From Vulgatibacter incomptus (GTDB lineage: Bacteria; Myxococcota; Myxococcia; Myxococcales; Vulgatibacteraceae), in the NCBI RefSeq assembly GCF_001263175.1, contig NZ_CP012332.1, positions 1,981,501 to 2,045,500 on the forward strand: 64,000 nt of DNA, read 5' to 3'. Position 1 is the stretch's first letter; each line of letters begins with the position of its first letter. Shown here piece after piece: positions 1-64,000 of this stretch. Below the pieces are notes generated by a model, which saw only the letters and a list, made by a program, of their open reading frames with translations, searched no databases and had not been told where the DNA came from. The position numbers and the translations under genes are program-made.

Positions 1-361
1 CCATCATCGTCTGGAAGTCGCCGCGGGCCCGCTTGGGGTTGAGGGCGTCGTCGGTGATGGCCCGGTAGGTCGAGGGCGCACCCACCGACTGGCCCCAGAT
101 CACCACGCCGAGTTGGAGGAACTTCGAGACGTCGTAGCCCGCCTCGAGACCGAAGAGGCTGCCGACGCCGGACGGCGCGCCCTCCCCCGGAAGGTTGAAG
201 TAGTAGACCGCCCCGAAGCTGGAGCCGACCCAGGGTCCGCGCTCGACCTCACGGTAGGTGAGGCCGGGGCGATCGCCCTGCACCTGCGCGTGGGCAGGGA
301 TGGCGACCGCAATCGCAGACAACGAGCCCAGGCAGGCCGCCAGGGCGAGCGAAAGACGCAT
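1..361 (-). CDS. Partial outer-membrane beta-barrel protein, CglE-like (C-terminus off the window)
   Basis: The frame is open from an ATG at 361 to the left edge, giving about 120 residues. A signal peptide (MRLSLALAACLGSLSAIAVA, then an AHA-type cleavage region) is followed by RPGLTYREVERGPW and alternating aromatic/glycine strands (SSFGAVYYF, LFGLEAGYDV) typical of a small outer-membrane barrel. GGAGGAG lies about 8 bases before the ATG. The mature N-terminus reminds me of CglE, a gliding motility barrel of Myxococcus xanthus, which would fit the glt cluster elsewhere in the window. That name is from memory of the family and not certain. The 3' end is missing, so length cannot be compared. 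Confidence 0.6.
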   Translation of the reverse strand, partial: MRLSLALAACLGSLSAIAVAIPAHAQVQGDRPGLTYREVERGPWVGSSFGAVYYFNLPGEGAPSGVGSLFGLEAGYDVSKFLQLGVVIWGQSVGAPSTYRAITDDALNPKRARGDFQTMM

Positions 362-411
362 TCGGCTCTCCTCCGTCAGATCCGAAAGGTGAAAAGCTAC
401 CACAGTGTCGG

Positions 412-528
412 GGGGTCGTGAAGAAATCACGACCCCTCGCGGAGCCGAAGGCGGAGCCACGGAAAGGCGCGATCGCGCGAAGCGCGGCTGAAGATGTCGG
501 GCCCGCTTCGGCGGGACCGATATCTTCA
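412..528 (-). repeat. Structured intergenic repeat, copy 1 (inverted relative to the others)
   Basis: Read on the minus strand it has the family order. Hairpin A (TGAAGATATCGG paired with CCCGACATCTTCA) is followed by hairpin B (GCGCTTCGCGC type), then CTTTCCGTGGCTCCGCCTTCGGCTCCGC in two blocks. It ends with hairpin C, a perfect 10-bp stem (412-421 with 427-436) around a TTTCT loop. It fills the gap between the barrel gene start and the rhomboid stop. Both flanking genes are on the minus strand. Confidence 0.75.
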
Positions 529-633
529 TTCGCTCGGGGACGAAGGAAAGTGCTCGCTCGTCGACAGCGCATGTGGGGAGCGGTCGCGAACGCAACCACC
601 ACAGTCGGCGCCATCGACCGATGAGCGCGGCGG

Positions 634-1320
634 CTATCGCAACGGCGGACTCGCGACCGCTAGCGCGATCGCCCCGACGAGGACGAGCGCGCCCACCAGG
701 CCTGCGCCCTTCGCCAGGAGGCCGGTGCGAGCCGTTCGCGGCTGCAGGAGCCAGCCGACGGCGAGGCCGCCGCCGAGGCCGCCGAAGTGGCCCATCCAGT
801 CGATGTTGGGGACCGCGAAGCCGTAGGCGATCATGAACGCCGACCACGCCAGGAGCTGTTTCAGCAGGGACTTGCCCTGCGGCGTCAGATGGTCGCGATG
901 CCGGAGGAAGAACGCGATCAGCGCGCCTTCCAGGCCGAAGATCGCGCCGGACGCCCCGGCGCTCAGCTTCACCGTGAGGAGGGTCAGGGCGGAGCCGGTG
1001 ATTCCGGTGAACACGAAGAGCGCGAGGGTGGTCGCGCTGCCGAAGGTGATCTCGCTGAGCCGCCCGAGCTGCCAGAGCGCCCACCCGTTCATCAGCAGGT
1101 GGACCGGGCCGATGTGGAGCAGGGTCGCCGTCACCAGGCGCCACCATTGGCCCCCTTCGAGGACGAGCGGCGTGTAGTTGGCCCCCAGGCGGGCGAGCAC
1201 CATGCCGTTCTGGGATCCACCCGAGAGGACCTCGATGATGAAGGCCGCGATCAGGAGGGCGAGGATGCCGCTGGTCGCCGGAAAGCTCCCCAGGAGCGAG
1301 ATGCGGGACGGCTGGTTCAT
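634..1320 (-). CDS. Rhomboid family intramembrane serine protease
   Basis: This 228-residue polytopic membrane protein cuts substrates within the membrane. The catalytic Ser lies in GASGAIFG (Ser124) and the partner His in WMGHFGG (His178). The conserved HIGPVHLLMN segment supplies His69/His74/Asn78 of the oxyanion region. About six hydrophobic segments fit the GlpG-type core. I start at ATG 1320 (MNQPSRISLL), which has GGGAA just before it. The frame is open further upstream but lacks protein-like sequence there. It diverges from mscS. The substrate is unknown. Confidence 0.9.
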   Translation of the reverse strand: MNQPSRISLLGSFPATSGILALLIAAFIIEVLSGGSQNGMVLARLGANYTPLVLEGGQWWRLVTATLLHIGPVHLLMNGWALWQLGRLSEITFGSATTLALFVFTGITGSALTLLTVKLSAGASGAIFGLEGALIAFFLRHRDHLTPQGKSLLKQLLAWSAFMIAYGFAVPNIDWMGHFGGLGGGLAVGWLLQPRTARTGLLAKGAGLVGALVLVGAIALAVASPPLR

Positions 1321-1580
1321 TGCGTTCCCACTATAAAGCCACGGCGTGGGGCCACGCTTCCCGATCGGCACGCCGTCGCGCGCTTCCCGCCGGATTTCGT
1401 GGGAATGGGAGCGAAGCGCCGGTTGTCGTCGAGGGCTGGATCCGGCCACGAGATGGGCAGGGCATCACGCTGAACGTGAACGGATCCGACACGGTTTGCG
1501 CAGACGCGAAGAGCGCCGGTCATTCGTGGTAGCGTCCGCGCTCGCTGCAGGCCCGTTGGCCTTCCTCCGGTGGAGCACCG

Positions 1581-2531
1581 ATGTTCGAATCGCTGCGAGC
1601 GTACGCGACGGAAGCCTGGGACCTGCACGCCGTGCGGTTCGCGTTCTCGTTCCTGAGCATCGTCGGGATCCTCGCCGGCGCGAAGGTCATCCAGTCCATC
1701 CTCGCCCGCCTCACGGCCTGGGCGCTCCGTCCCCGGAGCGGGAAGTGGGATCTCGCCGCGGCGCAGCGGCGCGCCCAGACGCTCCTTCCGCTGCTGGTCG
1801 AGATCGAGCGCTACCTGCTCTACACCGCGGTGGCCGTGGCGATCCTCGCCCGCTTCGGCATCGACACCGCCGCGATCTTCGCCTCCGTCGGTGTGGTCGG
1901 TGTCGCCCTCGGCTTCGGCGCCCAGAACCTCGTCAAGGACATGATCGCGGGCTTCTTCCTGCTCTTCGACGGCCTCGTGGCCGTCGGCGACGTGATCAAG
2001 ATCGACGACAAGACCACCGGGACCGTGGAGGCCGTGGGCCTTCGCAACACCCAGGTTCGCGACTTCAGCGGCCTCCTCTGGATGATCCCCAACGGCGATC
2101 TCCGGCAGTTCGGCAACCTCAACCGCGGCTGGATGCGCGCCGTGGTGATCCTCGAGGTGGCCTACGAGGCCGACGTCCCGAAGGCGATGGAGCTCGCCCG
2201 GCAGGCGGGCGAGACCTGGGCCGCCGCGAACCCCGAGAAGGTGATCGAGCCCCCCGAGGTCCACGCCCTCCTCGGCATGGCCCAAGCGAGCCTGAGCCTC
2301 CGCCTCGTGATGAAGGTGAAGCCGAACGAGCAGTGGCCCGCCGAGCGCGCCCTGCGCCTCATGGTGAAGGACCGCTTCGTCGCCGAGGGCATCGAGCTCC
2401 CCTACCCCCGCCACGTGCTCCTGGACGGCCCGAAGCGCCCGCCCGCCCAGCCGGCGGCCGGCAAGGCGCTCGCCAGCGTCTCGGCCTCCGACTCCGAGGC
2501 TCCGCCCACGACCACGAAGCAGCCGGCGTAG
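1581..2531 (+). CDS. MscS-family mechanosensitive channel
   Basis: This 316-residue inner-membrane channel should open under hypo-osmotic tension. An N-terminal hydrophobic segment (about residues 18-36) and a second at about 80-100 precede the pore helix GVALGFGAQNLVKD and the FFLLFD turn that mark the MscS fold. The beta domain follows, with the family segment near GLRNTQVRDF and WMIPNG. The tail after about residue 280 is Pro/Ala/Ser-rich and poorly ordered. The start ATG has GGAG seven bases upstream. It converges on rluD. Confidence 0.92.
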   Translation: MFESLRAYATEAWDLHAVRFAFSFLSIVGILAGAKVIQSILARLTAWALRPRSGKWDLAAAQRRAQTLLPLLVEIERYLLYTAVAVAILARFGIDTAAIFASVGVVGVALGFGAQNLVKDMIAGFFLLFDGLVAVGDVIKIDDKTTGTVEAVGLRNTQVRDFSGLLWMIPNGDLRQFGNLNRGWMRAVVILEVAYEADVPKAMELARQAGETWAAANPEKVIEPPEVHALLGMAQASLSLRLVMKVKPNEQWPAERALRLMVKDRFVAEGIELPYPRHVLLDGPKRPPAQPAAGKALASVSASDSEAPPTTTKQPA

Positions 2532-2554
2532 CATTCCGAGGCGCAGCGATGTCA

Positions 2555-2578
2555 CGCCTCGCGGACGACTGCGAGGCG
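2555..2578. terminator. 8-bp perfect hairpin between convergent genes
   Basis: CGCCTCGC and GCGAGGCG form a perfect stem around an 8-base loop, just past the mscS stop and just before the rluD stop. No T tract follows on either strand, so the terminator role is inferred only from its position. Confidence 0.35.
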
Positions 2579-2584
2579 GCGAGA

Positions 2585-3544
2585 TCACGCCCTCAAGACG
2601 TCGAGGGCGGCCTGGAAGTCGGCGGGGATCGGCGCCTCGAACGCGAGCCGATCGCCGCTGCGGGGATGCGGGAACGCGAGCCTGTGCGCGTGCAGGGCCT
2701 GGCGGCCGATGGCGGCGGCGGCGCGGCGAGCGACGGAAGAGGCCGGGAGCTTCGCCTCCTTCCGCTCGCCGCCGTACTCGCGATCCGCGAGGATCGGATG
2801 GCCGGCCTCGGAGAGGTGCACCCGGATCTGGTGGGTGCGGCCGGTCTCGAGGTCGACCTCGAGGAGGGAGGCGCCGGCGAAGCGCTCGAGGATCCGCACG
2901 TGCGTCACGGCGCGGCGCTCGGGGCCGATCGGGTTGCGACCGGTGTACTTGGTTCTCACCCTGGGATGACGGCCGTAGGGCGTGTCGAGGGTGAACGCAT
3001 CGGCGGACGGGACGCCGTGCACCAGCGCCAGATAGCGCTTCTCGACGGTGCGGCTCCGGAAGGCCGCCTGGAGGCTCTCAAGGGACGCCTCGCTCTTGGC
3101 GACCACCAGGCAGCCGGAGGTGTCGCGGTCGAGGCGGTGGACGATGCCCGGGCGCTCTGCGCCGTCGAAGCGCTCCATCTCCCGGACGTGGAAGAGGAGC
3201 GCGTTGACCAGGGTGCCGTCGGGCCTGCCGGCCGCCGGATGGACGACGATCCCCGGCTCCTTGTCGAGGACGATGACGTCGTCGTCCTCGTGGAGGATCC
3301 GCAGGGGGAGCTCCTGGGCCTCGGGCTCCGCAGGGCGTTCGGCGGGAATCTCGACCTCGATCGTCTCACCGCCCCTGAGGCGCTGGGAGGCCTTCGCCGC
3401 CGCGCCGTTCACGCGCACGAGCCCTTCGTCGATCAGCGCCTGCAGGCGGGAGCGGGAGAGCTCCGCGTGGCGACCGGCGAGGAATCGATCGAGCCGGACG
3501 TCTCCGGCTTGCGGAGGGACGAGGTGGCGGACGAGCTCGGACAA
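2585..3544 (-). CDS. rluD: RluD-type 23S rRNA pseudouridine synthase
   Basis: This 319-residue protein isomerises uridines in large-subunit rRNA. An N-terminal S4 RNA-binding domain (about residues 15-65; RLDRFLA, SRSRLQALI, VRVNG) precedes the RluA-family catalytic domain. The catalytic aspartate sits in HRLDRDTSG (Asp139). LETGRTHQIRVHL and the ADREYGG segment complete the family signature. It follows the small conserved gene by 4 bases and probably shares the sigma-70 promoter at 3871-3899. RluD is the best match by length and S4 domain; RluC is less likely. Confidence 0.93.
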   Translation of the reverse strand: MSELVRHLVPPQAGDVRLDRFLAGRHAELSRSRLQALIDEGLVRVNGAAAKASQRLRGGETIEVEIPAERPAEPEAQELPLRILHEDDDVIVLDKEPGIVVHPAAGRPDGTLVNALLFHVREMERFDGAERPGIVHRLDRDTSGCLVVAKSEASLESLQAAFRSRTVEKRYLALVHGVPSADAFTLDTPYGRHPRVRTKYTGRNPIGPERRAVTHVRILERFAGASLLEVDLETGRTHQIRVHLSEAGHPILADREYGGERKEAKLPASSVARRAAAAIGRQALHAHRLAFPHPRSGDRLAFEAPIPADFQAALDVLRA

Positions 3545-3548
3545 GGAC

Positions 3549-3818
3549 CTACAGCCAGATCTTCGAGCGGACGTGGCCTCGGCTGCGGACGATGATGTCG
3601 ACGACCGCGCGGTCGAAGAAGTTGGACGTCCGGTAGAGCTCCTGAGAGACGCGGCTGCGGTAGAGGTCGCGCCCCTCCTCGAGCTCGGCCTCGAGCGCGT
3701 CGAAGAGGTTGTCCTGCTCGAGCCCCTTGACGATCTTCTCTTCGTTGTACAGCGAGATGTCGGAGGCGATCGCCCTGGCGAGCCGATTCGCCTTCGTCTT
3801 CTCCTCGTCGGTGGGCAT
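3549..3818 (-). CDS. Small conserved protein of unknown function upstream of rluD
   Basis: This 89-residue, charged, all-helical-looking protein starts MPTDEEKTKANRLARAIASD and ends in SRGHVRSKIWL. There is no signal peptide or membrane segment. I recall similar small proteins beside RluD in other Myxococcota but know no function. ATG 3818 is preferred because GGAGG and GGGGAG precede it. An in-frame ATG at 3839 lacks a ribosome site. It has its own strong promoter-like sequence and is probably cotranscribed with rluD. Confidence 0.8.
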   Translation of the reverse strand: MPTDEEKTKANRLARAIASDISLYNEEKIVKGLEQDNLFDALEAELEEGRDLYRSRVSQELYRTSNFFDRAVVDIIVRSRGHVRSKIWL

Positions 3819-3870
3819 GCTCCCCGCCTCCACGGTCATCGAGCGTCGAACGCTGTGTGTACTGGCGGGG

Positions 3871-3899
3871 ATTCTAGGTACGCATCGTACGCCAGTCAA
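3871..3899 (-). promoter_or_regulatory. Sigma-70-type promoter for the small gene and rluD
   Basis: On the minus strand TTGACT (3894-3899) and TAGAAT (3871-3876) are separated by exactly 17 bases, each matching consensus at 5 of 6 positions. The -35 box overlaps the TGA stop of the upstream J-domain/HTH gene. The predicted start, near 3864, leaves a leader of about 45 bases. Confidence 0.7.
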
Positions 3900-4603
3900 C
3901 GAATGCCACGGCGAGCGAGGTAGGTCTCGGCGACGCGGGCCGGGTCGAGCCGCAGTTCCCGGGCGTAGGACTGGAGGAAACCCCGGAGGAAAACGCGATC
4001 CGGCAGGCGGGAGAAGGCCTCCTCCTCGATGCTCTCGAGGTGGTTGACGCCGATCCGGGTCCGGGTCGAGACGTCCCTCAGCGAGATCCCTCTCACCTCG
4101 CGGACCTCGCGGAGGAGCGCGCCGGTGAACTCGGTGTTCTCGTCGATTCGGGGCAGGGACCGCGAGGGCCTGGCCGGCGCCGGGGGCGGCGAGGTCCGCA
4201 CCAGCCCGAGGCTCTGCGGGGGCGCCGGAGCAGCGAGGTCTTCCACCTCGAGGACGTCCTCGTCGCCGAGCTCGAGGACGACCTCGTCCTCCTCTCGATC
4301 GGGCTCGCTCGTGGCGCTCTGGTCGGCAGGCGACGCCTCGTCTGGGATCTCGCTCGGCTGCAGAGACGACTCAGGCGCGATCCCGTTCGCCTCGTCCCAC
4401 GCCCTGCGGGCCTGGTTGTCGGAGAGGAGCCGAAACGCCGCCCGGACCTCCTCGCGATGCCGCCTCGTCTCGCTTTCGTCGACGAGCGAATAGAGCGCGA
4501 GGGAATCGGCAGCGAAGATCGCCGAGAGCTTCTCGTAGGCCTGCCGGATCTCCTCGTCCGACGCGCCGGGCGCGACACCGAGGACCTCATAGGGGCGGAT
4601 CAC
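3896..4603 (-). CDS. J-like domain plus RodZ-type helix-turn-helix protein
   Basis: This 235-residue protein joins two domains. Residues 1-70 (RPYEVLGVAPGASDEEIRQAYE..., AFRLLSDNQARRAWDE) are a DnaJ-like domain without the HPD tripeptide needed to stimulate DnaK. Residues about 150-220 (TGALLREVREVRGISLRDVS..., IEEEAFSRLPDRVFLRGFL) are the Xre/HTH_25 domain seen in RodZ. The linker is acidic. The start is GTG 4603, overlapping the TGA of the MinD-like gene as GTGA, which implies translational coupling. There is no transmembrane segment, unlike RodZ. A role together with the ATPase, in positioning or regulation, is inference. Confidence 0.85.
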   Translation of the reverse strand: MIRPYEVLGVAPGASDEEIRQAYEKLSAIFAADSLALYSLVDESETRRHREEVRAAFRLLSDNQARRAWDEANGIAPESSLQPSEIPDEASPADQSATSEPDREEDEVVLELGDEDVLEVEDLAAPAPPQSLGLVRTSPPPAPARPSRSLPRIDENTEFTGALLREVREVRGISLRDVSTRTRIGVNHLESIEEEAFSRLPDRVFLRGFLQSYARELRLDPARVAETYLARRGIR

Positions 4604-5616
4604 GGCGAGCCGACCTCCCGCTTCACCTCGAGGGCGAGGAGCTTGTCGGCGATCTCGGCCAGATCCTCCGCGATGGGCTGATCCGGACGCTCGAGGAGGA
4701 GCGGCCGCCGGGCACGCCCCGCCTGCCAGGCGTCGACGTCGTGGCGCAGGAACCCCAGATAGCTGAGATCGAGGCCGAAGAAGCGCCGCCAAGCCAAGCA
4801 GATCCCGTCGCCGAGCTTCAGGTCGGCTGCCTCGCGGACGCCGTTCACGACCAGGAGCGGGCGGAAGCTTCGGATCTCCTCCTCGAGCTGCCTCGCCGCG
4901 GCAGGATCGCGCTGGGCGACCTCCTCTACGAGCTTGAGCGGGCTCGGGTTCGCCGTAGCGAGCAGCGCCTCCTCGATCCCCCAGGCCATCCCGTGGATCG
5001 CCTGCGCCGCCTTCAGGCGGCGGAAGAGCGCGGCCTTGAGGAAGCGGTACGCGTTCTCGACCGAGGTCGGCTCGGGTACGAGGGTGACGATCCCGTGGTC
5101 GGCGAGGAGGAAGAAGTCGATGACGTTGAAGTGGCTGCCCGCGCCGAGGTCGAGGATCGCCACGTCGACGTCGAGATCCTGCACGGCGCGCATCAGCCGC
5201 AGCTTCTGCTGATGCAGGGGGTTCGCTGCAGCGATCGTGTCCGACGAACCCGAGATCAGACGGAGCCCCGGCACCCCGGCGTCGACGGCGATCTCGTCGA
5301 GGGAGGCCTTCTTGCGGAGCACGAAGTCCGAGAGCGTCGCCTCGGGGTGGTCGATTCCGAGACAGGTGTGGAGGTTCGCGCCGCCGAGGTCGAGATCGAT
5401 CAGCGTCACGGACAGGCCGCGGCCGGCGAGCTCGATGCCAAGGTTGGCGGAGATCAACGATTTGCCGATGCCGCCCTTGCCTCCCCCCACGGCGACGATC
5501 CGGCGAGCGCGGACGGGCTTGCGTGTGAAGCGACCGTTCACTCGCCCTGGCCCGGCCAGGCTATCGCTCTGGGGAAATGTTTCGGGGTCGACGGGGTTCG
5601 ATTTCGAGCGCTCCAT
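4600..5616 (-). CDS. MinD/FlhG-like deviant Walker ATPase
   Basis: This 338-residue cytoplasmic ParA/MinD superfamily ATPase carries the deviant P-loop GGGKGGIGKS (residues 44-53) with both signature lysines. LIDLDLGGANLHTCLG and DVAILDLGAGSH follow as the switch and Walker B segments. A roughly 40-residue N-terminal extension and the FlhG-like PTSVENAYRFLKA segment point to the FleN/FlhG branch. I see no obvious C-terminal amphipathic membrane helix. It is first in a coupled set with the J/HTH protein. No flagellar genes are present, so a flagellar role is not supported here. Confidence 0.88.
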   Translation of the reverse strand: MERSKSNPVDPETFPQSDSLAGPGRVNGRFTRKPVRARRIVAVGGGKGGIGKSLISANLGIELAGRGLSVTLIDLDLGGANLHTCLGIDHPEATLSDFVLRKKASLDEIAVDAGVPGLRLISGSSDTIAAANPLHQQKLRLMRAVQDLDVDVAILDLGAGSHFNVIDFFLLADHGIVTLVPEPTSVENAYRFLKAALFRRLKAAQAIHGMAWGIEEALLATANPSPLKLVEEVAQRDPAAARQLEEEIRSFRPLLVVNGVREAADLKLGDGICLAWRRFFGLDLSYLGFLRHDVDAWQAGRARRPLLLERPDQPIAEDLAEIADKLLALEVKREVGSP

Positions 5617-5670
5617 CGGGGCGTGACCCTACCACGTTCGCCCACCTCCCGGCGGTCTCATCCGCGCGCA

Positions 5671-5766
5671 TGAAGAACTCGGTCCCGCGGATGCGGGCCC
5701 GGGTTCTTCAGCTCGCGCTTCGCGCGAGAGCGCTCCTTTCCGTTTGCTCCGCCTTCGGCTCCGCGC
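5671..5766 (+). repeat. Structured intergenic repeat, copy 2
   Basis: Hairpin A pairs TGAAGAACTCGG with CCGGGTTCTTCA around a CCCGC/GCGGG inner stem. Hairpin B (GCTCGCGCTTCGCGCGAG) follows, then GCTCCTTTCCGTTTGCTCCG and CCTTCGGCTCCGCGCG. It ends 8 bases before the HNH gene stop codon. Hairpin C is absent. Confidence 0.75.
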
Positions 5767-5773
5767 GAACCGC

Positions 5774-6379
5774 TCACTCCTCCCTGAGCTCGGTGTTCCA
5801 GTACGAGGCGTCGACCATCGAGAGGAAGGGTCGCCACGCGCTGTGGCCGGGACCGCCGCGGCCCGGCGGGCGGAAGAGCGGGCTCCACTTCGGGCGGATC
5901 GGCTCGTTGAGGAGCCGCATCCCCGCCTGATCCGGCGTTCGGTTCGCCTTCTTCAGGTTGCAGGGGATGCACGAGCAGACGACGTTCTCCCACGAGGTGC
6001 AGCCTCCGTGGGAGCGGGGCTTCACGTGGTCGAGGTTGAGCTCGGATCGGGGGAGCCGCCGGCCACAGTACTGGCAGGTGTTGTCGTCCCGCAGGTAGAT
6101 GTTGTGGCGGGAGAAGCGGACCCTCGTCCGGGGAAAGCGGTCGAAGGCGGTGAGGACGACCACCCGCGGCACCCGGATCCTCCGGGTGGGGGTCCCGATC
6201 GAGTCCGAGCCGATCTCCGCCGCCAGCGAGGCCCAGGAGGAGAAGTCGAAGAGGCGGAACTCCTCGTCGATCGCCTGGGCAATCCCCTGGTAGAGCAGCG
6301 AGAAGGCGCGCCGGACCGTCGTCACCTGGATGGGTTGGAAGAGGCGATTGAGGACGAGGACGTTTGTGTCCAGAAGCAC
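5774..6379 (-). CDS. HNH endonuclease family protein
   Basis: This 201-residue protein has a McrA-like HNH/zinc module at about residues 100-150. It shows CQYC (Cys102/Cys105), LNLDHVKPRSHGG (Asp117-His118), WENVV and CIPC (Cys137/Cys140) followed by NLKKANRTP. The start is GTG 6379, five bases after GGAGG. The N-terminus (LVLNRLFQPIQVTTVRRAF) is typical of the large stand-alone HNH group found in many non-mobile contexts. No methylase or toxin partner is nearby, so restriction or housekeeping DNA repair cannot be decided. It probably follows the SelA-tail-like gene in one transcript. Confidence 0.9.
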   Translation of the reverse strand: MLLDTNVLVLNRLFQPIQVTTVRRAFSLLYQGIAQAIDEEFRLFDFSSWASLAAEIGSDSIGTPTRRIRVPRVVVLTAFDRFPRTRVRFSRHNIYLRDDNTCQYCGRRLPRSELNLDHVKPRSHGGCTSWENVVCSCIPCNLKKANRTPDQAGMRLLNEPIRPKWSPLFRPPGRGGPGHSAWRPFLSMVDASYWNTELREE

Positions 6380-6418
6380 GTTTCCTCCGGGTAGCTCCCC
6401 TCCCGCCTGCGAGGGTCC

Positions 6419-6781
6419 CTAGACCATCAGGGCGAGATCCTTGCGCCGCGCGATGCGAACCGCCTCTGCGAGCGCCTCGAGCTCCTCTTCCCGGATGGTG
6501 CGCACGTCGAGGAGCAGGCGGCCCCCCTCCATCCTGGCGATCACGGGGGGTGTCCCCTCGAGGAGGCGGTGCTGGAGGGCGGGAGCGTCTCCGAGGATCG
6601 CCACCGCGGTCGAGCCGGGGGCGATCGCGGCGGTCAGCCCCCTCTCCGTCAGGAGCCGTTGGAGCCGGATGGCGCGGGCCTCGGGGGCGCCTGCGCTCTG
6701 GTCGGGCGAAGCGCGGTCCGGCCCCTGCCGCGAACGACCGGTGGCGTCGATCACGTCCTCGCTGTGGGGTTCATCCGGCAC
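6419..6781 (-). CDS. Stand-alone protein resembling the C-terminal domain of selenocysteine synthase SelA
   Basis: This 120-residue protein starts at GTG 6781, with GGTGAAG overlapping the stop of the transglycosylase gene. Its second half (ARAIRLQRLLTERGL, then GTPPVIARMEGGRLLLDVRT and EELEALAEAV) looks like the small C-terminal domain of L-seryl-tRNA(Sec) selenium transferase. The PLP-binding domain is entirely absent, and the usual Gly-rich segment before it is shortened. The N-terminal 35 residues are polar and unrecognised. It may be a remnant or a repurposed domain. Coding potential looks intact. Confidence 0.65.
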   Translation of the reverse strand: MPDEPHSEDVIDATGRSRQGPDRASPDQSAGAPEARAIRLQRLLTERGLTAAIAPGSTAVAILGDAPALQHRLLEGTPPVIARMEGGRLLLDVRTIREEELEALAEAVRIARRKDLALMV

Positions 6782-6789
6782 GCTTCACC

Positions 6790-9069
6790 TCATTTCCCCT
6801 TCGCCTTCGCCGGCGCCATCGCCAGGAAGCGCGCGTCGCCCTTTCCATAGACGAGCCGGTAGGCGTTGAAGCTCCCAAGGACCCGCTTGACGTAGTGCCG
6901 GGTTTGCTCGATGGGAATCTCCTCCACGAACTCGTCGAGCTGGCGGTCGCCGCGGTCCGCGAGCCAGCGGGCCACCGCGCCCGGCCCGGCATTGTAGCTC
7001 GCGGCGGCCAGAGCGGGATTGCCGCCCCACCGCTCCAGCAGTGAGCCCATGTAGGCAGTTCCCAGCGTCACGTTCAGCTCGGGGTCGCGGAGGCTCGCGG
7101 GCGGCACCTTTCCGAGCTTCAGCTTCGTGGCCACGGCCTGCGCCGTGGAAGGCATCAGCTGGGTGAGGCCGATGGCGCCCGCCCATGAGACCACGTTCGG
7201 GTCGAGGCTCGACTCCTCCCGCATCAGCGCCTGCATCAGATCCGGCGGCACCTTGAACTGCTTGGCGTGCTTCTCGATCAGGTCGCGGTAGGCCATCGGG
7301 AAGGCGATGCGGAAGTGGATCGCGTCGTTGCCCTCGGGCCTGCCGCGGACGAGGGCCTTCAGCTCGGCGCGGGCGATCTGGTGCGCGGGCCTCCGGGCCT
7401 CGGCGCGATCGAGCAGCCAGGCGACGAGGAGCACCGGTTCGAGCGATCCCTTCGTCCGGAGCGCCTTGCGATCGATGGCGAGCAGCTCGTCGGTAGCCGC
7501 CTTGGGAAAGCCCAGGCGCAGGAGCTCGACGGCGCTGGCGAAACGCGGCTCGTCCCGCAGCGCCCCCACGGAGAGCTCGATCGGGGGAAGGAAGGCGGGC
7601 ACCTCGGGGAGCTGCGCCTCGATCTCCGCGGCGAGCCGGGGCGCGAGGGCGCCGAGCCTGCCCCGGGCCAGCATCGCGTAGTAGCCGGCGGGGTGGCTGC
7701 GGAGGAGCCGCTCGTAGGTGACCACCGCCTCGACCTTCCGCCCGAGGTCGGCGAAGGTCCGGGCCTGCCAGTAGAGGGAGCGCTCGAGGTCGATGGGGTC
7801 CGGCGCCGACGCGTAGTCCCTCTCGATCCGCTGCAGGAACTCGAGGCCCTTGGCGGCCTCGCCGGCGTCGCGGTCGATCCAGAAGAGGCGGAAGAGGCCG
7901 TCGGGGCGGAAGTCCCCGTCGGGATATTCCTCCACCATGCGCACCAGCTCCGCGCGGGCCCCGGCGCGATCTCCCGCCCGGAGGCGGAGCTCGGCGGCGT
8001 AGACGAGGGCGTCGTCGGCGAAGGAGTGCCCCGGGTAGTCCTTGGCGAGGAGCTCGTAGACCTCGACGGCGCGGGCGGGCGCGACGATCGAGGCGCTGTA
8101 GCCGAGGATGTAGAGCGCCTTCACTCGGAGTGCCGGCTCCTTGCACTGACCGACGACGGGCTCGAGGGTGGCGATGGCCTGGGTGTGCTGGCGGAGCTTG
8201 CGGTAGCCGCGCCCCAGGGCGAAGCGCGCCTCGCAGGCCAGCGCGTCTGGGAGCTTCAACGAAGGGAGGAGCTTCTCGATCTGCTCGGTCCCCTCGCGGT
8301 TCCGCTCGACGTCGAGGAAGCCCTGGGCCCGCCGGACCTGATGGCGCAGCGTGGGCGGGTCTCGGGAGATCGCCTCGGCCCGCTGCCTCGCGTCCTCCGC
8401 CTGGGGCGCGAGAGGGTGCTCGCTCCAGAGCCGGAGCCAGGCCTCCCGCGCCTGCTTCTTCTCACCGAGCTGGGCGTGGAGCTCTGCCGCGAGGAAGAGC
8501 GCGGACGCGCCGTAGTCGACGCCCCAGGCGGGCGCGGCGCGCTCCCGAAGCGCGGCCAGGGGCGCGAGCGCGCCTCGAGCGTTGCCGCTCTGGCGCAGGG
8601 TCCGGGCCTGGGCGAGGCGGGCGTCGTCGGCCAGCACCGAGCCCTCCGGCACCTCGGCGTAGGCCTTGGCGGCGTCGGCCATCCGGTCCATGCGCTCGCG
8701 GGCGAGTCCCAGGTGCCAGGCGATCCGCGGCGCCAGCGCCGGGTAGCGCGGCAGCAGGGACTGGAGGATGGCCGCCGCCTCCTTCTCCTTGCCGATCTCG
8801 AGGGCCGACAGGGCGCGAAGCCACGCCACCTGGACGGAGCCGTCGTCGGCCTCGGTGAAGACGCGGTAGGCCTCAGCGTACTTCTCGGTCTCGAAGCGCT
8901 GGCGCGCGGTCCGGAGCTTTCCGTCCGCGAAATAGGGAGCGAGCCGGGCCTCGCCGAAGCGATCGCCGTCCTGGATGGCAGGCGTCTCCCCGGCTGCCGA
9001 TGCGTGCGCGGAGATGGCGAGGGTGAGCGGCGCGAGGAGGAGGAGCAGGCGGCGGGCGGAGGTCGTCAC
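6790..9069 (-). CDS. Slt70-like soluble lytic murein transglycosylase
   Basis: About 759 residues. A long helical/TPR-like superhelix (roughly residues 40-560) precedes a C-terminal goose-lysozyme-type domain. The catalytic Glu is in LMREESSLDP, followed by GAIGLTQLMPSTA, NVTLGTAYMGSLL and AAASYNAGPGAVARW. It cuts peptidoglycan in the periplasm, leaving 1,6-anhydro-muramic ends. I choose GTG 9069 because it places a classical signal peptide (TTSARRLLLLLAPLTLA...ASA) at the N-terminus. A TTG at 9108 would add 13 residues. It diverges from the histidine kinase gene. Confidence 0.9.
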   Translation of the reverse strand: MTTSARRLLLLLAPLTLAISAHASAAGETPAIQDGDRFGEARLAPYFADGKLRTARQRFETEKYAEAYRVFTEADDGSVQVAWLRALSALEIGKEKEAAAILQSLLPRYPALAPRIAWHLGLARERMDRMADAAKAYAEVPEGSVLADDARLAQARTLRQSGNARGALAPLAALRERAAPAWGVDYGASALFLAAELHAQLGEKKQAREAWLRLWSEHPLAPQAEDARQRAEAISRDPPTLRHQVRRAQGFLDVERNREGTEQIEKLLPSLKLPDALACEARFALGRGYRKLRQHTQAIATLEPVVGQCKEPALRVKALYILGYSASIVAPARAVEVYELLAKDYPGHSFADDALVYAAELRLRAGDRAGARAELVRMVEEYPDGDFRPDGLFRLFWIDRDAGEAAKGLEFLQRIERDYASAPDPIDLERSLYWQARTFADLGRKVEAVVTYERLLRSHPAGYYAMLARGRLGALAPRLAAEIEAQLPEVPAFLPPIELSVGALRDEPRFASAVELLRLGFPKAATDELLAIDRKALRTKGSLEPVLLVAWLLDRAEARRPAHQIARAELKALVRGRPEGNDAIHFRIAFPMAYRDLIEKHAKQFKVPPDLMQALMREESSLDPNVVSWAGAIGLTQLMPSTAQAVATKLKLGKVPPASLRDPELNVTLGTAYMGSLLERWGGNPALAAASYNAGPGAVARWLADRGDRQLDEFVEEIPIEQTRHYVKRVLGSFNAYRLVYGKGDARFLAMAPAKAKGK

Positions 9070-9129
9070 GTCGTTCGCACGCTCGCCCGTCCACCGCGGA
9101 CGTGTCAACCAGCGCTAAGATGCGCCCTG

Positions 9130-11358
9130 GTGGATATCCGAACCCAGAGCTCGCTCCTCGCCGCGATCGTCTCCGTGGCCCTCGCCGTGTCGATGCTCCT
9201 GCGTCCTCACCGCGCCAAGGCCCAGACGCACTTCGCCCTTCTATGCGCCGCGCTCACGGCGTGGTTCCTGGGCGACTTCCTCTTCGCGCTCACGGGCCAC
9301 GACCTCTGGATGCGCGCCGCGTTCGCCAGCGGCGCGGCGGTCCCCGCCGCCGCTCTCGCCTTCTTCCTCGAGTTTCTCGGCGTCTCGCGGCGGTCGGCTC
9401 GCCGCGGCAGAGCCATCGCGTTCGTGGGCGCCTTCGGCGGCCTGGCGGTGGCGGCGACTCCGCTCGCGCGAATGCAGCCCGCGCGGATGTTCGTCGCCGC
9501 CTGGGTCTTCGGCGCCCTCGCCTTCTCGATCTCGCTGCTCTATCGGCGGATGCGCAGCACCCTCCCGCGGATCGAGAGGGCCCGCTTCGCCTACCTCTTC
9601 GTGGGCGCCGCCGCGGCGGTGGCCGCCTCGGCCCTCGACTTCCTGCCCAAGGCGGGCGTCACCTTCCCAGCGCTCGGGCCGATCGTCACGAGCCTCTATC
9701 TCTTCTTCCTCGCCCAGACCCTCCAGGTCTACCGGCTCCTCGACCTCCACGAGCTCTTCGGCAAGTTCGCCGCGCTCTCGCTCCTCGCGCTGATCCTCTC
9801 GTCGATCTTCGTCAGCCTCGTGATCTGGGCGGGCAACGCCACCGAGCTCTTCCTCTTCAACACGCTGATCGCGTCGTTCGTGATCCTCAACCTCTTCGAA
9901 CCCTTGCGCGCCAAGGTCGAGGGGTGGGTGATCGCCACGCTCTTCCGCGAGCGCTACGAGCTGCTCCAGACCCTGGCCCGCCTCCGCACCCGCCTCTCGA
10001 GCGTGATCGATCCGCTCGAGCTCGCGCGGCTCTCGCTGGACACCTTCCACGACTCCCGGCGGGTGACCCACGCCTCGCTCTACCTCCTCGCCGACGCGCG
10101 GCCGGGCTTCTCGCTCATCGACCACCGGGGGCCGTCGCCGATCTCCTTCCTCGACGCGAGCGCCGCCCGCGGCGTACTCGCCGTCGCCCGCGGCGGGCAG
10201 AAGGCCGTGCTCCTCGAGAACCTGGAGCGCCGCCTCCTCGAGCTCCGCAGGCTCCTGGGCCCGCCCACCCGTCAGTCTCGCGTGGTCGTGAGCCCCCAGG
10301 AGCGCCCGCGGCTGGTGGAGGAGCACAAGCGGCTCGGCGAGCTGCGCTCGGCCCTGACCGCCATGAAGGCGGGCATCTGCATCCCTCTCCTGGGCTCGGA
10401 CCGCGTGATCGGCTTCCTGAACCTCTGCGACGAGCGGGTGCCGGAGGCCTACTCCTCGGACGAGATCGCCCTGATGCTCGAGATCGGCGAGCAGATCTCC
10501 ACGGTCGTGGAGAACTCGAAGCTCTTCGACCGGATGAAGGAGAGGGATCGCCTCGCGGCCCTCGGCGAGATGGCGGCGGGCCTCGCCCACGAGATCCGCA
10601 ACCCGCTGGGCGCGATCAAGGGCGCCGCCCAGTTCCTCGACCCCGACAGGCTCGGCGGCGAGGAGGGCGAGTTCCTCCAGGTGATCGTCGAGGAGGTCGA
10701 TCGGCTGAATGGCGTCGTGACCCAGTTCCTGGACTACGCCAGGCCCCTGAAGGTCGCGGTCTGCCCCATCGACGTGAACGACGCGGTCGAGCGGACGCTG
10801 ATGCTCCTGCGCACCAGCGTCCCGCCCCACGTCGAGATCGCGAGCGAGCTGGACTCGGCCATGCCCAAGGCCGCGAGCGACGCTGAGCAGCTCAAGCAGG
10901 TCCTCTTCAACCTCGTCCAGAACGCGGTGCAGGCGATGCCGGAGGGCGGGCGCGTGACCGTGAGCACCAGCGCCCCGCCCGACGAGACCAGCGGCTTCCA
11001 CCTCACGTCCCGGGCGGCGGAGTACGTCGAGCTGCGGATCCGCGACACCGGGCCGGGGATCCCCGAGGCCGAGAGGGAGCACGTCTTCGTGCCCTTCTTC
11101 ACCACCAAGGAGAAGGGGACGGGCCTTGGGCTCGCGATCTCCCAGCGGATCATCCGCTCCCACGGCGGGACGATCACGCTGCAGAGCCGCCCCGGCGAGG
11201 GGACGGAGTTCCTGATCCGCCTCCCGGCGGTGCAGGAGCCGAAGGCCGAGGCGCCGGAGGCCGGGAGCGAGCCCACCCCGGATCCCGGCCCCAAGCCCGC
11301 GGACCCGGGTGGCTCCCGCCGGCGGTCGCGCCGGGAGGGCGGCCGCCGAGCCCGGTAA
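9130..11358 (+). CDS. Membrane sensor histidine kinase (7TM-GAF-HisKA-HATPase)
   Basis: About 742 residues from GTG 9130. Seven or so hydrophobic segments fill residues 1-230 (a 7TMR-type sensor). They are followed by a GAF-like domain (ICIPLLGSDRVIGFLNLCDE), the HisKA box LAHEIRNPLGAIKG with phospho-acceptor His487, and the ATPase boxes NLVQNAVQAM, DTGPGIPEAE and GTGLGLAIS. The tail is Pro/Arg-rich and disordered. It belongs to the NtrB-like class and is followed by an NtrC-type regulator, its likely partner. The signal is unknown. The long in-frame extension upstream of 9130 is antisense to the transglycosylase and not coding. Confidence 0.9.
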   Translation: MDIRTQSSLLAAIVSVALAVSMLLRPHRAKAQTHFALLCAALTAWFLGDFLFALTGHDLWMRAAFASGAAVPAAALAFFLEFLGVSRRSARRGRAIAFVGAFGGLAVAATPLARMQPARMFVAAWVFGALAFSISLLYRRMRSTLPRIERARFAYLFVGAAAAVAASALDFLPKAGVTFPALGPIVTSLYLFFLAQTLQVYRLLDLHELFGKFAALSLLALILSSIFVSLVIWAGNATELFLFNTLIASFVILNLFEPLRAKVEGWVIATLFRERYELLQTLARLRTRLSSVIDPLELARLSLDTFHDSRRVTHASLYLLADARPGFSLIDHRGPSPISFLDASAARGVLAVARGGQKAVLLENLERRLLELRRLLGPPTRQSRVVVSPQERPRLVEEHKRLGELRSALTAMKAGICIPLLGSDRVIGFLNLCDERVPEAYSSDEIALMLEIGEQISTVVENSKLFDRMKERDRLAALGEMAAGLAHEIRNPLGAIKGAAQFLDPDRLGGEEGEFLQVIVEEVDRLNGVVTQFLDYARPLKVAVCPIDVNDAVERTLMLLRTSVPPHVEIASELDSAMPKAASDAEQLKQVLFNLVQNAVQAMPEGGRVTVSTSAPPDETSGFHLTSRAAEYVELRIRDTGPGIPEAEREHVFVPFFTTKEKGTGLGLAISQRIIRSHGGTITLQSRPGEGTEFLIRLPAVQEPKAEAPEAGSEPTPDPGPKPADPGGSRRRSRREGGRRAR

Positions 11359-11418
11359 GGCGACCCGGCGCCATCTTTGTGGTAGATCCGCGTGCAACCC
11401 GGGGGGAACTGGGTGCCC

Positions 11419-12861
<1,443 letters not shown>

Positions 12862-12929
12862 CGCCGAGCGCACCTGACGTGTCACGCATACGTGAGACGG
12901 CCTCCGCTCTGCCCGATGCTCAGAGCGTG

Positions 12930-13051
12930 TGAAGAAATCGCCCCCGCGGCGCGGGAGCGATTCCTTCATCTCGCGCTACGCGCGAGAAGCGCTCCTTTTC
13001 GTTTGCTCGCCTCCGGCTCGCGAGAGTTCGTGAATTTCTTCACGAACTCTC
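12930..13051 (+). repeat. Structured intergenic repeat, copy 3 (all three hairpins)
   Basis: This is the fullest plus-strand copy. Hairpin A pairs TGAAGAAATCGC with GCGATTCCTTCA, hairpin B is TCGCGCTACGCGCGAGA, and the CGCTCCTTTTCGTTTGCTCG and CCTCCGGCTCGCG tail leads into hairpin C. It fills the space between two convergent genes and overlaps the last bases of rsmI. Confidence 0.75.
13022..13051. terminator. 13-bp perfect hairpin closing two convergent genes
   Basis: GAGAGTTCGTGAA (13022-13034) and TTCACGAACTCTC (13039-13051) pair perfectly around TTTC. It is hairpin C of the repeat copy here and overlaps the rsmI stop at 13050. The symmetry would serve both strands. No T run follows, so intrinsic termination is likely but unproven. 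Confidence 0.5.
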
Positions 13052-13892
13052 AGCGCTCCTCGGACGCAAGCTCCAGCGCTCGTCGGTAGACGTCCTTCTT
13101 CGCGAGGCCCAGCGCTTCGGCGACCTCCCGCGACGCGTCCTTCACCGACGCGCCCGCGGCGAGGCGCCCCCGCAGGAGCCCGTCCACATCGGCCTCGGTG
13201 GACGGCGCGGCCCGGGGCGCCCCTTCGATCACCAGGGTGATCTCGCCGAGGACCTCTCCCGAGAAATGCTCGGCAAGCTCGGAGAGCGTGCCGCGGACCA
13301 GCTCCTCGTGGAGCTTGGTGAGCTCACGGGCCACGCAGGCCCGCCGGTCGCCAAGCGCCTCCCGAAGGTCCAGGAGGGTCTCGCCCAGGCGCCGCGGGGA
13401 CTCGAAGAGGAGCAGGGTCCCGGTGGACGCGCGGAGCTCTTCCAGGGCCTCCTTGCGGGTGCCGCCCTTGCGGGGGAGGAAGCCGAAGAAGGTGAAGCGC
13501 TCCGTGGGGAGGCCGCTCGCGGCGAGCGCGGCGAGGGGAGCCGACGCGCCGGGGATCGGCACCACGCGGACGCCGGCCTCCACGGCGAGGCGGACCACCT
13601 CGCTCCCGGGGTCGGAGATCCCCGGCATCCCCGCGTCGGTGACGAGGGCCACATTTTCGCCTGCCACGAGGCGATCGACGAGGCCTGCGGCCCGGCGCTT
13701 CTCGTCGAAGGCCGGGAGCGAGGTCACGCGGGTGGAGACACCGACGCGATCCAGGAGGATGCGCGTGTGGCGGGTGTCCTCGCAGGCGACGAGCTGCACG
13801 GCGCCGAGGGTCTCGATCGCGCGACGGCTGATGTCGGCGAGGTTCCCGATTGGCGTGCCGACGAGGTAGAGGGTTCCCTTCTCCTGGGCCAA
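13050..13892 (-). CDS. rsmI: 16S rRNA (cytidine1402-2'-O)-methyltransferase RsmI
   Basis: This 280-residue SAM-dependent enzyme of the tetrapyrrole-methylase fold methylates the ribose of 16S rRNA C1402. Visible family motifs are LYLVGTPIGNLADIS, CEDTRHTRILLD, LVTDAGMPGISDPG, PGASAPLAALAASGL and FFGFLPRK. A C-terminal helical extension (DVDGLLRGRLAAGASVKDAS) is also usual for RsmI. The gene starts 13 bases after yraN, a common neighbour of rsmI, and forms an operon with it. Confidence 0.95.
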   Translation of the reverse strand: MAQEKGTLYLVGTPIGNLADISRRAIETLGAVQLVACEDTRHTRILLDRVGVSTRVTSLPAFDEKRRAAGLVDRLVAGENVALVTDAGMPGISDPGSEVVRLAVEAGVRVVPIPGASAPLAALAASGLPTERFTFFGFLPRKGGTRKEALEELRASTGTLLLFESPRRLGETLLDLREALGDRRACVARELTKLHEELVRGTLSELAEHFSGEVLGEITLVIEGAPRAAPSTEADVDGLLRGRLAAGASVKDASREVAEALGLAKKDVYRRALELASEER

Positions 13893-13905
13893 GTCCTTCT
13901 CCGCT

Positions 13906-14304
13906 TCAGCAGGCGCCTTCGGCGTCGAAGGCGCCCTCGATCCAGTGGAGCTCGTCCTCGCCCTCCCCCCGATCGATCACGGTGATCACGTCGAAGCGGA
14001 TGAAGCGCTGGTTGAGCAGATTCGCGCGGACGGCCCAATCGGTGGCGGCCGCGATCACGCGGCGGCGCTTTCGAAACGAGATGCTCTCGAGGGGATGCCC
14101 GAATCCGGTGCCGGTCCGGCTCCGAACCTCGACGAAGACGAGGGTATCGCCCTTGGAGGCGACGATGTCCACCTCGCCCCGACGGCAGACGTGGTTCCGG
14201 TCGAGGATCTCCCAGCCCTGCTCCTCGAGCCACGCAGCCGCCCGCGCCTCGGCGGCGAGGCCGCGGGCGCGCCGCTCCGAGGGCCTGGCGGGCGCGCGGC
14301 TCAC
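13906..14304 (-). CDS. YraN/UPF0102 family nuclease-fold protein
   Basis: This 132-residue protein has the restriction-endonuclease-like core of UPF0102. RGLAAEARAAAWLEEQGW is followed by ILDRNHVCRRGEVDIVA and TLVFVEVRSR, which carry the acidic active-site residues, then FRKRRRVIAAATDW and RFIRFDVITV. The biochemical role of the family is not settled. The start GTG 14304 overlaps the stop of the SMC-like gene as GTGA, which ends the false upstream extension of this frame. The usual length (about 120 residues) agrees. Confidence 0.92.
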   Translation of the reverse strand: MSRAPARPSERRARGLAAEARAAAWLEEQGWEILDRNHVCRRGEVDIVASKGDTLVFVEVRSRTGTGFGHPLESISFRKRRRVIAAATDWAVRANLLNQRFIRFDVITVIDRGEGEDELHWIEGAFDAEGAC

Positions 14305-16403
14305 TTCGCCTCCAGGACCTGCGCGCCTTCGCGCATCGAGGCCAGGCGGGTCCGGTGGAGGATCTGGGTGCGCGCGGCGATCCCCAGGAGGATCCGCGCG
14401 ACGAGGGCCTGGCGCTCGGCGTCGAGGCCTGCGAAGGGATCGTCGAGGATCACGGGGAACGGCCGCTTCTCCGCCTGGGAATCGAGGATCGCGAGGCGGA
14501 GGGCCAAGTAGGCCGAGTCGCGATCCCGCGCGGCCATCGAGCCGAAGGCGTGCTCTCCAACGGACCCGCCGCAGCGGATCGCGCCGCTGCCCGTCCACGT
14601 GAGCCGCTCGTAGCGCGCGCCCGAGAGCTGCGCGAGGCAGCTGGACGCGCGGCCGCCGAGGGCCGCCAGGAGCTCCTCGCGCGAGGCGAGGAAGTGCGCA
14701 CAGGCCGCGCCGAGGAGCTCGGACGACGGATCGCCGCCAGGGCTGGTCGCGGGCGGTGCCGACGGCGGTCGCCCGAAGCCGGATGCCTGGGGCAGCCGCG
14801 GGCCGCCGGGCAGCGCCGAACCGCCTGAGCCTGCAACCAGCGGTGACAACGCGCCGAGGCCGGGTGACGAACCCTTCAGCTGGAACGCGCCGATACCGGA
14901 AGGCGTCCCTTGCGATGGGAGCGCGCCGAGGCCGGAGGGAGGCGCCGCCATGAAGGCGCCGAAGCCGGCCGCGCCGAAGCCGGCCGCACCCTGGAGCGCT
15001 TGCCTCTCCGGGGCCCCTGCGCCGAAGGCGTCCTGCCGCAGCCGCTCGAGCTCCGCGTCGATCTCCGAGACGGTGCGGAACATGCCCGCCGCGGCGACGG
15101 CGCCCTCGACCTCCCGGAGCCTGGCCTCCAGCCCGGGCCGAGCGGCTGCCGCCGCACGAAACTCGGGAGCCGCGCGCGCTGCGTCGACCGCGCCCCGCCG
15201 CCCCACGACCCGCTCCCGTGCAGTAGCGCGGGAGCGGAGCCACTCGGCGAGCGCCCCGACCTCTTCGACCCCGACGGCGGACATTGCGCGCCGGACCTCG
15301 AGCGTCGCCTCGTCCCACTCCGCGGAGGCCTTCCGCTCCCGCTCACCGAGGTAGCCCGTCCTGCGGCCGGCGCTCGATCGCCGCTGCCGGTCGCCGACGA
15401 CCATGAGCGCGAGGGTCGCCGGGAGGCCGAACGACGGAATCGCGAGGAGCGCCACCACCTTCCACGGCGTAATGAGCGCGATCAACCAGAAGGCGAGCGC
15501 CGCGCCGACGCCGGCCCAGAACCGCCAATCCTTCTCCAGGGGCCGCGGGCCAGGGCCGTCGATCCTCGCGGCGACCCCTTCGCGGTTCGCCTGGAGTCGT
15601 GCGAGGGCCTCGTCCCGGCGGGCGGTGGCCTGGTCGAAGGACGCCAGGCGTGCGCCGAGATCGTCAGCCACTGCAGGCTCGAAGTCGTAGGCCGCGGCCT
15701 CGGCGATCGCCGAGGCCAGCTCGCCGTCGAGGCGCTCTACACGGCCCAGGTGCTCGTCCACCTCGCGCAGGCGCGCCTCGATTTCCTCCACCTGCCGTTG
15801 CAACCCCTCGACCTTCCTCGCCTCGTTCCGCTCCGCTTCGAGCGCCGCGATCGCCCGGCCAACGGCGGCGGGATCGCCCCGCTCCACCGCGACCGGCTCC
15901 ACCGGCGTCGGCTCCGCGAGCGGCGGGAGGCTCTCGAGGACCGAGGCGTCCGACGACACGGCGTACGGCTCGTCCAGCACCGGTCTCGCCGAGGGGAGCT
16001 CCTCTCCCGAGAGGCGGAAGAGGCTGGCGTAGGCGGTCCGGCCCGGAAGGCCGAGCTGCGACCGCAGATACGGACCGAGCTCGAGGACGTTCGTCGAGCT
16101 GTTCTCGAACTTTCCGGCAGCGGAATCGAGGCGCTGGAGCGCGCTCGCCCCCCGCAGGTCGCGCACGATCCGCCAGACCGTCCCGTCCTGGCTTCGAAGG
16201 GTGAGCGCCGCCCGGAAGGACGCGGCGCCTGGCGCCTCGAACCTCCCCGCCTCGACGCGGCCATCGTCGGGATAGAGCAGCGCCTCGAGCGCGGGCCAAG
16301 GGTCGGCGTCCGCGTGAAGAACCTGGATGCCCGGAGTGAACGCGAGCCGAAGCTGCGCCGGAAATCCCTTCCAGCCCTGGAGGATCAGCTCGTGCAGGCG
16401 CAT
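14301..16403 (-). CDS. YhaN/SMC-like membrane-associated ABC-ATPase relative with degenerate P-loop
   Basis: This 700-residue protein begins like YhaN-type coiled-coil ATPases (MRLHELILQGWKGFPAQLRL). The expected Walker A (GPNEAGKST in relatives) reads HADADPWPA (residues 30-38), so ATP binding is doubtful. Coiled coil follows (about 185-285), then two transmembrane segments (296-311 and 315-337), more coiled coil, a Gly/Pro/Ser-rich degenerate repeat stretch (about 475-570) and a C-terminal head. The head has Walker B (FPVILDDPFAGLD) and a poor signature (FGSMAARDRDS). It leads the yraN-rsmI operon. Its role is unknown; DNA metabolism is only a family hint. Confidence 0.75.
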   Translation of the reverse strand: MRLHELILQGWKGFPAQLRLAFTPGIQVLHADADPWPALEALLYPDDGRVEAGRFEAPGAASFRAALTLRSQDGTVWRIVRDLRGASALQRLDSAAGKFENSSTNVLELGPYLRSQLGLPGRTAYASLFRLSGEELPSARPVLDEPYAVSSDASVLESLPPLAEPTPVEPVAVERGDPAAVGRAIAALEAERNEARKVEGLQRQVEEIEARLREVDEHLGRVERLDGELASAIAEAAAYDFEPAVADDLGARLASFDQATARRDEALARLQANREGVAARIDGPGPRPLEKDWRFWAGVGAALAFWLIALITPWKVVALLAIPSFGLPATLALMVVGDRQRRSSAGRRTGYLGERERKASAEWDEATLEVRRAMSAVGVEEVGALAEWLRSRATARERVVGRRGAVDAARAAPEFRAAAAARPGLEARLREVEGAVAAAGMFRTVSEIDAELERLRQDAFGAGAPERQALQGAAGFGAAGFGAFMAAPPSGLGALPSQGTPSGIGAFQLKGSSPGLGALSPLVAGSGGSALPGGPRLPQASGFGRPPSAPPATSPGGDPSSELLGAACAHFLASREELLAALGGRASSCLAQLSGARYERLTWTGSGAIRCGGSVGEHAFGSMAARDRDSAYLALRLAILDSQAEKRPFPVILDDPFAGLDAERQALVARILLGIAARTQILHRTRLASMREGAQVLEAK

Positions 16404-16452
16404 CGGCGTCAGCTTATTCGATGGCCCACGAACACTCGCGAGATTTCGGCCA

Positions 16453-16496
16453 GAAAAACGAACGCCCGAGAAGCCCAGACATCGGGCCCTCGGGCG
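16453..16496 (-). terminator. Intrinsic terminator of the rpsP-rplS operon
   Basis: On the minus strand CGCCCGAG (16489-16496) pairs with CTCGGGCG (16463-16470). An inner GGCCC/GGGCT pairing extends the stem, and TTCGTTTTTC follows. It lies about 70 bases past the rplS stop, where the ribosomal-protein operon should end. Confidence 0.75.
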
Positions 16497-16565
16497 CGTA
16501 CCGGGCTCGCGCTGCGGGCCTCCACCCTCCGTGCGGAGAGCAGAGACTTCGCGCGTGCCCTTCGA

Positions 16566-16934
16566 CTACTTCGTGTCGGCGGCGCGGACTTCCTCACCGC
16601 GGAGGCGCGCGGCCTTCCCGTGGAGATCGCGGATGAAGTAGATGCGGGCGCGACGCACGCGGCCGCCGCTGACGACCGTGATCTTCTCGATGCGCGGCGA
16701 ATGCATGGGGAAGGTGCGCTCCACGCCGACGCCGTAGGAGACCTTGCGGACGGTGAAGGCGGAGCGGAGGCCAGCGGCCCGCTTCTTGAGGACGATCCCC
16801 TCGAACATCTGGACGCGCTCCTTGTCGCCTTCCTTGATCTTCGTGTGGACGCGGATCGTGTCGCCGGCGTTGAAGTTGGGGACGTCGACGCGGAGCTGCT
16901 TGCTCTCGATCGACTGGATCACGGGGTTGCGCAT
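16566..16934 (-). CDS. rplS: 50S ribosomal protein L19
   Basis: The 122 residues match L19 along the whole length. [51 protein letters not shown] and [11 protein letters not shown] are diagnostic. L19 sits at the 30S-50S interface. It is last in the conserved rpsP-khpA-rimM-trmD-rplS order, 88 bases after trmD, and is followed by a clear intrinsic terminator. Confidence 0.98.
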
Positions 16935-17022
16935 GTTCTAGAGACCTCTGGCCCATCGGGCCGGCTTCGAACGTGAGCATGCGTCCTATGGAGCATCCAC
17001 CCTGGATGCCCTGCGCAGCGGC

Positions 17023-17742
17023 TCACGCCTCGTCGAGAAGAGCCCGATCCGCCTTGCCCAGCTCGAGCCGGGAAAAGAGGTCGGGTCGCTTCTCTTTCGT
17101 CCGGAGGAGGGCGTGCTTGCGACGCCACCGCGCGATCTTCGCGTGGTCGCCCGAGAGCAGGACCTCCGGAACTTTCATCCCCCGGAAATCCGGGGGTCTC
17201 GTGTACTGCGGGTACTCGAGGAGCCCTTCTTCGAAGCTCTCGATTCCCGCGGATTCTACGTTGCCCAACACGCCCGGCACGAGCCGGGAGCAGGCGTCTA
17301 CCACACAAAGGGCCGCGAGCTCACCTCCCGTGAGGACGAAATCGCCCACCGAGAGCTCCTCGTCGGCGAACGAGCGGATCCGCTCGTCGAAGCCCTCGTA
17401 CCGCCCGCAGACCAGGATGAGGCGGCCGACGTCGCGGTATTCGCGCGCCACCGCCTGCGTGAAGGTCCGGCCGCCCGGGTCGAGGAGCACCACCCTGCAG
17501 GGCCCGTCCATCGCCGCCTTCGCGGCCTCGATGGCCTCCACGAGAGGCTCGGGCTTCATCACCATGCCGGCGCCGCCGCCGTAGGGGACGTCGTCCGTCA
17601 CGTGGTGCTTGTCGTGGGCGTGATCGCGGATGTCCCGGACGCGCACCTCGACGAGGCCGCGCTGAGCCGCCTTGCCCAGGATGCTCTCCGAGGCGGGTCC
17701 CTCGATCATCCGGGGGAAGAGCGTGAGGACCTCGAAGATCAC
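17023..17742 (-). CDS. trmD: tRNA (guanine37-N1)-methyltransferase TrmD
   Basis: This 239-residue knotted SAM methyltransferase makes m1G37 in tRNA and so prevents frameshifting. Motifs are [30 protein letters not shown] and the knot segment [35 protein letters not shown] and [18 protein letters not shown] follow. The start GTG 17742 overlaps the rimM stop (GTGA), so translation is coupled. Length is normal for the family. Confidence 0.98.
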
Positions 17743-18236
17743 GCCGACTCCACCGGCGCGACCACGATCCGCCTGGCCTGGAGATCGACCTCGACCACGT
17801 ACGGGTCGGAGAAGGGCACGAAGGCCTCGTCCTTCCCGTCCCGCACGATCAGGACCGGCACCTCCGCCGTGTCGACGACCTCCTCCACCCTGCCGAGGGA
17901 GGTGCCGTCCGAGTCGAAGGCGGCGAGGCCCACGAGGTCGCGGATCCAGAACTCGTGCTCTTCCAGGGCCGGGAGCTGCGCCTCGTCGAGGAGCACTTCC
18001 CGGCCGCGGAGCGCATCCACCGCCTCCGGCGTCTCCACGCCGTCGAGGACGAGGATAACCTGCCCTTTTCGCCCGGGGCCTGCGCGCCGCACCTCGAAGC
18101 GGGCGGGCGCCTGCCCCCCTGCACCGAGATGGACGTGATCGACGCCGAAGAGCGAGTCGCTCGACGGATTGTCGAGCGTCACGACGACGGCGCCTCGAAC
18201 CCCGTGGGGCCTGGCGATGAGGCCGACGCGAATCAC
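17739..18236 (-). CDS. rimM: Ribosome maturation factor RimM
   Basis: This 165-residue factor for 30S subunit (16S 3' domain) maturation has the N-terminal RimM barrel ([17 protein letters not shown]) and the PRC-barrel C-terminal domain ([48 protein letters not shown]). It lies between khpA and trmD as in many bacteria, with a 1-base gap after khpA and a 4-base overlap with trmD. Confidence 0.97.
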
Positions 18237-18237
18237 G

Positions 18238-18465
18238 TCAGTCCCGGATCTCTAGGGCGGCCTTGCGGCCGAGGGTCTGTGCGCGGGCGGAGATCAAGGT
18301 CCGGAGCGCCTTGGCCGTTCGACCCTGGCGTCCGATCACCCGGCCGAGATCGCCCGGAGCGACGGTGAGCACCAGCGTGGTCGTGGCGCCCTCCTGTTCC
18401 TCGATCTCCACGAGCTCGGGCTCGTCCACGAGCGCCTTCGCGACGTATTCGAGCAGCTCGCGCAC
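18238..18465 (-). CDS. khpA: KH-domain RNA-binding protein KhpA
   Basis: This 75-residue single KH domain carries the GXXG loop in GRVIGRQGRTAKALRTL (about residues 41-57). The family (KhpA/YlqC) binds RNA, often with KhpB, and affects cell division and elongation in other bacteria. The start is GTG 18465 with AAGGG about 8 bases before it. The longer frame upstream reads through rpsP antiparallel sense and is not coding. It sits 11 bases after rpsP. Confidence 0.95.
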   Translation of the reverse strand: MRELLEYVAKALVDEPELVEIEEQEGATTTLVLTVAPGDLGRVIGRQGRTAKALRTLISARAQTLGRKAALEIRD

Positions 18466-18476
18466 GAAACAACCCT

Positions 18477-18722
18477 TCAGGCCGCGGAGGCGGCCTTGTG
18501 GCTCTTGATCAGGTTCTTGACCGTGACGGTCGGAACCGCGCCGTTCTTGAGCCACTTCTCGAGCTTGACGTCGTCGAAGCTGACCTTCGGGCCGGCCGGG
18601 TCGTAGGAGCCGACCTGCTCCAGGAACTTCCCGTCGCGGGGGCTCCGCGAGTCGGTCGCGATGATGTGGTAGAAGGGCGCCTTCTTCGCGCCGGCGCGCG
18701 CAAGCCGCAGGTGGACCGCCAT
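18477..18722 (-). CDS. rpsP: 30S ribosomal protein S16
   Basis: The 81 residues begin MAVHLRLARAGAKKAPFYHI and continue ATDSRSPRDGKFLEQVGSYDP, the S16 signature, ending in an Ala/Lys-rich tail. The start ATG 18722 has GAGGGAAG just before it. It is the first gene of the operon, with a leader of roughly 95 bases behind the promoter at 18824-18853. Confidence 0.98.
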   Translation of the reverse strand: MAVHLRLARAGAKKAPFYHIIATDSRSPRDGKFLEQVGSYDPAGPKVSFDDVKLEKWLKNGAVPTVTVKNLIKSHKAASAA

Positions 18723-18823
18723 GGTTCTTCCCTCGATGGTGGGCGCTTCGTGCCCCACGGTCGTTGGTTCGCGAATACGAACGGGCCCCAAGCCCAGGAA
18801 CACTCGTCCCGCGAAAGCGGGCG

Positions 18824-18853
18824 CTTGTACCGCCCCGGCTCCGGCGATGTCAA
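18824..18853 (-). promoter_or_regulatory. Sigma-70-type promoter of the rpsP operon
   Basis: On the minus strand a perfect TTGACA (18848-18853) is followed after 18 bases by TACAAG (18824-18829, 4 of 6). A small CCCGC/GCGGG hairpin begins at the predicted start region (18808-18821). Confidence 0.6.
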
Positions 18854-18870
18854 GCAAAGCGCGCCGCCCA

Positions 18871-18940
18871 GAGGAAATCGGAGGCGGGCCGGACTTCTTC
18901 GCGCGATCGCGCCTTTCCGTTGCTCCGCCTCCGGCCCCGC
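18871..18940 (+). repeat. Structured intergenic repeat, copy 4 (hairpin A weakened)
   Basis: GAGGAAATCGG and CCGGACTTCTTC are a decayed hairpin A. Hairpin B is GCGCGATCGCGC, followed by CTTTCCGTTGCTCCGCCTCC and GGCCCCGC. It lies between the stop of the MCE gene and the rpsP promoter. Confidence 0.65.
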
Positions 18941-18947
18941 CCGCCCG

Positions 18948-20561
18948 TCAGGGCACCGCGCTGACGAACGACGAGAAGAGCAGCTTGAGGTCGTCGTCGG
19001 TGAAGAAGAGGCCGCCGCCCGCGATCGCCTCCCGCCCGGCCCGGAAGCGTCCGGTGAGCGCCTCGAAATACGGCGAGTTGGCGACGTCGTCCATACCGGC
19101 GGACACGTAGAGGTGATCGAGGAAGATCAGGTTCGCGTACGCCCTCACCCTCGGGAACTCGCTCTCGGGGTTGGTGAAGTCGAAGACGTCGACTCGGAAC
19201 ATCAGGTGGTCGTTGAGGAAGTGCAGGTCCAGGCCCACGCCGCCCGTGGACTCGATCAGGCCGAAGCGGAAGGTCGCGAAGGCCGAGCGCTTGGCGAACT
19301 CCACGGTGAACTTGAGCCGGTCGCTCGTGGTCCGGATCTCCTGGTTCGCCTGCTCGAGCTGGCCCGGCGGCGTCCTGACCACGGTCTCGCGGCTGATGTG
19401 GCCGATCGGATCGTCCACCAGCTCGAGGAGGAAGTACTTGTCGGGGGCGGGCATCAGCCGGACCCCGAAGTAGGTCTTCGCCTCCTGGGCCCGGAAGAGG
19501 TACTCGGAGCGGAGGACCAGCTCGACCTGGAGGCGGCTGAGCTTGTTGACGTAGTTGGCGGCGTTGGTGACGGCGGAGTCGACCTTCTCGCCCAGCTCCT
19601 TGTCGGAGACGAGCTTGCCCAGGGTCCCCTCCCCCTTGTCGATCCGCCGGGTGATGGACTCGAGGTTGGCCAAGGTCGCGTTGAGGTTGGCCAGGCTGTT
19701 CTGGATCCCGCCGGCCTCCTCGAGGGCCTCGGGGTTCTTGCCGATCACCGCGTGGATCGAGGCGACGACGTCCCGGGCCTGCTCGGTGATCACGCGGACG
19801 TTGGTGATGATCACGGAGACGTCCTCCTTGTGCGCGTCGGTGATGGAGCGCACGTCGGCCGTGATCGCCTCCGCGTTCCGGAGGACCACGTCGAGCTGCC
19901 GGGAGGAGCGAGTGGCGGTCGCGTTGAGGGTCTGGGAGACCTGGGCGATGTTCGCGATGATCTCCCTGATCGTTCCCTTTTCCCCCTCGACCAGATCGCG
20001 GACCGACTTCGTCACCGACTGGATGTCGCCCGCCACCTCTCCCAGCGTGTCGAAGACCTGCTCCATGCTGACGGCCTCCTGCACGTTCTGGATCTCGCTC
20101 CCGGGCGGTAGCGGCTCCAGGCCCGACGTCGCCGGAGGTGGGTCCGGAACGGAGGGCATGGCCCGCGCCTGGGCGTGGGGATACCGTCGCTTGTTCTCCG
20201 CTCGGGGCGCTGCGGGCTGGGCCGAGCCGGGCGTGAGGTCGAGGAGGTAGTCCCCCAGGATCGAGGTGCTCCTCTTGGCGACGACGGCGTTCGGATAGAT
20301 GGGGATGTCCTTGCGCACGTTGAAGAAGACGCGGGCCTTCCCCTCGACGAGCTCGATCCGCACGACCTTCCCCACCTGCACGCCAGCCACCCTCACCTCG
20401 GACTTGGGCGCGAGGCCGGAGGCGTCGGAGAATGCGGCCCAGTACTCGTACGCTTGGCGCGACGAGACGTGCTCCCGGATGAGGGAGAAGAAGATGAAGA
20501 AGGCGACGATCCCCAGGACGACCAGGAGACCGACCTTCACTGGCGTGACGATGCCCCGCAA
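18948..20561 (-). CDS. MCE-domain (MlaD-like) lipid transport protein with a long C-terminal extension
   Basis: This 537-residue protein has an N-terminal membrane anchor (about residues 9-26), then an MCE domain (about 40-115; YWAAFSDASGLAPKSEVRVAGVQVGKV and ILGDYLLDLTPG segments). A long helical region (about 160-330) follows. The last roughly 180 residues look beta-rich (LRSEYLFRAQEAKTYFGVRL, AFATFRFGLIESTGGVGLDL, YANLIFLDHLYVSAGMDD), more like a barrel or porin tail than the short MlaD C-terminus. It is encoded after mlaE and mlaF and should be the periplasmic hexameric part of a phospholipid transporter. Confidence 0.85.
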   Translation of the reverse strand: MRGIVTPVKVGLLVVLGIVAFFIFFSLIREHVSSRQAYEYWAAFSDASGLAPKSEVRVAGVQVGKVVRIELVEGKARVFFNVRKDIPIYPNAVVAKRSTSILGDYLLDLTPGSAQPAAPRAENKRRYPHAQARAMPSVPDPPPATSGLEPLPPGSEIQNVQEAVSMEQVFDTLGEVAGDIQSVTKSVRDLVEGEKGTIREIIANIAQVSQTLNATATRSSRQLDVVLRNAEAITADVRSITDAHKEDVSVIITNVRVITEQARDVVASIHAVIGKNPEALEEAGGIQNSLANLNATLANLESITRRIDKGEGTLGKLVSDKELGEKVDSAVTNAANYVNKLSRLQVELVLRSEYLFRAQEAKTYFGVRLMPAPDKYFLLELVDDPIGHISRETVVRTPPGQLEQANQEIRTTSDRLKFTVEFAKRSAFATFRFGLIESTGGVGLDLHFLNDHLMFRVDVFDFTNPESEFPRVRAYANLIFLDHLYVSAGMDDVANSPYFEALTGRFRAGREAIAGGGLFFTDDDLKLLFSSFVSAVP

Positions 20562-20573
20562 ATGGCCTCCAAC

Positions 20574-21326
20574 TTAGGCACGCCCGAACCAGGTCTGCAG
20601 GAAGGTGCGGACATGAGGATGCTCCGACTCCCTGAGCTCATCCGGGGGTAAGAACTCGACGATCTTCCCGTGGTGAAGGACGGCGATCCGGTCGGCGACC
20701 CGGAACGCGCTCGGGATGTCGTGGCTGATCACGAGGCTGGTGACGCCCAGGCGGTCGCGGGCGTTCTCGATCATCTCGTTCACCGATTCGGTGGTGATCG
20801 GATCGAGGCCCGTCGTGGGCTCGTCGTAGAGGACGATCTTCGGGTCGCGGGCGATCGCCCTCGCCAGGGCGACCCGCTTGCGCATGCCGCCCGAGAGCTC
20901 TGCCGGCATCTTGCGATCCACTCCATCGAGGTCGACCAGCCGGAGCTTCTCGTCGACCACCTCGCGGATCTGGGACTCGGAGAGCTCGTGCTGGTGCTCG
21001 CGGAGCGGGAAGGCGACGTTCTCGAAGACCGTCATCGAGTCGAAGAGCGCGGAGAACTGGAAGACCATCCCGAACTTGCGCCGCACCCGATTGAGGTCCC
21101 TGCCGGAGAGCTTCGAGATCTCCTCGCCGTCGACCAGGACCCGCCCCGAGTCGGGGTGGAGCAGGCCGATGATGTGCTTCATGAGCACCGACTTCCCCGA
21201 TCCCGAAGAGCCGAGGATCACCACGGTGGTCCCCTCCTCGACCGAGAGGTTCACGCCCCGGAGCACGTGGTTCTCGGCGAAGGACTTGTGGAGGTCGATG
21301 ACCTCGATCATCGGCCGGCCGGCCAT
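20574..21326 (-). CDS. mlaF: MlaF-like ABC transporter ATPase for lipid transport
   Basis: This 250-residue ATPase shows Walker A GSSGSGKS (residues 39-46), Q-loop VFQFSALFDSMTV, signature LSGGMRKRVALARA, Walker B IVLYDEPTTGLDP and switch SHD. The FQFSALFDSMTVFENV segment is typical of the MlaF/Mce-associated branch. It starts one base after the mlaE stop and is followed 12 bases later by the MCE gene. It powers lipid movement between the inner membrane and the periplasm or outer membrane. Confidence 0.93.
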   Translation of the reverse strand: MAGRPMIEVIDLHKSFAENHVLRGVNLSVEEGTTVVILGSSGSGKSVLMKHIIGLLHPDSGRVLVDGEEISKLSGRDLNRVRRKFGMVFQFSALFDSMTVFENVAFPLREHQHELSESQIREVVDEKLRLVDLDGVDRKMPAELSGGMRKRVALARAIARDPKIVLYDEPTTGLDPITTESVNEMIENARDRLGVTSLVISHDIPSAFRVADRIAVLHHGKIVEFLPPDELRESEHPHVRTFLQTWFGRA

Positions 21327-21327
21327 G

Positions 21328-22137
21328 TCAGACCCTCGACCACCAACCCATCATCAGGTTGGTCAGCCAGTAGTCGAGCACCAGGATGAGCACCGAGCTC
21401 ATCACCACGGCCTGGGTGGTGGCGACGCCCACGCCCTTGGCCCCGCCCCCGGCGTAGAAGCCCTTGAAGCAGGCGGAGAGCGAGATCACGAGGCCGAAGA
21501 CCGCCGCCTTCACCAGCCCGCCGAAGACGTCCTCGAGGTCGACCCAGGACTGGATGCGGCTCCAGAACTCGGCCTCGCTGATCCCCTCCATGAGGACCGC
21601 GACCACGTAGGCGCCGAAGACGCCGACGACGTCGAAGATCATCGTCAGGATGGGGAGCGCGAGGAGTCCGGCGATGACGCGAGGCACCAGGAGGTAGTGG
21701 AGCGGGTTCACCGCCATCGTGGCGAGGGCGTCGATCTGCTCGGTCACCCGCATCGAGCCCAGCTCGGTGGCGATGGCGGAGCCGGCCCTCCCCGTGACCA
21801 TCAGGCCGGTGAGCACGGGCGCGAGCTCCCGGGTGAGCGAGAGCGCTACGGCAGCGCCCACCAGGCCCTGTGCGTTGAACATCCGGAACGCGAGGGTGGT
21901 CTGCACGCCGAAGACGGCGCCGGTGAAGATCGCCGTGAGGACCACCACCGAGATGGAGCCGACGCCGATCGCCTCGAAGGAGCTGAGGAAGTTGCCGAGG
22001 CGGTACGGCGGGCGGATGGCCTGGATCGCGACCTTCGTCGCGAGGATCGCCATCCCGCCCAGGTCTGACAGGACCAGGAGCACGCCGTCGCCGATATAGC
22101 CGAGGACGGCCGCGATGCTACGGAGGATGGATTTCAA
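21328..22137 (-). CDS. mlaE: MlaE-family ABC transporter permease
   Basis: This 269-residue inner-membrane protein has five or six hydrophobic segments and the MlaE family core LAPVLTGLMVTGRAGSAIATELGSMRVTEQIDAL, AVNPLHYLLVPRVIAG and CFKGFYAGGGAKGVG. It forms the membrane part of the Mla-type system with the ATPase and MCE protein downstream. It follows alr by 30 bases, so alr may be cotranscribed. Confidence 0.94.
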   Translation of the reverse strand: MKSILRSIAAVLGYIGDGVLLVLSDLGGMAILATKVAIQAIRPPYRLGNFLSSFEAIGVGSISVVVLTAIFTGAVFGVQTTLAFRMFNAQGLVGAAVALSLTRELAPVLTGLMVTGRAGSAIATELGSMRVTEQIDALATMAVNPLHYLLVPRVIAGLLALPILTMIFDVVGVFGAYVVAVLMEGISEAEFWSRIQSWVDLEDVFGGLVKAAVFGLVISLSACFKGFYAGGGAKGVGVATTQAVVMSSVLILVLDYWLTNLMMGWWSRV

Positions 22138-22167
22138 GAGAGGCCCCGACGTCGTCGCGGCGCTCTC

Positions 22168-23340
22168 TCAGCCCCCCACGAAACGGCGCGGAACGCGGGG
22201 ACCGATGCCGCAGAAGATCTCGTAGTGGATCGTCCCGCACGCCCGGGCGAGCTCTTCGGCGCGGATCTCGTCGTCGCCCTGCGCACCGATGAGCACCGCC
22301 TCGTCACCGACCGTGACACGCTCCACGTCGGTCACATCCACCATGACCTGATCCATGGTCACCGTGCCGGCGATCCGCACGCGTTTGCCTCCGATCAGCA
22401 CCTCGCCGACGTTGCTCAGCAGACGGTCGTAGCCGTCCGCGTAGCCCACGGGGAGCGTCGCGATCCTCGAAGGGCGACGCGCGATCCATCGGGATCCGTA
22501 GGAGACCGGGGCGCCGACGGGCAGCTCCTTCACATGCGTCACGGCGGTCGACAGGCGCATCACCGGCCGAAGCGGGATCCGGGACCGCAGGTGCTCCGCG
22601 GGAGGGCTGCCGTAGAGCAGCATCCCCGGGCGAACGAGGGTGCCGCGGGCGTCCTCCCTCGAGAGCAGCGCCGCGCTGTTCGCGTGGTGGATCCAGCGCG
22701 GATCGAGGCCGCGGGCCCGCATGGCCGAGGCGGCGGCGGCGAGCTGATCCATCTGCCGCGAGGTGAGCGGATCGCCCTCGACGTCGGCGTTGGGGAGGTG
22801 GGTCGCGATCCCCTCGAGGTCCACGCCGTGGGTCCGGGCGGCGTCGAGGAAGTCCGAGAGCTCGTCGGGCTGGATCCCGACCCGCCCCATGCCGGTGTCG
22901 AGCTTGAGGTGGGCCACGGCCGGCAGGCCCAGGCTCCGGGCGGCGGCGCCCAGGCCCTCGAGCTGCTCCTTGCGGAAGACGACGGGGGTGAGCCTCTCGG
23001 CCAGCATCAGGTCGAAGCGATCGGCGTACGCGCCGTCGAGTACCAGGATCGGCGTGTCGATCCCCGCGGCCCGGAGCTCGAGCCCCTCCTCCACCAGCCC
23101 CACACCGAGGAAGGCGACGCCTTCGGCGGCGATCGCCCGGGCGCAGGGGACGGCGCCGTGCCCGTAGGCGTTGGCCTTCACCACTGCCAGCACCCGGGCA
23201 TCACGGGCCACGGCGCGGATTTGCCTGAGGTTGTGGACGAGAGCCGCGAGGTCGATGGTCGCGATCGTGGGCCGCAAAGGCCTTCCATCCCACACTGGCG
23301 GAGCGATCCGTGCCGCCTCGGCGCTCGACTGCTTCGACAT
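22168..23340 (-). CDS. alr: Alanine racemase
   Basis: This 390-residue fold-type III PLP enzyme makes D-alanine for peptidoglycan. The PLP lysine is in LAVVKANAYGHG (Lys55). KLDTGMGRVG, GIATHLPNADVEGD, RPGMLLYGSPP, the second-subunit catalytic Tyr in VSYGSRW and LPVGYADGYDR are all present. I use ATG 23340, four bases after GAGGAAG. A TTG at 23388 would add 16 residues without domain support. The gene diverges from the zinc-ribbon gene. Confidence 0.96.
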   Translation of the reverse strand: MSKQSSAEAARIAPPVWDGRPLRPTIATIDLAALVHNLRQIRAVARDARVLAVVKANAYGHGAVPCARAIAAEGVAFLGVGLVEEGLELRAAGIDTPILVLDGAYADRFDLMLAERLTPVVFRKEQLEGLGAAARSLGLPAVAHLKLDTGMGRVGIQPDELSDFLDAARTHGVDLEGIATHLPNADVEGDPLTSRQMDQLAAAASAMRARGLDPRWIHHANSAALLSREDARGTLVRPGMLLYGSPPAEHLRSRIPLRPVMRLSTAVTHVKELPVGAPVSYGSRWIARRPSRIATLPVGYADGYDRLLSNVGEVLIGGKRVRIAGTVTMDQVMVDVTDVERVTVGDEAVLIGAQGDDEIRAEELARACGTIHYEIFCGIGPRVPRRFVGG

Positions 23341-23489
23341 CGTCTTCCTCGCCCCCGACGGGTACTCCGGTCGGTGGTTTCGCGTCAAGGAACGGCCGAA
23401 GAGGAAAAACTACGCCTGGGGTTCGGTCGTGTCTCCGCGGGGTCGGCCGCGCGATCGCAGGGTCACGAACGGGGAAGCGCGAACGGAGA

Positions 23490-23518
23490 TTGTTCGCGCG
23501 GCCCTGATCCCCTATGGT
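23490..23518 (+). promoter_or_regulatory. Candidate sigma-70 promoter for the zinc-ribbon gene
   Basis: TTGTTC (23490-23495) and TATGGT (23513-23518) are separated by 17 bases; each box matches four of six consensus positions. A GCGAAC/GTTCGC dyad overlaps the -35 box. The ribosome site and GTG start follow about 35 bases later. Confidence 0.45.
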
Positions 23519-23554
23519 GCGCGCCCTTTTTCCCGAAGCGAAGCGGAGCACGAA

Positions 23555-24004
23555 GTGGACGTTCAGAAGGTGGGCGGCGAGGTCGACGGGTACTGCACCC
23601 GGTGCAGGATGGTCCTGGGACACACGATCCTGGCGATGGTTGGGACGAAGATCGCAAGGGTGCGCTGCAACACCTGCATGGGCGATCACGTGTTCCGCCC
23701 GCAGCCTCCCGGTACCAAGGTCGAGAAGGCCCGCGGCGAAGGCGTGGTGCGCCCCAAGGCGAGGGCCGCTCCCCGCGAACGGGCGGAGGTTCGCCCGTTC
23801 GAGAGCCTCTTCAGCGAGAGGGCGCTCGCCCGCGCGCGACGCTATTCGCCGAAGGAGCGCTTCTCCGAGGGCGACGTGGTCGAGCACCCGACCTTCGGCC
23901 TCGGGCTGGTGGAGGGCGTCCGCCACGACAAGATCGACGTGACGTTCAAGGCCGGCGGGAAGACCCTCGTGCACGGCCTCGGCGCGCCTGCCTCCGGGGC
24001 CTGA
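23555..24004 (+). CDS. Zinc-ribbon protein with a UvrD/PcrA-tail-like C-terminal domain
   Basis: About 149 residues from GTG 23555 (GGAG seven bases before). A treble-clef or ribbon-like segment (YCTRC...RVRCNTC) occupies residues 11-42. A basic linker leads to a C-terminal module FSEGDVVEHPTFGLGLVEGV and KIDVTFKAGGKTLVHGL. The second module resembles the Tudor-like RNA-polymerase-binding tail of UvrD/PcrA (pattern G-x-V-x-H-x-x-F-G-x-G-x-V). I recall close relatives only as hypothetical myxobacterial proteins. A link to transcription or repair is inference. The frame upstream of 23555 lies in the promoter region. Confidence 0.75.
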   Translation: MDVQKVGGEVDGYCTRCRMVLGHTILAMVGTKIARVRCNTCMGDHVFRPQPPGTKVEKARGEGVVRPKARAAPRERAEVRPFESLFSERALARARRYSPKERFSEGDVVEHPTFGLGLVEGVRHDKIDVTFKAGGKTLVHGLGAPASGA

Positions 24005-24007
24005 ACG

Positions 24008-25120
24008 TCAACCGAGGACTGCCTCGTAGAGCCGGTTGAAGCGTTGGGCCATGTGCCCGATCTCCAGGTGCTCCTCGACGAACGCGCGCGCACGGGTCCC
24101 GAAGGCGCGCGCCTCGTCCGGCTCCTCTAGGAGCCGTTCGATCGCGTCCGCCAGGCGGGCGGGCGATCGGGGAGGAACCAGGAGTCCCCTGGTGCGGCCG
24201 TCGACGAGCTCGGGCGTGCCGCCCACCGCCGTCGCCACCACGGGCAGGCGCGAGGCCATCCCCTCGATCACCGAGTTGGAGAGGCCCTCGGCGTAGCTGG
24301 ACGAGATCAGCATCCGGCAGCGGCCGAGGATCGCCGGCACGTCCGCGCGGTGGCCGAGCAGGTGCACGTGATCCGAGATCCCGAGCGCCGCGGCGCAGCG
24401 GACGATCGGCCCCCGCCTCTCGCCCTCCCCCACCAGCACCAGGTGCAGCGACGGGAAGCGCGGCGCCAACCTCGCGACGGCCTGCACCACGTCCTCCTGG
24501 CCCTTGATCGGGTGGAGGTTGGCGATCACCGCCGCCACCAGGGAGCCGGGAGGAACCGGGAGCGCCATGTCGAGCGGCGCTGCCGCGCGCGCGTCGAAGC
24601 GGCCCAGATCGATGCCGTTCCGGACGAGGACGATCCTCGACGGATCGATCCCCTCCTCGACGCGGAGCTGGCGGGCGATCGCCTCGGCGTTCACCTGGAC
24701 CTTGTCGGCGAGGCGGCTCGCCCAGGCGAGGGCCAGGCGTCTCCGGGGACCGTGCCAATGGGCCAGGTCGAGGCGGCTCACGATCACCTTGGCGCCGGCG
24801 AGCCGGGCCGCCGGCACGGCCACGAGGTTCGTGTAGAAGTCCTGGGCGTGGACGAGCCGGACCTGCTGTGCGCGCATCCAGATCGCGAGCCGCGCCACGG
24901 TGCCGAAGGTCATCGGGTGGGCGAAGCTCCGCGGCAGGCGGAACTCGGCGGGCTCCAGCCCCAAGGCCCGAAGCTCCGGCAGATGGCGCCCCCGTGTATC
25001 GAGGGCGGCGACTAGCGGGCGAAACGAGCCCCTGTCCGTCATCCGGACGCGCTCGACGAACTGCCCCTCGGCCCCGCCGACCCCCAGGATGTTCACGAGA
25101 TGGAGGACGGTGGACGGCAT
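24008..25120 (-). CDS. Glycosyltransferase family 4 (GT-B) protein
   Basis: This 370-residue cytoplasmic or membrane-peripheral sugar transferase has the N-terminal HLVNILGVGGAEGQFVERV loop and the C-terminal GT4 signature EGLSNSVIEGMASRLPVVATAVGGTPELV, with the E-x7-E pair. ANLHPIKGQEDVVQA and LVLVGEGERRGPI are the nucleotide-sugar region. Its start touches the stop of the O-antigen ligase gene (TGAATG), so the two are coupled and probably act in one surface polysaccharide pathway. Acceptor and sugar are unknown. Confidence 0.93.
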   Translation of the reverse strand: MPSTVLHLVNILGVGGAEGQFVERVRMTDRGSFRPLVAALDTRGRHLPELRALGLEPAEFRLPRSFAHPMTFGTVARLAIWMRAQQVRLVHAQDFYTNLVAVPAARLAGAKVIVSRLDLAHWHGPRRRLALAWASRLADKVQVNAEAIARQLRVEEGIDPSRIVLVRNGIDLGRFDARAAAPLDMALPVPPGSLVAAVIANLHPIKGQEDVVQAVARLAPRFPSLHLVLVGEGERRGPIVRCAAALGISDHVHLLGHRADVPAILGRCRMLISSSYAEGLSNSVIEGMASRLPVVATAVGGTPELVDGRTRGLLVPPRSPARLADAIERLLEEPDEARAFGTRARAFVEEHLEIGHMAQRFNRLYEAVLG

Positions 25121-26404
25121 TCAGAGGATCCCCACGTTCGGCTGGAGCTCGATCGGCCTCTCCCGGGCCTCTCGCTCGAAGCGCGCGAGGCGCTCGCTCG
25201 CCGTCGCGATCCCGAGCACGAGGAAGAGGAAGAAGCTCAGGGTGAAGCCCGCGAACATCTGGCAGACGAGGTAGCCGGCGATCGACGCGAGGAGGCCGCG
25301 CGCCTCGAGCCGCACCGGCGATCGCTCCTCGGTCGCCCACCACGCGCCTCGGATACAGGCGGCGAGGAGCGCGAGGAAGGCGACGAGGGTCGGGATGCCG
25401 AGCTCGGCGGCGACCTCGAGGAAGAGGTTGTGCGCGACGTAGGGGTGCCTGCCGGCGTCGTCCGGCGCGTAGGTGGCCCAGGCGGTCGTGAAGGCGGCGG
25501 CGCCGATCCCCGTGAGCGGACGGCGGGAGAGGATGTTGCCCGCGGTACGCCAGGCGTCGATGCGTCCCTGGGCGGAGAGGTCCTGCTCGTAGGTGGCGAT
25601 GGTCTCCGTTCGCGCCCAGAAGCGTGACGGCGCGAGGGAGAGGAGCGCGATCGCTACGCCCCCCGCGACGAGGATCGAGCGCGTGCGGCTCCCCCGTCCG
25701 GCGAGGATGAACGCCAGGAGGCCCACTGCGAGGCCGAGGATCGCGCCGCGGCTGTAGGTCACGACGATGGCCCAGAGCTGCAGGCCGAGCAGCCCGAGGA
25801 CGGCCGCCCGCGCCACCGGGTTCCGCAGGCGGCTGCGGAGGGTGAGGAGGAGCATCGCCGAGATCACGAGCGCCATCGCGAGGCGGTTCGGATCGAAGAA
25901 GGTCCCCACCCAGCGCGCGCGGTAGCCTTCGAGGAGATCGACGCCGGCGAGGGAGTTCGACACCGCGTAATAGGCTGGAACACAACCAGCCAGGGCGATG
26001 GCCCACGCGACGTTCCGCACCCGGGTCGGCGTGTCGAGGAGGCTCGCGGCGGAGACGAAGACCAGCCCCATCTTCAGCGCCTCGCCGGCCGCCCACTGGC
26101 TCGAGGCCGGATCGACGCTCCAGAGCGGGGAGAGCGCCGCGGCGCCCGCGAAGGCCCCAAGGCCGAGGACGCGCCAGCCGCCTGCGGTCGGGGCCGCGCC
26201 ACCGAGGATCCACCTGCCGGCAAGGCCCGCCGCCATCAGGCCCGCGGTGACGACCCCCACCCGGGCCGGGCCGATGATCGGGAAGAGGTATTGGGGCAGC
26301 GCCCAGATGGTGATCGCGAAGACCCCGACCCCCAGCGCGCCGAGCTTCGACGCGAAGGACGACGAGCCCCTCGCATACGGATTCGGCACCGCGCTGGCGA
26401 TCAT
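25121..26404 (-). CDS. O-antigen ligase/polymerase (WaaL/Wzy-like) membrane protein
   Basis: This 427-residue protein has ten or more hydrophobic segments and the large periplasmic loop of the Wzy_C/O-antigen ligase family. Typical segments are WVGTFFDPNRLAMALV, VVTYSRGAILGLAVGLL, GRIDAWRTAGNILSRRPLTGIG and YVAHNLFLEVAAELGIPTLV. It joins or polymerises lipid-linked glycans at the outer face of the inner membrane. The start is ATG 26404, preceded by a strong AGGAGGGGG ribosome site. The long frame upstream is non-coding. It is coupled to the GT4 gene. Confidence 0.92.
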   Translation of the reverse strand: MIASAVPNPYARGSSSFASKLGALGVGVFAITIWALPQYLFPIIGPARVGVVTAGLMAAGLAGRWILGGAAPTAGGWRVLGLGAFAGAAALSPLWSVDPASSQWAAGEALKMGLVFVSAASLLDTPTRVRNVAWAIALAGCVPAYYAVSNSLAGVDLLEGYRARWVGTFFDPNRLAMALVISAMLLLTLRSRLRNPVARAAVLGLLGLQLWAIVVTYSRGAILGLAVGLLAFILAGRGSRTRSILVAGGVAIALLSLAPSRFWARTETIATYEQDLSAQGRIDAWRTAGNILSRRPLTGIGAAAFTTAWATYAPDDAGRHPYVAHNLFLEVAAELGIPTLVAFLALLAACIRGAWWATEERSPVRLEARGLLASIAGYLVCQMFAGFTLSFFLFLVLGIATASERLARFEREARERPIELQPNVGIL

Positions 26405-26454
26405 GTTCCCCCTCCTCGAGCAGGAGGCTCGCGCGCCCCCCTCCGGCGCGCGAG
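26405..26454 (-). promoter_or_regulatory. Leader hairpins that mask the ribosome site of the O-antigen ligase gene
   Basis: In the minus-strand RNA a 10-bp perfect stem (CTCGCGCGCC with GGCGCGCGAG, loop GGAGGGG) is followed without a gap by CCTCCT pairing with AGGAGG around GCTCG. The second stem covers most of the Shine-Dalgarno sequence, which lies six bases before ATG. The first loop carries another GGAGGGG that could compete for the anti-SD strand. A translational switch is inferred only from the sequence. Confidence 0.45.
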
Positions 26455-26805
26455 CGACCTGGCCGATGCCCGGCTCTCCGGAAACTGGCCATGCCGAAGG
26501 GCGGTGACCGGCGAGAGACCTTCGTCCCTCGAGGGACGCTCCTTGCGCCTCCCGTGCCGCCGTCTCGCGTGTCGGGAAGGGCCCTGTCGGCAAGTTCGGC
26601 GAGGAAGATCGTTGGGCCGCCTGGGCCTCGATCTTCCGCCCGATCCCTCCCTCGACGCCTGCCTCGACGCGCTGCGGGCGCCGGTGCCGGGGCCTGCCTG
26701 CTCGCCCGCCCCATGGGTGCTCGCCGGGGAAGAGGCCTCGCCCCGGTCGGGTTGGTAGGCCGCCCAACGCCTTCCGGCGACGACCCCGGGCAGGAGGCCA
26801 TCGCC
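26455..26805. other. Divergent intergenic spacer
   Basis: About 350 bases between the O-antigen ligase leader and the DUF4091 gene. I see no convincing gene, promoter box pair or repeat copy. Open frames crossing it on both strands lack protein-like composition. It must contain the two divergent promoters. A CCTCGATCTTCC/GGAAGATCG pair of dyads near 26610-26640 is the only structure noted. Confidence 0.4.
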
Positions 26806-28686
26806 TTGTCTCGATTTTCCTATGCGGCCCTCGCGGCCATCGCGCTGGTTGGCTTCGGCGCCAGCTCTGCCGCCGCGGCTCCCGCCCAGGTGACCGCGAC
26901 CCATACCCTCGTGAAGCTCAGGCCCGACGACGCCCCTCCCTCTGGCCGAACGGCCACGATGGGCGCCGCCGCCAACGAGATGCAGGGCTTCCAGGCCATC
27001 GTCTCCGGCGGGGACACCGGCGTCCGGGGCGTCCGCGCGGCCGTCTCCGACCTCCGCGGCCCCTCCACGATCCCGGCGTCGAAGGTCGTGCTCTACCGCG
27101 AGGACTACATGTACGTGAGCACGCCCTCGGACGACAACGGCATGCGCGGCTGGGTCCCCGACGCGCTCGTGCCCGACGTCGATCCCTTCGTCGGCGAGAA
27201 GCGGAACGCCTTCCCCTTCGACGTGCCGGCCGGCGAGCTCCGCGCGATCTGGGTGGACGTCCACGTGCCCTCCGGGACCCGCCCGGGCAGTTACCGCGGC
27301 TCCCTCGAGGTCACGGGAGACGGCGGCTTCTCCGCCTCCCTGCCGATCGAGCTCGAGGTCTTCGACTTCGAGCTGCCGTCCACTCCCAGCTACGCCACGG
27401 CCTTCGGGCTCGCCTGGAACGGGACGTGCGAGGGGCACTTCGGCGAAGCGTGGTGCGGAGGCGACGACGCGGCCTTCGACCGGCTCCGGCAGCTCTACGG
27501 GAAGGCGGGCCTGGACAACCGCCTCACCCTCTCGGCCGTGGTCGGCGCGCCCGTCCCGGGAAGCGGCGGGGACCTCGACTTCTCCCGCTACGATCAGGTG
27601 TACGGGCCGCTCCTCGACGGCACCGCCGATACCCGGCTGAAGGGCGCGGCCCTCAGCGCCGTGCAGGTGTGGCAGCGCGATCCCCAGGCGGAGGACTACG
27701 CGGCCTGGGCGCGCCACTTCAAGTCGAAGGGCTGGTTCGGCAAGCTCTTCGACTACACCTGCGACGAGCCGCCTCTCACCTGCGCCTGGAGCGACATCAA
27801 GCCGCGGCAGGATCGGGTGCATCGCGGCGATCCGGGCATGCTCTCGCTCGTCACCACCACCGTCGCCCACCTGAAGGAGAACGGTCTCTACCAGTCGACG
27901 AACATCATCGTACCGGTGGTGAACTTCGTCGAAGGCAAGAGCGGCGAGTACGCCGGCGACCAGTCCGCCGACTACCGGCAGGCCCAGCGCGACGGAAAGA
28001 CCACGTGGATCTACTCGTCCTGCATGAGCCACGGCTGCGGAAACACCGTCACCGGCGAGTACGGCGGCGATCCGGATCTCCAGGGCTGGCCGAGCCTGGT
28101 GATCGACCACACCGCGCTCCGGAACCGGGCGATGCCGTGGGTCGCGTACAACTACGGCTTCACCGGCGAGCTCTACTGGGATTCGGTCTACGCCTTCGCG
28201 AGCAAGAGCGATCCCTGGCGCGATCAATACGAGTTCACCGGCCACGGAGACGGCACCCTCTTCTACCCGGGCCGCCCCGATCGGATCGGTGGGAGCACCC
28301 ACATCCCCGTCGAGTCGATCCGCCTCAAGGAGGTCCGCGACGGGATCCAGGACTACGAGTACCTGTCGATCCTCGACGCCTTCGACCGGGCCGACGCGCA
28401 GAAGGTGGCGAAGAAGCTCTTCGCCCACGCGTGGAGCGCGGGCGACATCACGCCGGAGCAGCTCCTCCAGACCCGCCGCGAGGTCGCCCAGAAGATCTCG
28501 GCAAACCTCAAGAAGTCCGGGGGGAAGATCCCGTCGTCGCCCCTCCGCCCCGAGGGCGGTGGCTTCGGCACCGCGGCGGACGCCGCCTCTGGTTGCAGCG
28601 TTTCGGGATCTGCCCTCGGCGTCGGGGCGCTCCTGGTCGCGGGCTCCTGGCTCGCCAGCCGTCGCCGCAAGCCTCGGTTGCGGTAA
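26806..28686 (+). CDS. Secreted GH123/DUF4091-like protein with a MYXO-CTERM-type anchor
   Basis: About 626 residues from TTG 26806 (AGGAGG before it). A signal peptide ends near SAAAA. Then comes a beta-sandwich N-terminal region and a TIM-barrel-like domain of the DUF4091/GH123 type (FDYTCDEPPLTCAWSDIKPR, WVAYNYGFTGELYWDSVYA, IRLKEVRDGIQDYEYLSIL). The C-terminus has GCSVSGSALGVGALLVAGSW followed by SRRRK: a Cys, one membrane segment and a basic tail, as in MYXO-CTERM sorting signals. It is probably cell-surface anchored after processing. It diverges from polysaccharide genes, so a glycan substrate is plausible but unproven. Confidence 0.82.
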   Translation: MSRFSYAALAAIALVGFGASSAAAAPAQVTATHTLVKLRPDDAPPSGRTATMGAAANEMQGFQAIVSGGDTGVRGVRAAVSDLRGPSTIPASKVVLYREDYMYVSTPSDDNGMRGWVPDALVPDVDPFVGEKRNAFPFDVPAGELRAIWVDVHVPSGTRPGSYRGSLEVTGDGGFSASLPIELEVFDFELPSTPSYATAFGLAWNGTCEGHFGEAWCGGDDAAFDRLRQLYGKAGLDNRLTLSAVVGAPVPGSGGDLDFSRYDQVYGPLLDGTADTRLKGAALSAVQVWQRDPQAEDYAAWARHFKSKGWFGKLFDYTCDEPPLTCAWSDIKPRQDRVHRGDPGMLSLVTTTVAHLKENGLYQSTNIIVPVVNFVEGKSGEYAGDQSADYRQAQRDGKTTWIYSSCMSHGCGNTVTGEYGGDPDLQGWPSLVIDHTALRNRAMPWVAYNYGFTGELYWDSVYAFASKSDPWRDQYEFTGHGDGTLFYPGRPDRIGGSTHIPVESIRLKEVRDGIQDYEYLSILDAFDRADAQKVAKKLFAHAWSAGDITPEQLLQTRREVAQKISANLKKSGGKIPSSPLRPEGGGFGTAADAASGCSVSGSALGVGALLVAGSWLASRRRKPRLR

Positions 28687-28689
28687 CGC

Positions 28690-29358
28690 CTACTCCGGCT
28701 TCCGGAGGGCATCGAGGAACGTGGTGAGGTCCGTAGCGAGCGGCGCCTCCACCACGAGCCTTCGACCGCCCTTCGGATGCGGCAGGGAGAGCCGGGCCGC
28801 ATGGAGGGGGGTGCGCTCCAGCTTCGCGCCGGGGAGCTCCAGCCGCTCCCGGCTGCCATAGGCCGGGTCCACCGCGAGCGAATGCCCGATCGACTTGAGG
28901 TGCACGCGGATCTGGTGCTGACGGCCGGTGAGAGGCCTCGCTTCGACGAGTGAAAACGAGCCGAGGCGCTCGAGCACGCGGACGTCGGTGACGGAGGGCT
29001 TCGCGTCGGCCTCGTCCGGACGCGCCGGCCGCATCCGTCCCTTTCGCGCGGCGTGGAGGGGGACGTCGATCCGGAGCTCGTCTCCTGCGGGCTCTCCCTC
29101 CACGATCGCGAGATAACGCTTCTCCACCTCGCGCCCCTCGAAGGCGAGCGAGAGGGCCCGGTGCGCAGCGGCGTTCTTGGCGAAGACCAGGGCACCGCTC
29201 GTGCCGGCGTCGAGGCGGTGCACCACCCAAATCTTGGCGCCGCGTTCCGCCTCGAGACGGTCTCGCAGCGACTCGCCGCCATTGCGGCCCGGGATCACGG
29301 GGATGCCCGCCGGCTTGTCGACTGCGACGAGGTCGTCGTCCTCGAAGAGGATCTCCAA
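28690..29358 (-). CDS. RluA-family pseudouridine synthase without S4 domain
   Basis: This 222-residue enzyme has the catalytic Asp in VVHRLDAGTSGALV (Asp50). Supporting segments are VEKRYLAIVEG, ARPLTGRQHQIRVHLKSIGH and HAARLSLPHPKGG. There is no N-terminal S4 domain, as in RluA/TruC-sized members. The start is TTG 29358, overlapping the end region of the M16 gene upstream (stop 29360) and probably coupled to it. The RNA target cannot be told from sequence. Confidence 0.9.
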   Translation of the reverse strand: MEILFEDDDLVAVDKPAGIPVIPGRNGGESLRDRLEAERGAKIWVVHRLDAGTSGALVFAKNAAAHRALSLAFEGREVEKRYLAIVEGEPAGDELRIDVPLHAARKGRMRPARPDEADAKPSVTDVRVLERLGSFSLVEARPLTGRQHQIRVHLKSIGHSLAVDPAYGSRERLELPGAKLERTPLHAARLSLPHPKGGRRLVVEAPLATDLTTFLDALRKPE

Positions 29359-29359
29359 C

Positions 29360-30778
29360 CTACTCGAGCTCCTCGATCGGGATGACCTGGACGTCGCCCT
29401 CGACGCCGGCCTGCGCGAGGCCCTTGCGGATCGCCTTCTTGTCCCCCACGAGGACGATCGCGAAGGGCCGCGCGAAGAACCATGCCTTCGCCGCGTCGTC
29501 GATCTGCTCCGGCGTCGCCTCCGCGAGCCGCCGCCGATAGCTGAGGACCCAGTCCTTGGGCAGGTCGTAGAGCTGCATCTCCATCAGCGCGGAGGCGATC
29601 TGCTCGTTGGTCTCCAAGCGCAGCGGGTAGACACCGGAGAGGTAGCTCTTCGAGCGCGAGAGCTCCTCGCCGGAAAAGCCGGCCTGACGGGCCCGCCCCG
29701 CCTCCCCGATCGCCACCTGCAGGAGCTCGCCGATCGTCTCGTTCTTGGTGAAGGACGAGAAGGTGTAGAAGCCCGCCTCGCGGAGCTGGAGGAGCCGCGT
29801 CCCCACCGAATACGAGAGCCCGCGGTTCACCCGGATCTCGTCGACCAGCCTGCTGGTGAAGCCGCCGCCGAAGGCGCCGTTCGCCACCACCATGGGGAAG
29901 AAGGCGGGATCCGTCTTGCGGGTGAACGCCGCGCCCACGAAGCGGACCTGGACCTGCGTCGCCTTCTCCTTGTGGATGATCAGGATCCGGTTCTTCTTCA
30001 GGGGCGCCGCCTCAGCGATCGCGGGCCTCTGGGGCGCCTTCGTCTTCCAGGCGCCGAAGTGCTTGCGCGCGAGCGAGAGCACCTTCGCCGGCTCCACGTC
30101 ACCCACCACGATCAGGGTGGCGCGCTCCGGCGCGTAGTGCTTCGCGTGGAAGGCCCGGACGTCGGCCAGGCGAATCGCCTTGATCGAGCTCCGGGTGCCG
30201 CTGCTCGGCATCGCGTAGGGGTGATCGGGCAGGAGGATGGCGCCGAGCATCGCGCGATCCGCCACGGTCCCCGGATCGTCGAGGGCCTGAGCGAGGAAGG
30301 CCGTCACCCGTCGCTTGTGCAGCTCGAACTCCGCCTTGGGGAAGGACGGATGGAGCCCGACGTCCGCCACGAGCTCGAGGGCGAGGGGCAGGTTCTCCGA
30401 GGTCGCGCTCGCGGAGACGGAACTCGCGTCCCTCCCGGCGCCGGTGTCGAGGGCGCCGCCCACGAATTCGATCGAGCCGTCGATCTCGTCGGCGCTCCTC
30501 GTCGTGGTCCCGCGCCGCAGGAGACCCGCTGTGAACGACGCGAGGCCCGCCTTGCCCTTGGGATCCTCGGAGCCGCCGGTCTCGACCACCAGGTCCACGG
30601 CGGCGAGAGGGAGGTCGCGCTTCGGCGCGATCAACACCCGGAGGCCGTTGTCGAGGCGGTGCTCCTCGTAGGGCGGGAGCTGGACGGGGGCGGCGGCGGT
30701 GGCCTTCGTAGGGGTCATCAGGAGTGCCGGGAAGAGGGAGAGGAGGAGCGTGACGCGCGGAGACGGCCTTCGGGGCAA
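29360..30778 (-). CDS. Secreted M16-family peptidase-like protein lacking the zinc motif
   Basis: This 472-residue protein has a signal peptide (LLLSLFPALLMTPTKATA) and two M16 repeats. Where the active family has HxxEH it reads GKAGLASFTAGLL, so it should be catalytically dead. The C-terminal half keeps the family R/Y region GGGFTSRLVDEIRVNRGLSYS. It starts at TTG 30778 (GGAGG seven bases before), 9 bases after the active M16 gene. Such inactive/active pairs form heterodimers like mitochondrial processing peptidase; that it does so here is inference. Confidence 0.92.
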   Translation of the reverse strand: MPRRPSPRVTLLLSLFPALLMTPTKATAAAPVQLPPYEEHRLDNGLRVLIAPKRDLPLAAVDLVVETGGSEDPKGKAGLASFTAGLLRRGTTTRSADEIDGSIEFVGGALDTGAGRDASSVSASATSENLPLALELVADVGLHPSFPKAEFELHKRRVTAFLAQALDDPGTVADRAMLGAILLPDHPYAMPSSGTRSSIKAIRLADVRAFHAKHYAPERATLIVVGDVEPAKVLSLARKHFGAWKTKAPQRPAIAEAAPLKKNRILIIHKEKATQVQVRFVGAAFTRKTDPAFFPMVVANGAFGGGFTSRLVDEIRVNRGLSYSVGTRLLQLREAGFYTFSSFTKNETIGELLQVAIGEAGRARQAGFSGEELSRSKSYLSGVYPLRLETNEQIASALMEMQLYDLPKDWVLSYRRRLAEATPEQIDDAAKAWFFARPFAIVLVGDKKAIRKGLAQAGVEGDVQVIPIEELE

Positions 30779-30787
30779 GCGGGCCTC

Positions 30788-32179
30788 CTACCGGGTCTTC
30801 TCGGATTCGTCGGGGACCAGGATCGCCACGCTTCGGTTGCGGGCGCTGAAGTACTTCGCCGCCACGCGCTTCACGTCGGCGTTCTTGACGCTGCCGTACC
30901 GCTCGAGGGTCTCGAGGGCCGCGCGCCAGTCGCCGAGGAGGAGCTCGTAGTGGCCGATGGCGTGGGCCCTTCCACCGTGGGTGGAGATCTCCTGCACGAA
31001 GTGCGAGCGGAGGATGTTCTTTCCGCGCCGGAGCTCCAGCTCGGAGATGCCGTCCTTGGCCACCTTCTCGAGCTCCTCGTAGATCGCGGCCTCGACCTTG
31101 CGGGGATCGCCGCCGGGAGGCAGCTCGGCGAAGATCACGAAGGCGCTCGGGTCGATCCGCCAGCCGAAGTCGACGCTTACGTTCGTCGCCAGCTCCTGGT
31201 CGTAGACGAGGCGCTTGGTGAGGCGCGACGCCTCGCCTGCCCCGAGTGCGGTCTGGATCAGGTCGAGGACGAAGGTGTCGTCGTGCTTCGCCGCGCTCAC
31301 GCGGTAGCCGACCATCAGGGACGGCGCCTGGCTGGGATAGTGGACCTGGACCCGCCTCTCGCCGGTGGGCTCGGGCTCGCTGTCCACCACCTCCGGCACC
31401 GCCGGCCCGGCGGGGATGTCGCCGTAGGCCTTCTTGATCAGCGCGATCGTCTTCTTCGGATCCAGATCGCCCACGGCGACGATGGTGGCGTTGTTGGGCG
31501 CGTAGAAGGTGCGGAAGAAGGCGAGCGCGTCGTCCCTCGTGATCGCCTCGATGTCGCGCATCCAGCCGATCACCGGCCAGTGGTAGGGGTGCGCCTTCCA
31601 GATCGACGCCGACAGCGCCTCGTCGAGCATGCCCGGGACGTCGTTGTCGACGCGGAAGCGGCGCTCCTCCATCACCACGCCGCGTTCGCTCTCCAGGTTC
31701 TCTGGCGAGATCGCGAGCGACCGCATCCGATCGGACTCGAGGTCGATCACGGTCTCCAGCGCGTCCGAGGCGAAGTCCTCGTGGTAGACGGTGAGATCGT
31801 TCGAGGTGTAGGCGTTGGACGTACCGCCGGCGCTCTCTAGGACCCGGTCGAACTCCTTGGGCCCGTACTTCTTCGCGCCGTTGAACATCATGTGCTCGAA
31901 GAGGTGCGCGATCCCCGTGATCCCCGGCCGCTCGTTGCGCGAGCCCGCCCGGAAGAAGGTGTAGTAGCTCACCGTCGGCACCCCGCGGCTCTCGACGAGG
32001 CGGACCTTCAGGCCGTTCGAGAGGGTGTGCTCCACCACGTCGAAGACCTTGGGATCGAGGGGCCTCGGTGGCGGCGCCTTCGGCGGCCGGGTTGCGGCGG
32101 GGGCGGGCTTCGTTGCCACTGGGGCTCCTTGGGCGGTCGCGAGGGTCGGGAGCAGCAGCGCGAGCACGATAGCGGCCAT
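30788..32179 (-). CDS. Secreted M16-family zinc metallopeptidase (active subunit)
   Basis: About 463 residues. A signal peptide (MAAIVLALLLPTLATAQG) and a Pro/Ala linker precede an M16 domain with the inverted zinc motif HLFEH (His92, Glu95, His96) and the distal Glu in LESERGVVMEE. The C-terminal half has the substrate-binding SRLTKRLVYDQELA segment. ATG 32179 is preferred over ATG 32200 because GGGAAG precedes it and the promoter-like boxes at 32207-32235 would start RNA near 32200. It pairs with the inactive subunit encoded next. Confidence 0.92.
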   Translation of the reverse strand: MAAIVLALLLPTLATAQGAPVATKPAPAATRPPKAPPPRPLDPKVFDVVEHTLSNGLKVRLVESRGVPTVSYYTFFRAGSRNERPGITGIAHLFEHMMFNGAKKYGPKEFDRVLESAGGTSNAYTSNDLTVYHEDFASDALETVIDLESDRMRSLAISPENLESERGVVMEERRFRVDNDVPGMLDEALSASIWKAHPYHWPVIGWMRDIEAITRDDALAFFRTFYAPNNATIVAVGDLDPKKTIALIKKAYGDIPAGPAVPEVVDSEPEPTGERRVQVHYPSQAPSLMVGYRVSAAKHDDTFVLDLIQTALGAGEASRLTKRLVYDQELATNVSVDFGWRIDPSAFVIFAELPPGGDPRKVEAAIYEELEKVAKDGISELELRRGKNILRSHFVQEISTHGGRAHAIGHYELLLGDWRAALETLERYGSVKNADVKRVAAKYFSARNRSVAILVPDESEKTR

Positions 32180-32206
32180 CGACCGAGCTTCCCGAAGCAT
32201 CGGCGG

Positions 32207-32235
32207 AAGCTAGCCACCTCCCGAAGGGTGGTCAA
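32207..32235 (-). promoter_or_regulatory. Candidate promoter of the M16 peptidase operon
   Basis: On the minus strand TTGACC (32230-32235, 5 of 6) and TAGCTT (32207-32212, 3 of 6) are 17 bases apart. A CCACC/GGTGG dyad lies in the spacer and could bind a regulator. Confidence 0.45.
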
Positions 32236-32316
32236 GGCGCGTGAATCGGGCTCGGAGGCGCGACATCGTGCCGCATTTCCCTGCGGGCGCTTGCGGGGTA
32301 GAAGGCCCGGAGCGAT

Positions 32317-32410
32317 TGAAGAAGTCGGACCCGCAAGAGCGGGCCCGACTTCTTCAGCCGCGCTCCGCGCGGAAACGCTCCGCCTTTCGTTGCTCCGCCT
32401 CCGGCTCCGC
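32317..32410 (+). repeat. Structured intergenic repeat, copy 5
   Basis: Hairpin A is nearly perfect (TGAAGAAGTCGG with CCCGACTTCTTCA). Hairpin B is CCGCGCTCCGCGCGG, and the tail is CGCTCCGCCTTTCGTTGCTC followed by CGCCTCCGGCTCCGC. It lies between the divergent M16 and MbnP-like genes, ending 22 bases before the latter's start. Confidence 0.8.
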
Positions 32411-32431
32411 TCCCCCTCGAGGAGAACGTCC

Positions 32432-33265
32432 ATGCGATTCGCCCGTCTGACCGCCGCCCTGCCCCTCCTCGCCCTCGCCGCCTGCGGCGACGACGCCGCC
32501 CCGGTGCACGACGATCGGGCGAAGGTCGAGCTGCGCTTCGAGGCGCGAGTCGGCAAGGAGGCCTTCGACTGTGACCGCGTCTATGACGGTCTGGGAACCA
32601 CCGGCGCCAGCGCCGCGCCCCTCGATTTCCGGCTCTACGTCCACGACTTCCGGCTCGTGCGCGCCGACGGCAGCGAGGAGGCGCTCGATCTCGACCAGGA
32701 CGGCCGGTGGCAGCACCAGGACGTCGCGCTGCTGGACTTCGAGGACAAGACCGGCACCTGCGCAAACGGCACGCCCGATACGAACACCATGATCCACGGT
32801 CTCGTTGCCGCAGGCGCCTATGAGAAGGTGCGCTTCAAGCTCGGCGTCCCCGAAGGCCTCAACCACGCCGACAACACCACCGCGCCCTCGCCGCTGAACC
32901 TCAGCTCCCTCTTCTGGAGCTGGCAGGCGGGGTACAAGTTCGTGCGGGCCGACTTCCGGGTGGCAGACCCGAACGCGGTCTTCTCGGTCCACCTCGGGAG
33001 CACCGGCTGCTCGGTCCACGAGGAGCACGGTGGGGAGATCCACTGCGCGCAGCCCAACGTCCCCGAGATCGAGCTGCCGTATCGTCCGAGCGGCCCGATC
33101 CTGGTGGACTACGCAGCGCTCGTGGGCGGGAGCGATCTCGTGACCGACGGCGGCTGCATGTCGGGCCCCACCGAACCCTCCTGCGCGCCGATCTTCTCGC
33201 GCCTCGGTCTCGACCCCGACTCCGGCGCGTCCCGCCCCGGCCAGACCCTCTTCCGTCTCCCGTGA
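32432..33265 (+). CDS. MbnP-like copper-binding lipoprotein (four-Cys metallo-pair protein)
   Basis: 277 residues. The signal peptide ends in LALAAC (lipid Cys18). Mature cysteines are Cys47, Cys110, Cys193, Cys205, Cys242 and Cys251, the last pair in GGCMSGPTEPSC, which is a family hallmark. The conserved SLFWSWQAGYKFVRADF segment supplies Trp162/Trp164. In studied MbnP proteins a tryptophan is oxidised to kynurenine by the partner MbnH, creating a copper site; that chemistry is known for homologs only. GAGGAGA precedes the ATG. The MbnH-like gene overlaps its stop codon. Confidence 0.88.
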   Translation: MRFARLTAALPLLALAACGDDAAPVHDDRAKVELRFEARVGKEAFDCDRVYDGLGTTGASAAPLDFRLYVHDFRLVRADGSEEALDLDQDGRWQHQDVALLDFEDKTGTCANGTPDTNTMIHGLVAAGAYEKVRFKLGVPEGLNHADNTTAPSPLNLSSLFWSWQAGYKFVRADFRVADPNAVFSVHLGSTGCSVHEEHGGEIHCAQPNVPEIELPYRPSGPILVDYAALVGGSDLVTDGGCMSGPTEPSCAPIFSRLGLDPDSGASRPGQTLFRLP

Positions 33266-34416
33266 GCCCGATGCGTCGGATCCCTCTCCTCGTCCTCGCC
33301 GTCCTTGCGGCGGCGGGCTGCGGCACGTCCTCGAGCGGCTCCGGAGTCGACTCCGCTCCCTACGTCTGGGACCTGCCTCCCGGCTTCCCCGTTCCCCGGG
33401 TGCCGGAAGGGAACCCGATGTCGGCGGAGAAGGTCGAGCTGGGCCGCCACCTCTTCTACGACGTGCGCCTCTCCGGCAACGAGACCTTCTCGTGCGCGTC
33501 GTGCCACGAGCAGGCGCTGGCCTTCACCGACGGCAGGGCGCGGGCGATCGGCTCGACGGGCGAGCTCCACCCGCGGGCCTCCATGAGCCTCGTCAACGTG
33601 GCCTACGCCAACACCCTCACGTGGGCCAACGACCTGCTCCGCTCCCTGGAGCAGCAGGCCCTCGTGCCCATGTTCGGCGAGACCCCGGTGGAGCTCGGGC
33701 TCTCGGGCCGTGAGGGCGAGCTCCTGGAGAGGCTCCGCGCCGAGCCGCGCTACCAGGCGATGTTCGCCGCGGCGTTCCCGCGCGACGAGGATCCATACAC
33801 GCTCGAGCACATCGTCCAGTCGCTCGCGTCCTTCCAGCGCACCCTCCTCTCGGGACGCTCGCCCTTCGATCGCTACAACTACGACCGCGAGCGGGACGCG
33901 ATCTCGGAGTCGACCAAGCGAGGGATGGCCCTCTTCTTCTCCGAACGCCTCGAGTGCTTCCACTGCCACGGTGGCTTCAATTTCTCTGATTCCGTCGGAC
34001 ACCAGGGGACGGAGATTGAAGAGGTGATGTTCCACAACACGGCGCTCTACAACCTGGACGGCGAGGGCGCGTACCCGCCGGAGAACACCGGTCTCATGGA
34101 GATCTCGGGCAAGGCGTCGGACATGGGCCGGTTCAAGGCCCCGACCCTGCGGAACATCGAGGTCCGTGCGCCCTACATGCACGACGGCAGCGTCGCCACC
34201 CTCGAGGACGCGATCGACCACTACGCCGCCGGCGGCCGGCGGATCGAGAGCGGGCCCTACGCGGGCAACGGGGCAGAGAGCCCGCTCCGAAGCGAGTTCG
34301 TTCGCGGCTTCGAGCTCAGCCCGGACGAGAAGTCGGACATCATCGAGTTCCTGCGCAGCCTCACCGATCGAGAGTTCCTCACCGATCCCCGCTTCTCGAA
34401 TCCATGGCTGGAGTGA
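33262..34416 (+). CDS. MbnH-like di-haem enzyme (MauG/cytochrome c peroxidase family)
   Basis: 384 residues from GTG 33262 (GTGA overlap with the MbnP-like gene); ATG 33271 is an alternative. The N-terminus is lipoprotein-like (LAVLAAAGC). Two c-type haem sites are visible: CASCH (Cys78/81, His82) and CFHCH (Cys232/235, His236). The conserved APTLRNIEVRAPYMHDGS loop carries a Met near the haem. The protein resembles the MXAN_0977-type di-haem family. Its expected substrate is the neighbouring MbnP-like protein, in the periplasm. Confidence 0.9.
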   Translation: MSPMRRIPLLVLAVLAAAGCGTSSSGSGVDSAPYVWDLPPGFPVPRVPEGNPMSAEKVELGRHLFYDVRLSGNETFSCASCHEQALAFTDGRARAIGSTGELHPRASMSLVNVAYANTLTWANDLLRSLEQQALVPMFGETPVELGLSGREGELLERLRAEPRYQAMFAAAFPRDEDPYTLEHIVQSLASFQRTLLSGRSPFDRYNYDRERDAISESTKRGMALFFSERLECFHCHGGFNFSDSVGHQGTEIEEVMFHNTALYNLDGEGAYPPENTGLMEISGKASDMGRFKAPTLRNIEVRAPYMHDGSVATLEDAIDHYAAGGRRIESGPYAGNGAESPLRSEFVRGFELSPDEKSDIIEFLRSLTDREFLTDPRFSNPWLE

Positions 34417-34421
34417 GTCAC

Positions 34422-35162
34422 ATGTATCGATTTCTCGCGATTCTTACCGCCGGTCTCGTAGCTTCTTGCGCCGCCTCCGACGATCCGGGCCTCCGCATCG
34501 ACATCGCCACGGCGAGCCCGTCCTCTCCCTTGCAGCCCGGCGGCACCCGGATCATCGAGACCAACCTCGGCTACCGGGTCGAGCTCACCCGCGGCTACCT
34601 CGCGACGGGCCTGGTCGAGCTCCCGCCGTGCCAGCATCACTCCGCGGCCACTGGCGGCCTCGGCGACCGGCTCCTGGATCTGCTCGTTCCGCGGGCCTTT
34701 GCCCACGGCGACGGGAGCCCGGTGAAGCTCGCGATCCCCCTGGTGGAGTCGCTCCTGGCTCCGCAGGGAAGTGCCGCTGAGATCGGCACGCTCGAGCCGC
34801 CTCCCGGTCTCTACTGCGCCGTCCTCTACACCGCCGCCGCCGCGGACGACGACGCGCTGGGACTACCGGACGACGTCGACATGGTCGGAACGACCCTGTT
34901 CCTCGCGGGCACGTTCCAGGCTCACGACGCCACCGAGGTCATGTCCTTCGAGATCATCTCCTCGAGGGCCCTGCCTGCCACGATTTCTCTCAATCCTCCT
35001 CTCGAGCTCTCGGCCAGCGGACGACATTCCGCCCGCGTCACGATCCACAAGGATCCGACCCATTGGTTCGACGACCTCGACCTACGCTCCATGTCGCCGA
35101 ACGACTTCGCCGAGGCGGTGGTCTCGAACATCGGCGCGTCGCTCACGGCCACCGTCGAATGA
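34422..35162 (+). CDS. Lipoprotein of unknown function in the MbnP/MbnH-like operon
   Basis: About 246 residues from ATG 34422, with GGAGTGAG just upstream overlapping the MbnH stop; an ATG at 34404 is also in frame. The signal peptide ends in LVASC. The mature protein has a HxH-containing stretch (PPCQHHSAATGG) and a FAHGDGSP segment and looks beta-rich. I do not recognise the family. Its stop overlaps the next start (ATGA). The conserved placement suggests a part in metal or redox handling in the envelope. Confidence 0.78.
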   Translation: MYRFLAILTAGLVASCAASDDPGLRIDIATASPSSPLQPGGTRIIETNLGYRVELTRGYLATGLVELPPCQHHSAATGGLGDRLLDLLVPRAFAHGDGSPVKLAIPLVESLLAPQGSAAEIGTLEPPPGLYCAVLYTAAAADDDALGLPDDVDMVGTTLFLAGTFQAHDATEVMSFEIISSRALPATISLNPPLELSASGRHSARVTIHKDPTHWFDDLDLRSMSPNDFAEAVVSNIGASLTATVE

Positions 35163-36055
35163 AGGTCCTGGTCGCCGCTGCGGCCGGCCTCGCCCTCGCC
35201 GGCATCGTCGTCCCGATGCCGGTGAAGGCCTGCGCGGTCTGCAGCTGCGGCGATCCCACCCTCACCACCATGGGGGCGGAGCAGCCCTTCGGTGGGCGCC
35301 TGCGGGTCTCCCTCGAGGCCCGCCATCGAACCGACTCCATCGGCGAGCCCGGCGTGAACGAGCTGGCGCTGACCGAGGATCGCCTCGAGGCGCGCCTCGC
35401 CTGGGCGCCCCACGAGAGCGTCTTCCTGCTGCTCACGGTGCCCTGGCTCACACGCTCCATCGACTACGTCAACCTCGCCCACCGCAACCAGGCGGGGATC
35501 GGCGACCTCGAGCTCCACGCCCGCGTCTTTCTTTTCCAAGATCGGGAGTACGCGCCGCGGCACCTGGTGTCTGCGCTCACCGGCGTCCGCCTCCCCACCT
35601 CGCCCTTCCAGCGGGACGGCAGCGGGCGCAGCCTCCCGCTGGAGCTGCAGTCGGGAACCGGCTCCTTCGATCCCAGCCTGGGCCTCGCCTACACCTGGTT
35701 CGATTTCCCCTGGTCGGTGTACGCCAGCGCCCGAGGCACCGTTCCCACCAGCGGCTTCGAATCCACGCGGGCGAGCCGCTCCCTGGGCCTCACGCTGGCC
35801 GGACAACACCAGCTCTTCGACTCCCTGGGAGTCCGGGCCGGCGTCGACGCCCGCGTCGACGGAACCTCCCTCGAGGAGACCGGGCCCTCCCCCGACTCCG
35901 GCGGCTGGATCGCCTTCGGGTCCGTGGAGCTGCTATGGAGTCCGGTGACGGATCTCGTCTTCTTCGGCTCGGCGCGCCTTCCGGCATGGAACGCGCTCAG
36001 CGGACACCACACGGAGGGTCCGATCTTCGGTGCGGGCGTCGCCTACGATCTCTGA
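35159..36055 (+). CDS. Predicted outer-membrane protein with an N-terminal CxxCxC motif
   Basis: 298 residues. A signal peptide (MKVLVAAAAGLALAGIVV) is followed at once by KACAVCSCGDPTLTTMG, a CxxCxC cluster. The rest alternates polar and hydrophobic strands ending in a C-terminal aromatic/hydrophobic strand (GAGVAYDL), typical of an outer-membrane barrel. It is coupled to the preceding lipoprotein gene (ATGA) and overlaps the RegB-like gene by 26 bases. It may move or bind metal; this is inferred from motif and context. Confidence 0.8.
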   Translation: MKVLVAAAAGLALAGIVVPMPVKACAVCSCGDPTLTTMGAEQPFGGRLRVSLEARHRTDSIGEPGVNELALTEDRLEARLAWAPHESVFLLLTVPWLTRSIDYVNLAHRNQAGIGDLELHARVFLFQDREYAPRHLVSALTGVRLPTSPFQRDGSGRSLPLELQSGTGSFDPSLGLAYTWFDFPWSVYASARGTVPTSGFESTRASRSLGLTLAGQHQLFDSLGVRAGVDARVDGTSLEETGPSPDSGGWIAFGSVELLWSPVTDLVFFGSARLPAWNALSGHHTEGPIFGAGVAYDL

Positions 36056-37400
36056 GCTCCAGCCGCCTCCAGCCGCGGCAGCAGGCTCGTCCGGCGAGTC
36101 GGGCGTGCCGGCGGTCTCGAGGCGGGAGCCTCCCTCGGCCCCTGCCCTCGGCCTCGCGTGGCTCCTTCGCCTTCGCTGGGGCGCAGGCGCGTGTCAGCTC
36201 GCCGTCCTGGCCGCGGGCTCCTTCTTCTTCGGAAGGCCCGACGCCCTCCCCTGGCTCGCGGCGCTCATCGGCCTGACCTTCGCCACCAACGCGGGGCTCT
36301 CGCTCTGGCATCGGCGCGCGCACAGCGGTTCGCGGGCGATCGTCGCCGGCGTACTCCTCCTCGACACCCTCCTCCTCACCGGGCTGCTCCAGCTCTCGGG
36401 AGGAGCCGCCAACCCCTTCTCCGTCTTCTACCTCGTGCACGTGGCCCTCGCGGCCGTCCTCCTCGACACCCGCGGTGCGCTCCTCCTCTCGCTCGCGACC
36501 AGCTCGAGTTTCGCCAGCCTCTTCCTCTTCCCGGGGCCCCACGATCCACACGCGCACCATGGCGCGGACTTCTCCGTGCACCTTCACGGAATGTGGATCT
36601 CCTACACACTCGCCGCGTGCTTCGTCGGCTACTTCGTCGCCCGGATGGCCCGCGCCCTCGAGCGGCGGGAGCGCGAGCTCGAGGCTCTGCAGCGCCAGGC
36701 CGCCCGGGCCGAGAGGCTCGCATCGCTCAGCACCCTTGCCGCGGGCGCCGCCCACGAGCTCGGCACGCCCCTCGGAACCATCGCCATCGTGGCCGGAGAG
36801 CTAGAACGGGCCTGTGGCCGCCCCCTCGACGCCGCGGCGATCCGGGAGGACGCGACGCTCCTGCGCAGCGAGGCCGAGCGCTGCAGGCGGATCCTCGATC
36901 GCATGGCGGCCGACGCCGGGAGCAGCCGAGGCGAGAGGCCCCGTCCGATCGAAGCCGGCGCGATCCTGGAGCGACTCGCGGCGGACCTCGGCCGCGACGT
37001 CGCAGCTTCCGTGCGGATCCACGAGCCCTCCGGAAAGGTCTCCGTAGTCGCTCCGCCTCACGCCCTGGTCCAGGCGCTGGCCAACCTCGTCCGAAATGGC
37101 CTCGACGCCGCCGCCGAAGCGGGCACCGGCTCCGTCGCCGATGCCGTCTCGGTCCGCGTCGAAGAAGCCGATGGACTCGTGCTCTTCCGGGTCGCCGATC
37201 GGGGCCGCGGGATCGCCGCCGAGCACGTCTCACGCCTGGGAGAACCCTTCTTCACCACGAAGGCACCTGGCGCCGGCATGGGCCTCGGCCTCTTCCTCGT
37301 GCAGGACCTCGCCGATCGCTGCGGCGGCTCGCTCGAGATCGAGAGCCGCCCCGGCGAGGGCGCGACCTTCGTCCTCGGCTTCCCCGGAGGGCCGGCATGA
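36030..37400 (+). CDS. RegB/PrrB-type redox sensor histidine kinase
   Basis: 456 residues from GTG 36030 (start uncertain). Six membrane segments lie between about 45 and 205. The RegB quinone-site heptapeptide GGXXNPF is present as GGAANPF (124-130). The phospho-acceptor is in AHELGTPL (His242), and a Cys in the following helix (AERCRRIL, Cys286) corresponds, as I recall, to the redox cysteine of RegB. The ATPase boxes are NLVRNGLDAA, DRGRGI and GMGLGLFL. The last periplasmic-side loop is His-rich (six His in 171-186). It is coupled to the RegA gene. Confidence 0.9.
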   Translation: MRASPTISELQPPPAAAAGSSGESGVPAVSRREPPSAPALGLAWLLRLRWGAGACQLAVLAAGSFFFGRPDALPWLAALIGLTFATNAGLSLWHRRAHSGSRAIVAGVLLLDTLLLTGLLQLSGGAANPFSVFYLVHVALAAVLLDTRGALLLSLATSSSFASLFLFPGPHDPHAHHGADFSVHLHGMWISYTLAACFVGYFVARMARALERRERELEALQRQAARAERLASLSTLAAGAAHELGTPLGTIAIVAGELERACGRPLDAAAIREDATLLRSEAERCRRILDRMAADAGSSRGERPRPIEAGAILERLAADLGRDVAASVRIHEPSGKVSVVAPPHALVQALANLVRNGLDAAAEAGTGSVADAVSVRVEEADGLVLFRVADRGRGIAAEHVSRLGEPFFTTKAPGAGMGLGLFLVQDLADRCGGSLEIESRPGEGATFVLGFPGGPA

Positions 37401-37924
37401 AGACCAGCGTCCTCGTGGTCGACGACGACGAGATCTTCCGCAACCGCCTCGCTCGCGCCCTCACGGAGCGCGGCCTCGAGGTCCGGACCGCCGGCGACGG
37501 CGAGGAGGCGCTCCGCCTCGCGCGGGAGGAGAGCCCGGAGCAGGCCATCGTCGACCTGCGCATGCCCGGCATCTCGGGCCTCGACGTGGTTCGCGGCCTC
37601 CACGAAATCGATCCCTCCACCCGGATCCTCGTCCTCACGGGCTACGGGAGCATCGCCACCGCCGTCGCGGCCGTCCGCCTCGGTGCGGTCGACTACCTCG
37701 CCAAGCCCGCCGACGTGGAGCAGATCCGAGCGGCCCTCGACGGCATCCAGGCGGACGACGCCGCACCTCCCGGCGACATCCCCAGCCTCGCCCGTGTCGA
37801 GTGGGAACACATCCAGCGCGTGCTCCACGACTGCGGCGGTAACGTCTCCCACGCAGCGAAGGCGCTCGGCATCCACCGCCGCTCCCTCCAGCGCAAGCTC
37901 GCCAAGAACCCCGTCCTCCGCTGA
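37397..37924 (+). CDS. RegA/PrrA/ActR-type response regulator
   Basis: 175 residues. The receiver domain (Asp53 in AIVDLRMPGISGLDVVRGL) carries the family segment LTGYGSIATAVAAVRLGAVDYLAKP. A short Pro-rich linker leads to the very conserved Fis-type HTH WEHIQRVLHDCGGNVSHAAK and RRSLQRKL. Its length and HTH are those of RegA. The ATG overlaps the sensor stop (ATGA). It probably controls this operon and other redox genes. The target promoters are not identified. Confidence 0.93.
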   Translation: MKTSVLVVDDDEIFRNRLARALTERGLEVRTAGDGEEALRLAREESPEQAIVDLRMPGISGLDVVRGLHEIDPSTRILVLTGYGSIATAVAAVRLGAVDYLAKPADVEQIRAALDGIQADDAAPPGDIPSLARVEWEHIQRVLHDCGGNVSHAAKALGIHRRSLQRKLAKNPVLR

Positions 37925-37987
37925 TCGACGGCCCTCGTAGGGCCAGCGAGCCTGCGGATTCCTTGAAATGGGAGAAGACGCCGAGGG

Positions 37988-38554
37988 CTAATTGATCGGG
38001 AGGCCGGTGATCCGCGCGATCGCGGCGGCCGCGAGCTCGGACTCCGCCGCAGGCCTGGCCCCGAAGCGGATCAGGCCCTCCTCATGGACGAGCACGATCT
38101 CGGCGAGGCCGCCTCGGCGCGTGAGCTTCAGCGAGCGGAGGCGGTCGAACGCGACCTCGGCGCCCTGAGGGAGGAAGATCCGCTGCTCGGCGGCGTCGAC
38201 GGCGATCCGGCCCTTCGCTAGGCCCATGCGGACGATGTGGAGCGCGCAGATCACCGCGAAGTCCCCGGTGGCCGCGATCCCCCAGGCCAGCGGCTCGAAC
38301 TTCGGCTCACGCAGGAGGATCGCCACGGTGAACCCGACGATCGCCAGGCTGGTCACGACGAACGCGGCGAGCAGACGCCAGCGGTCCGCGGGCCGGAAGA
38401 CCACGCGGAAGCCGTCGTCCGCATCGAAGACGTAGCGGCCTCCCTGGACGAGGGGCTCGTCGACGGAGCCGGGCTCAACGACGCTGGTGCGCTCCCGAGG
38501 CCGCTCCTGCCGGCTCGGCGAGCCGGCAGCCGATGACGATCGCCCGCCGCCCAA
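37988..38554 (-). CDS. Small membrane protein of unknown function
   Basis: 188 residues if the TTG at 38554 is used; the N-terminal 30 residues are low-complexity, so a later GTG (for example at VEPGSVDEP) is possible. Two hydrophobic segments (LLAAFVVTSLAIVGFTVAIL and ITFAVICALHIV-like GDFAVICALHIVRMG) are followed by a soluble beta-rich region (FLPQGAEVAFDRLRSLKLTR). This resembles small PH-like membrane proteins, but I cannot name it. It lies directly after the large oxidoreductase gene and may be cotranscribed. Confidence 0.65.
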   Translation of the reverse strand: MGGGRSSSAAGSPSRQERPRERTSVVEPGSVDEPLVQGGRYVFDADDGFRVVFRPADRWRLLAAFVVTSLAIVGFTVAILLREPKFEPLAWGIAATGDFAVICALHIVRMGLAKGRIAVDAAEQRIFLPQGAEVAFDRLRSLKLTRRGGLAEIVLVHEEGLIRFGARPAAESELAAAAIARITGLPIN

Positions 38555-38558
38555 GGCG

Positions 38559-41500
38559 CTAGATCCGCTCGAGGCGCGAGAGCTTCAGGCACCGATCGAG
38601 CCAGAGGTTGGCGATCTTCTCCTGCACGCCGTTCGCGCGGAGACGCGACGCCAGGAACGGGAAGTCGACCTCGTCGAGCTTCTGATCCTGGTTCATGCAG
38701 GTGAAGACGATCCGCTCCTTGCCGTCCGGCCCTACCTGGCGCTGGAGGCACTGGGCGCAGATCTCCTTCATCATGCACTGCATCGGCGAGTTGATGGAGC
38801 CGATGGCCTCGTGGGTCTCCTTGAGGTATGGCGCGAGCGCGCCCTTCCGCAGGGCCTTCACGGCGGCCATCATCCGGTCGGAGCCGATGGCGATGATCCG
38901 ATCGATGTCGGTCATGGGCACCAGCGACTCGCCGAGCTCGCCGCGGGTGTAGGCCATCATCGCCTCGCAGATGTTGCCGACGAAGGACCGATCCTGCGGC
39001 CGGCGCGGCGCGATCGCGGGCTCGCGATCGGTGGCCCAGATCACCTGGTCGGTGGCGGCCTCGATCTCGTCCTGCTTGAAGACGTCGTCCGGGTTCCGGT
39101 AGCCGGCGAAGTAGAGCACCCGGTTGCCGTTCTCCTTGAGCGCCTTGGCGATGGAGAAGAGCACTGCGTTGCCGAGGCCGCCGCCGGCCAGGAGCACGCT
39201 CTCGCCGGAGGGGATCTCGGTGGGGGCGCCGGTGGGTCCCATGCAGACCACCTCTTCGCCCGGGCGGAGCGCGGCCACGAGGCGCGAGGAACCGCCCATC
39301 TCGAGGACGATCAAAGACAGGAGGCCCTTCTCCTTGTCGACCCACGCGCCCGTGAGGGCGAGGCCCTCGGTGAGGAGCCGGGTCCCGTCGACGACGGGCG
39401 CGCGGCTCTCGAAGGCCTGGAGCCGGTAGAACTGGCCGGGGTTGAAGTGCTCGGCGGCGAGGGGCGCCTTCACCACCACCTCGACGATGGTCGGCGTGAG
39501 CCGGCGCACCTCGACGACCTTCGCGCGCAGCGCCTCGTCGAGGCGCGAGCGGAAGCTCTCCCAGGCGTGATCCCGCAGCGGCTGGTCCTCGGCCCGAAGG
39601 CCCGCGACCTCGTCCTCGAAGAGGCCGGCCACGAAGACGTGCCCGTCCTTGGCGGAGGCCATCGCCTTCACCACCGAACCCGCGTACTGGGGGTGGTTGT
39701 CGCCGTAGAACGACACGCAGCGTGTCTTGTCCGGAGACAGGTACGAGGTGAAGAAGCCGGCGTCCTGCGAGAGGTCCCGGTGGGCCTCCGCCTCTGCGAG
39801 CTCGATGGTGCCGTCGGCGAGCCGTTTCGCGCTGTAGCCCTGGAAGTACTGGCCCCAGCGATCGAGGCGGAACGAGCCTTCGTATTCCCGCTCGTAGGTG
39901 ACGTTGGGCGAGGTGCCCGCCGCGACGCAGACGGTCCGGGCGGGGAGCTCGACGAGCTCACCGGAGGCGAGCCACTTGCCGTCGACGAGCTTCTGCCTCT
40001 CGAAGATCACGGAGCGGACCGCGCCCTGGTCGTCGGAGACGGCCTCCTTCGGGTCCATGTACTCGACGAAGTGGATGCCTTCCTCGAGGCCCTTCTCCAC
40101 CTCCTCGTGGTTGAGGCGGTAGGCGGGGGCGTCCTGCATGCGCTTGCGGTAGACGAGGCTGACCCCGCCCCATTGCTGCACCAGGCCCGCGAAGTTGGGC
40201 TCCTCGCCGGCGGCCCGCGCCCGCACCCTCTCGGCCCGTACGGCGCGGCCGTGCTCGAGGAACTCGGCGAGGACCTCCCGCTCCTCCGCGTCGAAGACCT
40301 TCTCGGCGAGGACGCCGAGCTCGGCCTGGAGCTTCTCCCAGCGGTCGAGGGTCTTCTCCACCTGGATCGGGTAGTAGGCCGCAAGCTCGGTGGCGGTGTC
40401 GACGCCGGTGAGGCCGCCGCCGATCACGAGCGCCGGCAGGCGCACCTGCAGCGACGCCATGGAGTCGCGCTTGAAGGCGCCGGAGAGCTGGAGCGCCATG
40501 AGGAAATCGGACGCCTGGCGGATACCGCGCAGGAGGCCGTTCTTCATCCGCACCAGCGTCGGACGCCCGGCGCCCGCCGCGATCGCCACGTGGTCGAAGC
40601 CGTAACCCCAGGCGTCGTCCAGCGTGAGCGTGCCGCCGAAGCGCACGCCGCCGTAGGCCGCGAAGCCCCTGCGACGGGCGAGGTTCAGGTAGAGCGCCGT
40701 GAGGAAGTTCTTGTCCCAGCGGACGGTGATTCCGTACTCGGACACACCGCCGAAGCCGTTCACGACGCGCTGGTCGAGCTCGTCGCGGAGCTCCTCGAAG
40801 TCGCGGATCGGCGCGTCCAGGAAGCGCTCGGGGAGCGGTTCGACCTTGAGCCCCTCCACCGCCACCACGCCGAAGCCCTCGTTGAGGAGGTGATGCGCCA
40901 GCGTGTAGCCGGCGGGGCCAAGGCCCACCACCAGCACCTTCTTGCCGTTGTGCGGCAGCGCATACGGACGGCGCAGATTCACCGGATTCCAGCGGGTGAG
41001 CAGCGACCAGATCTCGTAGCCCCAGGGCATCGAGAGCACGTCCCGCAGGTTCGAGGTCTCGACCAGCGGGATGTTCACCGGCTCCTGCGTCTGGAAGATG
41101 CAGCCCTTCATGCAGTCGTTGCAGATCCGGTGGCCGGTGCCCGGCGACATCGGATTGTTGATCGACACCATCGCCAGGGCCGCGATGGAGTCGCCCCGCG
41201 CCTTGAGGACGTGCCCCTCGGAGATGTGCTCCTCGAGCGGGCAGCCGTGCAGGTCGATGGCGAGGGAGTTCTTCTTGAAGCCGCCGGCCTTGTCGTGGAA
41301 GCCCTTGGAGCAGGAGTCCTTCCCGCGCTCGTGGCAGAGCAGGCAGTAGTCGACCTCGGAGCGGACCTGCCTCGAGGTGGCGCCGCCGTCCGTGAGGCGG
41401 AAGCCGTCCCGGCGCCGCAGCTCGTGGGAGGCGGACACCTCCGGGATCAGCGGGAGCGGGCGCTTCACGTGCACCAGCTCCTCGTAGGTGGTCTTCTTGG

Positions 41501-42278
41501 GCAGCTTGTAGCTGGACCAGCCGCGGATCTGCTCCTTCCCCTCGGGGTGGAGCGAGCGCGCGAAGCACCAGCGATCCAGGAGGGTCAGCGCGTTGCGGAC
41601 GAGCTGGCCGTCGCCCTCGATGCCGTCCACGTCGGCGCCGCCCTCGACGAGACCGCCCAGGAGCCCGCTCGCCTTCGCCGCTTCACGCAGCGCGGCGCAC
41701 CGTTCGGCGAAGGCCGCCGGGAGCTGATCCGCCGTGGGAGCCGGCCGCCGGTCGTAGAGCTTCTGCAGGTCGAGGAGCTCGCAGATCGGGAGCGAGAGCG
41801 CGCGCTCGGCGTCCTGCGCCTCGCCGATGCCCGGCGCCAGGAAGCCGAGGAGCGCCGCCGCGGCAGCGTCGAGGGCGGGAAATTCCGCCGCCTCGGGCCG
41901 GTCGGGGGCGCCGCGTCGGAAGACGCGCTTCACCATGAACTCGTTCTTGAAGCGGAAGACCGGGCCTTCGGCGCCCGCCGCCTCGCGCTGCTCACGCCGC
42001 TGGTCTTCGACGCCGAAGAGCCGGGCCACGAAGGAGCCCACGTGCTCTGCGACCTCGATCAGGAGATCCGAGGCGCCGGGCGCCTGATCGCCGTTGGCCG
42101 AGAGCCGGATGGCGTCGAAGCGGGCCGCGAGCTCGGGCGCGTTGTGGACGAGCAGGGCGAGGAAGGCGCGGTGGAGCCGCGCGAGTCCCGCAGGCTCGTG
42201 GAGGTCGGAGTATGCAAAGCCCGGAATGCCCAGCGTGGGGATCCGGGAGTCGTCACGTCGAGCAACCGGGGATGTCAT
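38559..42278 (-). CDS. Large FAD/NAD(P) oxidoreductase: NfnB/GltD-like plus NfnA/FNR-like fusion
   Basis: 1,239 residues from ATG 42278. The first 300 residues are unrecognised. A cysteine-rich region follows (Cys312, 315, 323, 346, 386, 389, 393; CLLCHERGKDSC and CNDCMKGC), as in the Fe-S domain before GltD/NfnB flavoproteins. Then come the FAD motif VLVVGLGPAGYTLA (449-461) and a second Rossmann site LVIGGGLTGVDTATE. The last third is an FNR/PyrK-like module (FNPGQFYRLQ, VLLAGGGLGNAVLF) with a Cys set (MQCMMKEICAQC). It probably passes electrons between NAD(P)H and ferredoxin or another carrier. The exact reaction is unknown. Confidence 0.85.
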   Translation of the reverse strand: MTSPVARRDDSRIPTLGIPGFAYSDLHEPAGLARLHRAFLALLVHNAPELAARFDAIRLSANGDQAPGASDLLIEVAEHVGSFVARLFGVEDQRREQREAAGAEGPVFRFKNEFMVKRVFRRGAPDRPEAAEFPALDAAAAALLGFLAPGIGEAQDAERALSLPICELLDLQKLYDRRPAPTADQLPAAFAERCAALREAAKASGLLGGLVEGGADVDGIEGDGQLVRNALTLLDRWCFARSLHPEGKEQIRGWSSYKLPKKTTYEELVHVKRPLPLIPEVSASHELRRRDGFRLTDGGATSRQVRSEVDYCLLCHERGKDSCSKGFHDKAGGFKKNSLAIDLHGCPLEEHISEGHVLKARGDSIAALAMVSINNPMSPGTGHRICNDCMKGCIFQTQEPVNIPLVETSNLRDVLSMPWGYEIWSLLTRWNPVNLRRPYALPHNGKKVLVVGLGPAGYTLAHHLLNEGFGVVAVEGLKVEPLPERFLDAPIRDFEELRDELDQRVVNGFGGVSEYGITVRWDKNFLTALYLNLARRRGFAAYGGVRFGGTLTLDDAWGYGFDHVAIAAGAGRPTLVRMKNGLLRGIRQASDFLMALQLSGAFKRDSMASLQVRLPALVIGGGLTGVDTATELAAYYPIQVEKTLDRWEKLQAELGVLAEKVFDAEEREVLAEFLEHGRAVRAERVRARAAGEEPNFAGLVQQWGGVSLVYRKRMQDAPAYRLNHEEVEKGLEEGIHFVEYMDPKEAVSDDQGAVRSVIFERQKLVDGKWLASGELVELPARTVCVAAGTSPNVTYEREYEGSFRLDRWGQYFQGYSAKRLADGTIELAEAEAHRDLSQDAGFFTSYLSPDKTRCVSFYGDNHPQYAGSVVKAMASAKDGHVFVAGLFEDEVAGLRAEDQPLRDHAWESFRSRLDEALRAKVVEVRRLTPTIVEVVVKAPLAAEHFNPGQFYRLQAFESRAPVVDGTRLLTEGLALTGAWVDKEKGLLSLIVLEMGGSSRLVAALRPGEEVVCMGPTGAPTEIPSGESVLLAGGGLGNAVLFSIAKALKENGNRVLYFAGYRNPDDVFKQDEIEAATDQVIWATDREPAIAPRRPQDRSFVGNICEAMMAYTRGELGESLVPMTDIDRIIAIGSDRMMAAVKALRKGALAPYLKETHEAIGSINSPMQCMMKEICAQCLQRQVGPDGKERIVFTCMNQDQKLDEVDFPFLASRLRANGVQEKIANLWLDRCLKLSRLERI

Positions 42279-42367
42279 CGAATCTCTTGGTCCGGGCGAA
42301 AAAAAGCGCCTCACGCCGGCAGGGAAATCGGCCCAAAGGGCTGCGAAATTCCCCGCCGCGTCGGCGG

Positions 42368-42396
42368 CCTATATAACGGCCGGCACTCGAGGGCAA
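42368..42396 (-). promoter_or_regulatory. Candidate promoter of the oxidoreductase gene
   Basis: On the minus strand TTGCCC (42391-42396) and TATAGG (42368-42373) are 17 bases apart, within an AT-richer patch (TTATATAGG). The -35 box is the loop of the dyad at 42378-42410, so the dyad could be an operator as well as a terminator. Confidence 0.4.
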
Positions 42397-42410
42397 TCGA
42401 GATGCCGGCC
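42378..42410. terminator. Long dyad at the end of the glt operon
   Basis: GGCCGGCA CTCGA and TCGAG A TGCCGGCC form a 13-bp stem with one bulged base around GGGCAA, 20 bases past the gltG stop. No T run follows. It may end glt transcription, act as an operator for the next gene, or both. Confidence 0.45.
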
Positions 42411-42429
42411 GCTCGTCACCCTGCTTCGA

Positions 42430-44454
42430 TCAGGTGGGAGGCGAGAAGACGAAGGGATAGGTCACCGATGCGGTGCCCCCGCCCTTCGGTGGCGGGAACT
42501 GCCAGCTCCGGAACCGGGCCGCGATGCAGCTCTCCACCTGCGCGTTGCCCATGGTGCTGTTCGTGACCTGGGCGAAGGGCACCGTGCCGTCCCCGGAGAT
42601 CGTGAACTTCACCTGGATGCGGCCGGAGAGCTTCGGGTTCCGGATCAGCTCGTTCTCGTAGCAGTAGCGGATCTGCGCGCGGTGGGAGTTGATCACCCGG
42701 CGGACGAGCTCCTTGTCGTAGCCGACCACGATGGCGGAGCTGGAGTCGATGGTGACGTCGCTGCCGCCCTTCTGCCCGAGGCCGCCCATGCCCTTGCCGT
42801 AGTCGCCGAGGCCGCCACCGCGGCCCTTGGTGCCCACGTCGCCGACGCCGATGGTGGTCCCCTGCCCGCCTCCGCCGAGGCCCGTGCCCTTGAGGCCCAG
42901 GCCACCGAAGCCGTGGGCGTCGCCGACGCCCTGGCCGGTGATCCCGCCGATCGCGCCCTTGAGGTCGCCGCCCAGGCCGGCCTTGCCGACGATGGTCGAG
43001 AGGCCTGCGTTGCTGCCGCTTCCCAGCATCGCGAGGAGGCCCTGGTTCTTCACGACCTCCTTGTCGTCCGGCTTGATGGCGCGGGGCGCCGAGCGCGTGT
43101 TCCGCTCGGGCGCGTCCTGCTTGCCCATCTTCCCCTCATCGCCGCGGGCGCGCTCCGCCTTCTCGCCCGAGTCGGGCGCCTTGAGCTTCAGCTTCTCGAG
43201 GAAGGGGTTCTGGCGCTGCTCGGGGGGCGTGAGGAGCAGCTTGGTCAGGCGGGCCTGGTTGGAGAAGAGGTCGTCGGCGGTGACGTCCACGTCGCGCGCG
43301 CTGTTCGCGAAGCCGATGATGCTCGCGCCGAAGATGGCGAACACGGCCAGCAAGAGATTCACGAACTTGTAGTCAATCTGCGCCGACCACTGGGTCGGGA
43401 GGGGCTTCACCTTCGGACGGAAGCAGAGCTCGGCGCGGATGTTCCCGAGGTCGACCCAGGCGGCGCCGTCCTCCGGGAGCTCGACCTCCATCAGCCCTTC
43501 GCCTGCCGGCCGCGCCTTGCGGGCACGGGCGAGATCGGACAGGCGCTCCACCTTGCCGTCGCGGAGGAGCTCGCCGTCCATCGAGGAATCGAAGCGCACG
43601 TACCACGCGCCATCGACCCGGCGGGCCAGGGGGAACGGATTGGTCGAGAGGTTCGGAGCCTCCAGAGCGAAGGTCGCGTCTTTCGCGTCGCCGACGGAGA
43701 CGGTCTCGTCCCCGTCGAAGCTGCCGACGGCGAGCTGCTTGTCGCCCCAGAAGAACCGGGCGTCCAGGGCCAGGGCCCTCGAGCCCGCACCCTTGGGCCA
43801 GGGATTCGGCATCGACGAGGTGCGCGCCGCTGCCCCGCCCTTCGGCCAGGGGTTCGGCGTCGACGACGGTCGGGCTGTCGGCGGCGTCGGTTCCGGACCG
43901 GAAGCGCGGACGGCGGCGCGGAGCGGGATCCCGGCGGACGCAGGAATCGTCTGCCCATCCGAGCCCGTGCCGGCGCCAAGCGGAATCGGGGCCTCCTCCG
44001 CGACGCCAGCCGGCGCCGGCATCGCGACGGCCTCAGGCGCCCCGACGGGCGTGGCGGCCGGCGGTGCCTCAGCGATCGCGGGAGCCAGGGCCACCGGCAC
44101 GGCCGCGGTGGCCACGGCGAGGCTGCCGATGGCGACCGCATTGGCAGCGGGCTGCTCCGAGCAGACCTCGAGCTCGATCCGCGTGTCGCCCACGAAGATC
44201 GAGTCGCCGGACGAGAGCGCCGCCTTGCTCACCCGCTTCCCGTTGACGAACGTGCCCTCCACCGAGCCCATGTCGATCACCGAGAAGCCGTCGGCGGCCA
44301 CCTCGATCACCGCGTGGACGCGAGAGACGCGCTCGTCGTCGAGCGAGAGGTGCGCCGTCGCCAGCCGGCCGATCTTGATGATGTCGCGGTGGAATTCCTT
44401 GGTCGCGACGAGCTCCCCGCCCCGGAAGACGCGCAGCTTGAGTGGAATCGCCAT
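42430..44454 (-). CDS. gltG: Gliding motility protein GltG/PglI: FHA domain, membrane span, TonB-like C-terminus
   Basis: 674 residues from ATG 44454 (GGAGGGAAAC before it). An N-terminal FHA domain (about 1-95; IIKIGRLATAHLSLDDERVS, GTFVNG) should bind a phosphothreonine partner in the cytoplasm. A Pro/Ala-rich stretch with PNPWPKG twice (200-222) follows. One transmembrane helix lies at 364-383, then a charged and Gly-rich periplasmic region (to about 570). It ends in the AgmX/PglI C-terminal domain (YDKELVRRVINSHRAQIRYC, TISGDGTV). In M. xanthus GltG connects the inner-membrane motor to the periplasmic and outer-membrane Glt parts. Confidence 0.9.
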   Translation of the reverse strand: MAIPLKLRVFRGGELVATKEFHRDIIKIGRLATAHLSLDDERVSRVHAVIEVAADGFSVIDMGSVEGTFVNGKRVSKAALSSGDSIFVGDTRIELEVCSEQPAANAVAIGSLAVATAAVPVALAPAIAEAPPAATPVGAPEAVAMPAPAGVAEEAPIPLGAGTGSDGQTIPASAGIPLRAAVRASGPEPTPPTARPSSTPNPWPKGGAAARTSSMPNPWPKGAGSRALALDARFFWGDKQLAVGSFDGDETVSVGDAKDATFALEAPNLSTNPFPLARRVDGAWYVRFDSSMDGELLRDGKVERLSDLARARKARPAGEGLMEVELPEDGAAWVDLGNIRAELCFRPKVKPLPTQWSAQIDYKFVNLLLAVFAIFGASIIGFANSARDVDVTADDLFSNQARLTKLLLTPPEQRQNPFLEKLKLKAPDSGEKAERARGDEGKMGKQDAPERNTRSAPRAIKPDDKEVVKNQGLLAMLGSGSNAGLSTIVGKAGLGGDLKGAIGGITGQGVGDAHGFGGLGLKGTGLGGGGQGTTIGVGDVGTKGRGGGLGDYGKGMGGLGQKGGSDVTIDSSSAIVVGYDKELVRRVINSHRAQIRYCYENELIRNPKLSGRIQVKFTISGDGTVPFAQVTNSTMGNAQVESCIAARFRSWQFPPPKGGGTASVTYPFVFSPPT

Positions 44455-44485
44455 GTTTCCCTCCAAAGGAGCGGCAGCGCCGCTC

Positions 44486-44731
44486 CTAGAGCTCTCCCAC
44501 CGACTCCAGCACCTGGTCACGGAAGGTGTCACGAACCTTCACCAGGTTGGAGTGGGTGACCTTCCCCTTCGCGTCGACGAGCTCGCCGTCGGGCCGGGTG
44601 AGGTCACCCTGGATGGTGTCGTCCTCGAAATTGATCTCGGTGTGCTTCTCGTACTCCACCCGGTCCTCGGCTGAGGCCGCGAGGGGCGAGAGGAGCAGAA
44701 GGCCTGCGATCAGGCCGCCCATGCGCTTCAT
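44486..44731 (-). CDS. gltF: Small periplasmic gliding protein GltF-like
   Basis: 81 residues from ATG 44731 (GGAGG five bases before). A signal peptide (MKRMGGLIAGLLLLSPLAASA) is followed by a short acidic protein (EDRVEYEKHTEINFEDDTIQ, VRDTFRDQVLESVGEL). An in-frame ATG at 44776 would spoil the signal peptide. I assign GltF (also called CglF, as I recall) mainly from size, export signal and position between gltE and gltG, the same place as in the M. xanthus gltDEFG order. Confidence 0.75.
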   Translation of the reverse strand: MKRMGGLIAGLLLLSPLAASAEDRVEYEKHTEINFEDDTIQGDLTRPDGELVDAKGKVTHSNLVKVRDTFRDQVLESVGEL

Positions 44732-44778
44732 GGAACCTCCGGCGCGTCGCGCCGACGTCTCGTGGATCCCATCCATGA

Positions 44779-46215
44779 CTAGAAATCGTCCTCGGGCTCG
44801 TCGGGATCGACGTCCGCCCTGACCGCCGGAGCGGCGGAGTTCGCCTGCGATGCCCGGGCGGGCTCGGCCTGCCGCTTCTCGACGACCGGGGCCGGGGCCG
44901 GGGCCGACCGCTCCTCGGCGGCGCCGTTCGCCGACGCGCCGCTCACCGCCTCCTGGACCGTCGCCTTCGCCTCGGCCTCCGCCCCGGCGCGGGCCTCCTC
45001 CTCCGCCGCCTTCATCTCGGCCTTCAGGTGCACGAGCTGCTCACACTCGCGCATGAGCCCGAACACGGGATGCCCGCCCGGCAGGTTGACCGCCGACCCC
45101 GAGATGAAGCGCCGGTAGAACGCCAGGGCCTCCTCCGGCTGATCCTTCGACCGGTGGAGGATCACCGCGATCGAGAACGCCGGCCTTGCGTCGTTCGAGT
45201 CGAGCTCCTGCGCCTTCGTGAAGGCCGCGAGCGCCTCGTCGATCTTTCCGGATCCGTAGAGCGCCGTGCCGAGGTCGAGCTGCGCGGCGGCGTTTTTCGG
45301 CTCCGCCTGGACGATCCCTTCGTAGAGAACTGCCGCCTCCTGGTAGCTGCGCCGCTCCAGCGAATCGCTGGCGAGCCGCGCCCGGGCCGGCAGGAAGTCG
45401 GCCTGGACCTCCAGCGCGCGCCGGTACTGGGCCAGGGCCCGCTCCTTCTCCCCCTTCTTCTCGAGGAGCTGGCCCATGAGCCAGGGCATCTCCGGATCCG
45501 TGGCGTCGAGCTCCGCCGCGCGCCGCGCGATGAGCCGCGCCACGTCGAGCTGGCCTCGCTCGGTGTGGACCCGAACGAGGACCTTCTGGGCCGTCAGGTT
45601 CTTCGGATCCCGCAGCAGCGCCTCCCGCGCGAGCTCCCTGGCCCGCTCGAGATCACCGGCGGCAAGGAAGAGCGAGGCGAGGCGCGCCCTTGCGCCGGCG
45701 TGCTCCGGGTACACCCGGAGGATGGCCTTGTATTGCTCGGCAGCCGCCTGCGGATCCCCGCCGCGCTCCAACAGGAGGCCGAGGTTCTCGCGAGCGACGA
45801 AGAGCGAGGGCTTGGCCTCGAGCGCCGCGGCGTAGCGCTTCTTCGCGGCGTCGGGCTTTCCTCGCCGCTCGTCGATCACGCCCAGGTTGAAATGCGCCTC
45901 GGCGAGGGTGTCGTCCTCGTCGAGCACGGCCTCGAACTTGCGGGCGAGGAGGTCCCAGTCCACGACCTTGAGCGTCTTGCCCTCGTCGTAGGCGCGGACC
46001 GCGTCGTCGAACTTGCGCTTCGCCGCCGGCGAGCGCTCCTCGCCGCCCTTGGCCAGGCCATCGCCGACACCAGCCTTCGAGCCCGAAGTCGTCGAGCAGG
46101 CGCCCGTGCCCAACAGCGCGGCCGCCGCGAGGATCGTCGCCGCGAGCCTCGCGGCGCTCCCGCCGCCCGGTCGCCGGGCGAGCGACGCCTTGGAGGCCGC
46201 CTCTTCGCGGATCAT
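44779..46215 (-). CDS. gltE: TPR lipoprotein GltE/AglT
   Basis: 478 residues. From ATG 46215 an arginine-containing signal leads to a lipobox-like LLGTGAC (Cys40). About seven TPR units follow (roughly 75-370; FNLGVIDERRGKPDAAKKRY and AQYRRALEVQADFLPARARL are examples). The C-terminal tail is Ala/Glu/Pro-rich and ends in acidic DPDEPEDDF. AglT/GltE is an envelope TPR protein needed for adventurous gliding in M. xanthus. The start lies 4 bases after the gltD stop. An ATG at 46239 would overlap gltD. Confidence 0.85.
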   Translation of the reverse strand: MIREEAASKASLARRPGGGSAARLAATILAAAALLGTGACSTTSGSKAGVGDGLAKGGEERSPAAKRKFDDAVRAYDEGKTLKVVDWDLLARKFEAVLDEDDTLAEAHFNLGVIDERRGKPDAAKKRYAAALEAKPSLFVARENLGLLLERGGDPQAAAEQYKAILRVYPEHAGARARLASLFLAAGDLERARELAREALLRDPKNLTAQKVLVRVHTERGQLDVARLIARRAAELDATDPEMPWLMGQLLEKKGEKERALAQYRRALEVQADFLPARARLASDSLERRSYQEAAVLYEGIVQAEPKNAAAQLDLGTALYGSGKIDEALAAFTKAQELDSNDARPAFSIAVILHRSKDQPEEALAFYRRFISGSAVNLPGGHPVFGLMRECEQLVHLKAEMKAAEEEARAGAEAEAKATVQEAVSGASANGAAEERSAPAPAPVVEKRQAEPARASQANSAAPAVRADVDPDEPEDDF

Positions 46216-46219
46216 GGTC

Positions 46220-49200
46220 CTAGAGCAGATCGTCGTCATCGAGGTCGTCCTGGTTCTGCCTGGGGGCGAGCGGGGCCTCCTTCTCGCCAGAGATCAGCGA
46301 AGGTCGGCTGGAGCGCTGGGGAGCCACGTCCGGCTCCGGGCTCCTGCTCGGGACTCGCTCCTCCACCACCGCGGGCACCTTGGCGTCCTTGGGAGGAGGA
46401 GGCGGAATCGGCTGGATCGAGGCGAGGATCCCGTTGCCGCGCGCCTGGGTCGACGCCGGGACCACCCGGGCGATCTCGCCGAGGAGCGGCGGGAAGCGAT
46501 GCGGCGCCCACTGCTCGAGGAGCCCGCGGGCCTCGGCCGAGCACTCGTTGTCCTGCTCGAGCTCGCGGCTCTTCTCCACGGCGGTGGCCAGCGCTTCCTG
46601 CGCCTTCTCTTCGATCGGATTCGCCTGCTCCGCGAGGGCGGAGCGGTAGAGGTCGACCTGCTCTTCCGTGAGGCCCCTCGGGATCGGAGCGTCATAGAGG
46701 GTCTGCGCGAACTCGTGGTAGGCGAGGCCGATCCGGGTGAGGCCGCAGAGCGCGGGCCCGGGGATCTTGAATCCCACCGTCTCCGTGTAGCGCTTCTGCA
46801 CCTCGAGGAGGCCCGCGGCCTTGGCCTTGAGACGCTCCGCCATCGCCTGCTCCGGGAGGCGCAGCTTGATCTTCGCGAAGTCCTTCCAGAGCGGCTCCGC
46901 GAGCAGGTAGTGCGCCGTCGCGACGCCCTCCATGGCGTTCCCCGGCTCGGTGGACAGCGAGCGCTGCACGGCCTTGGGGAGGATCCGGTAGGTGTTCCAG
47001 ATCTTCTCGTAGGTCTTCTGCGCCTGCCATTTCTGGCCGCGCGCGTCCTGGATCTTCGCGATCCGGTACCAGGCGAGGAGCTTCTTGCCGGGATTCCGGC
47101 CGTACTCCTTCTCGTAGAGCTCGAGCTGGCGGACCGCCTGCGGATACGCGCCCGCCCTCTCGTGGAGGTCGGCGATCGACAGGAAGATTGCCTCGGCGTC
47201 GGCGGCCTTCGGCCAGAGGTCCAGGTACTTCTCCCGATTCTTCTGCGCCCGGCGGAAGTCGCCGAGGGCCTCGCGGAAGATGCCGGCGTTGAAGAGCGCG
47301 GCCTTCGCCTTCTCCTCCTCGAACTCGGGTCCAGGCTTCGGCGGCGGCTGCGCCTTCGCTCCACGCCTTGCCGGCGCCGGCGGGCGCTGGCGCTCGTAGC
47401 CTGCGGCGTAGGCCTCGTACCCGGTCGCCGCGCGATCGAGCTCGCCGATCTCCTCGAAGACCGAGGCGTTCAGGAAGATCGCCATCGGCGTCATCTTCGA
47501 CTGCGGGTAGTCCCGCACCAGGCGGTCGCGGGTGGCGAGGGCGTCCTCGATGCGGCCGGCCTTGTAGTAGTCCACCGAGGCGTTGAAGAGGGCCTCGCCT
47601 GCGAGCTCGCTCCGGGGCCAGGCGGAGACGAAGGAGAGGTAGCGATCGCCGGCGTCTCCGTATCGCTCCTCCTTCTCGAGGAGCGCCACGAGCTTGAACG
47701 AGTTCCTCTCGATGATCCGCTCGAGCTCGAGCTTGAACGGGCCCTTGGCGAGGCGCGGCTCCGAGTGGAAGCGCTTCGCCCACTCGTCGATCTTCTCGTA
47801 GTCGCCCAGCAGGTTGAACACGTCGAGGACGAGGTTCGCGCTGTACTCCGCGAGCTCGTTCTCCGGGTGCTCCAGCGCGATCTCCGAGAACCGGGCCACC
47901 GCGCCTTCGAAGTGGTTGTAGCGGTACTGGATCTGGGCGGCCCTGTAGGCCACCTCCACCCGCTTCTTCCCGTTCGGGACGTACTTCAGGTAGTTCTCGC
48001 AGGCCGTGAGGAGAGCCTGCTTGGGCGCGGGGATCGGCAGCGGGTTCTTCGGATCCGCGCCTTCGGGCAGGGGCTCGTCACCGAGCTTCTTCACCACCTC
48101 GTCGTTCGAGAAGATCGCACCTTCGAGGGCCTGCACCATCCACTTGCCCGGCGCCTCGCCCTTCTCGATCCGCTCGACGTCCAGCTGCACCACCTTCGAA
48201 TAGGTGTCCGCCGCGAACTCGTAGTTGTGGAGCTGATCGTAGAGTAGCTCCGCGTGGTAGAAGCGCAGGCTGTAGGCCTTCTCCGAGTCCGGGAAGATCG
48301 CGAAGTAGTCGCCGTAGACCTCGCTGGCGAAGGCATACGTCTCTTCGTCGCGGGTCTTCTTCCCCTCGTTGTGCCAGACCACCGCGAGGTTCGAGAGGGT
48401 CCGCTCGCTGAGCTTGCGGGCGGAATCGAGGGTCGCCCGATCCTCGTCGGTCTGAATCGCCCCGCTCTGCTCGACGTCCTGGAAGATCTTCACCAGCAGG
48501 CGAGCCTGCTCCACCGTGATCCGCTTGTTGCCGACGCGCATCACCGCGTCGACGATCCGGGCCTGGAAGAACGGCGCCTCCGGGGAGAGCGGCCTCTCGC
48601 GGATCAGCTGCCGGTAGACGAGCACCGCCTCCTTGTCCTTGCCGTCGTCGTAGTAGAGGCCGGCGAGGCTCTTGAGCATCGACCACCAGTTCTCGTCGCC
48701 GCCCACCTGGAGGAAGGCCGGCTTCGCCTGGGTGGGATCGCCGTAGCGCGAGTAGGCGAGCACGTAGTCCTTGCGCGCCTCTCGGATCAGGGCGGTCTTG
48801 TTGTCGCCGGCGACGTTGCTCGCCAGCTCGCCATAGAAGACGGTCGCCTTGAACTTGTCGGCCGCGGCGGGGAAGTCGCCCAGGTTGTAGTGGCACCAGC
48901 CCTGCTTGTAGATTGCGAAGCCGTAGACCTTCGACTCGGTGAAGCTCGACGCCTTCACGTAGGCCTCGAGGGCCTTCTGGAGCATGTCGCGCTTGCCGTC
49001 CGAGTTGTTGAAGTACCATTCACCGTAGGCGAGATACGCGTCGGGGACGAACCGCGACTGGGGGAAGCGGGTGATCAACGCCTTGTAGGCGCCCAGCGCG
49101 TCCTGCTCCTTCCCCGATTCCCAGAGGTTGTGGCCGAGGTAGAAGAGGACCTCGTCGACCCGCGAATAATCGGGGAACTGCTGGATCAGCTCCTTGTACC

Positions 49201-49693
49201 GGGCGATCGCCGCGTCCTGGTACTGGTTGCTCTTGTCCTGGAAGGCCTTGCGATCCGCCTCCGCACCGGCGTCGCAACCCGGCTCCTTCGTCTCCTTGCA
49301 GCGCGCGACCCGATCGTCCTGCCGGTTGGCCTCGAAGAACCAGTAGCGCGACTCCTCCCACGAGAGCTCCGCCAGGCGGAAGAGGAGGTCGGGCTTCTCC
49401 TGGGAGTCCTCGTTGAGGTCGACCATCTGCTCGAGCGTCCTCATCAGCTCGGCGCGCTTGCCCTTGAGCTGGAGCTCGACGCTGAAGCGGAAGGTGTCGT
49501 AGCCGAGGTTCGGCCGCTCCTCCTCCGCCTTCTCCACCTTGGCCCGCGTGATGTCGCCGGCGAGCTCCACCGAGGGGCCGCCGGAGTCCGTCTTCCGGCC
49601 GAGATCGGGAGCCTTTCCACCGGTCGCCGCCATTGCCACGGCGGGGACGAGGGCCAGCACCCACGCGGCCGATCGCATCAGACGCATCCTCAT
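46220..49693 (-). CDS. gltD: Large TPR-rich periplasmic gliding protein GltD/AgmU
   Basis: 1,157 residues with a signal peptide (MRMRLMRSAAWVLALVPAVAMA) and tandem TPR/HAT-like helical repeats through most of the length (for example NLGYDTFRFSVELQLKGKRA, YLGHNLWESGKEQDALGAYK). The C-terminus is low-complexity, ending in QNQDDLDDDDLL. AgmU of M. xanthus has comparable size and repeat content and joins moving periplasmic complexes. The ATG overlaps the gltC stop (ATGA), showing tight coupling. Confidence 0.9.
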   Translation of the reverse strand: MRMRLMRSAAWVLALVPAVAMAATGGKAPDLGRKTDSGGPSVELAGDITRAKVEKAEEERPNLGYDTFRFSVELQLKGKRAELMRTLEQMVDLNEDSQEKPDLLFRLAELSWEESRYWFFEANRQDDRVARCKETKEPGCDAGAEADRKAFQDKSNQYQDAAIARYKELIQQFPDYSRVDEVLFYLGHNLWESGKEQDALGAYKALITRFPQSRFVPDAYLAYGEWYFNNSDGKRDMLQKALEAYVKASSFTESKVYGFAIYKQGWCHYNLGDFPAAADKFKATVFYGELASNVAGDNKTALIREARKDYVLAYSRYGDPTQAKPAFLQVGGDENWWSMLKSLAGLYYDDGKDKEAVLVYRQLIRERPLSPEAPFFQARIVDAVMRVGNKRITVEQARLLVKIFQDVEQSGAIQTDEDRATLDSARKLSERTLSNLAVVWHNEGKKTRDEETYAFASEVYGDYFAIFPDSEKAYSLRFYHAELLYDQLHNYEFAADTYSKVVQLDVERIEKGEAPGKWMVQALEGAIFSNDEVVKKLGDEPLPEGADPKNPLPIPAPKQALLTACENYLKYVPNGKKRVEVAYRAAQIQYRYNHFEGAVARFSEIALEHPENELAEYSANLVLDVFNLLGDYEKIDEWAKRFHSEPRLAKGPFKLELERIIERNSFKLVALLEKEERYGDAGDRYLSFVSAWPRSELAGEALFNASVDYYKAGRIEDALATRDRLVRDYPQSKMTPMAIFLNASVFEEIGELDRAATGYEAYAAGYERQRPPAPARRGAKAQPPPKPGPEFEEEKAKAALFNAGIFREALGDFRRAQKNREKYLDLWPKAADAEAIFLSIADLHERAGAYPQAVRQLELYEKEYGRNPGKKLLAWYRIAKIQDARGQKWQAQKTYEKIWNTYRILPKAVQRSLSTEPGNAMEGVATAHYLLAEPLWKDFAKIKLRLPEQAMAERLKAKAAGLLEVQKRYTETVGFKIPGPALCGLTRIGLAYHEFAQTLYDAPIPRGLTEEQVDLYRSALAEQANPIEEKAQEALATAVEKSRELEQDNECSAEARGLLEQWAPHRFPPLLGEIARVVPASTQARGNGILASIQPIPPPPPKDAKVPAVVEERVPSRSPEPDVAPQRSSRPSLISGEKEAPLAPRQNQDDLDDDDLL

Positions 49694-51528
49694 CTCCCCT
49701 TGCAGCCCTTGGTCAGGGTGTACTGGTAGGTGCCGAGCTCGTCGCGCCAGAACTCGCCCTCGTAGGGCCAGTACACGTGCTCGTCGTCCACCGCGGTGGA
49801 GTACTTGTAGTTCTCGATCGGGGAGACACGCTTGCCCTTGCTGAGCGACGCCTCGAGGACGTCCTTCTCGCTCGTGCCGATCTCCGCCTTGATCGCGAGG
49901 GCCCGGTAGTTGAGCGACGCGAGCTCCTTGCGCTCCTTCTCGAGCTTGCGCTTGGCGTAGAAGCCCGCCTTCCGCTGGAGCTCCACGCGCTGGGCGTCGA
50001 GGTCCGCGATCAGGCTCTTCGCGAGGCCGGAGAAGCGGAAGAGCTCCCGGCGCGAGGCGATCCCGTCCAGCTCGCCCTCGAGCTCGAGGATCGAGTCGTT
50101 CAGGTGCCGGAGCTCCTTGTCCGAGAGCGCGAGCTTAAGGATGCCCTGGAGCATCCGGTTCGTCTCTCCGCCCTTCTCGTCCTTCTGCAGGTCGGCGAGG
50201 ACGCCGTAGTAGTCCTGCGGCGTGGAGAACGGGCGGGCCAGGATCTTCTCGAGCTCCGCGTAGAGCGAGTAGTAGCGGGCCCGGAACTCCTCGACGATCC
50301 GGTTGGCCTCCGGGTAGCGGCAGTTCTCGTAGTAGATCACCGACTGGAGCACCATCGCCTCGGGGAAGTACTCGTCCCGGAAGAACGGCGACTGGAGCGT
50401 GATCATGTTCCCGAGGGCCTGCTCGTTCTCGCCGAGGCGGAAGTGGGCCCACGACGCCTCGTAGAGCGACTGGAGCCACTGCTCGCTGCCTCGGGCGATC
50501 CGGCTGTAATAGAAGGCCGCGAAGCGGTTCTGGCCGTGCTCGTAGTGGATGCGCGCGAGCTGCATCAGCGCCTGCTCACGGAGCTGGGTGTCGACGACGC
50601 CGCCCCTGCGCGGGTTCAGGGCGCGGACCACGTCCTTGAACGCCTCGAGTGCAGGCGTGAACTTCCCGTTCACGTAGAGCGTAAGGCCGTCGAGGTAGCG
50701 GGCCTTCGCGTTAAAGCGCGACCCCCGCGGCACCATCGCGAGGAGCCTGCGCGCCTCGTCGAAGCTCTCCTGCGCCTGCTGGAGGTGTCCGCGCTTCGCG
50801 GCCTCGTCCACGCCCTGAGCGGCGTCGAGCAGGGCCTTGCCGCGCACGAAGTTGTACTTGGCGAGGAGGTAGCGGTACTCGTCCCGGTACTTCTCAGGGA
50901 ACTCGACCCCGGCGAATCGGGCGATCTCGTCGAGGACCACCGTCTGGTTCGTCGCCTTGTGGGCGATGAAGAAGAGCCACTCGAGGCTCGTGGCGAAGTA
51001 CGGATGCGCTTCGCCGCGGTCCAGGATCCGCCGGAACACCGAGAGGGACGAGTGGTACATCCCCAGGCGGTAGAGCGACTTGCCCAGGAGGTACTCCGCC
51101 TGGGGGTGCTGATCCGCCGCGGTCGGGTCCTGGAGGATCTCGTGGAAACCGAGGGCCGCCGTCTCGAAGCTCTTCTCCTGGAAGAGCCTCATCGCGGCGT
51201 CGAGCTTCTGCCGGTCGGCGGTCTTGCCGGTGACGTCGAAGCCCTCGAACGAGAGCGTCGGCGGGGGCCTCGTAGGCAGGGCCTTCGGCTGGGCCGGCGC
51301 CTCCGGAGCGGCCTGCACCGGAGGTGCTGCGGGGGCCGACTTGCGCGGCGGCGGCGGCGGCGCGCGCCGCTTGGGCTGCTGCTTCGGCGGGGCGCGCCGG
51401 GCGGGCGCCGGCTTCTTGGAGTCCGAGTCGTCCGAGAGATCGAGGCCCTCGAACGAGATCTGGGCGTGCACCGCCAGGGGCGAGGCGACGAGGAGAACGG
51501 CGGCCATCGCCGCCAGGACGTTGCGCAT
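49690..51528 (-). CDS. gltC: Periplasmic TPR gliding protein GltC
   Basis: 612 residues from ATG 51528 (GGAG seven bases before); ATG 51540 is an alternative giving four more residues. A signal peptide (MRNVLAAMAAVLLVASPLAV) is followed by the short motif ISFEGLDLSDD, a Pro/Ala/Lys-rich linker and a repeat of that motif (LSFEGFDVTG). TPR-like helices (about 110-400) and a coiled-coil-like tail (about 440-560) complete it. The order barrel-barrel-TPR matches M. xanthus gltA/gltB/gltC. The frame is open upstream through an alternate frame of gltB because of the gltA frameshift. Confidence 0.88.
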   Translation of the reverse strand: MRNVLAAMAAVLLVASPLAVHAQISFEGLDLSDDSDSKKPAPARRAPPKQQPKRRAPPPPPRKSAPAAPPVQAAPEAPAQPKALPTRPPPTLSFEGFDVTGKTADRQKLDAAMRLFQEKSFETAALGFHEILQDPTAADQHPQAEYLLGKSLYRLGMYHSSLSVFRRILDRGEAHPYFATSLEWLFFIAHKATNQTVVLDEIARFAGVEFPEKYRDEYRYLLAKYNFVRGKALLDAAQGVDEAAKRGHLQQAQESFDEARRLLAMVPRGSRFNAKARYLDGLTLYVNGKFTPALEAFKDVVRALNPRRGGVVDTQLREQALMQLARIHYEHGQNRFAAFYYSRIARGSEQWLQSLYEASWAHFRLGENEQALGNMITLQSPFFRDEYFPEAMVLQSVIYYENCRYPEANRIVEEFRARYYSLYAELEKILARPFSTPQDYYGVLADLQKDEKGGETNRMLQGILKLALSDKELRHLNDSILELEGELDGIASRRELFRFSGLAKSLIADLDAQRVELQRKAGFYAKRKLEKERKELASLNYRALAIKAEIGTSEKDVLEASLSKGKRVSPIENYKYSTAVDDEHVYWPYEGEFWRDELGTYQYTLTKGCKGR

Positions 51529-51545
51529 GAAGGGCTCCATGGGGC

Positions 51546-52325
51546 TCACGCGCCTCCCTGCCCAAGGAAGAAGGAGAGGCCGACGCCGAAGAGGAGCTGG
51601 TTCTGCGTGCTCTGCTCCTTCCCGGTCTTCCCCTGGATCTCCACGCGGTAGATCACGTCGCGGATCTCGAGGCGGAGGGCGGCCCAGCGCGACAGCACGT
51701 AGCGCTGACCGACGCCGAGGTGGATCTCCGGCAGGAACTTGGCCTCCACCTCGCTTCCGCCGGGGGGCGCGACCTTCGACTCGATCACGCCGGCACCTGC
51801 GAGGAAGTAGGTGTCGAAGTGGAGGACGCTCTCGGCCAGCACCGAGATCTTCCCGTAGAGCGGCGCCCACGATGCGTCGACGCCGGCGAGGATGCCGAAG
51901 TCTCCAGGTGCCCGGACCAGCTCCTCCTTGGTGGGCAGGCGGCAGCCCTGGCCGCTCGAGTCGCAGCGGGAGACCGCACCCGACGGGCTGCTCGTGGCCC
52001 AGGACGCGTTGAGGCCCAGCATCCACTTCTCGTCGAGGTGGTAGGCGTAGCGCAGCCCGAAGAGCGTCTTCGAGTAGAAGGGATCGCCCAGCGAGATCGC
52101 GATCGTCGGGGAGATCTCGTGGCGGCCGTCCTTCAGGAAGAGGTGGCCCGAGACCGGACGGATCCGCTCGTCGAGGTCGAGGTTCGTCTGCGGGGCGACG
52201 GCGTTCGACGCCTTGGCGTCCGCAGCCGCCTCCAGGGCGGCGTCGTCGTCGGCGCGGGCCGGCATGCCGAGGCCGCAGGCCAGCAGCACGAGGAGAACAG
52301 GGAAAAGGCGCACGGAGCGATGCAT
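51546..52325 (-). CDS. gltB: Outer-membrane beta-barrel gliding protein GltB
   Basis: 259 residues with a signal peptide ending near MPARA. The family segment IRPVSGHLFLKDGRHEISPT is followed by IAISLGDPFYSKTLFGLRYA and YHLDEKWMLGLNASWA; later strands include LGVGQRYVLSRWAALRLEIR, and the last strand is LLFGVGLSFFLGQGG. It is a paralog of gltA in the adjacent gene. The ATG shares a base with the expected gltA stop (TAATG), and gltC begins 5 to 17 bases after its stop. Confidence 0.85.
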   Translation of the reverse strand: MHRSVRLFPVLLVLLACGLGMPARADDDAALEAAADAKASNAVAPQTNLDLDERIRPVSGHLFLKDGRHEISPTIAISLGDPFYSKTLFGLRYAYHLDEKWMLGLNASWATSSPSGAVSRCDSSGQGCRLPTKEELVRAPGDFGILAGVDASWAPLYGKISVLAESVLHFDTYFLAGAGVIESKVAPPGGSEVEAKFLPEIHLGVGQRYVLSRWAALRLEIRDVIYRVEIQGKTGKEQSTQNQLLFGVGLSFFLGQGGA

Positions 52326-53169
52326 TACCGGGCCTCGTAGGAGAAGGAGGGGGGATCCAGAACGAGAGGCCGACGTTCAGCGTCAGCACCTTCTGGATCT
52401 CGGAGATCTGCCGGTCCTGGGGCCTGTCGGCGTAGAGGAGCTGCTTCACCCAGAACTGGAAGGCCATCCAGTCGGCCACCGCGAAGCGCTGTCCGACGCC
52501 GATGTCGACCGCCGGGTGCGCGCCGTCGCCCACCGGGTCGCCGGAGGTCTGGGACCACGCTGCGCCCACGCCCGTCATGAGGAAGAGGTCGTACTGGACG
52601 ATGGTGTTGAACCAGGAGAGCTTGCCGTAGATCGGCGTCCACACGAAGTCGAGGCCCGCGTTCCAGTCGAGCTTGGAGGAGAGAAGGAGCGACTTCAGCT
52701 CCCGCTTCGCGATCCGCACGCTGTCGGTCTGCGAGATGCCGAACTTCTCATAGTGGAGCGAGAGCGCGAGCGAGTCCGCCAGGTGGTAGCTCGCCGAGAT
52801 GCCGCCGCCGATCTTCGTATAGAACGCGTCGTTCAGCGACATCGCGAAGGTCGGCGCCACTTCGAGCCGCCCCTTCTTCAGGAAGTGCTTCCGCTGCACC
52901 GCCTTGACGCGATCGTCGACGACCGTCTCCGGCGCCGACTCGCGGATCCGGCCCCCCATCCGTTCGGCCAGCTCCTCCGCCGACACGGGCGGCGGCTGGC
53001 GGGGCGAGGCCGCCTCGTCGGCGCCATCGTCCGAGAGGTCGAGGCCGAGCTCCTGGGCGAGGGCCGGCGGGGCCATCACCAGGGCCAGGGCGAGCCCGAT
53101 CGAGCGGATGGCCGCCGTTCGGAAGCCGACTCCCCTTCCGCGGGGCGCAATCCGGGATTCCGTCTTCAT
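52325..53169 (-). CDS. gltA: Outer-membrane beta-barrel gliding protein GltA, frame-disrupted near the 3' end
   Basis: About 280 residues intended. A signal peptide ends near APPALA, then comes an ELGLDLSDD motif and the family block VQRKHFLKKGRLEVAPTFAM, SLNDAFYTKIGGGISASYHL. Later strands include VDIGVGQRFAVADWMAFQFW and LTLNVGLSFW. The minus-strand C tract at 52349-52354 has six Cs. With seven, the protein would end IPPSFSYEAR-stop at TAATG, coupled to gltB. As given, the frame misses this stop and runs on to the end of gltC (49690). This is a sequencing error or a true frameshift; only about the last eight residues differ. Confidence 0.8.
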
Positions 53170-53314
53170 CACTCCCCGCTCTCGCCGCCGCTGCGACACT
53201 CGTGCTGACTCTTCACCAGAGGGGTCCTCCGGCGGGCGGCTGGGGCGCCGGGGGGGCCTTGCCCCGCGGAAGCTCTGCCGTTCCTCGCCATAGTCCAAAA
53301 TCTTCAATGGCCGG

Positions 53315-53343
53315 ATGCTACAGCGTGGATCGCGGATGGGCAA
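53315..53343 (-). promoter_or_regulatory. Candidate promoter of the glt operon
   Basis: On the minus strand TTGCCC (53338-53343) and TAGCAT (53315-53320) are 17 bases apart, each matching consensus at 4 of 6. The implied leader to gltA is about 140 bases. The spacer to the divergent CglC-like gene is about 335 bases. No sigma-54 boxes were seen there. Confidence 0.4.
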
Positions 53344-53403
53344 GGTTCCTGACCGCTTCTCCACATCGGGTGCGAGCATGTCGCAGATTGCCTCACCGCG
53401 GAA

Positions 53404-53456
53404 TGAAGTCATCGCCCCAGTGCGGGAGCGATTCGCCTCTGGCTCGCGAAACGCGA
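53404..53456 (+). repeat. Degenerate remnant of the structured intergenic repeat
   Basis: TGAAGTCATCGCCCC, then GCGGGAGCGATTCGCCTC, match hairpin A of copy 3 with losses, and GGCTCGCGAAACGCGAA resembles a decayed hairpin B. The CTCCTTTCCG tail is missing. It lies between the glt promoter and the CglC-like gene. Confidence 0.4.
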
Positions 53457-53505
53457 ATCTTTCGGAATCTTGAGCTTGCCCCTGGAGCTGTGCTACCGCT
53501 TGGCC

Positions 53506-54015
53506 ATGCACCCTCGACTCTCGACCTCGATCCGCTGCGCTCTCGGTGGGCTCGCCGTGCTCCTCCTCTCCGCGGGCTCCTGCGTGGACACCGACATCGG
53601 CGCCCCCTGCCAGCTCCAGAAGGACCGCTTCGACGAGTCGCTCCCCGGTTGCCGCGGCGTGAGCCCCGACGACATCGCCCAGCACCCGGAGTGCTTCCAC
53701 CCGACCGCCGGTGAGCTGAACCAGGGTAAGGCGAAGGACTACATCTCCTTCGGCGCCGCCGAGTGCGACAACCTCACCTGTGTGCGTTCGAGGGGGGAGC
53801 CCGACCTCGCCAGCGAGACGGAGCCGAGCGGCTACTGCTCCGGCGAGTGCATCAACGACCAGGACTGCGCCTCGGAGAACGGCAAGTTCAGCTGCCGCGC
53901 CCTCGTCTTCGACGACGAGTTCCTGCACTACCTCGCCGACACGCTCTCGCCCGAGGAGTACAACCGGTACCTCGGCCGTCTCGAGAACTCGAAGTTCTGC
54001 ACCCGGGCGCAGTAG
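53506..54015 (+). CDS. Cysteine-rich lipoprotein, CglC/GltK-like
   Basis: About 169 residues from ATG 53506 (TTG 53500 or 53470 are possible). A signal peptide leads to LLSAGSC as lipobox. The mature part has about ten further cysteines (for example GAPCQLQKDR, LPGCRGVSP, GYCSGECINDQDCASENGKF) and is acidic. I assign a CglC-like outer-membrane lipoprotein of the gliding machinery because of its Cys pattern and its divergent position beside gltA. The name is a recollection of the family and should be verified. The start codon is uncertain. Confidence 0.65.
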   Translation: MHPRLSTSIRCALGGLAVLLLSAGSCVDTDIGAPCQLQKDRFDESLPGCRGVSPDDIAQHPECFHPTAGELNQGKAKDYISFGAAECDNLTCVRSRGEPDLASETEPSGYCSGECINDQDCASENGKFSCRALVFDDEFLHYLADTLSPEEYNRYLGRLENSKFCTRAQ

Positions 54016-54045
54016 CTCCCCCGGCTACACGATTTCGCCTCGACG

Positions 54046-54083
54046 GAGGGCGCTGCCACCAGGCGGCGCCCTCTTCGTGTTTT
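54046..54083 (+). terminator. Intrinsic terminator after the CglC-like gene
   Basis: GAGGGCGCTGCC and GGCGGCGCCCTC form a 12-bp stem (one G-T pair) around ACCA, followed by TTCGTGTTTTC. It lies 31 bases past the stop, between convergent genes. Confidence 0.75.
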
Positions 54084-54151
54084 CGAGGCGCATCCCCGCG
54101 CGGCAGAGTCGCCGGATGCCCGGCCCGGCGTTGCGCCAGTGGAAGCGGCGA

Positions 54152-54631
54152 TCAGCGCCGGCCGGTGCCCCGGCTCAGGAGCTTCTCGGAGAGCGAGGCG
54201 CCGAGGTTCTCCACCAGCAGGCGCTCCATGGACTCTTCGGTGCTCCGGCGCTCCTCGTCGGAGGTGTAGACGAAGCGGATCCCCATGCCGGGGTCGGCCT
54301 CGCCCGAGCGCGCCCAGACCACCTCGCCGACGAGCTCGAAGGGGCTTGGCCGCGTCGGCACCGAGAGCGTGAAGCGGAAGAGCGTCCCGACCGCCAGCGG
54401 CTTCTCGGTGCGGATGAAGGTTCCGCCTCGCGAGATGTTCCGGGTGTAGTCGGAGAGGAAGGTATTGAGCCGCCGGTAGTTCACCTTCAGCTCGATCGGG
54501 ATGCGGGCGTGGATGCGTCCGCCGTCGACGCGGCTCTCCGGCGTATGCTCGGCGAAGGCGCCGGCCGTCGCTTCGTCGGGCACGGGTGCCCGGTCGTCCG
54601 CCAGGGGGTCCGCTCGCCGATCGTCCGCCAT
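54152..54631 (-). CDS. PilZ-domain protein of the myxobacterial type
   Basis: 159 residues from ATG 54631 (GAGG upstream). A polar N-terminus (1-45) precedes a PilZ domain with RIHAR (RxxxR), DYTRNISRGGTFI (NxSxxG) and GEVVWARS, GMGIRF. These are the c-di-GMP-binding residues, so ligand binding is likely. The sequence style matches the Myxococcus paralogous PilZ family. A C-terminal helix (EESMERLLVENLGASLSEKL) follows. It converges on the CglC-like gene and diverges from the gluzincin gene. Its target is unknown. Confidence 0.9.
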   Translation of the reverse strand: MADDRRADPLADDRAPVPDEATAGAFAEHTPESRVDGGRIHARIPIELKVNYRRLNTFLSDYTRNISRGGTFIRTEKPLAVGTLFRFTLSVPTRPSPFELVGEVVWARSGEADPGMGIRFVYTSDEERRSTEESMERLLVENLGASLSEKLLSRGTGRR

Positions 54632-54710
54632 GGTCGCGTGGGATCCTCGATCAGGTGAAGGCCGAGCATACACGACGCGGCAGGCCGCCGCGAAAAAGGG
54701 AGACGGGCGA

Positions 54711-57062
54711 ATGGAGATGGGACCGGTAGCGGCCCGAGCGGTGGCTCTCTGCAGGCGCCCGAGGGTGCGCCTCGCGCTCGCGGCGTCGCTCGCCACGGGC
54801 GCGCTCTCGACGGCTCTGCCCCTCGCCCGGGTGCCCGGCTTCGAGTCGGCCCTGGCGGCGAACGTGGTGGTGGCGATCCTGGGCGGGATCCTCGGCGTGG
54901 CCTCGGCTCGGCAGGAACGGCAGCTGAGCACCGCGGGCCAGCGCGTACGCTTCGAGCCGAGTCCCTCCTCTCTCACCGCCGCCCTCCGCAGCACGTTCGC
55001 GGCCTTCCTGCCGGTCGCCGGGATCGTCGCCGCCTTCGCCTGCGCGGCGTCGATCGCGGGCCTCTTCGGACCCCACTGCTCGATCACCGCCGGCCTCGGC
55101 TGGTACCCGGTCCTGCCCCTGCCGTCCGCGCTGCTCTCCTGCGCCGTCGGCGTGCTCTGCGGCGCGCTCTTCAGCCGCCGATTCGCCCCGGGCCTCGCAT
55201 TCGCCGGGATCCTCCTTCTCTCTCTCGTCGCGTCCGCCCTGCCCCTCGCGGTGGGTCCACAGGCCTTCCTCTACAACGCGCTGGCGGGCTACCTCCCCGG
55301 CCCCCTCTACGATGAGGTCGTGCGGATCGGCCCCGCGCTCCTCTGGTACCGGCTCCACACCCTCGTCCTCGCCGCCGCGGCGATCGGGGCCGGCGGCCTT
55401 GCCTGGGGCGGGAAGCCCGCGTTCCGTCCCGCGTCCATGGGCCTCCTGGCCGCGTCGCTCGCCCTCGCCTTCTGGGGCTTCTCGGCCCGGCACGAGCACG
55501 GATGGGAGCAGAGCGCGGCGAGCGTCGAGAACGCCCTCGGCGCCCGGCGCGAAGGCGCGCGCTGCACCGTCATCCTCCCTCGCGAGCTCGACCGCGCCGA
55601 CGCGGCACGGTTCGTCGACGAGTGCGATCATCGGGTCGACGAGCTCGAAGCCTTCTTCGGCGTCCACGCCAGCAGGCCCACCGTCTTCCTCTACCGGAGC
55701 AAGGAGGAGAAGCGGCGCCTCACGGGCGCGGCGGGGACCCAGTTCGCCAAGCCCTGGCTCGGACAGATCCACGTGGAGAATCGGGGGTTCCCGCACCCGA
55801 TACTGAAGCACGAGCTGGCACACCTGGTGGCAGGGCCGCTGGGCCGCGCGCCCTTCGACGTCGCCGCGTCGGCGTTCGGCCTCCTCCCGATCCAGGGCCT
55901 CGTCGAGGGAGCCGCGGTCGCCGCCGACTGGCCGCCTGGCGAGCTCTCCGTCCACGAGGAGGCGAAGGCGATGCGCGAGCTCGGCCTCGCGCCGCGCCTC
56001 GACCGGATCCTCTCCGCGACCGGCTTCTGGTCCGAGTCCGCGCCGCGCGCCTACACCTACGCCGGCTCCTTCGTTCGATGGCTCGTGGAGACGAGGGGCC
56101 CCGAGCGCTTCGGGAGGCTCTACCGCGACGGCGACTTCGAGGCGGCCTACGGCGCGCCGCTCGCGGCGTTGGTACACGAGTGGGAACGGCACCTCGACGA
56201 GCTGGAGCTCGCCGACGGCGCGCGGGCGCTGGCGGAGCTTCGCTTCCGGCGCCCCGCGATCTTCCGCCGGCCTTGTGCGCGCGAGGTCGCCGAGCTGTCG
56301 GCTGACGCCGGCGCCGCGCTCGCGTCGGGCGACGGCCTTCGCTCCGCCGAGCTCTACGGCCGCTGCGCCGCCCTGGATCCCGGCGATCCCACCTTCCTCC
56401 GGGCCCAGGCGGCCGCCTTCGCCTCAGCAGGGTCGTCGGCGCCGATCGAGTCTCTTCTGGACGTAGCCGAACGGCATCCCGCTCGCACCGCCCTCCTCCG
56501 AGCGAACCTGCTGGCTCTGTTGGGGGATGCCCGGGCGAAGTCCGGCGAGCTCTCGGCGGCCGCGTCCGCCTACGCCGAGGCCGCGAAGATCGAGGTGGAC
56601 GCCGGCGCGCTTCGGACACTGACCGTGAAGCTCGAGGCCACCTCCGATCCCCGGATCGCCGCTGTCGTTCTTCCCTACCTCGACGTCGGCTCGGACACGA
56701 AGCTCCTGGCGATCCGCGAGCTCCTCACCGAGCGCCCCGACTTCCGCACCGGCTGGTACCTCGTGGGCCGGCGCCTCCAGCAGCGGGGAGAGGCCGCCGC
56801 CGCGCTGGATGCCCTCGATCGCGCTCTCGAGCCCGGCCTCCTTCCGGTCCTCTCGTTCGAGGCCGGGCGCCTTCGCGCCCTCGCCCTCATCGACCTGGGC
56901 CGCGCCGCAGAGGCCTGTCCCGCCCTCGAGCGGCTCGCGGAGGGCGGAACGGGCATCGAGCGCTCAACCGCCGCCGACCTTCACGGCCTATGCGTCCACC
57001 GGACAGATTCGAAGCCGGGCTTCGGCCACGCGGAGGCGGCCCCCGCCAGCGGCGAGCCCTGA
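54711..57062 (+). CDS. Membrane protein with a HELAH gluzincin-like domain and TPR tail
   Basis: 783 residues from ATG 54711 (GGGAG before it). Five or six hydrophobic segments (about 15-265) include a Yip1/DUF-like region. A peptidase-MA-like domain (about 290-510) follows with KHELAHLVAG (His367, Glu368, His371) and a downstream GLVEGAAVAAD whose Glu may be the third zinc ligand. The last roughly 230 residues are helical TPR-like repeats. The zinc motif predicts an active metallopeptidase facing the periplasm or surface. No named relative comes to mind. It diverges from the PilZ gene. Confidence 0.82.
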   Translation: MEMGPVAARAVALCRRPRVRLALAASLATGALSTALPLARVPGFESALAANVVVAILGGILGVASARQERQLSTAGQRVRFEPSPSSLTAALRSTFAAFLPVAGIVAAFACAASIAGLFGPHCSITAGLGWYPVLPLPSALLSCAVGVLCGALFSRRFAPGLAFAGILLLSLVASALPLAVGPQAFLYNALAGYLPGPLYDEVVRIGPALLWYRLHTLVLAAAAIGAGGLAWGGKPAFRPASMGLLAASLALAFWGFSARHEHGWEQSAASVENALGARREGARCTVILPRELDRADAARFVDECDHRVDELEAFFGVHASRPTVFLYRSKEEKRRLTGAAGTQFAKPWLGQIHVENRGFPHPILKHELAHLVAGPLGRAPFDVAASAFGLLPIQGLVEGAAVAADWPPGELSVHEEAKAMRELGLAPRLDRILSATGFWSESAPRAYTYAGSFVRWLVETRGPERFGRLYRDGDFEAAYGAPLAALVHEWERHLDELELADGARALAELRFRRPAIFRRPCAREVAELSADAGAALASGDGLRSAELYGRCAALDPGDPTFLRAQAAAFASAGSSAPIESLLDVAERHPARTALLRANLLALLGDARAKSGELSAAASAYAEAAKIEVDAGALRTLTVKLEATSDPRIAAVVLPYLDVGSDTKLLAIRELLTERPDFRTGWYLVGRRLQQRGEAAAALDALDRALEPGLLPVLSFEAGRLRALALIDLGRAAEACPALERLAEGGTGIERSTAADLHGLCVHRTDSKPGFGHAEAAPASGEP

Positions 57063-57123
57063 TTCATCCGGGAAAACCTTGAACGCGCTGCCGGCGGACT
57101 ACGTGACGAGCGCACAAACGAAC

Positions 57124-57156
57124 ACGCCGGCCCGCGCTTGGAAGCGCGGCCGGCGT
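57124..57156 (-). terminator. Terminator hairpin between convergent genes
   Basis: A near-perfect 15-bp stem (ACGCCGGCCCGCGCTT with AAGCGCGGCCGGCGT, one bulged C) has a two-base loop. On the minus strand it is followed by GTTCGTTTGT, which fits termination of the TPR gene. Confidence 0.65.
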
Positions 57157-57183
57157 GCGGGTGAAGCTCAGTCTCTTCCGAAA

Positions 57184-58701
57184 CTACCGGACGAGCTGCG
57201 TGGCCTCGGACTCCCAGACATCGGCGTACTTCTTCTGGCCGTTCTTCAGGAGGAGCTGCTTGACCTCCTGGATCGCGCCGGTGAGCTGCTCACGCGGGGC
57301 CTTCGAGTTGCGCCACTGGGTCAGCGCGGTCGCGTACTGCTGCATGCCTTCCTCCCACTCCTTCTTCTCGAAGCGGATGTTGGCGAGCTGCACGTAGACG
57401 GGCGGGTTGAACTCCCTGGCGCGGACGGCGATCTCGAGGACCTTCTGCGCCTCGTCGAGCTTCTTCTGGGCGACGAGCGCGCTGCCCTTCGCCAGGTAGG
57501 CGTCGGCGTTGGTCTCGTTCGCCTTGATGGCCTCGTCGAACTTCGCGATGGCCTTGTCGAGCTGACCGGCGGCAGCGAAGACCGCCCCGTACTTCAGGAA
57601 GTAGCGGTCGTCCTTCTTGAGCGGGAACTTCTCGAGGTAGGAGGTCGCCTTCGCGGCGTCGCCCGAGGCGATCAGGGCCTCGGCGGCGTCGAAGTAGAAC
57701 GCGGCGACGTAGCGATCCGCCTCGATTGCCTTGTCGAAGGAGGCTGCTGCAGCGCCCGGGTTCTTGCGGGCCTCGGCGCGGGCCTTCGCTGCGAACGCCC
57801 ACGCGAACGAGGGATCCACCTCGGCGGCCTTGGTGGCAGAGGCGATGGCCTGGTCGACCTTCTGCTCGAAGAGGCGGAGCTCGGCCTGGGCCGTCAGCGC
57901 GCGAGCCTTGAGGGCCGGCGTGAGGTCCGTGGCAGCGACCGCCCTCTCGATGGCCTCGGTGGCCTCCTTGATCTGCTCGCCGCGCATCAGGCGGGCGCGG
58001 GCGGAGCCGAGCTGGCTGCCGAAGTGCTCGGAGTTCGCGGTCAGGCCCTTCTGGAAGTACGCGAGGGCGTTCAGCGCGTCGCCCTCCTCCAGGTAGCTCT
58101 CACCGATGAGCTGGGCGAAGCGGGGGTTGCGCCAGTCGGCGTCGAACGCAGCCTTGAAGGCGCGCCGGGCGTCGTCGAGCTTGCCCTGGGCCCGCTGGGC
58201 CTGGCCGAGGGCCGCGTAGATCCGCGCGCCGCCGCCGCCCTTCTCGAGGACGTCCTTGGTGAGGAAGGTCTCGGCCTGGGAGGCCTTGCCGTCGAAGGTC
58301 TGGACCAGCGCCTCGGCCGAGTACTGCTCGGCGATGCCGGGGTTGGCCTTCATGGCCGCGGCGGTCTTGGCCTTCGCGTCGGCCTGCTTCGCGGCGACGT
58401 GGTTCTCGCCCCAGAGGATGGCGTCGGTCTCGGCGAGCGCGGCCAGCGAGTAGCCGTGGGAAGAGTCGTACTTCTCGATGACCTCCTTCAGCTTGGCCTC
58501 CGCCGCGGCGTAGTCGGCGGGGTTGTCCTTGAGGAGGAGGAGCTTCGCCTCCGCTGCGACCTTGTTCGCCGCCTTCGAGTTCTCGGTGCGGTGGAGGTAC
58601 CAGTAGAACCCGCCACCGAGGATGACGGCGACCAGGACGACGTCCCGAACCATCCGACCGGCACCCTGCTTGCTCTTGCTGCCCGAATCCTTGTCGCTCA
58701 T
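57184..58701 (-). CDS. Membrane-anchored TPR repeat protein
   Basis: 505 residues from ATG 58701 (GGAGG before it). A short basic cytoplasmic tip precedes one membrane helix (about 19-36, VRDVVLVAVILGGGFYWYL). About ten TPR units follow (YAALGQAQRAQGKLDDARRA and KYGAVFAAAGQLDKAIAKFD are examples), predicted periplasmic. No catalytic motif is visible. Such proteins scaffold complexes. A partner is not evident from the context, though an NtrC regulator and a gsp operon lie beyond the next small gene. Confidence 0.85.
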   Translation of the reverse strand: MSDKDSGSKSKQGAGRMVRDVVLVAVILGGGFYWYLHRTENSKAANKVAAEAKLLLLKDNPADYAAAEAKLKEVIEKYDSSHGYSLAALAETDAILWGENHVAAKQADAKAKTAAAMKANPGIAEQYSAEALVQTFDGKASQAETFLTKDVLEKGGGGARIYAALGQAQRAQGKLDDARRAFKAAFDADWRNPRFAQLIGESYLEEGDALNALAYFQKGLTANSEHFGSQLGSARARLMRGEQIKEATEAIERAVAATDLTPALKARALTAQAELRLFEQKVDQAIASATKAAEVDPSFAWAFAAKARAEARKNPGAAAASFDKAIEADRYVAAFYFDAAEALIASGDAAKATSYLEKFPLKKDDRYFLKYGAVFAAAGQLDKAIAKFDEAIKANETNADAYLAKGSALVAQKKLDEAQKVLEIAVRAREFNPPVYVQLANIRFEKKEWEEGMQQYATALTQWRNSKAPREQLTGAIQEVKQLLLKNGQKKYADVWESEATQLVR

Positions 58702-58764
58702 GCATCCTCCGGCGCTCTTACGTCGCCAGAAAATCGTGGCCCAAAAGTCGATTGGAAGCACGCT

Positions 58765-58794
58765 TGCATAGCAAGGCATTCGAACGAGTGTCAA
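58765..58794 (-). promoter_or_regulatory. Candidate promoter of the TPR gene
   Basis: On the minus strand a perfect TTGACA (58789-58794) is followed after 18 bases by TATGCA (58765-58770). The predicted leader is about 55 bases. Confidence 0.45.
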
Positions 58795-58838
58795 GGAAGC
58801 ACCTCCGGGATCCGACCGTGCGAGACCGGGGGAATACG

Positions 58839-58868
58839 TTGACAGACTGCGGGTTTGTGTGCGGTAAC
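58839..58868 (+). promoter_or_regulatory. Candidate promoter of the small lipoprotein and NtrC genes
   Basis: A perfect TTGACA (58839-58844) is followed after 18 bases by GGTAAC (58863-58868), a weak -10. It diverges from the TPR promoter about 45 bases away. Confidence 0.4.
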
Positions 58869-58899
58869 CGTCGGCTCCCCTGCGAAAGGTCTTCGAGAC

Positions 58900-59379
58900 G
58901 TGAAGCGCTTGCTCCTCCTCCCACTCGCCGCGGTCCTCGCTCTTTCGGCCTGCACCACCCGCTACATCGGGCAGACCCGGATCGAAGACAACGAGGTGAA
59001 CCGGGAAGTGCTCCGGGTGGTTGAGCAGTATCGGCGCGCAATCGAAGATCGGGACGCCCAGCGGGTCCTCGAGCTCACCGCCGACGACTTCTTCGAGGAT
59101 CCGGGCACGCCGAACGATCCCTCCGACGACTACGACAAGGGGGGCCTTCGCCATCGCCTCGAGCAGACCTTCTCGAAGATGCAGGATCAGCGGCTCCGGA
59201 TCGAGGCCCGCAAGGTGGAGCTGAGCAAGGACGGGAAACAGGCATTCGTGGAGTACCGCTTCGAGTTCCGCTACCGCCTCAACCTCGCCAACTCGACCGA
59301 ATGGCGCGACGCGAGCGACCTGAACCGGGTCACGCTCAAGCGCGTCGACGGCGCCTGGAAGTTCGTCGCGGGGCTTTGA
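58900..59379 (+). CDS. Small lipoprotein with an NTF2/SnoaL-like fold
   Basis: 159 residues from GTG 58900. The signal peptide ends in LALSAC. The mature protein (VNREVLRVVEQYRRAIEDRD, VLELTADDFFEDPG, AFVEYRFEFRY, TLKRVDGAWKFVAG) has the helix-then-sheet pattern of NTF2-like domains. No catalytic residues stand out. It is followed 21 bases later by the NtrC-type regulator, with which it is probably cotranscribed, so it may be linked to the signal that the regulator serves. Confidence 0.8.
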   Translation: MKRLLLLPLAAVLALSACTTRYIGQTRIEDNEVNREVLRVVEQYRRAIEDRDAQRVLELTADDFFEDPGTPNDPSDDYDKGGLRHRLEQTFSKMQDQRLRIEARKVELSKDGKQAFVEYRFEFRYRLNLANSTEWRDASDLNRVTLKRVDGAWKFVAGL

Positions 59380-59400
59380 CCTCCGCCTGGGGACCTCCAC

Positions 59401-60810
59401 TTGGGAACGACCGAACAGGCAGCGGCCCTGCCGCCGACCGACGTCCCGGTCGTCCTCGTCGTCGACGACGATCGGGCCAACCTCGACTCGGTTTCCCGGA
59501 TCTTCGAGAAGGAGGGGCTCTCGCCCCGCTCCGCGTACTCTGGCGAGGAGGCCCTCGCCGTCCTGCAGCGTGAGCGGATCGACGTCCTGATCACCGACTT
59601 GATGATGCCGGGGATCTCCGGCGCGGATCTCCTCCGCGCCTGCCGGAGCGTCTCGCCAGAGACCGAGGTGGTCCTGATGACCGCCCACGGCACGGTGGAG
59701 ACCGCCGTCGAGGCGATGAAGGACGGCGCCTACGACTTCCTCACCAAGCCGCTGAAGAAGCACAACCTGGTCAAGAGCGTCCGCAAGGCCCTCGAGAAGC
59801 AGGAGCTGGTCAAGGAGAACCGGCGGCTGCGGGCTCGGGTAGCGCAGCTCTCCAAGACCGGCGGCCTGGTCGGCAACTCGCCCGCCTTCCGGGCGATCAT
59901 GGACATCGCGAGGCAGGCGGCGCCCTCCTCCGCGACCATCCTCCTCCTCGGCGAGAGCGGCACCGGCAAGGAGCTCGTCGCCCGCGCCATCCATGACCTC
60001 TCGACCCGCGCCGACGCCCCCTTCGTCCCCCTGAACTGCGCCGCGATCCCGGAGTCGATCCTGGAGAGCGAGCTCTTCGGTTACGAAAAGGGCGCGTTCA
60101 CCGGGGCCGCCGGCCGCAAGGAGGGCCGCTTCGAGAGGGCCCATCGCGGCACCCTCTTCCTCGACGAGGTCGGGGAGATGAGCCCGTCGGTGCAGGTCAA
60201 GCTCCTGCGCGCGATCCAGGAGGGAGAGATCGAGCGCCTCGGCGGAACGCAGGCCGTGAAGGTCGACGTCCGCCTGGTCGCGGCGACGAACCGGGACCTC
60301 GCCCAGGACGTGAAGGAGGGGCGGTTCCGGGAGGATCTCTACTACCGGCTGAACGTGGTGAAGATCGGGCTGCCCCCGCTCCGCGAGCGCCACGGCGACG
60401 TACCGCTCCTGTCGGACCACTTCCTGCGCGCCTTCTGCGAGAAGAACGGGAAGACGATCCTCGGCTTCACCAAGGCCGCGATGGAGGCGATGGAGCGCTA
60501 CGGCTGGCCCGGGAACGTCCGCGAGCTCGAGAACGCGATCGAGCGGGCGGTCGTGCTCTCCCGCGGCGAGATCGTGGACCTCGTCGACCTGCCGGAGACG
60601 GTGCGGGGCGCGATGGACGGCGCCGCCGGCAGCCGCGCGATCGTGATCCCGATCGGCACCCCCATGGACGAGATCGAGCTGCGGGTGATCCACGAGACCC
60701 TGCGTGTCACGGGGGGCGACAAGACCCTCGCGGCCCAGCTCCTCGGCATCGCGACCCGGACGATCTACCGGAAGCTCGATCGCGAAAAGTCGGCCGCCGA
60801 GCTCGACTGA
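59401..60810 (+). CDS. NtrC-family sigma-54-dependent response regulator upstream of gsp
   Basis: 469 residues from TTG 59401. Receiver domain (Asp66 in VLITDLMMPGISG), AAA+ domain ([47 protein letters not shown]) and a Fis-type HTH (GGDKTLAAQLLGIATRTIYRKL). All sigma-54 contact residues are present. No kinase gene is adjacent. A strong -24/-12 promoter lies about 160 bases past its stop, before gspC, making this regulator the natural candidate activator of the secretion operon. Confidence 0.93.
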   Translation: MGTTEQAAALPPTDVPVVLVVDDDRANLDSVSRIFEKEGLSPRSAYSGEEALAVLQRERIDVLITDLMMPGISGADLLRACRSVSPETEVVLMTAHGTVETAVEAMKDGAYDFLTKPLKKHNLVKSVRKALEKQELVKENRRLRARVAQLSKTGGLVGNSPAFRAIMDIARQAAPSSATILLLGESGTGKELVARAIHDLSTRADAPFVPLNCAAIPESILESELFGYEKGAFTGAAGRKEGRFERAHRGTLFLDEVGEMSPSVQVKLLRAIQEGEIERLGGTQAVKVDVRLVAATNRDLAQDVKEGRFREDLYYRLNVVKIGLPPLRERHGDVPLLSDHFLRAFCEKNGKTILGFTKAAMEAMERYGWPGNVRELENAIERAVVLSRGEIVDLVDLPETVRGAMDGAAGSRAIVIPIGTPMDEIELRVIHETLRVTGGDKTLAAQLLGIATRTIYRKLDREKSAAELD

Positions 60811-60818
60811 TCCCACCC

Positions 60819-60876
60819 AAAAGTCCTCTTTTGTCAGCTGGTCGCAGTCGGCGCAGGCCGCCTTGCCAATTTGTCA
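60819..60876 (+). promoter_or_regulatory. Possible activator-binding region upstream of gspC
   Basis: AAAAG TCCT CTTTT is a short dyad (60819-60832), and TTTGTCA occurs twice (60830-60836 and 60870-60876), 40 bases apart, about four helical turns. The region is 100-150 bases upstream of the sigma-54 promoter, a normal enhancer distance. The function is a guess from spacing. Confidence 0.3.
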
Positions 60877-60972
60877 CGGCCCGCCCGATCGCCCGCTGGC
60901 CGAGCGCCGAATGGGAAGGCCACCTGAACCGTTTCCCTCGAAATTTCGCGGGTCGCCGCACCCGGGAGCGAG

Positions 60973-60989
60973 TGGCACGCTCGTTGCTA
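60973..60989 (+). promoter_or_regulatory. Sigma-54 (-24/-12) promoter of the gsp operon
   Basis: TGGCACGCTCGTTGCTA matches the consensus TGGCAC-N5-TTGCW at every defined position. The GspC ATG is 20 bases past the -12 element, so the leader is very short. Confidence 0.85.
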
Positions 60990-61008
60990 CCCGTCGGGTT
61001 GGAATTCC

Positions 61009-61911
61009 ATGGAGCTACTCTTTCGCAAATACTTCTGGACGCTGAACCTGGCCTTCCTGGCCGTGGCGGCCCTGCTCTGCGCGGGCATCGCCAACTCCTG
61101 GATCACGTCCAAGATCGCCCCCGGCCTCTCCTTCGGCTTCGACGTGCCCGTCCGCGCGCCGCCCCCGACCGCAGGCGGCCCCGCCAGGCTCCACCTCGAG
61201 ACGACGGCGTCCTTCCTGGGGATCGTTCTCCCCAAGGACGAGCCCGTGGCGATCCCGCGTGAGCCGGTCTTCGACCCGAACGCCGCTCCCGTCCGGAGCT
61301 CCCTGCGGGTCAGCCTGATCGGAACGATGGTCGCCAACCGGCCGGAGTGGTCCCTCGCCACCATCCGCGACGACAACGCACGCGAGACCGGCGTCTACAT
61401 GCCGGGCGATCGGCTGCTCGGCGCCGAGGTCCTCGAGATCGAGCGCCTCCGGGTGATCATCAAGAACGAGGGCCGCAAGGAGTACATCGCCCTCGGGGAG
61501 ATCGGTCCGCCGCCTCCCCCGATGACGGCCGTCTCCGCCGTCCCGCCTGCCGTCTCCTCCGGTGGCGACGCGAACGTCCGGCAGATCGACGACAACAACT
61601 ACGAGATCACCCGCGACGAGCTCGACAAGCAGCTCTCCAACCTCAACGCGATCGCGACGCAGGCCCGCATCGTCCCGTCGTTCAAGAACGGCGTCGCAAA
61701 CGGCTTCAAGCTCTTCTCGATTCGACCGGGCTCGCTCTACTCGAAAATCGGGATCGAGAACGGCGACGTCATCCGAAAGATCAACGGCTTCGAGATCAAC
61801 AGTCCCGAGAAGGCCCTCGAGCTCTACGCGAAGCTGAAGGAAAGCTCGAAGGTCGAGCTCGAGCTCGAACGCCGTGGGCAGGTCATCCCGAAATCCTACG
61901 TGATCCGCTGA
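61009..61911 (+). CDS. gspC: Type II secretion system protein GspC
   Basis: 300 residues. A cytoplasmic N-terminus and one membrane helix (about 9-29) are followed by the homology region (about 100-170; VSLIGTMVANRPEWSLATIR, YMPGDRLLGAEVLEIERLRV). A C-terminal PDZ domain (about 215-298; NGFKLFSIRPGSLYSKIGIE, INGFEINSPEKALELYAKLK) follows. GspC links the inner-membrane platform to the GspD secretin in the periplasm. It is first in the operon behind the sigma-54 promoter. Confidence 0.93.
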   Translation: MELLFRKYFWTLNLAFLAVAALLCAGIANSWITSKIAPGLSFGFDVPVRAPPPTAGGPARLHLETTASFLGIVLPKDEPVAIPREPVFDPNAAPVRSSLRVSLIGTMVANRPEWSLATIRDDNARETGVYMPGDRLLGAEVLEIERLRVIIKNEGRKEYIALGEIGPPPPPMTAVSAVPPAVSSGGDANVRQIDDNNYEITRDELDKQLSNLNAIATQARIVPSFKNGVANGFKLFSIRPGSLYSKIGIENGDVIRKINGFEINSPEKALELYAKLKESSKVELELERRGQVIPKSYVIR

Positions 61912-62003
61912 AGCGATCACCTTCGCTACCTGGGCCCCTCCGCGGGACCCGATGGGCCCTCACGGCCGAGCGTTCGCCGAGAGTATCCAGAGCAGGACAG
62001 CCG

Positions 62004-64000
62004 ATGCAGATCTTCCGCACCTACGCCACGACCGCCACCATCGCCGCCCTCCTGCTCGCTGCAGCGCCAGCCGCCGCACAGGTGCCCGTGCGCCCCTCCA
62101 TCGGCAAGGAGCTCGACCGCCCCGGCCGGAACCGGCCGGCGATCGGGTCGCCCCAGTTCCAGCAGCGCGCCGCGGTGCAGGGAGCGGCCCAGCCTCCTGC
62201 TCCCGCCCAGGCGGCGCCGCCGCCGGCAGGGTCGCGACAGCCTCCGGCGACGCAGCCGCCGCGGCAGCAGCAGGCGCAGCAGCAGGGGCAGCAGGGGCAG
62301 CAGCAGGCACAGCAGGCGCCGTCCAAGGAGCAGCTCCGGCAGGCCTCCAAGCGGTCGGGCAAGTTCCAGCTCGACTTCAACAAGGCGGAGATCGCGGACG
62401 TGGTCCAGACGATCTCCGACTTCACCGGCAAGCTCTTCATCGTGCCGGAGAACATCCGGGGCAAGATCACGATCGTGGGCCCGGAGGACGGCACCGGCCT
62501 CGTCACCGCCGACGAAGCCTACGCCGCGTTCCTCTCGGGCCTCGAGGCGAACAACTGGACCGTCTACCCGGTGGGCAAGTACCTGAAGCTCGTCGAGAAG
62601 CGGTCGGCGGCGACGAGCAACACCTGGACCTACGTCGAGCCGGGCTCGATCGTCCCCGACGACGAGCGCGTCGTCACCAAGGTCATCCGCCTCCACTACG
62701 TGGACACCGACGCGGTCTCGAACCCGCTCAAGCAGCTCATGTCCAAGGACGCGACGGTGATCCCGATGCCTCCGGACACGCTGATCGTGACCGAGGTCGC
62801 GCTCAACCTGCGCCGCATCGAGCGGATCCTCGCCGCCCTCGACCAGCCCGGCGGCGGCGACGAGCTCCGGCTGATCCAGATCGAGTACGCCACCGCCGCC
62901 GAGATCTCCGAGAAGCTCCTGCAGATCTTCGAGGCCCAGGGCGGCGGGAAGCCGGGCCAGGGACGTCCTGCGCCCAGGCCGATGGCGGCGACCCGGCCGA
63001 TGCCCGGCTCGCCCGAGGCCCCGTCCGCCCCCGGCTCCGATCAGGGAGCGCCCAGCATCACGCGGGTGATCCCCGACGAGCGCACGAACAAGCTGATCGT
63101 GGTGGCGAACCGCAAGGCCTTCGACCAGATCGAGGGGCTGATCCGCCAGCTCGACGTCCCGACGGGTGAAACCGGTCGTATCAACGTCTACTACCTGGAG
63201 AACGCCAAGGCCGAGGACCTCGCCTCCACCCTCCAGGGCCTCACCTCCGGCGCGTCCACCCAGGGACCGCAGGGCCGCCCCGGCATGCAGGGGCGCCGTC
63301 CGGGAGCCCCCGCGGCAGGCCAGGCCGCCCAGGCCTCGGCAGCGGCGGAGCTGCTGTCCGGCGAGGTGAAGGTCTCGGCGGACAAGGCCACCAACTCCCT
63401 CGTGATCGTGGGATCGGCGCAGGACTACAAGAACATCGTCAAGGTGATCGAGAAGCTCGACATCCCGCGGCGGCAGGTCTTCGTCGAGGCGGTGATCATG
63501 GAGGTGAACCTCCGGAACACCAACGAGCTCGGCTTCAGCCTCCACGGCGGCGCCACCGTCGACACCGAGAACGGGATCGCGCCGATCGTCGTGGGCTCGC
63601 AGCTCGGCTCCGCCTCGTCGCTCAACCTGTCGAGCCTCGTGTCGATGGGCGGCTTCCTCGCCGGCATGCAGGGGCCGCCGATCCCCGCCGCCACCGAGCT
63701 GGGCGTCGCCCTGCCCTCCTTCGGCGTGGTGATGCACGCCATGACCCGCAACTCCGACGTGAACGTGCTCTCCACGCCGCACATCCTCACCTCGGACAAC
63801 GAGGAGGCGGAGATCACGGTGGGCCAGAACGTGCCCTTCCAGGCCGGCTTCGCGCCCCAGGGGATCTCCAACCTCTTCAACCAGACCGGCGCCAACGGCA
63901 GCAACGCGATCGCCGGCGCCCTGGGGAGCGGCTTCGGCCTGGGCTCGCTCTTTGCGCCGATCCAGCGGCAGAACGTCGAGCTGAAGCTAAAGATCAAGCC
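62004..64000 (+). CDS. gspD: Type II secretion system secretin GspD (C-terminus off the window)
   Basis: Open from ATG 62004 (AGGAC before it) to the right edge, about 665 residues. A signal peptide (QIFRTYATTATIAALLLAAA) leads to an unusually long Gln/Pro/Ala-rich linker (about 45-112). N0 follows (FQLDFNKAEIADVVQTISDF), then N1-N3 domains with long Pro/Gly/Ala insertions (about 315-350 and 410-450), then the secretin start (RQVFVEAVIMEVNLRNTNEL, NVLSTPHILTSDNEEAEITV). It forms the outer-membrane exit channel. Large opposite-strand and other-frame ORFs here are shadows. Confidence 0.95.
   Translation, partial: MQIFRTYATTATIAALLLAAAPAAAQVPVRPSIGKELDRPGRNRPAIGSPQFQQRAAVQGAAQPPAPAQAAPPPAGSRQPPATQPPRQQQAQQQGQQGQQQAQQAPSKEQLRQASKRSGKFQLDFNKAEIADVVQTISDFTGKLFIVPENIRGKITIVGPEDGTGLVTADEAYAAFLSGLEANNWTVYPVGKYLKLVEKRSAATSNTWTYVEPGSIVPDDERVVTKVIRLHYVDTDAVSNPLKQLMSKDATVIPMPPDTLIVTEVALNLRRIERILAALDQPGGGDELRLIQIEYATAAEISEKLLQIFEAQGGGKPGQGRPAPRPMAATRPMPGSPEAPSAPGSDQGAPSITRVIPDERTNKLIVVANRKAFDQIEGLIRQLDVPTGETGRINVYYLENAKAEDLASTLQGLTSGASTQGPQGRPGMQGRRPGAPAAGQAAQASAAAELLSGEVKVSADKATNSLVIVGSAQDYKNIVKVIEKLDIPRRQVFVEAVIMEVNLRNTNELGFSLHGGATVDTENGIAPIVVGSQLGSASSLNLSSLVSMGGFLAGMQGPPIPAATELGVALPSFGVVMHAMTRNSDVNVLSTPHILTSDNEEAEITVGQNVPFQAGFAPQGISNLFNQTGANGSNAIAGALGSGFGLGSLFAPIQRQNVELKLKIK

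Follow-up and report, generated by a model that had tools for sequence, protein, structure and literature searches.

Overall, we believe that the locus described here very probably represents one part, cglC/gltBACDEFG, of an Agl/Glt gliding machine of the Myxococcus type, laid out in the gene order of the common ancestor of the Myxococcota. It lies in a window of 64,000 nucleotides, the whole stretch of DNA that was analysed (genome positions 1981501-2045500), in the complete 4,350,553-base genome of Vulgatibacter incomptus, a soil-dwelling relative of Myxococcus, where seven glt genes occupy the minus strand in a single run from 53169 to 42430 in window coordinates. At the same time, this locus is not the undivided ancestor itself: gltH-I-J is contiguous with gltG in most relatives, and here it is about 42 kb away.

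The run reads gltB-gltA-gltC-gltD-gltE-gltF-gltG, with cglC diverging from it. The cglC gene (gltK/agmO; 53506..54015, plus strand) encodes an outer-membrane lipoprotein whose lipobox, LLSAGSC, can be read in the translation, and which matches NF033754 (gliding_CglC) at 137 bits against a cut-off of 60. On the minus strand follow two outer-membrane beta-barrels, gltB (52325..53169) and gltA (51546..52325, adjoining gltC), which match TIGR04565 (OMP_myx_plus, cut-off 60) at 99.5 and 134 bits, respectively; gltC (49690..51540), a periplasmic or outer-membrane-associated TPR protein (NF033756 gliding_GltC, 919 bits, cut-off 450); gltD (agmU; 46220..49693), a large periplasmic TPR protein of 1157 aa; gltE (aglT; 44779..46215), a TPR lipoprotein (NF033758 gliding_GltE, 353 bits, cut-off 225); gltF (cglF; 44486..44776), a small secreted protein (NF033764 gliding_CglF, 110 bits, cut-off 90); and gltG (pglI; 42430..44454; NF033760 gliding_GltG, 892 bits, cut-off 650), whose product combines an FHA domain, a transmembrane segment and a TonB-like C-terminus (Pfam FHA and TonB_C). 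The next gene after gltG (38559-42314) was considered as a further member of the cluster and rejected, since it gave matches to oxidoreductases of the glutamate synthase subunit beta type.

These searches uphold the family assignments of the preliminary description, which had been made from the letters alone: CglC, GltC, GltE, CglF and GltG exceed the cut-offs of NCBIfam equivalog models, the equation of cglF with gltF resting on that match together with position, and GltA, GltB and GltD are identified by barrel or TPR models and by position. GltD has no dedicated model; its identity follows from its TPR content, from its place between gltC and gltE, and from its match to the gene holding the GltD place in those relatives that were compared, including the G1 copy of a family here called f2 (locus L067; 930 bits, 46% identity). 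The names of the two barrels had to be exchanged, because the order in M. xanthus is cglC, divergent from gltB-gltA-gltC (PMC4488436), and because, in most relatives, the best match of each barrel is the one of the same rank in the order, first with first and second with second.

The diverging lipoprotein gene and the seven genes with tight ends on one strand were likewise borne out. The junctions measure -1 base at B/A (out of frame), 5 at A/C, -4 at C/D, 4 at D/E, 2 at E/F and 31 at F/G, a range of -4 to +31 bases, and because the genes are packed so tightly gltB to gltG would probably form one transcript, starting in a control region that also serves cglC in the opposite direction. That region is the 336-base gap between the two (53170..53505), which would be expected to hold divergent promoters; a sigma-70 promoter scan of it gave none, and a terminator scan gave matches at chance level. 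In M. xanthus, divergent promoters of cglC and gltBAC are known, and gltBAC is one transcript (PMC4488436).

The same genome carries a second Glt/Nfs-like cluster at 1154734-1166051 (L050, L051), with the order barrel-barrel-C-D-E-G-H/CglE, and such paralogues are known in M. xanthus as well (PMC3169522), which raises the question of whether the cluster in the window might itself be a Glt-like paralogue, of the Nfs type (spore coat) or another, rather than a machine for gliding. We regard this as most improbable. Although the two clusters share the barrel-barrel-C-D-E-G order, the window proteins pass the gliding cut-offs and are not closer to Nfs than to Glt, with GltC, GltE and GltG at 919, 353 and 892 bits, whereas GltC (254 bits) and GltE (124 bits) of the second cluster both fall below theirs; CglC stands beside the window cluster and was not found beside the other, and the GltG-like gene of the latter is split between two frames. 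A spore-coat role for that second cluster would itself be odd, V. incomptus being reported not to sporulate.

Further parts of a gliding machine are present elsewhere in the genome. Besides GltC, GltE, GltF and GltG above their equivalog cut-offs, two barrels beside gltC with a divergent CglC, and the GltD TPR protein, we find GltH, GltI, GltJ and an AglRQS triad. The motor genes had been described as missing from the window; they do lie outside it, and an ExbB-ExbD-ExbD triad near genome positions 3990759-3992371, about 2 Mb from the glt locus, includes an AglR orthologue 69% identical to the f2 copy. A second triad is found at 2936262-2937760. The idea that the genome lacks gltH-J and the motor was rejected, the genes having been found wholly or, for gltH, in part outside the window. 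For the adhesin CglB, there is a near-full-length match at 2720392-2721543 (L107), which at 109 bits is below the cut-off of 200; its product is a candidate for a divergent CglB.

If the machine works as it does in M. xanthus, the AglRQS motor, which sits in the inner membrane and is driven by protons, would pull on GltG and GltJ, each of which would present an FHA or zinc-finger domain to the cytoplasm and a TonB-like tail to the periplasm, and the force would pass through the periplasmic TPR proteins GltC, GltD and GltE, together with GltF, to the outer-membrane barrels GltA, GltB and GltH and the lipoprotein CglC. The sequence shows what the genes are, how they are ordered and that they are conserved; that they are co-transcribed, that their products assemble into a single machine and that V. 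incomptus glides are inferred.

One feature of the locus complicates this picture. As judged by reading frame and by comparison of the C-terminus with relatives, the deposited sequence of gltB is broken: it has no in-frame stop, and at a run of six C near 52350 (52330-52370, minus strand) its frame shifts after ...GLSFWIPP, in comparison with a relative (L052) in which the protein ends ...LSFWLPTSFSYGAR followed by a stop. As deposited, the frame is open over about 1159 codons, up to the gltC stop. The letters of the TAATG junction noted in the preliminary description are present, but the deposited gltB frame, off by one at the C run, misses that TAA. Because the relative has an in-frame stop, the simplest reading is that the break is probably a one-base indel of sequencing or assembly. 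It is barely credible that the run is a real programmed slippage site, at which most products would end at the normal stop and the unshifted frame could give a long GltB-to-GltC readthrough protein; if it were, slippage would couple the dosage of barrel and TPR protein.

The same break enters a broader doubt, namely whether the gliding homologues of V. incomptus are present without the machine being functional for gliding, either as a relic or for some other task in the envelope. The broken gltB frame, the sub-threshold CglB match and the report that the organism neither aggregates nor forms fruiting bodies or spores (PMC11821767) all lend this some weight, and we consider it a possibility to be taken seriously, if a rather unlikely one. 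Against it, the frames of the other genes are open and full-length, the genome holds gltH-J and AglRQS, and the assembly contains a further frame break, in the GltG-like gene of the paralogous cluster, which suggests sequencing indels rather than decay. A working gliding machine remains the reading that we prefer.

The seeming absence of gltH-I-J from the locus is a consequence of the window edge. The preliminary description had placed all three genes outside the window and a separate CglE-like barrel at its left edge; that barrel does match the CglE model (NF033755 gliding_CglE, 158 bits, cut-off 70), but it is not separate from gltH. It is gltH (cglE; genome 1981220-1981960, minus strand), with its 5' part at window positions 1..460 and the rest to the left of the window, the identity resting on the model match and on the fact that gltI and gltJ follow it. 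Only the latter two are wholly outside, just past the edge and on the same strand as gltH and gltG: gltI (genome 1969610-1981006, minus strand), encoding a 3798-aa GltI-like TPR protein between gltH and gltJ, and gltJ (1966092-1968098, minus strand), which matches across the full model at 547 bits, over the cut-off. Between gltI and gltJ lies a gene for a Gly-rich lipoprotein (L048:6298-7743, minus strand), which has a match in the sister genus (L072) and is absent from the M. xanthus G1 table.

The distance between gltG and gltJ is 55.9 kb here, versus 7.7-21 kb in 24 other genomes that have both on the same contig. In the sister genus (genome G127), gltH does not occur within 12 kb after gltG, the genes beside gltG correspond to those between 32059 and 18504 of this window, and gltI-J stands beside ffh, as it does here. 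Since the two genera share both the gltH-less flank of gltG and the ffh-linked gltI-J, the break between gltG and gltH would predate their split, and we read it as derived in this family, the Vulgatibacteraceae, and common to both genera examined. Two genomes of another family, f9 (L074, L076), have other genes after gltG and show no gltH within 11-14 kb; either gltG and gltH came apart on more than one occasion, or gltH has been lost or has diverged in f9. The genes ffh, rpsP, rimM, trmD and rplS often travel together. Here ffh (genome 1962019-1963308, plus strand) is some 37 kb from rpsP (window 18504-18722, minus strand), with gltJ-I-H and other genes between them; this separation suggests an inversion or transposition, which may be linked to the break between gltG and gltH.

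To place the order of the locus in the phylum, GltC, GltG and GltJ were located in 155 genomes, and 77 of these were tabulated by hand: the genomes outside f2 with a listed GltC match, and those f2 genomes that have few contigs or represent a genus. Genomes with gltC and gltG on different contigs were taken as informative only where the contig goes on beyond gltC. Outside f2, the two genes are linked in all 35 genomes that carry them on one contig, 4.9-12.6 kb apart, on the same strand and with gltC first; in f2, which we take to be the Myxococcaceae, they are more than 500 kb apart in 17 of 17 such genomes. The arrangement in M. xanthus itself was taken from published papers, which give separate clusters, and the fused order, named in the preliminary description as a finding that would overturn it if met with in M. 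xanthus, was seen neither there nor among the f2 genomes compared here. The notion that the gene order of this locus is unusual had to be dropped, the same linkage being present in those 35 genomes and in many of the loci fetched.

Gene order was read in 40 of these fetched loci. The run cglC-B-A-C-D-E-F-G-H(-I) is contiguous in most loci of f3, the family that takes in Anaeromyxobacter, where one locus (L090) stops at gltG because its contig ends; similar runs occur in f5, f4, f10 and families of other classes, and a Bdellovibrionaceae contig reads barrel-C-D up to its end. Past gltC, gltD was not found in f7 and f9, where the contig continues for at least 9 kb, or in the f2 loci used, which extend for about 2 to 11 kb beyond it. 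A tree was computed from 34 GltC rows (IQ-TREE, PMSF mixture); it covers this one gene, and it contains some long rows and some poorly supported deep branches. In it, all rows with the split fall on one side of a branch with 97/99 support that is present in 96% of bootstrap trees, and the separation of gltC from gltD needs one change. The separation of gltBAC from gltD-J is accordingly placed by this tree as a single event in the ancestor of f2, f7 and f9.

Together, the joined order in outgroup classes and in the paralogous cluster and the one-change GltC tree argue that the A-to-G linkage is ancestral and the split arrangement of M. xanthus derived, a reading that we consider well supported. 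The opposite history, in which gltBAC and gltD-J were separate in the ancestor and were joined secondarily in the Vulgatibacteraceae and independently elsewhere, is very unlikely. Linkage can be gained, and gltH-J has evidently moved in this family, but one split would have to be replaced by many independent fusions that all arrived at one order on one strand; these would be needed in f3, f5, f4 and f10 as well as in no fewer than 10 families of other classes. The same order is also seen in the paralogous cluster of this genome and in the barrel-C-D contig of the Bdellovibrionaceae. The proposal in the preliminary description of an ancestral undivided arrangement therefore stands in part. With an ancestral A-to-G linkage, retained in Anaeromyxobacteraceae, other Myxococcia, other classes and, partly, Bdellovibrionaceae, it fits well, and gltC and gltD are adjacent here, with a 4-base overlap; the adjacency of gltG and gltH-I-J that an undivided gltA-J set would show is missing, with about 42 kb in between.

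The locus can thus be set beside the systems already described. It shares with the G1 (gltD-J) and G2 (cglC/gltBAC) clusters of M. xanthus the gene families, their internal order and a divergent cglC beside gltBAC (PMC3169522, PMC4488436). In genomes of the M. xanthus type, however, megabases lie between the two clusters, and gltG-H-I-J is contiguous, whereas here gltC and gltD are adjacent and it is gltG and gltH that are separated. The Anaeromyxobacter cluster has the joined order: on the chromosome of A. oryzae (L095, NZ_AP025591), with cglC divergent and B-A-C-D-E-F-G in one run, the whole set from cglC to gltI (K-B-A-C-D-E-F-G-H-I) is contiguous, and Anaeromyxobacter, unlike the Vulgatibacteraceae, keeps gltH-I beside gltG and gltJ within about 21 kb. 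The core complex of Bdellovibrio, Bd0828-0838, likewise holds homologues of gltA-G in one region, although homologues of gltH, I, J and K were not reported there (Luciano et al. 2011).

The linkage is not special to this genome, and its novelty is low: homologues of G1 and G2 were found grouped on the chromosomes of four Anaeromyxobacter in 2011, and ancient linkages were then proposed to have been lost (Luciano et al. 2011, PMC3169522). The locus described here adds a further instance and supports the view of these authors that such linkages were lost during the evolution of the gliding machine. The mechanism of gliding is left unchanged by this result, but the older arrangement would now be settled: the split clusters of M. 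xanthus would derive from one event, and the machine would have been inherited as one linked set. In practice, this is also an aid to annotation, since glt genes that seem to be missing from a genome may be found by their neighbourhood.
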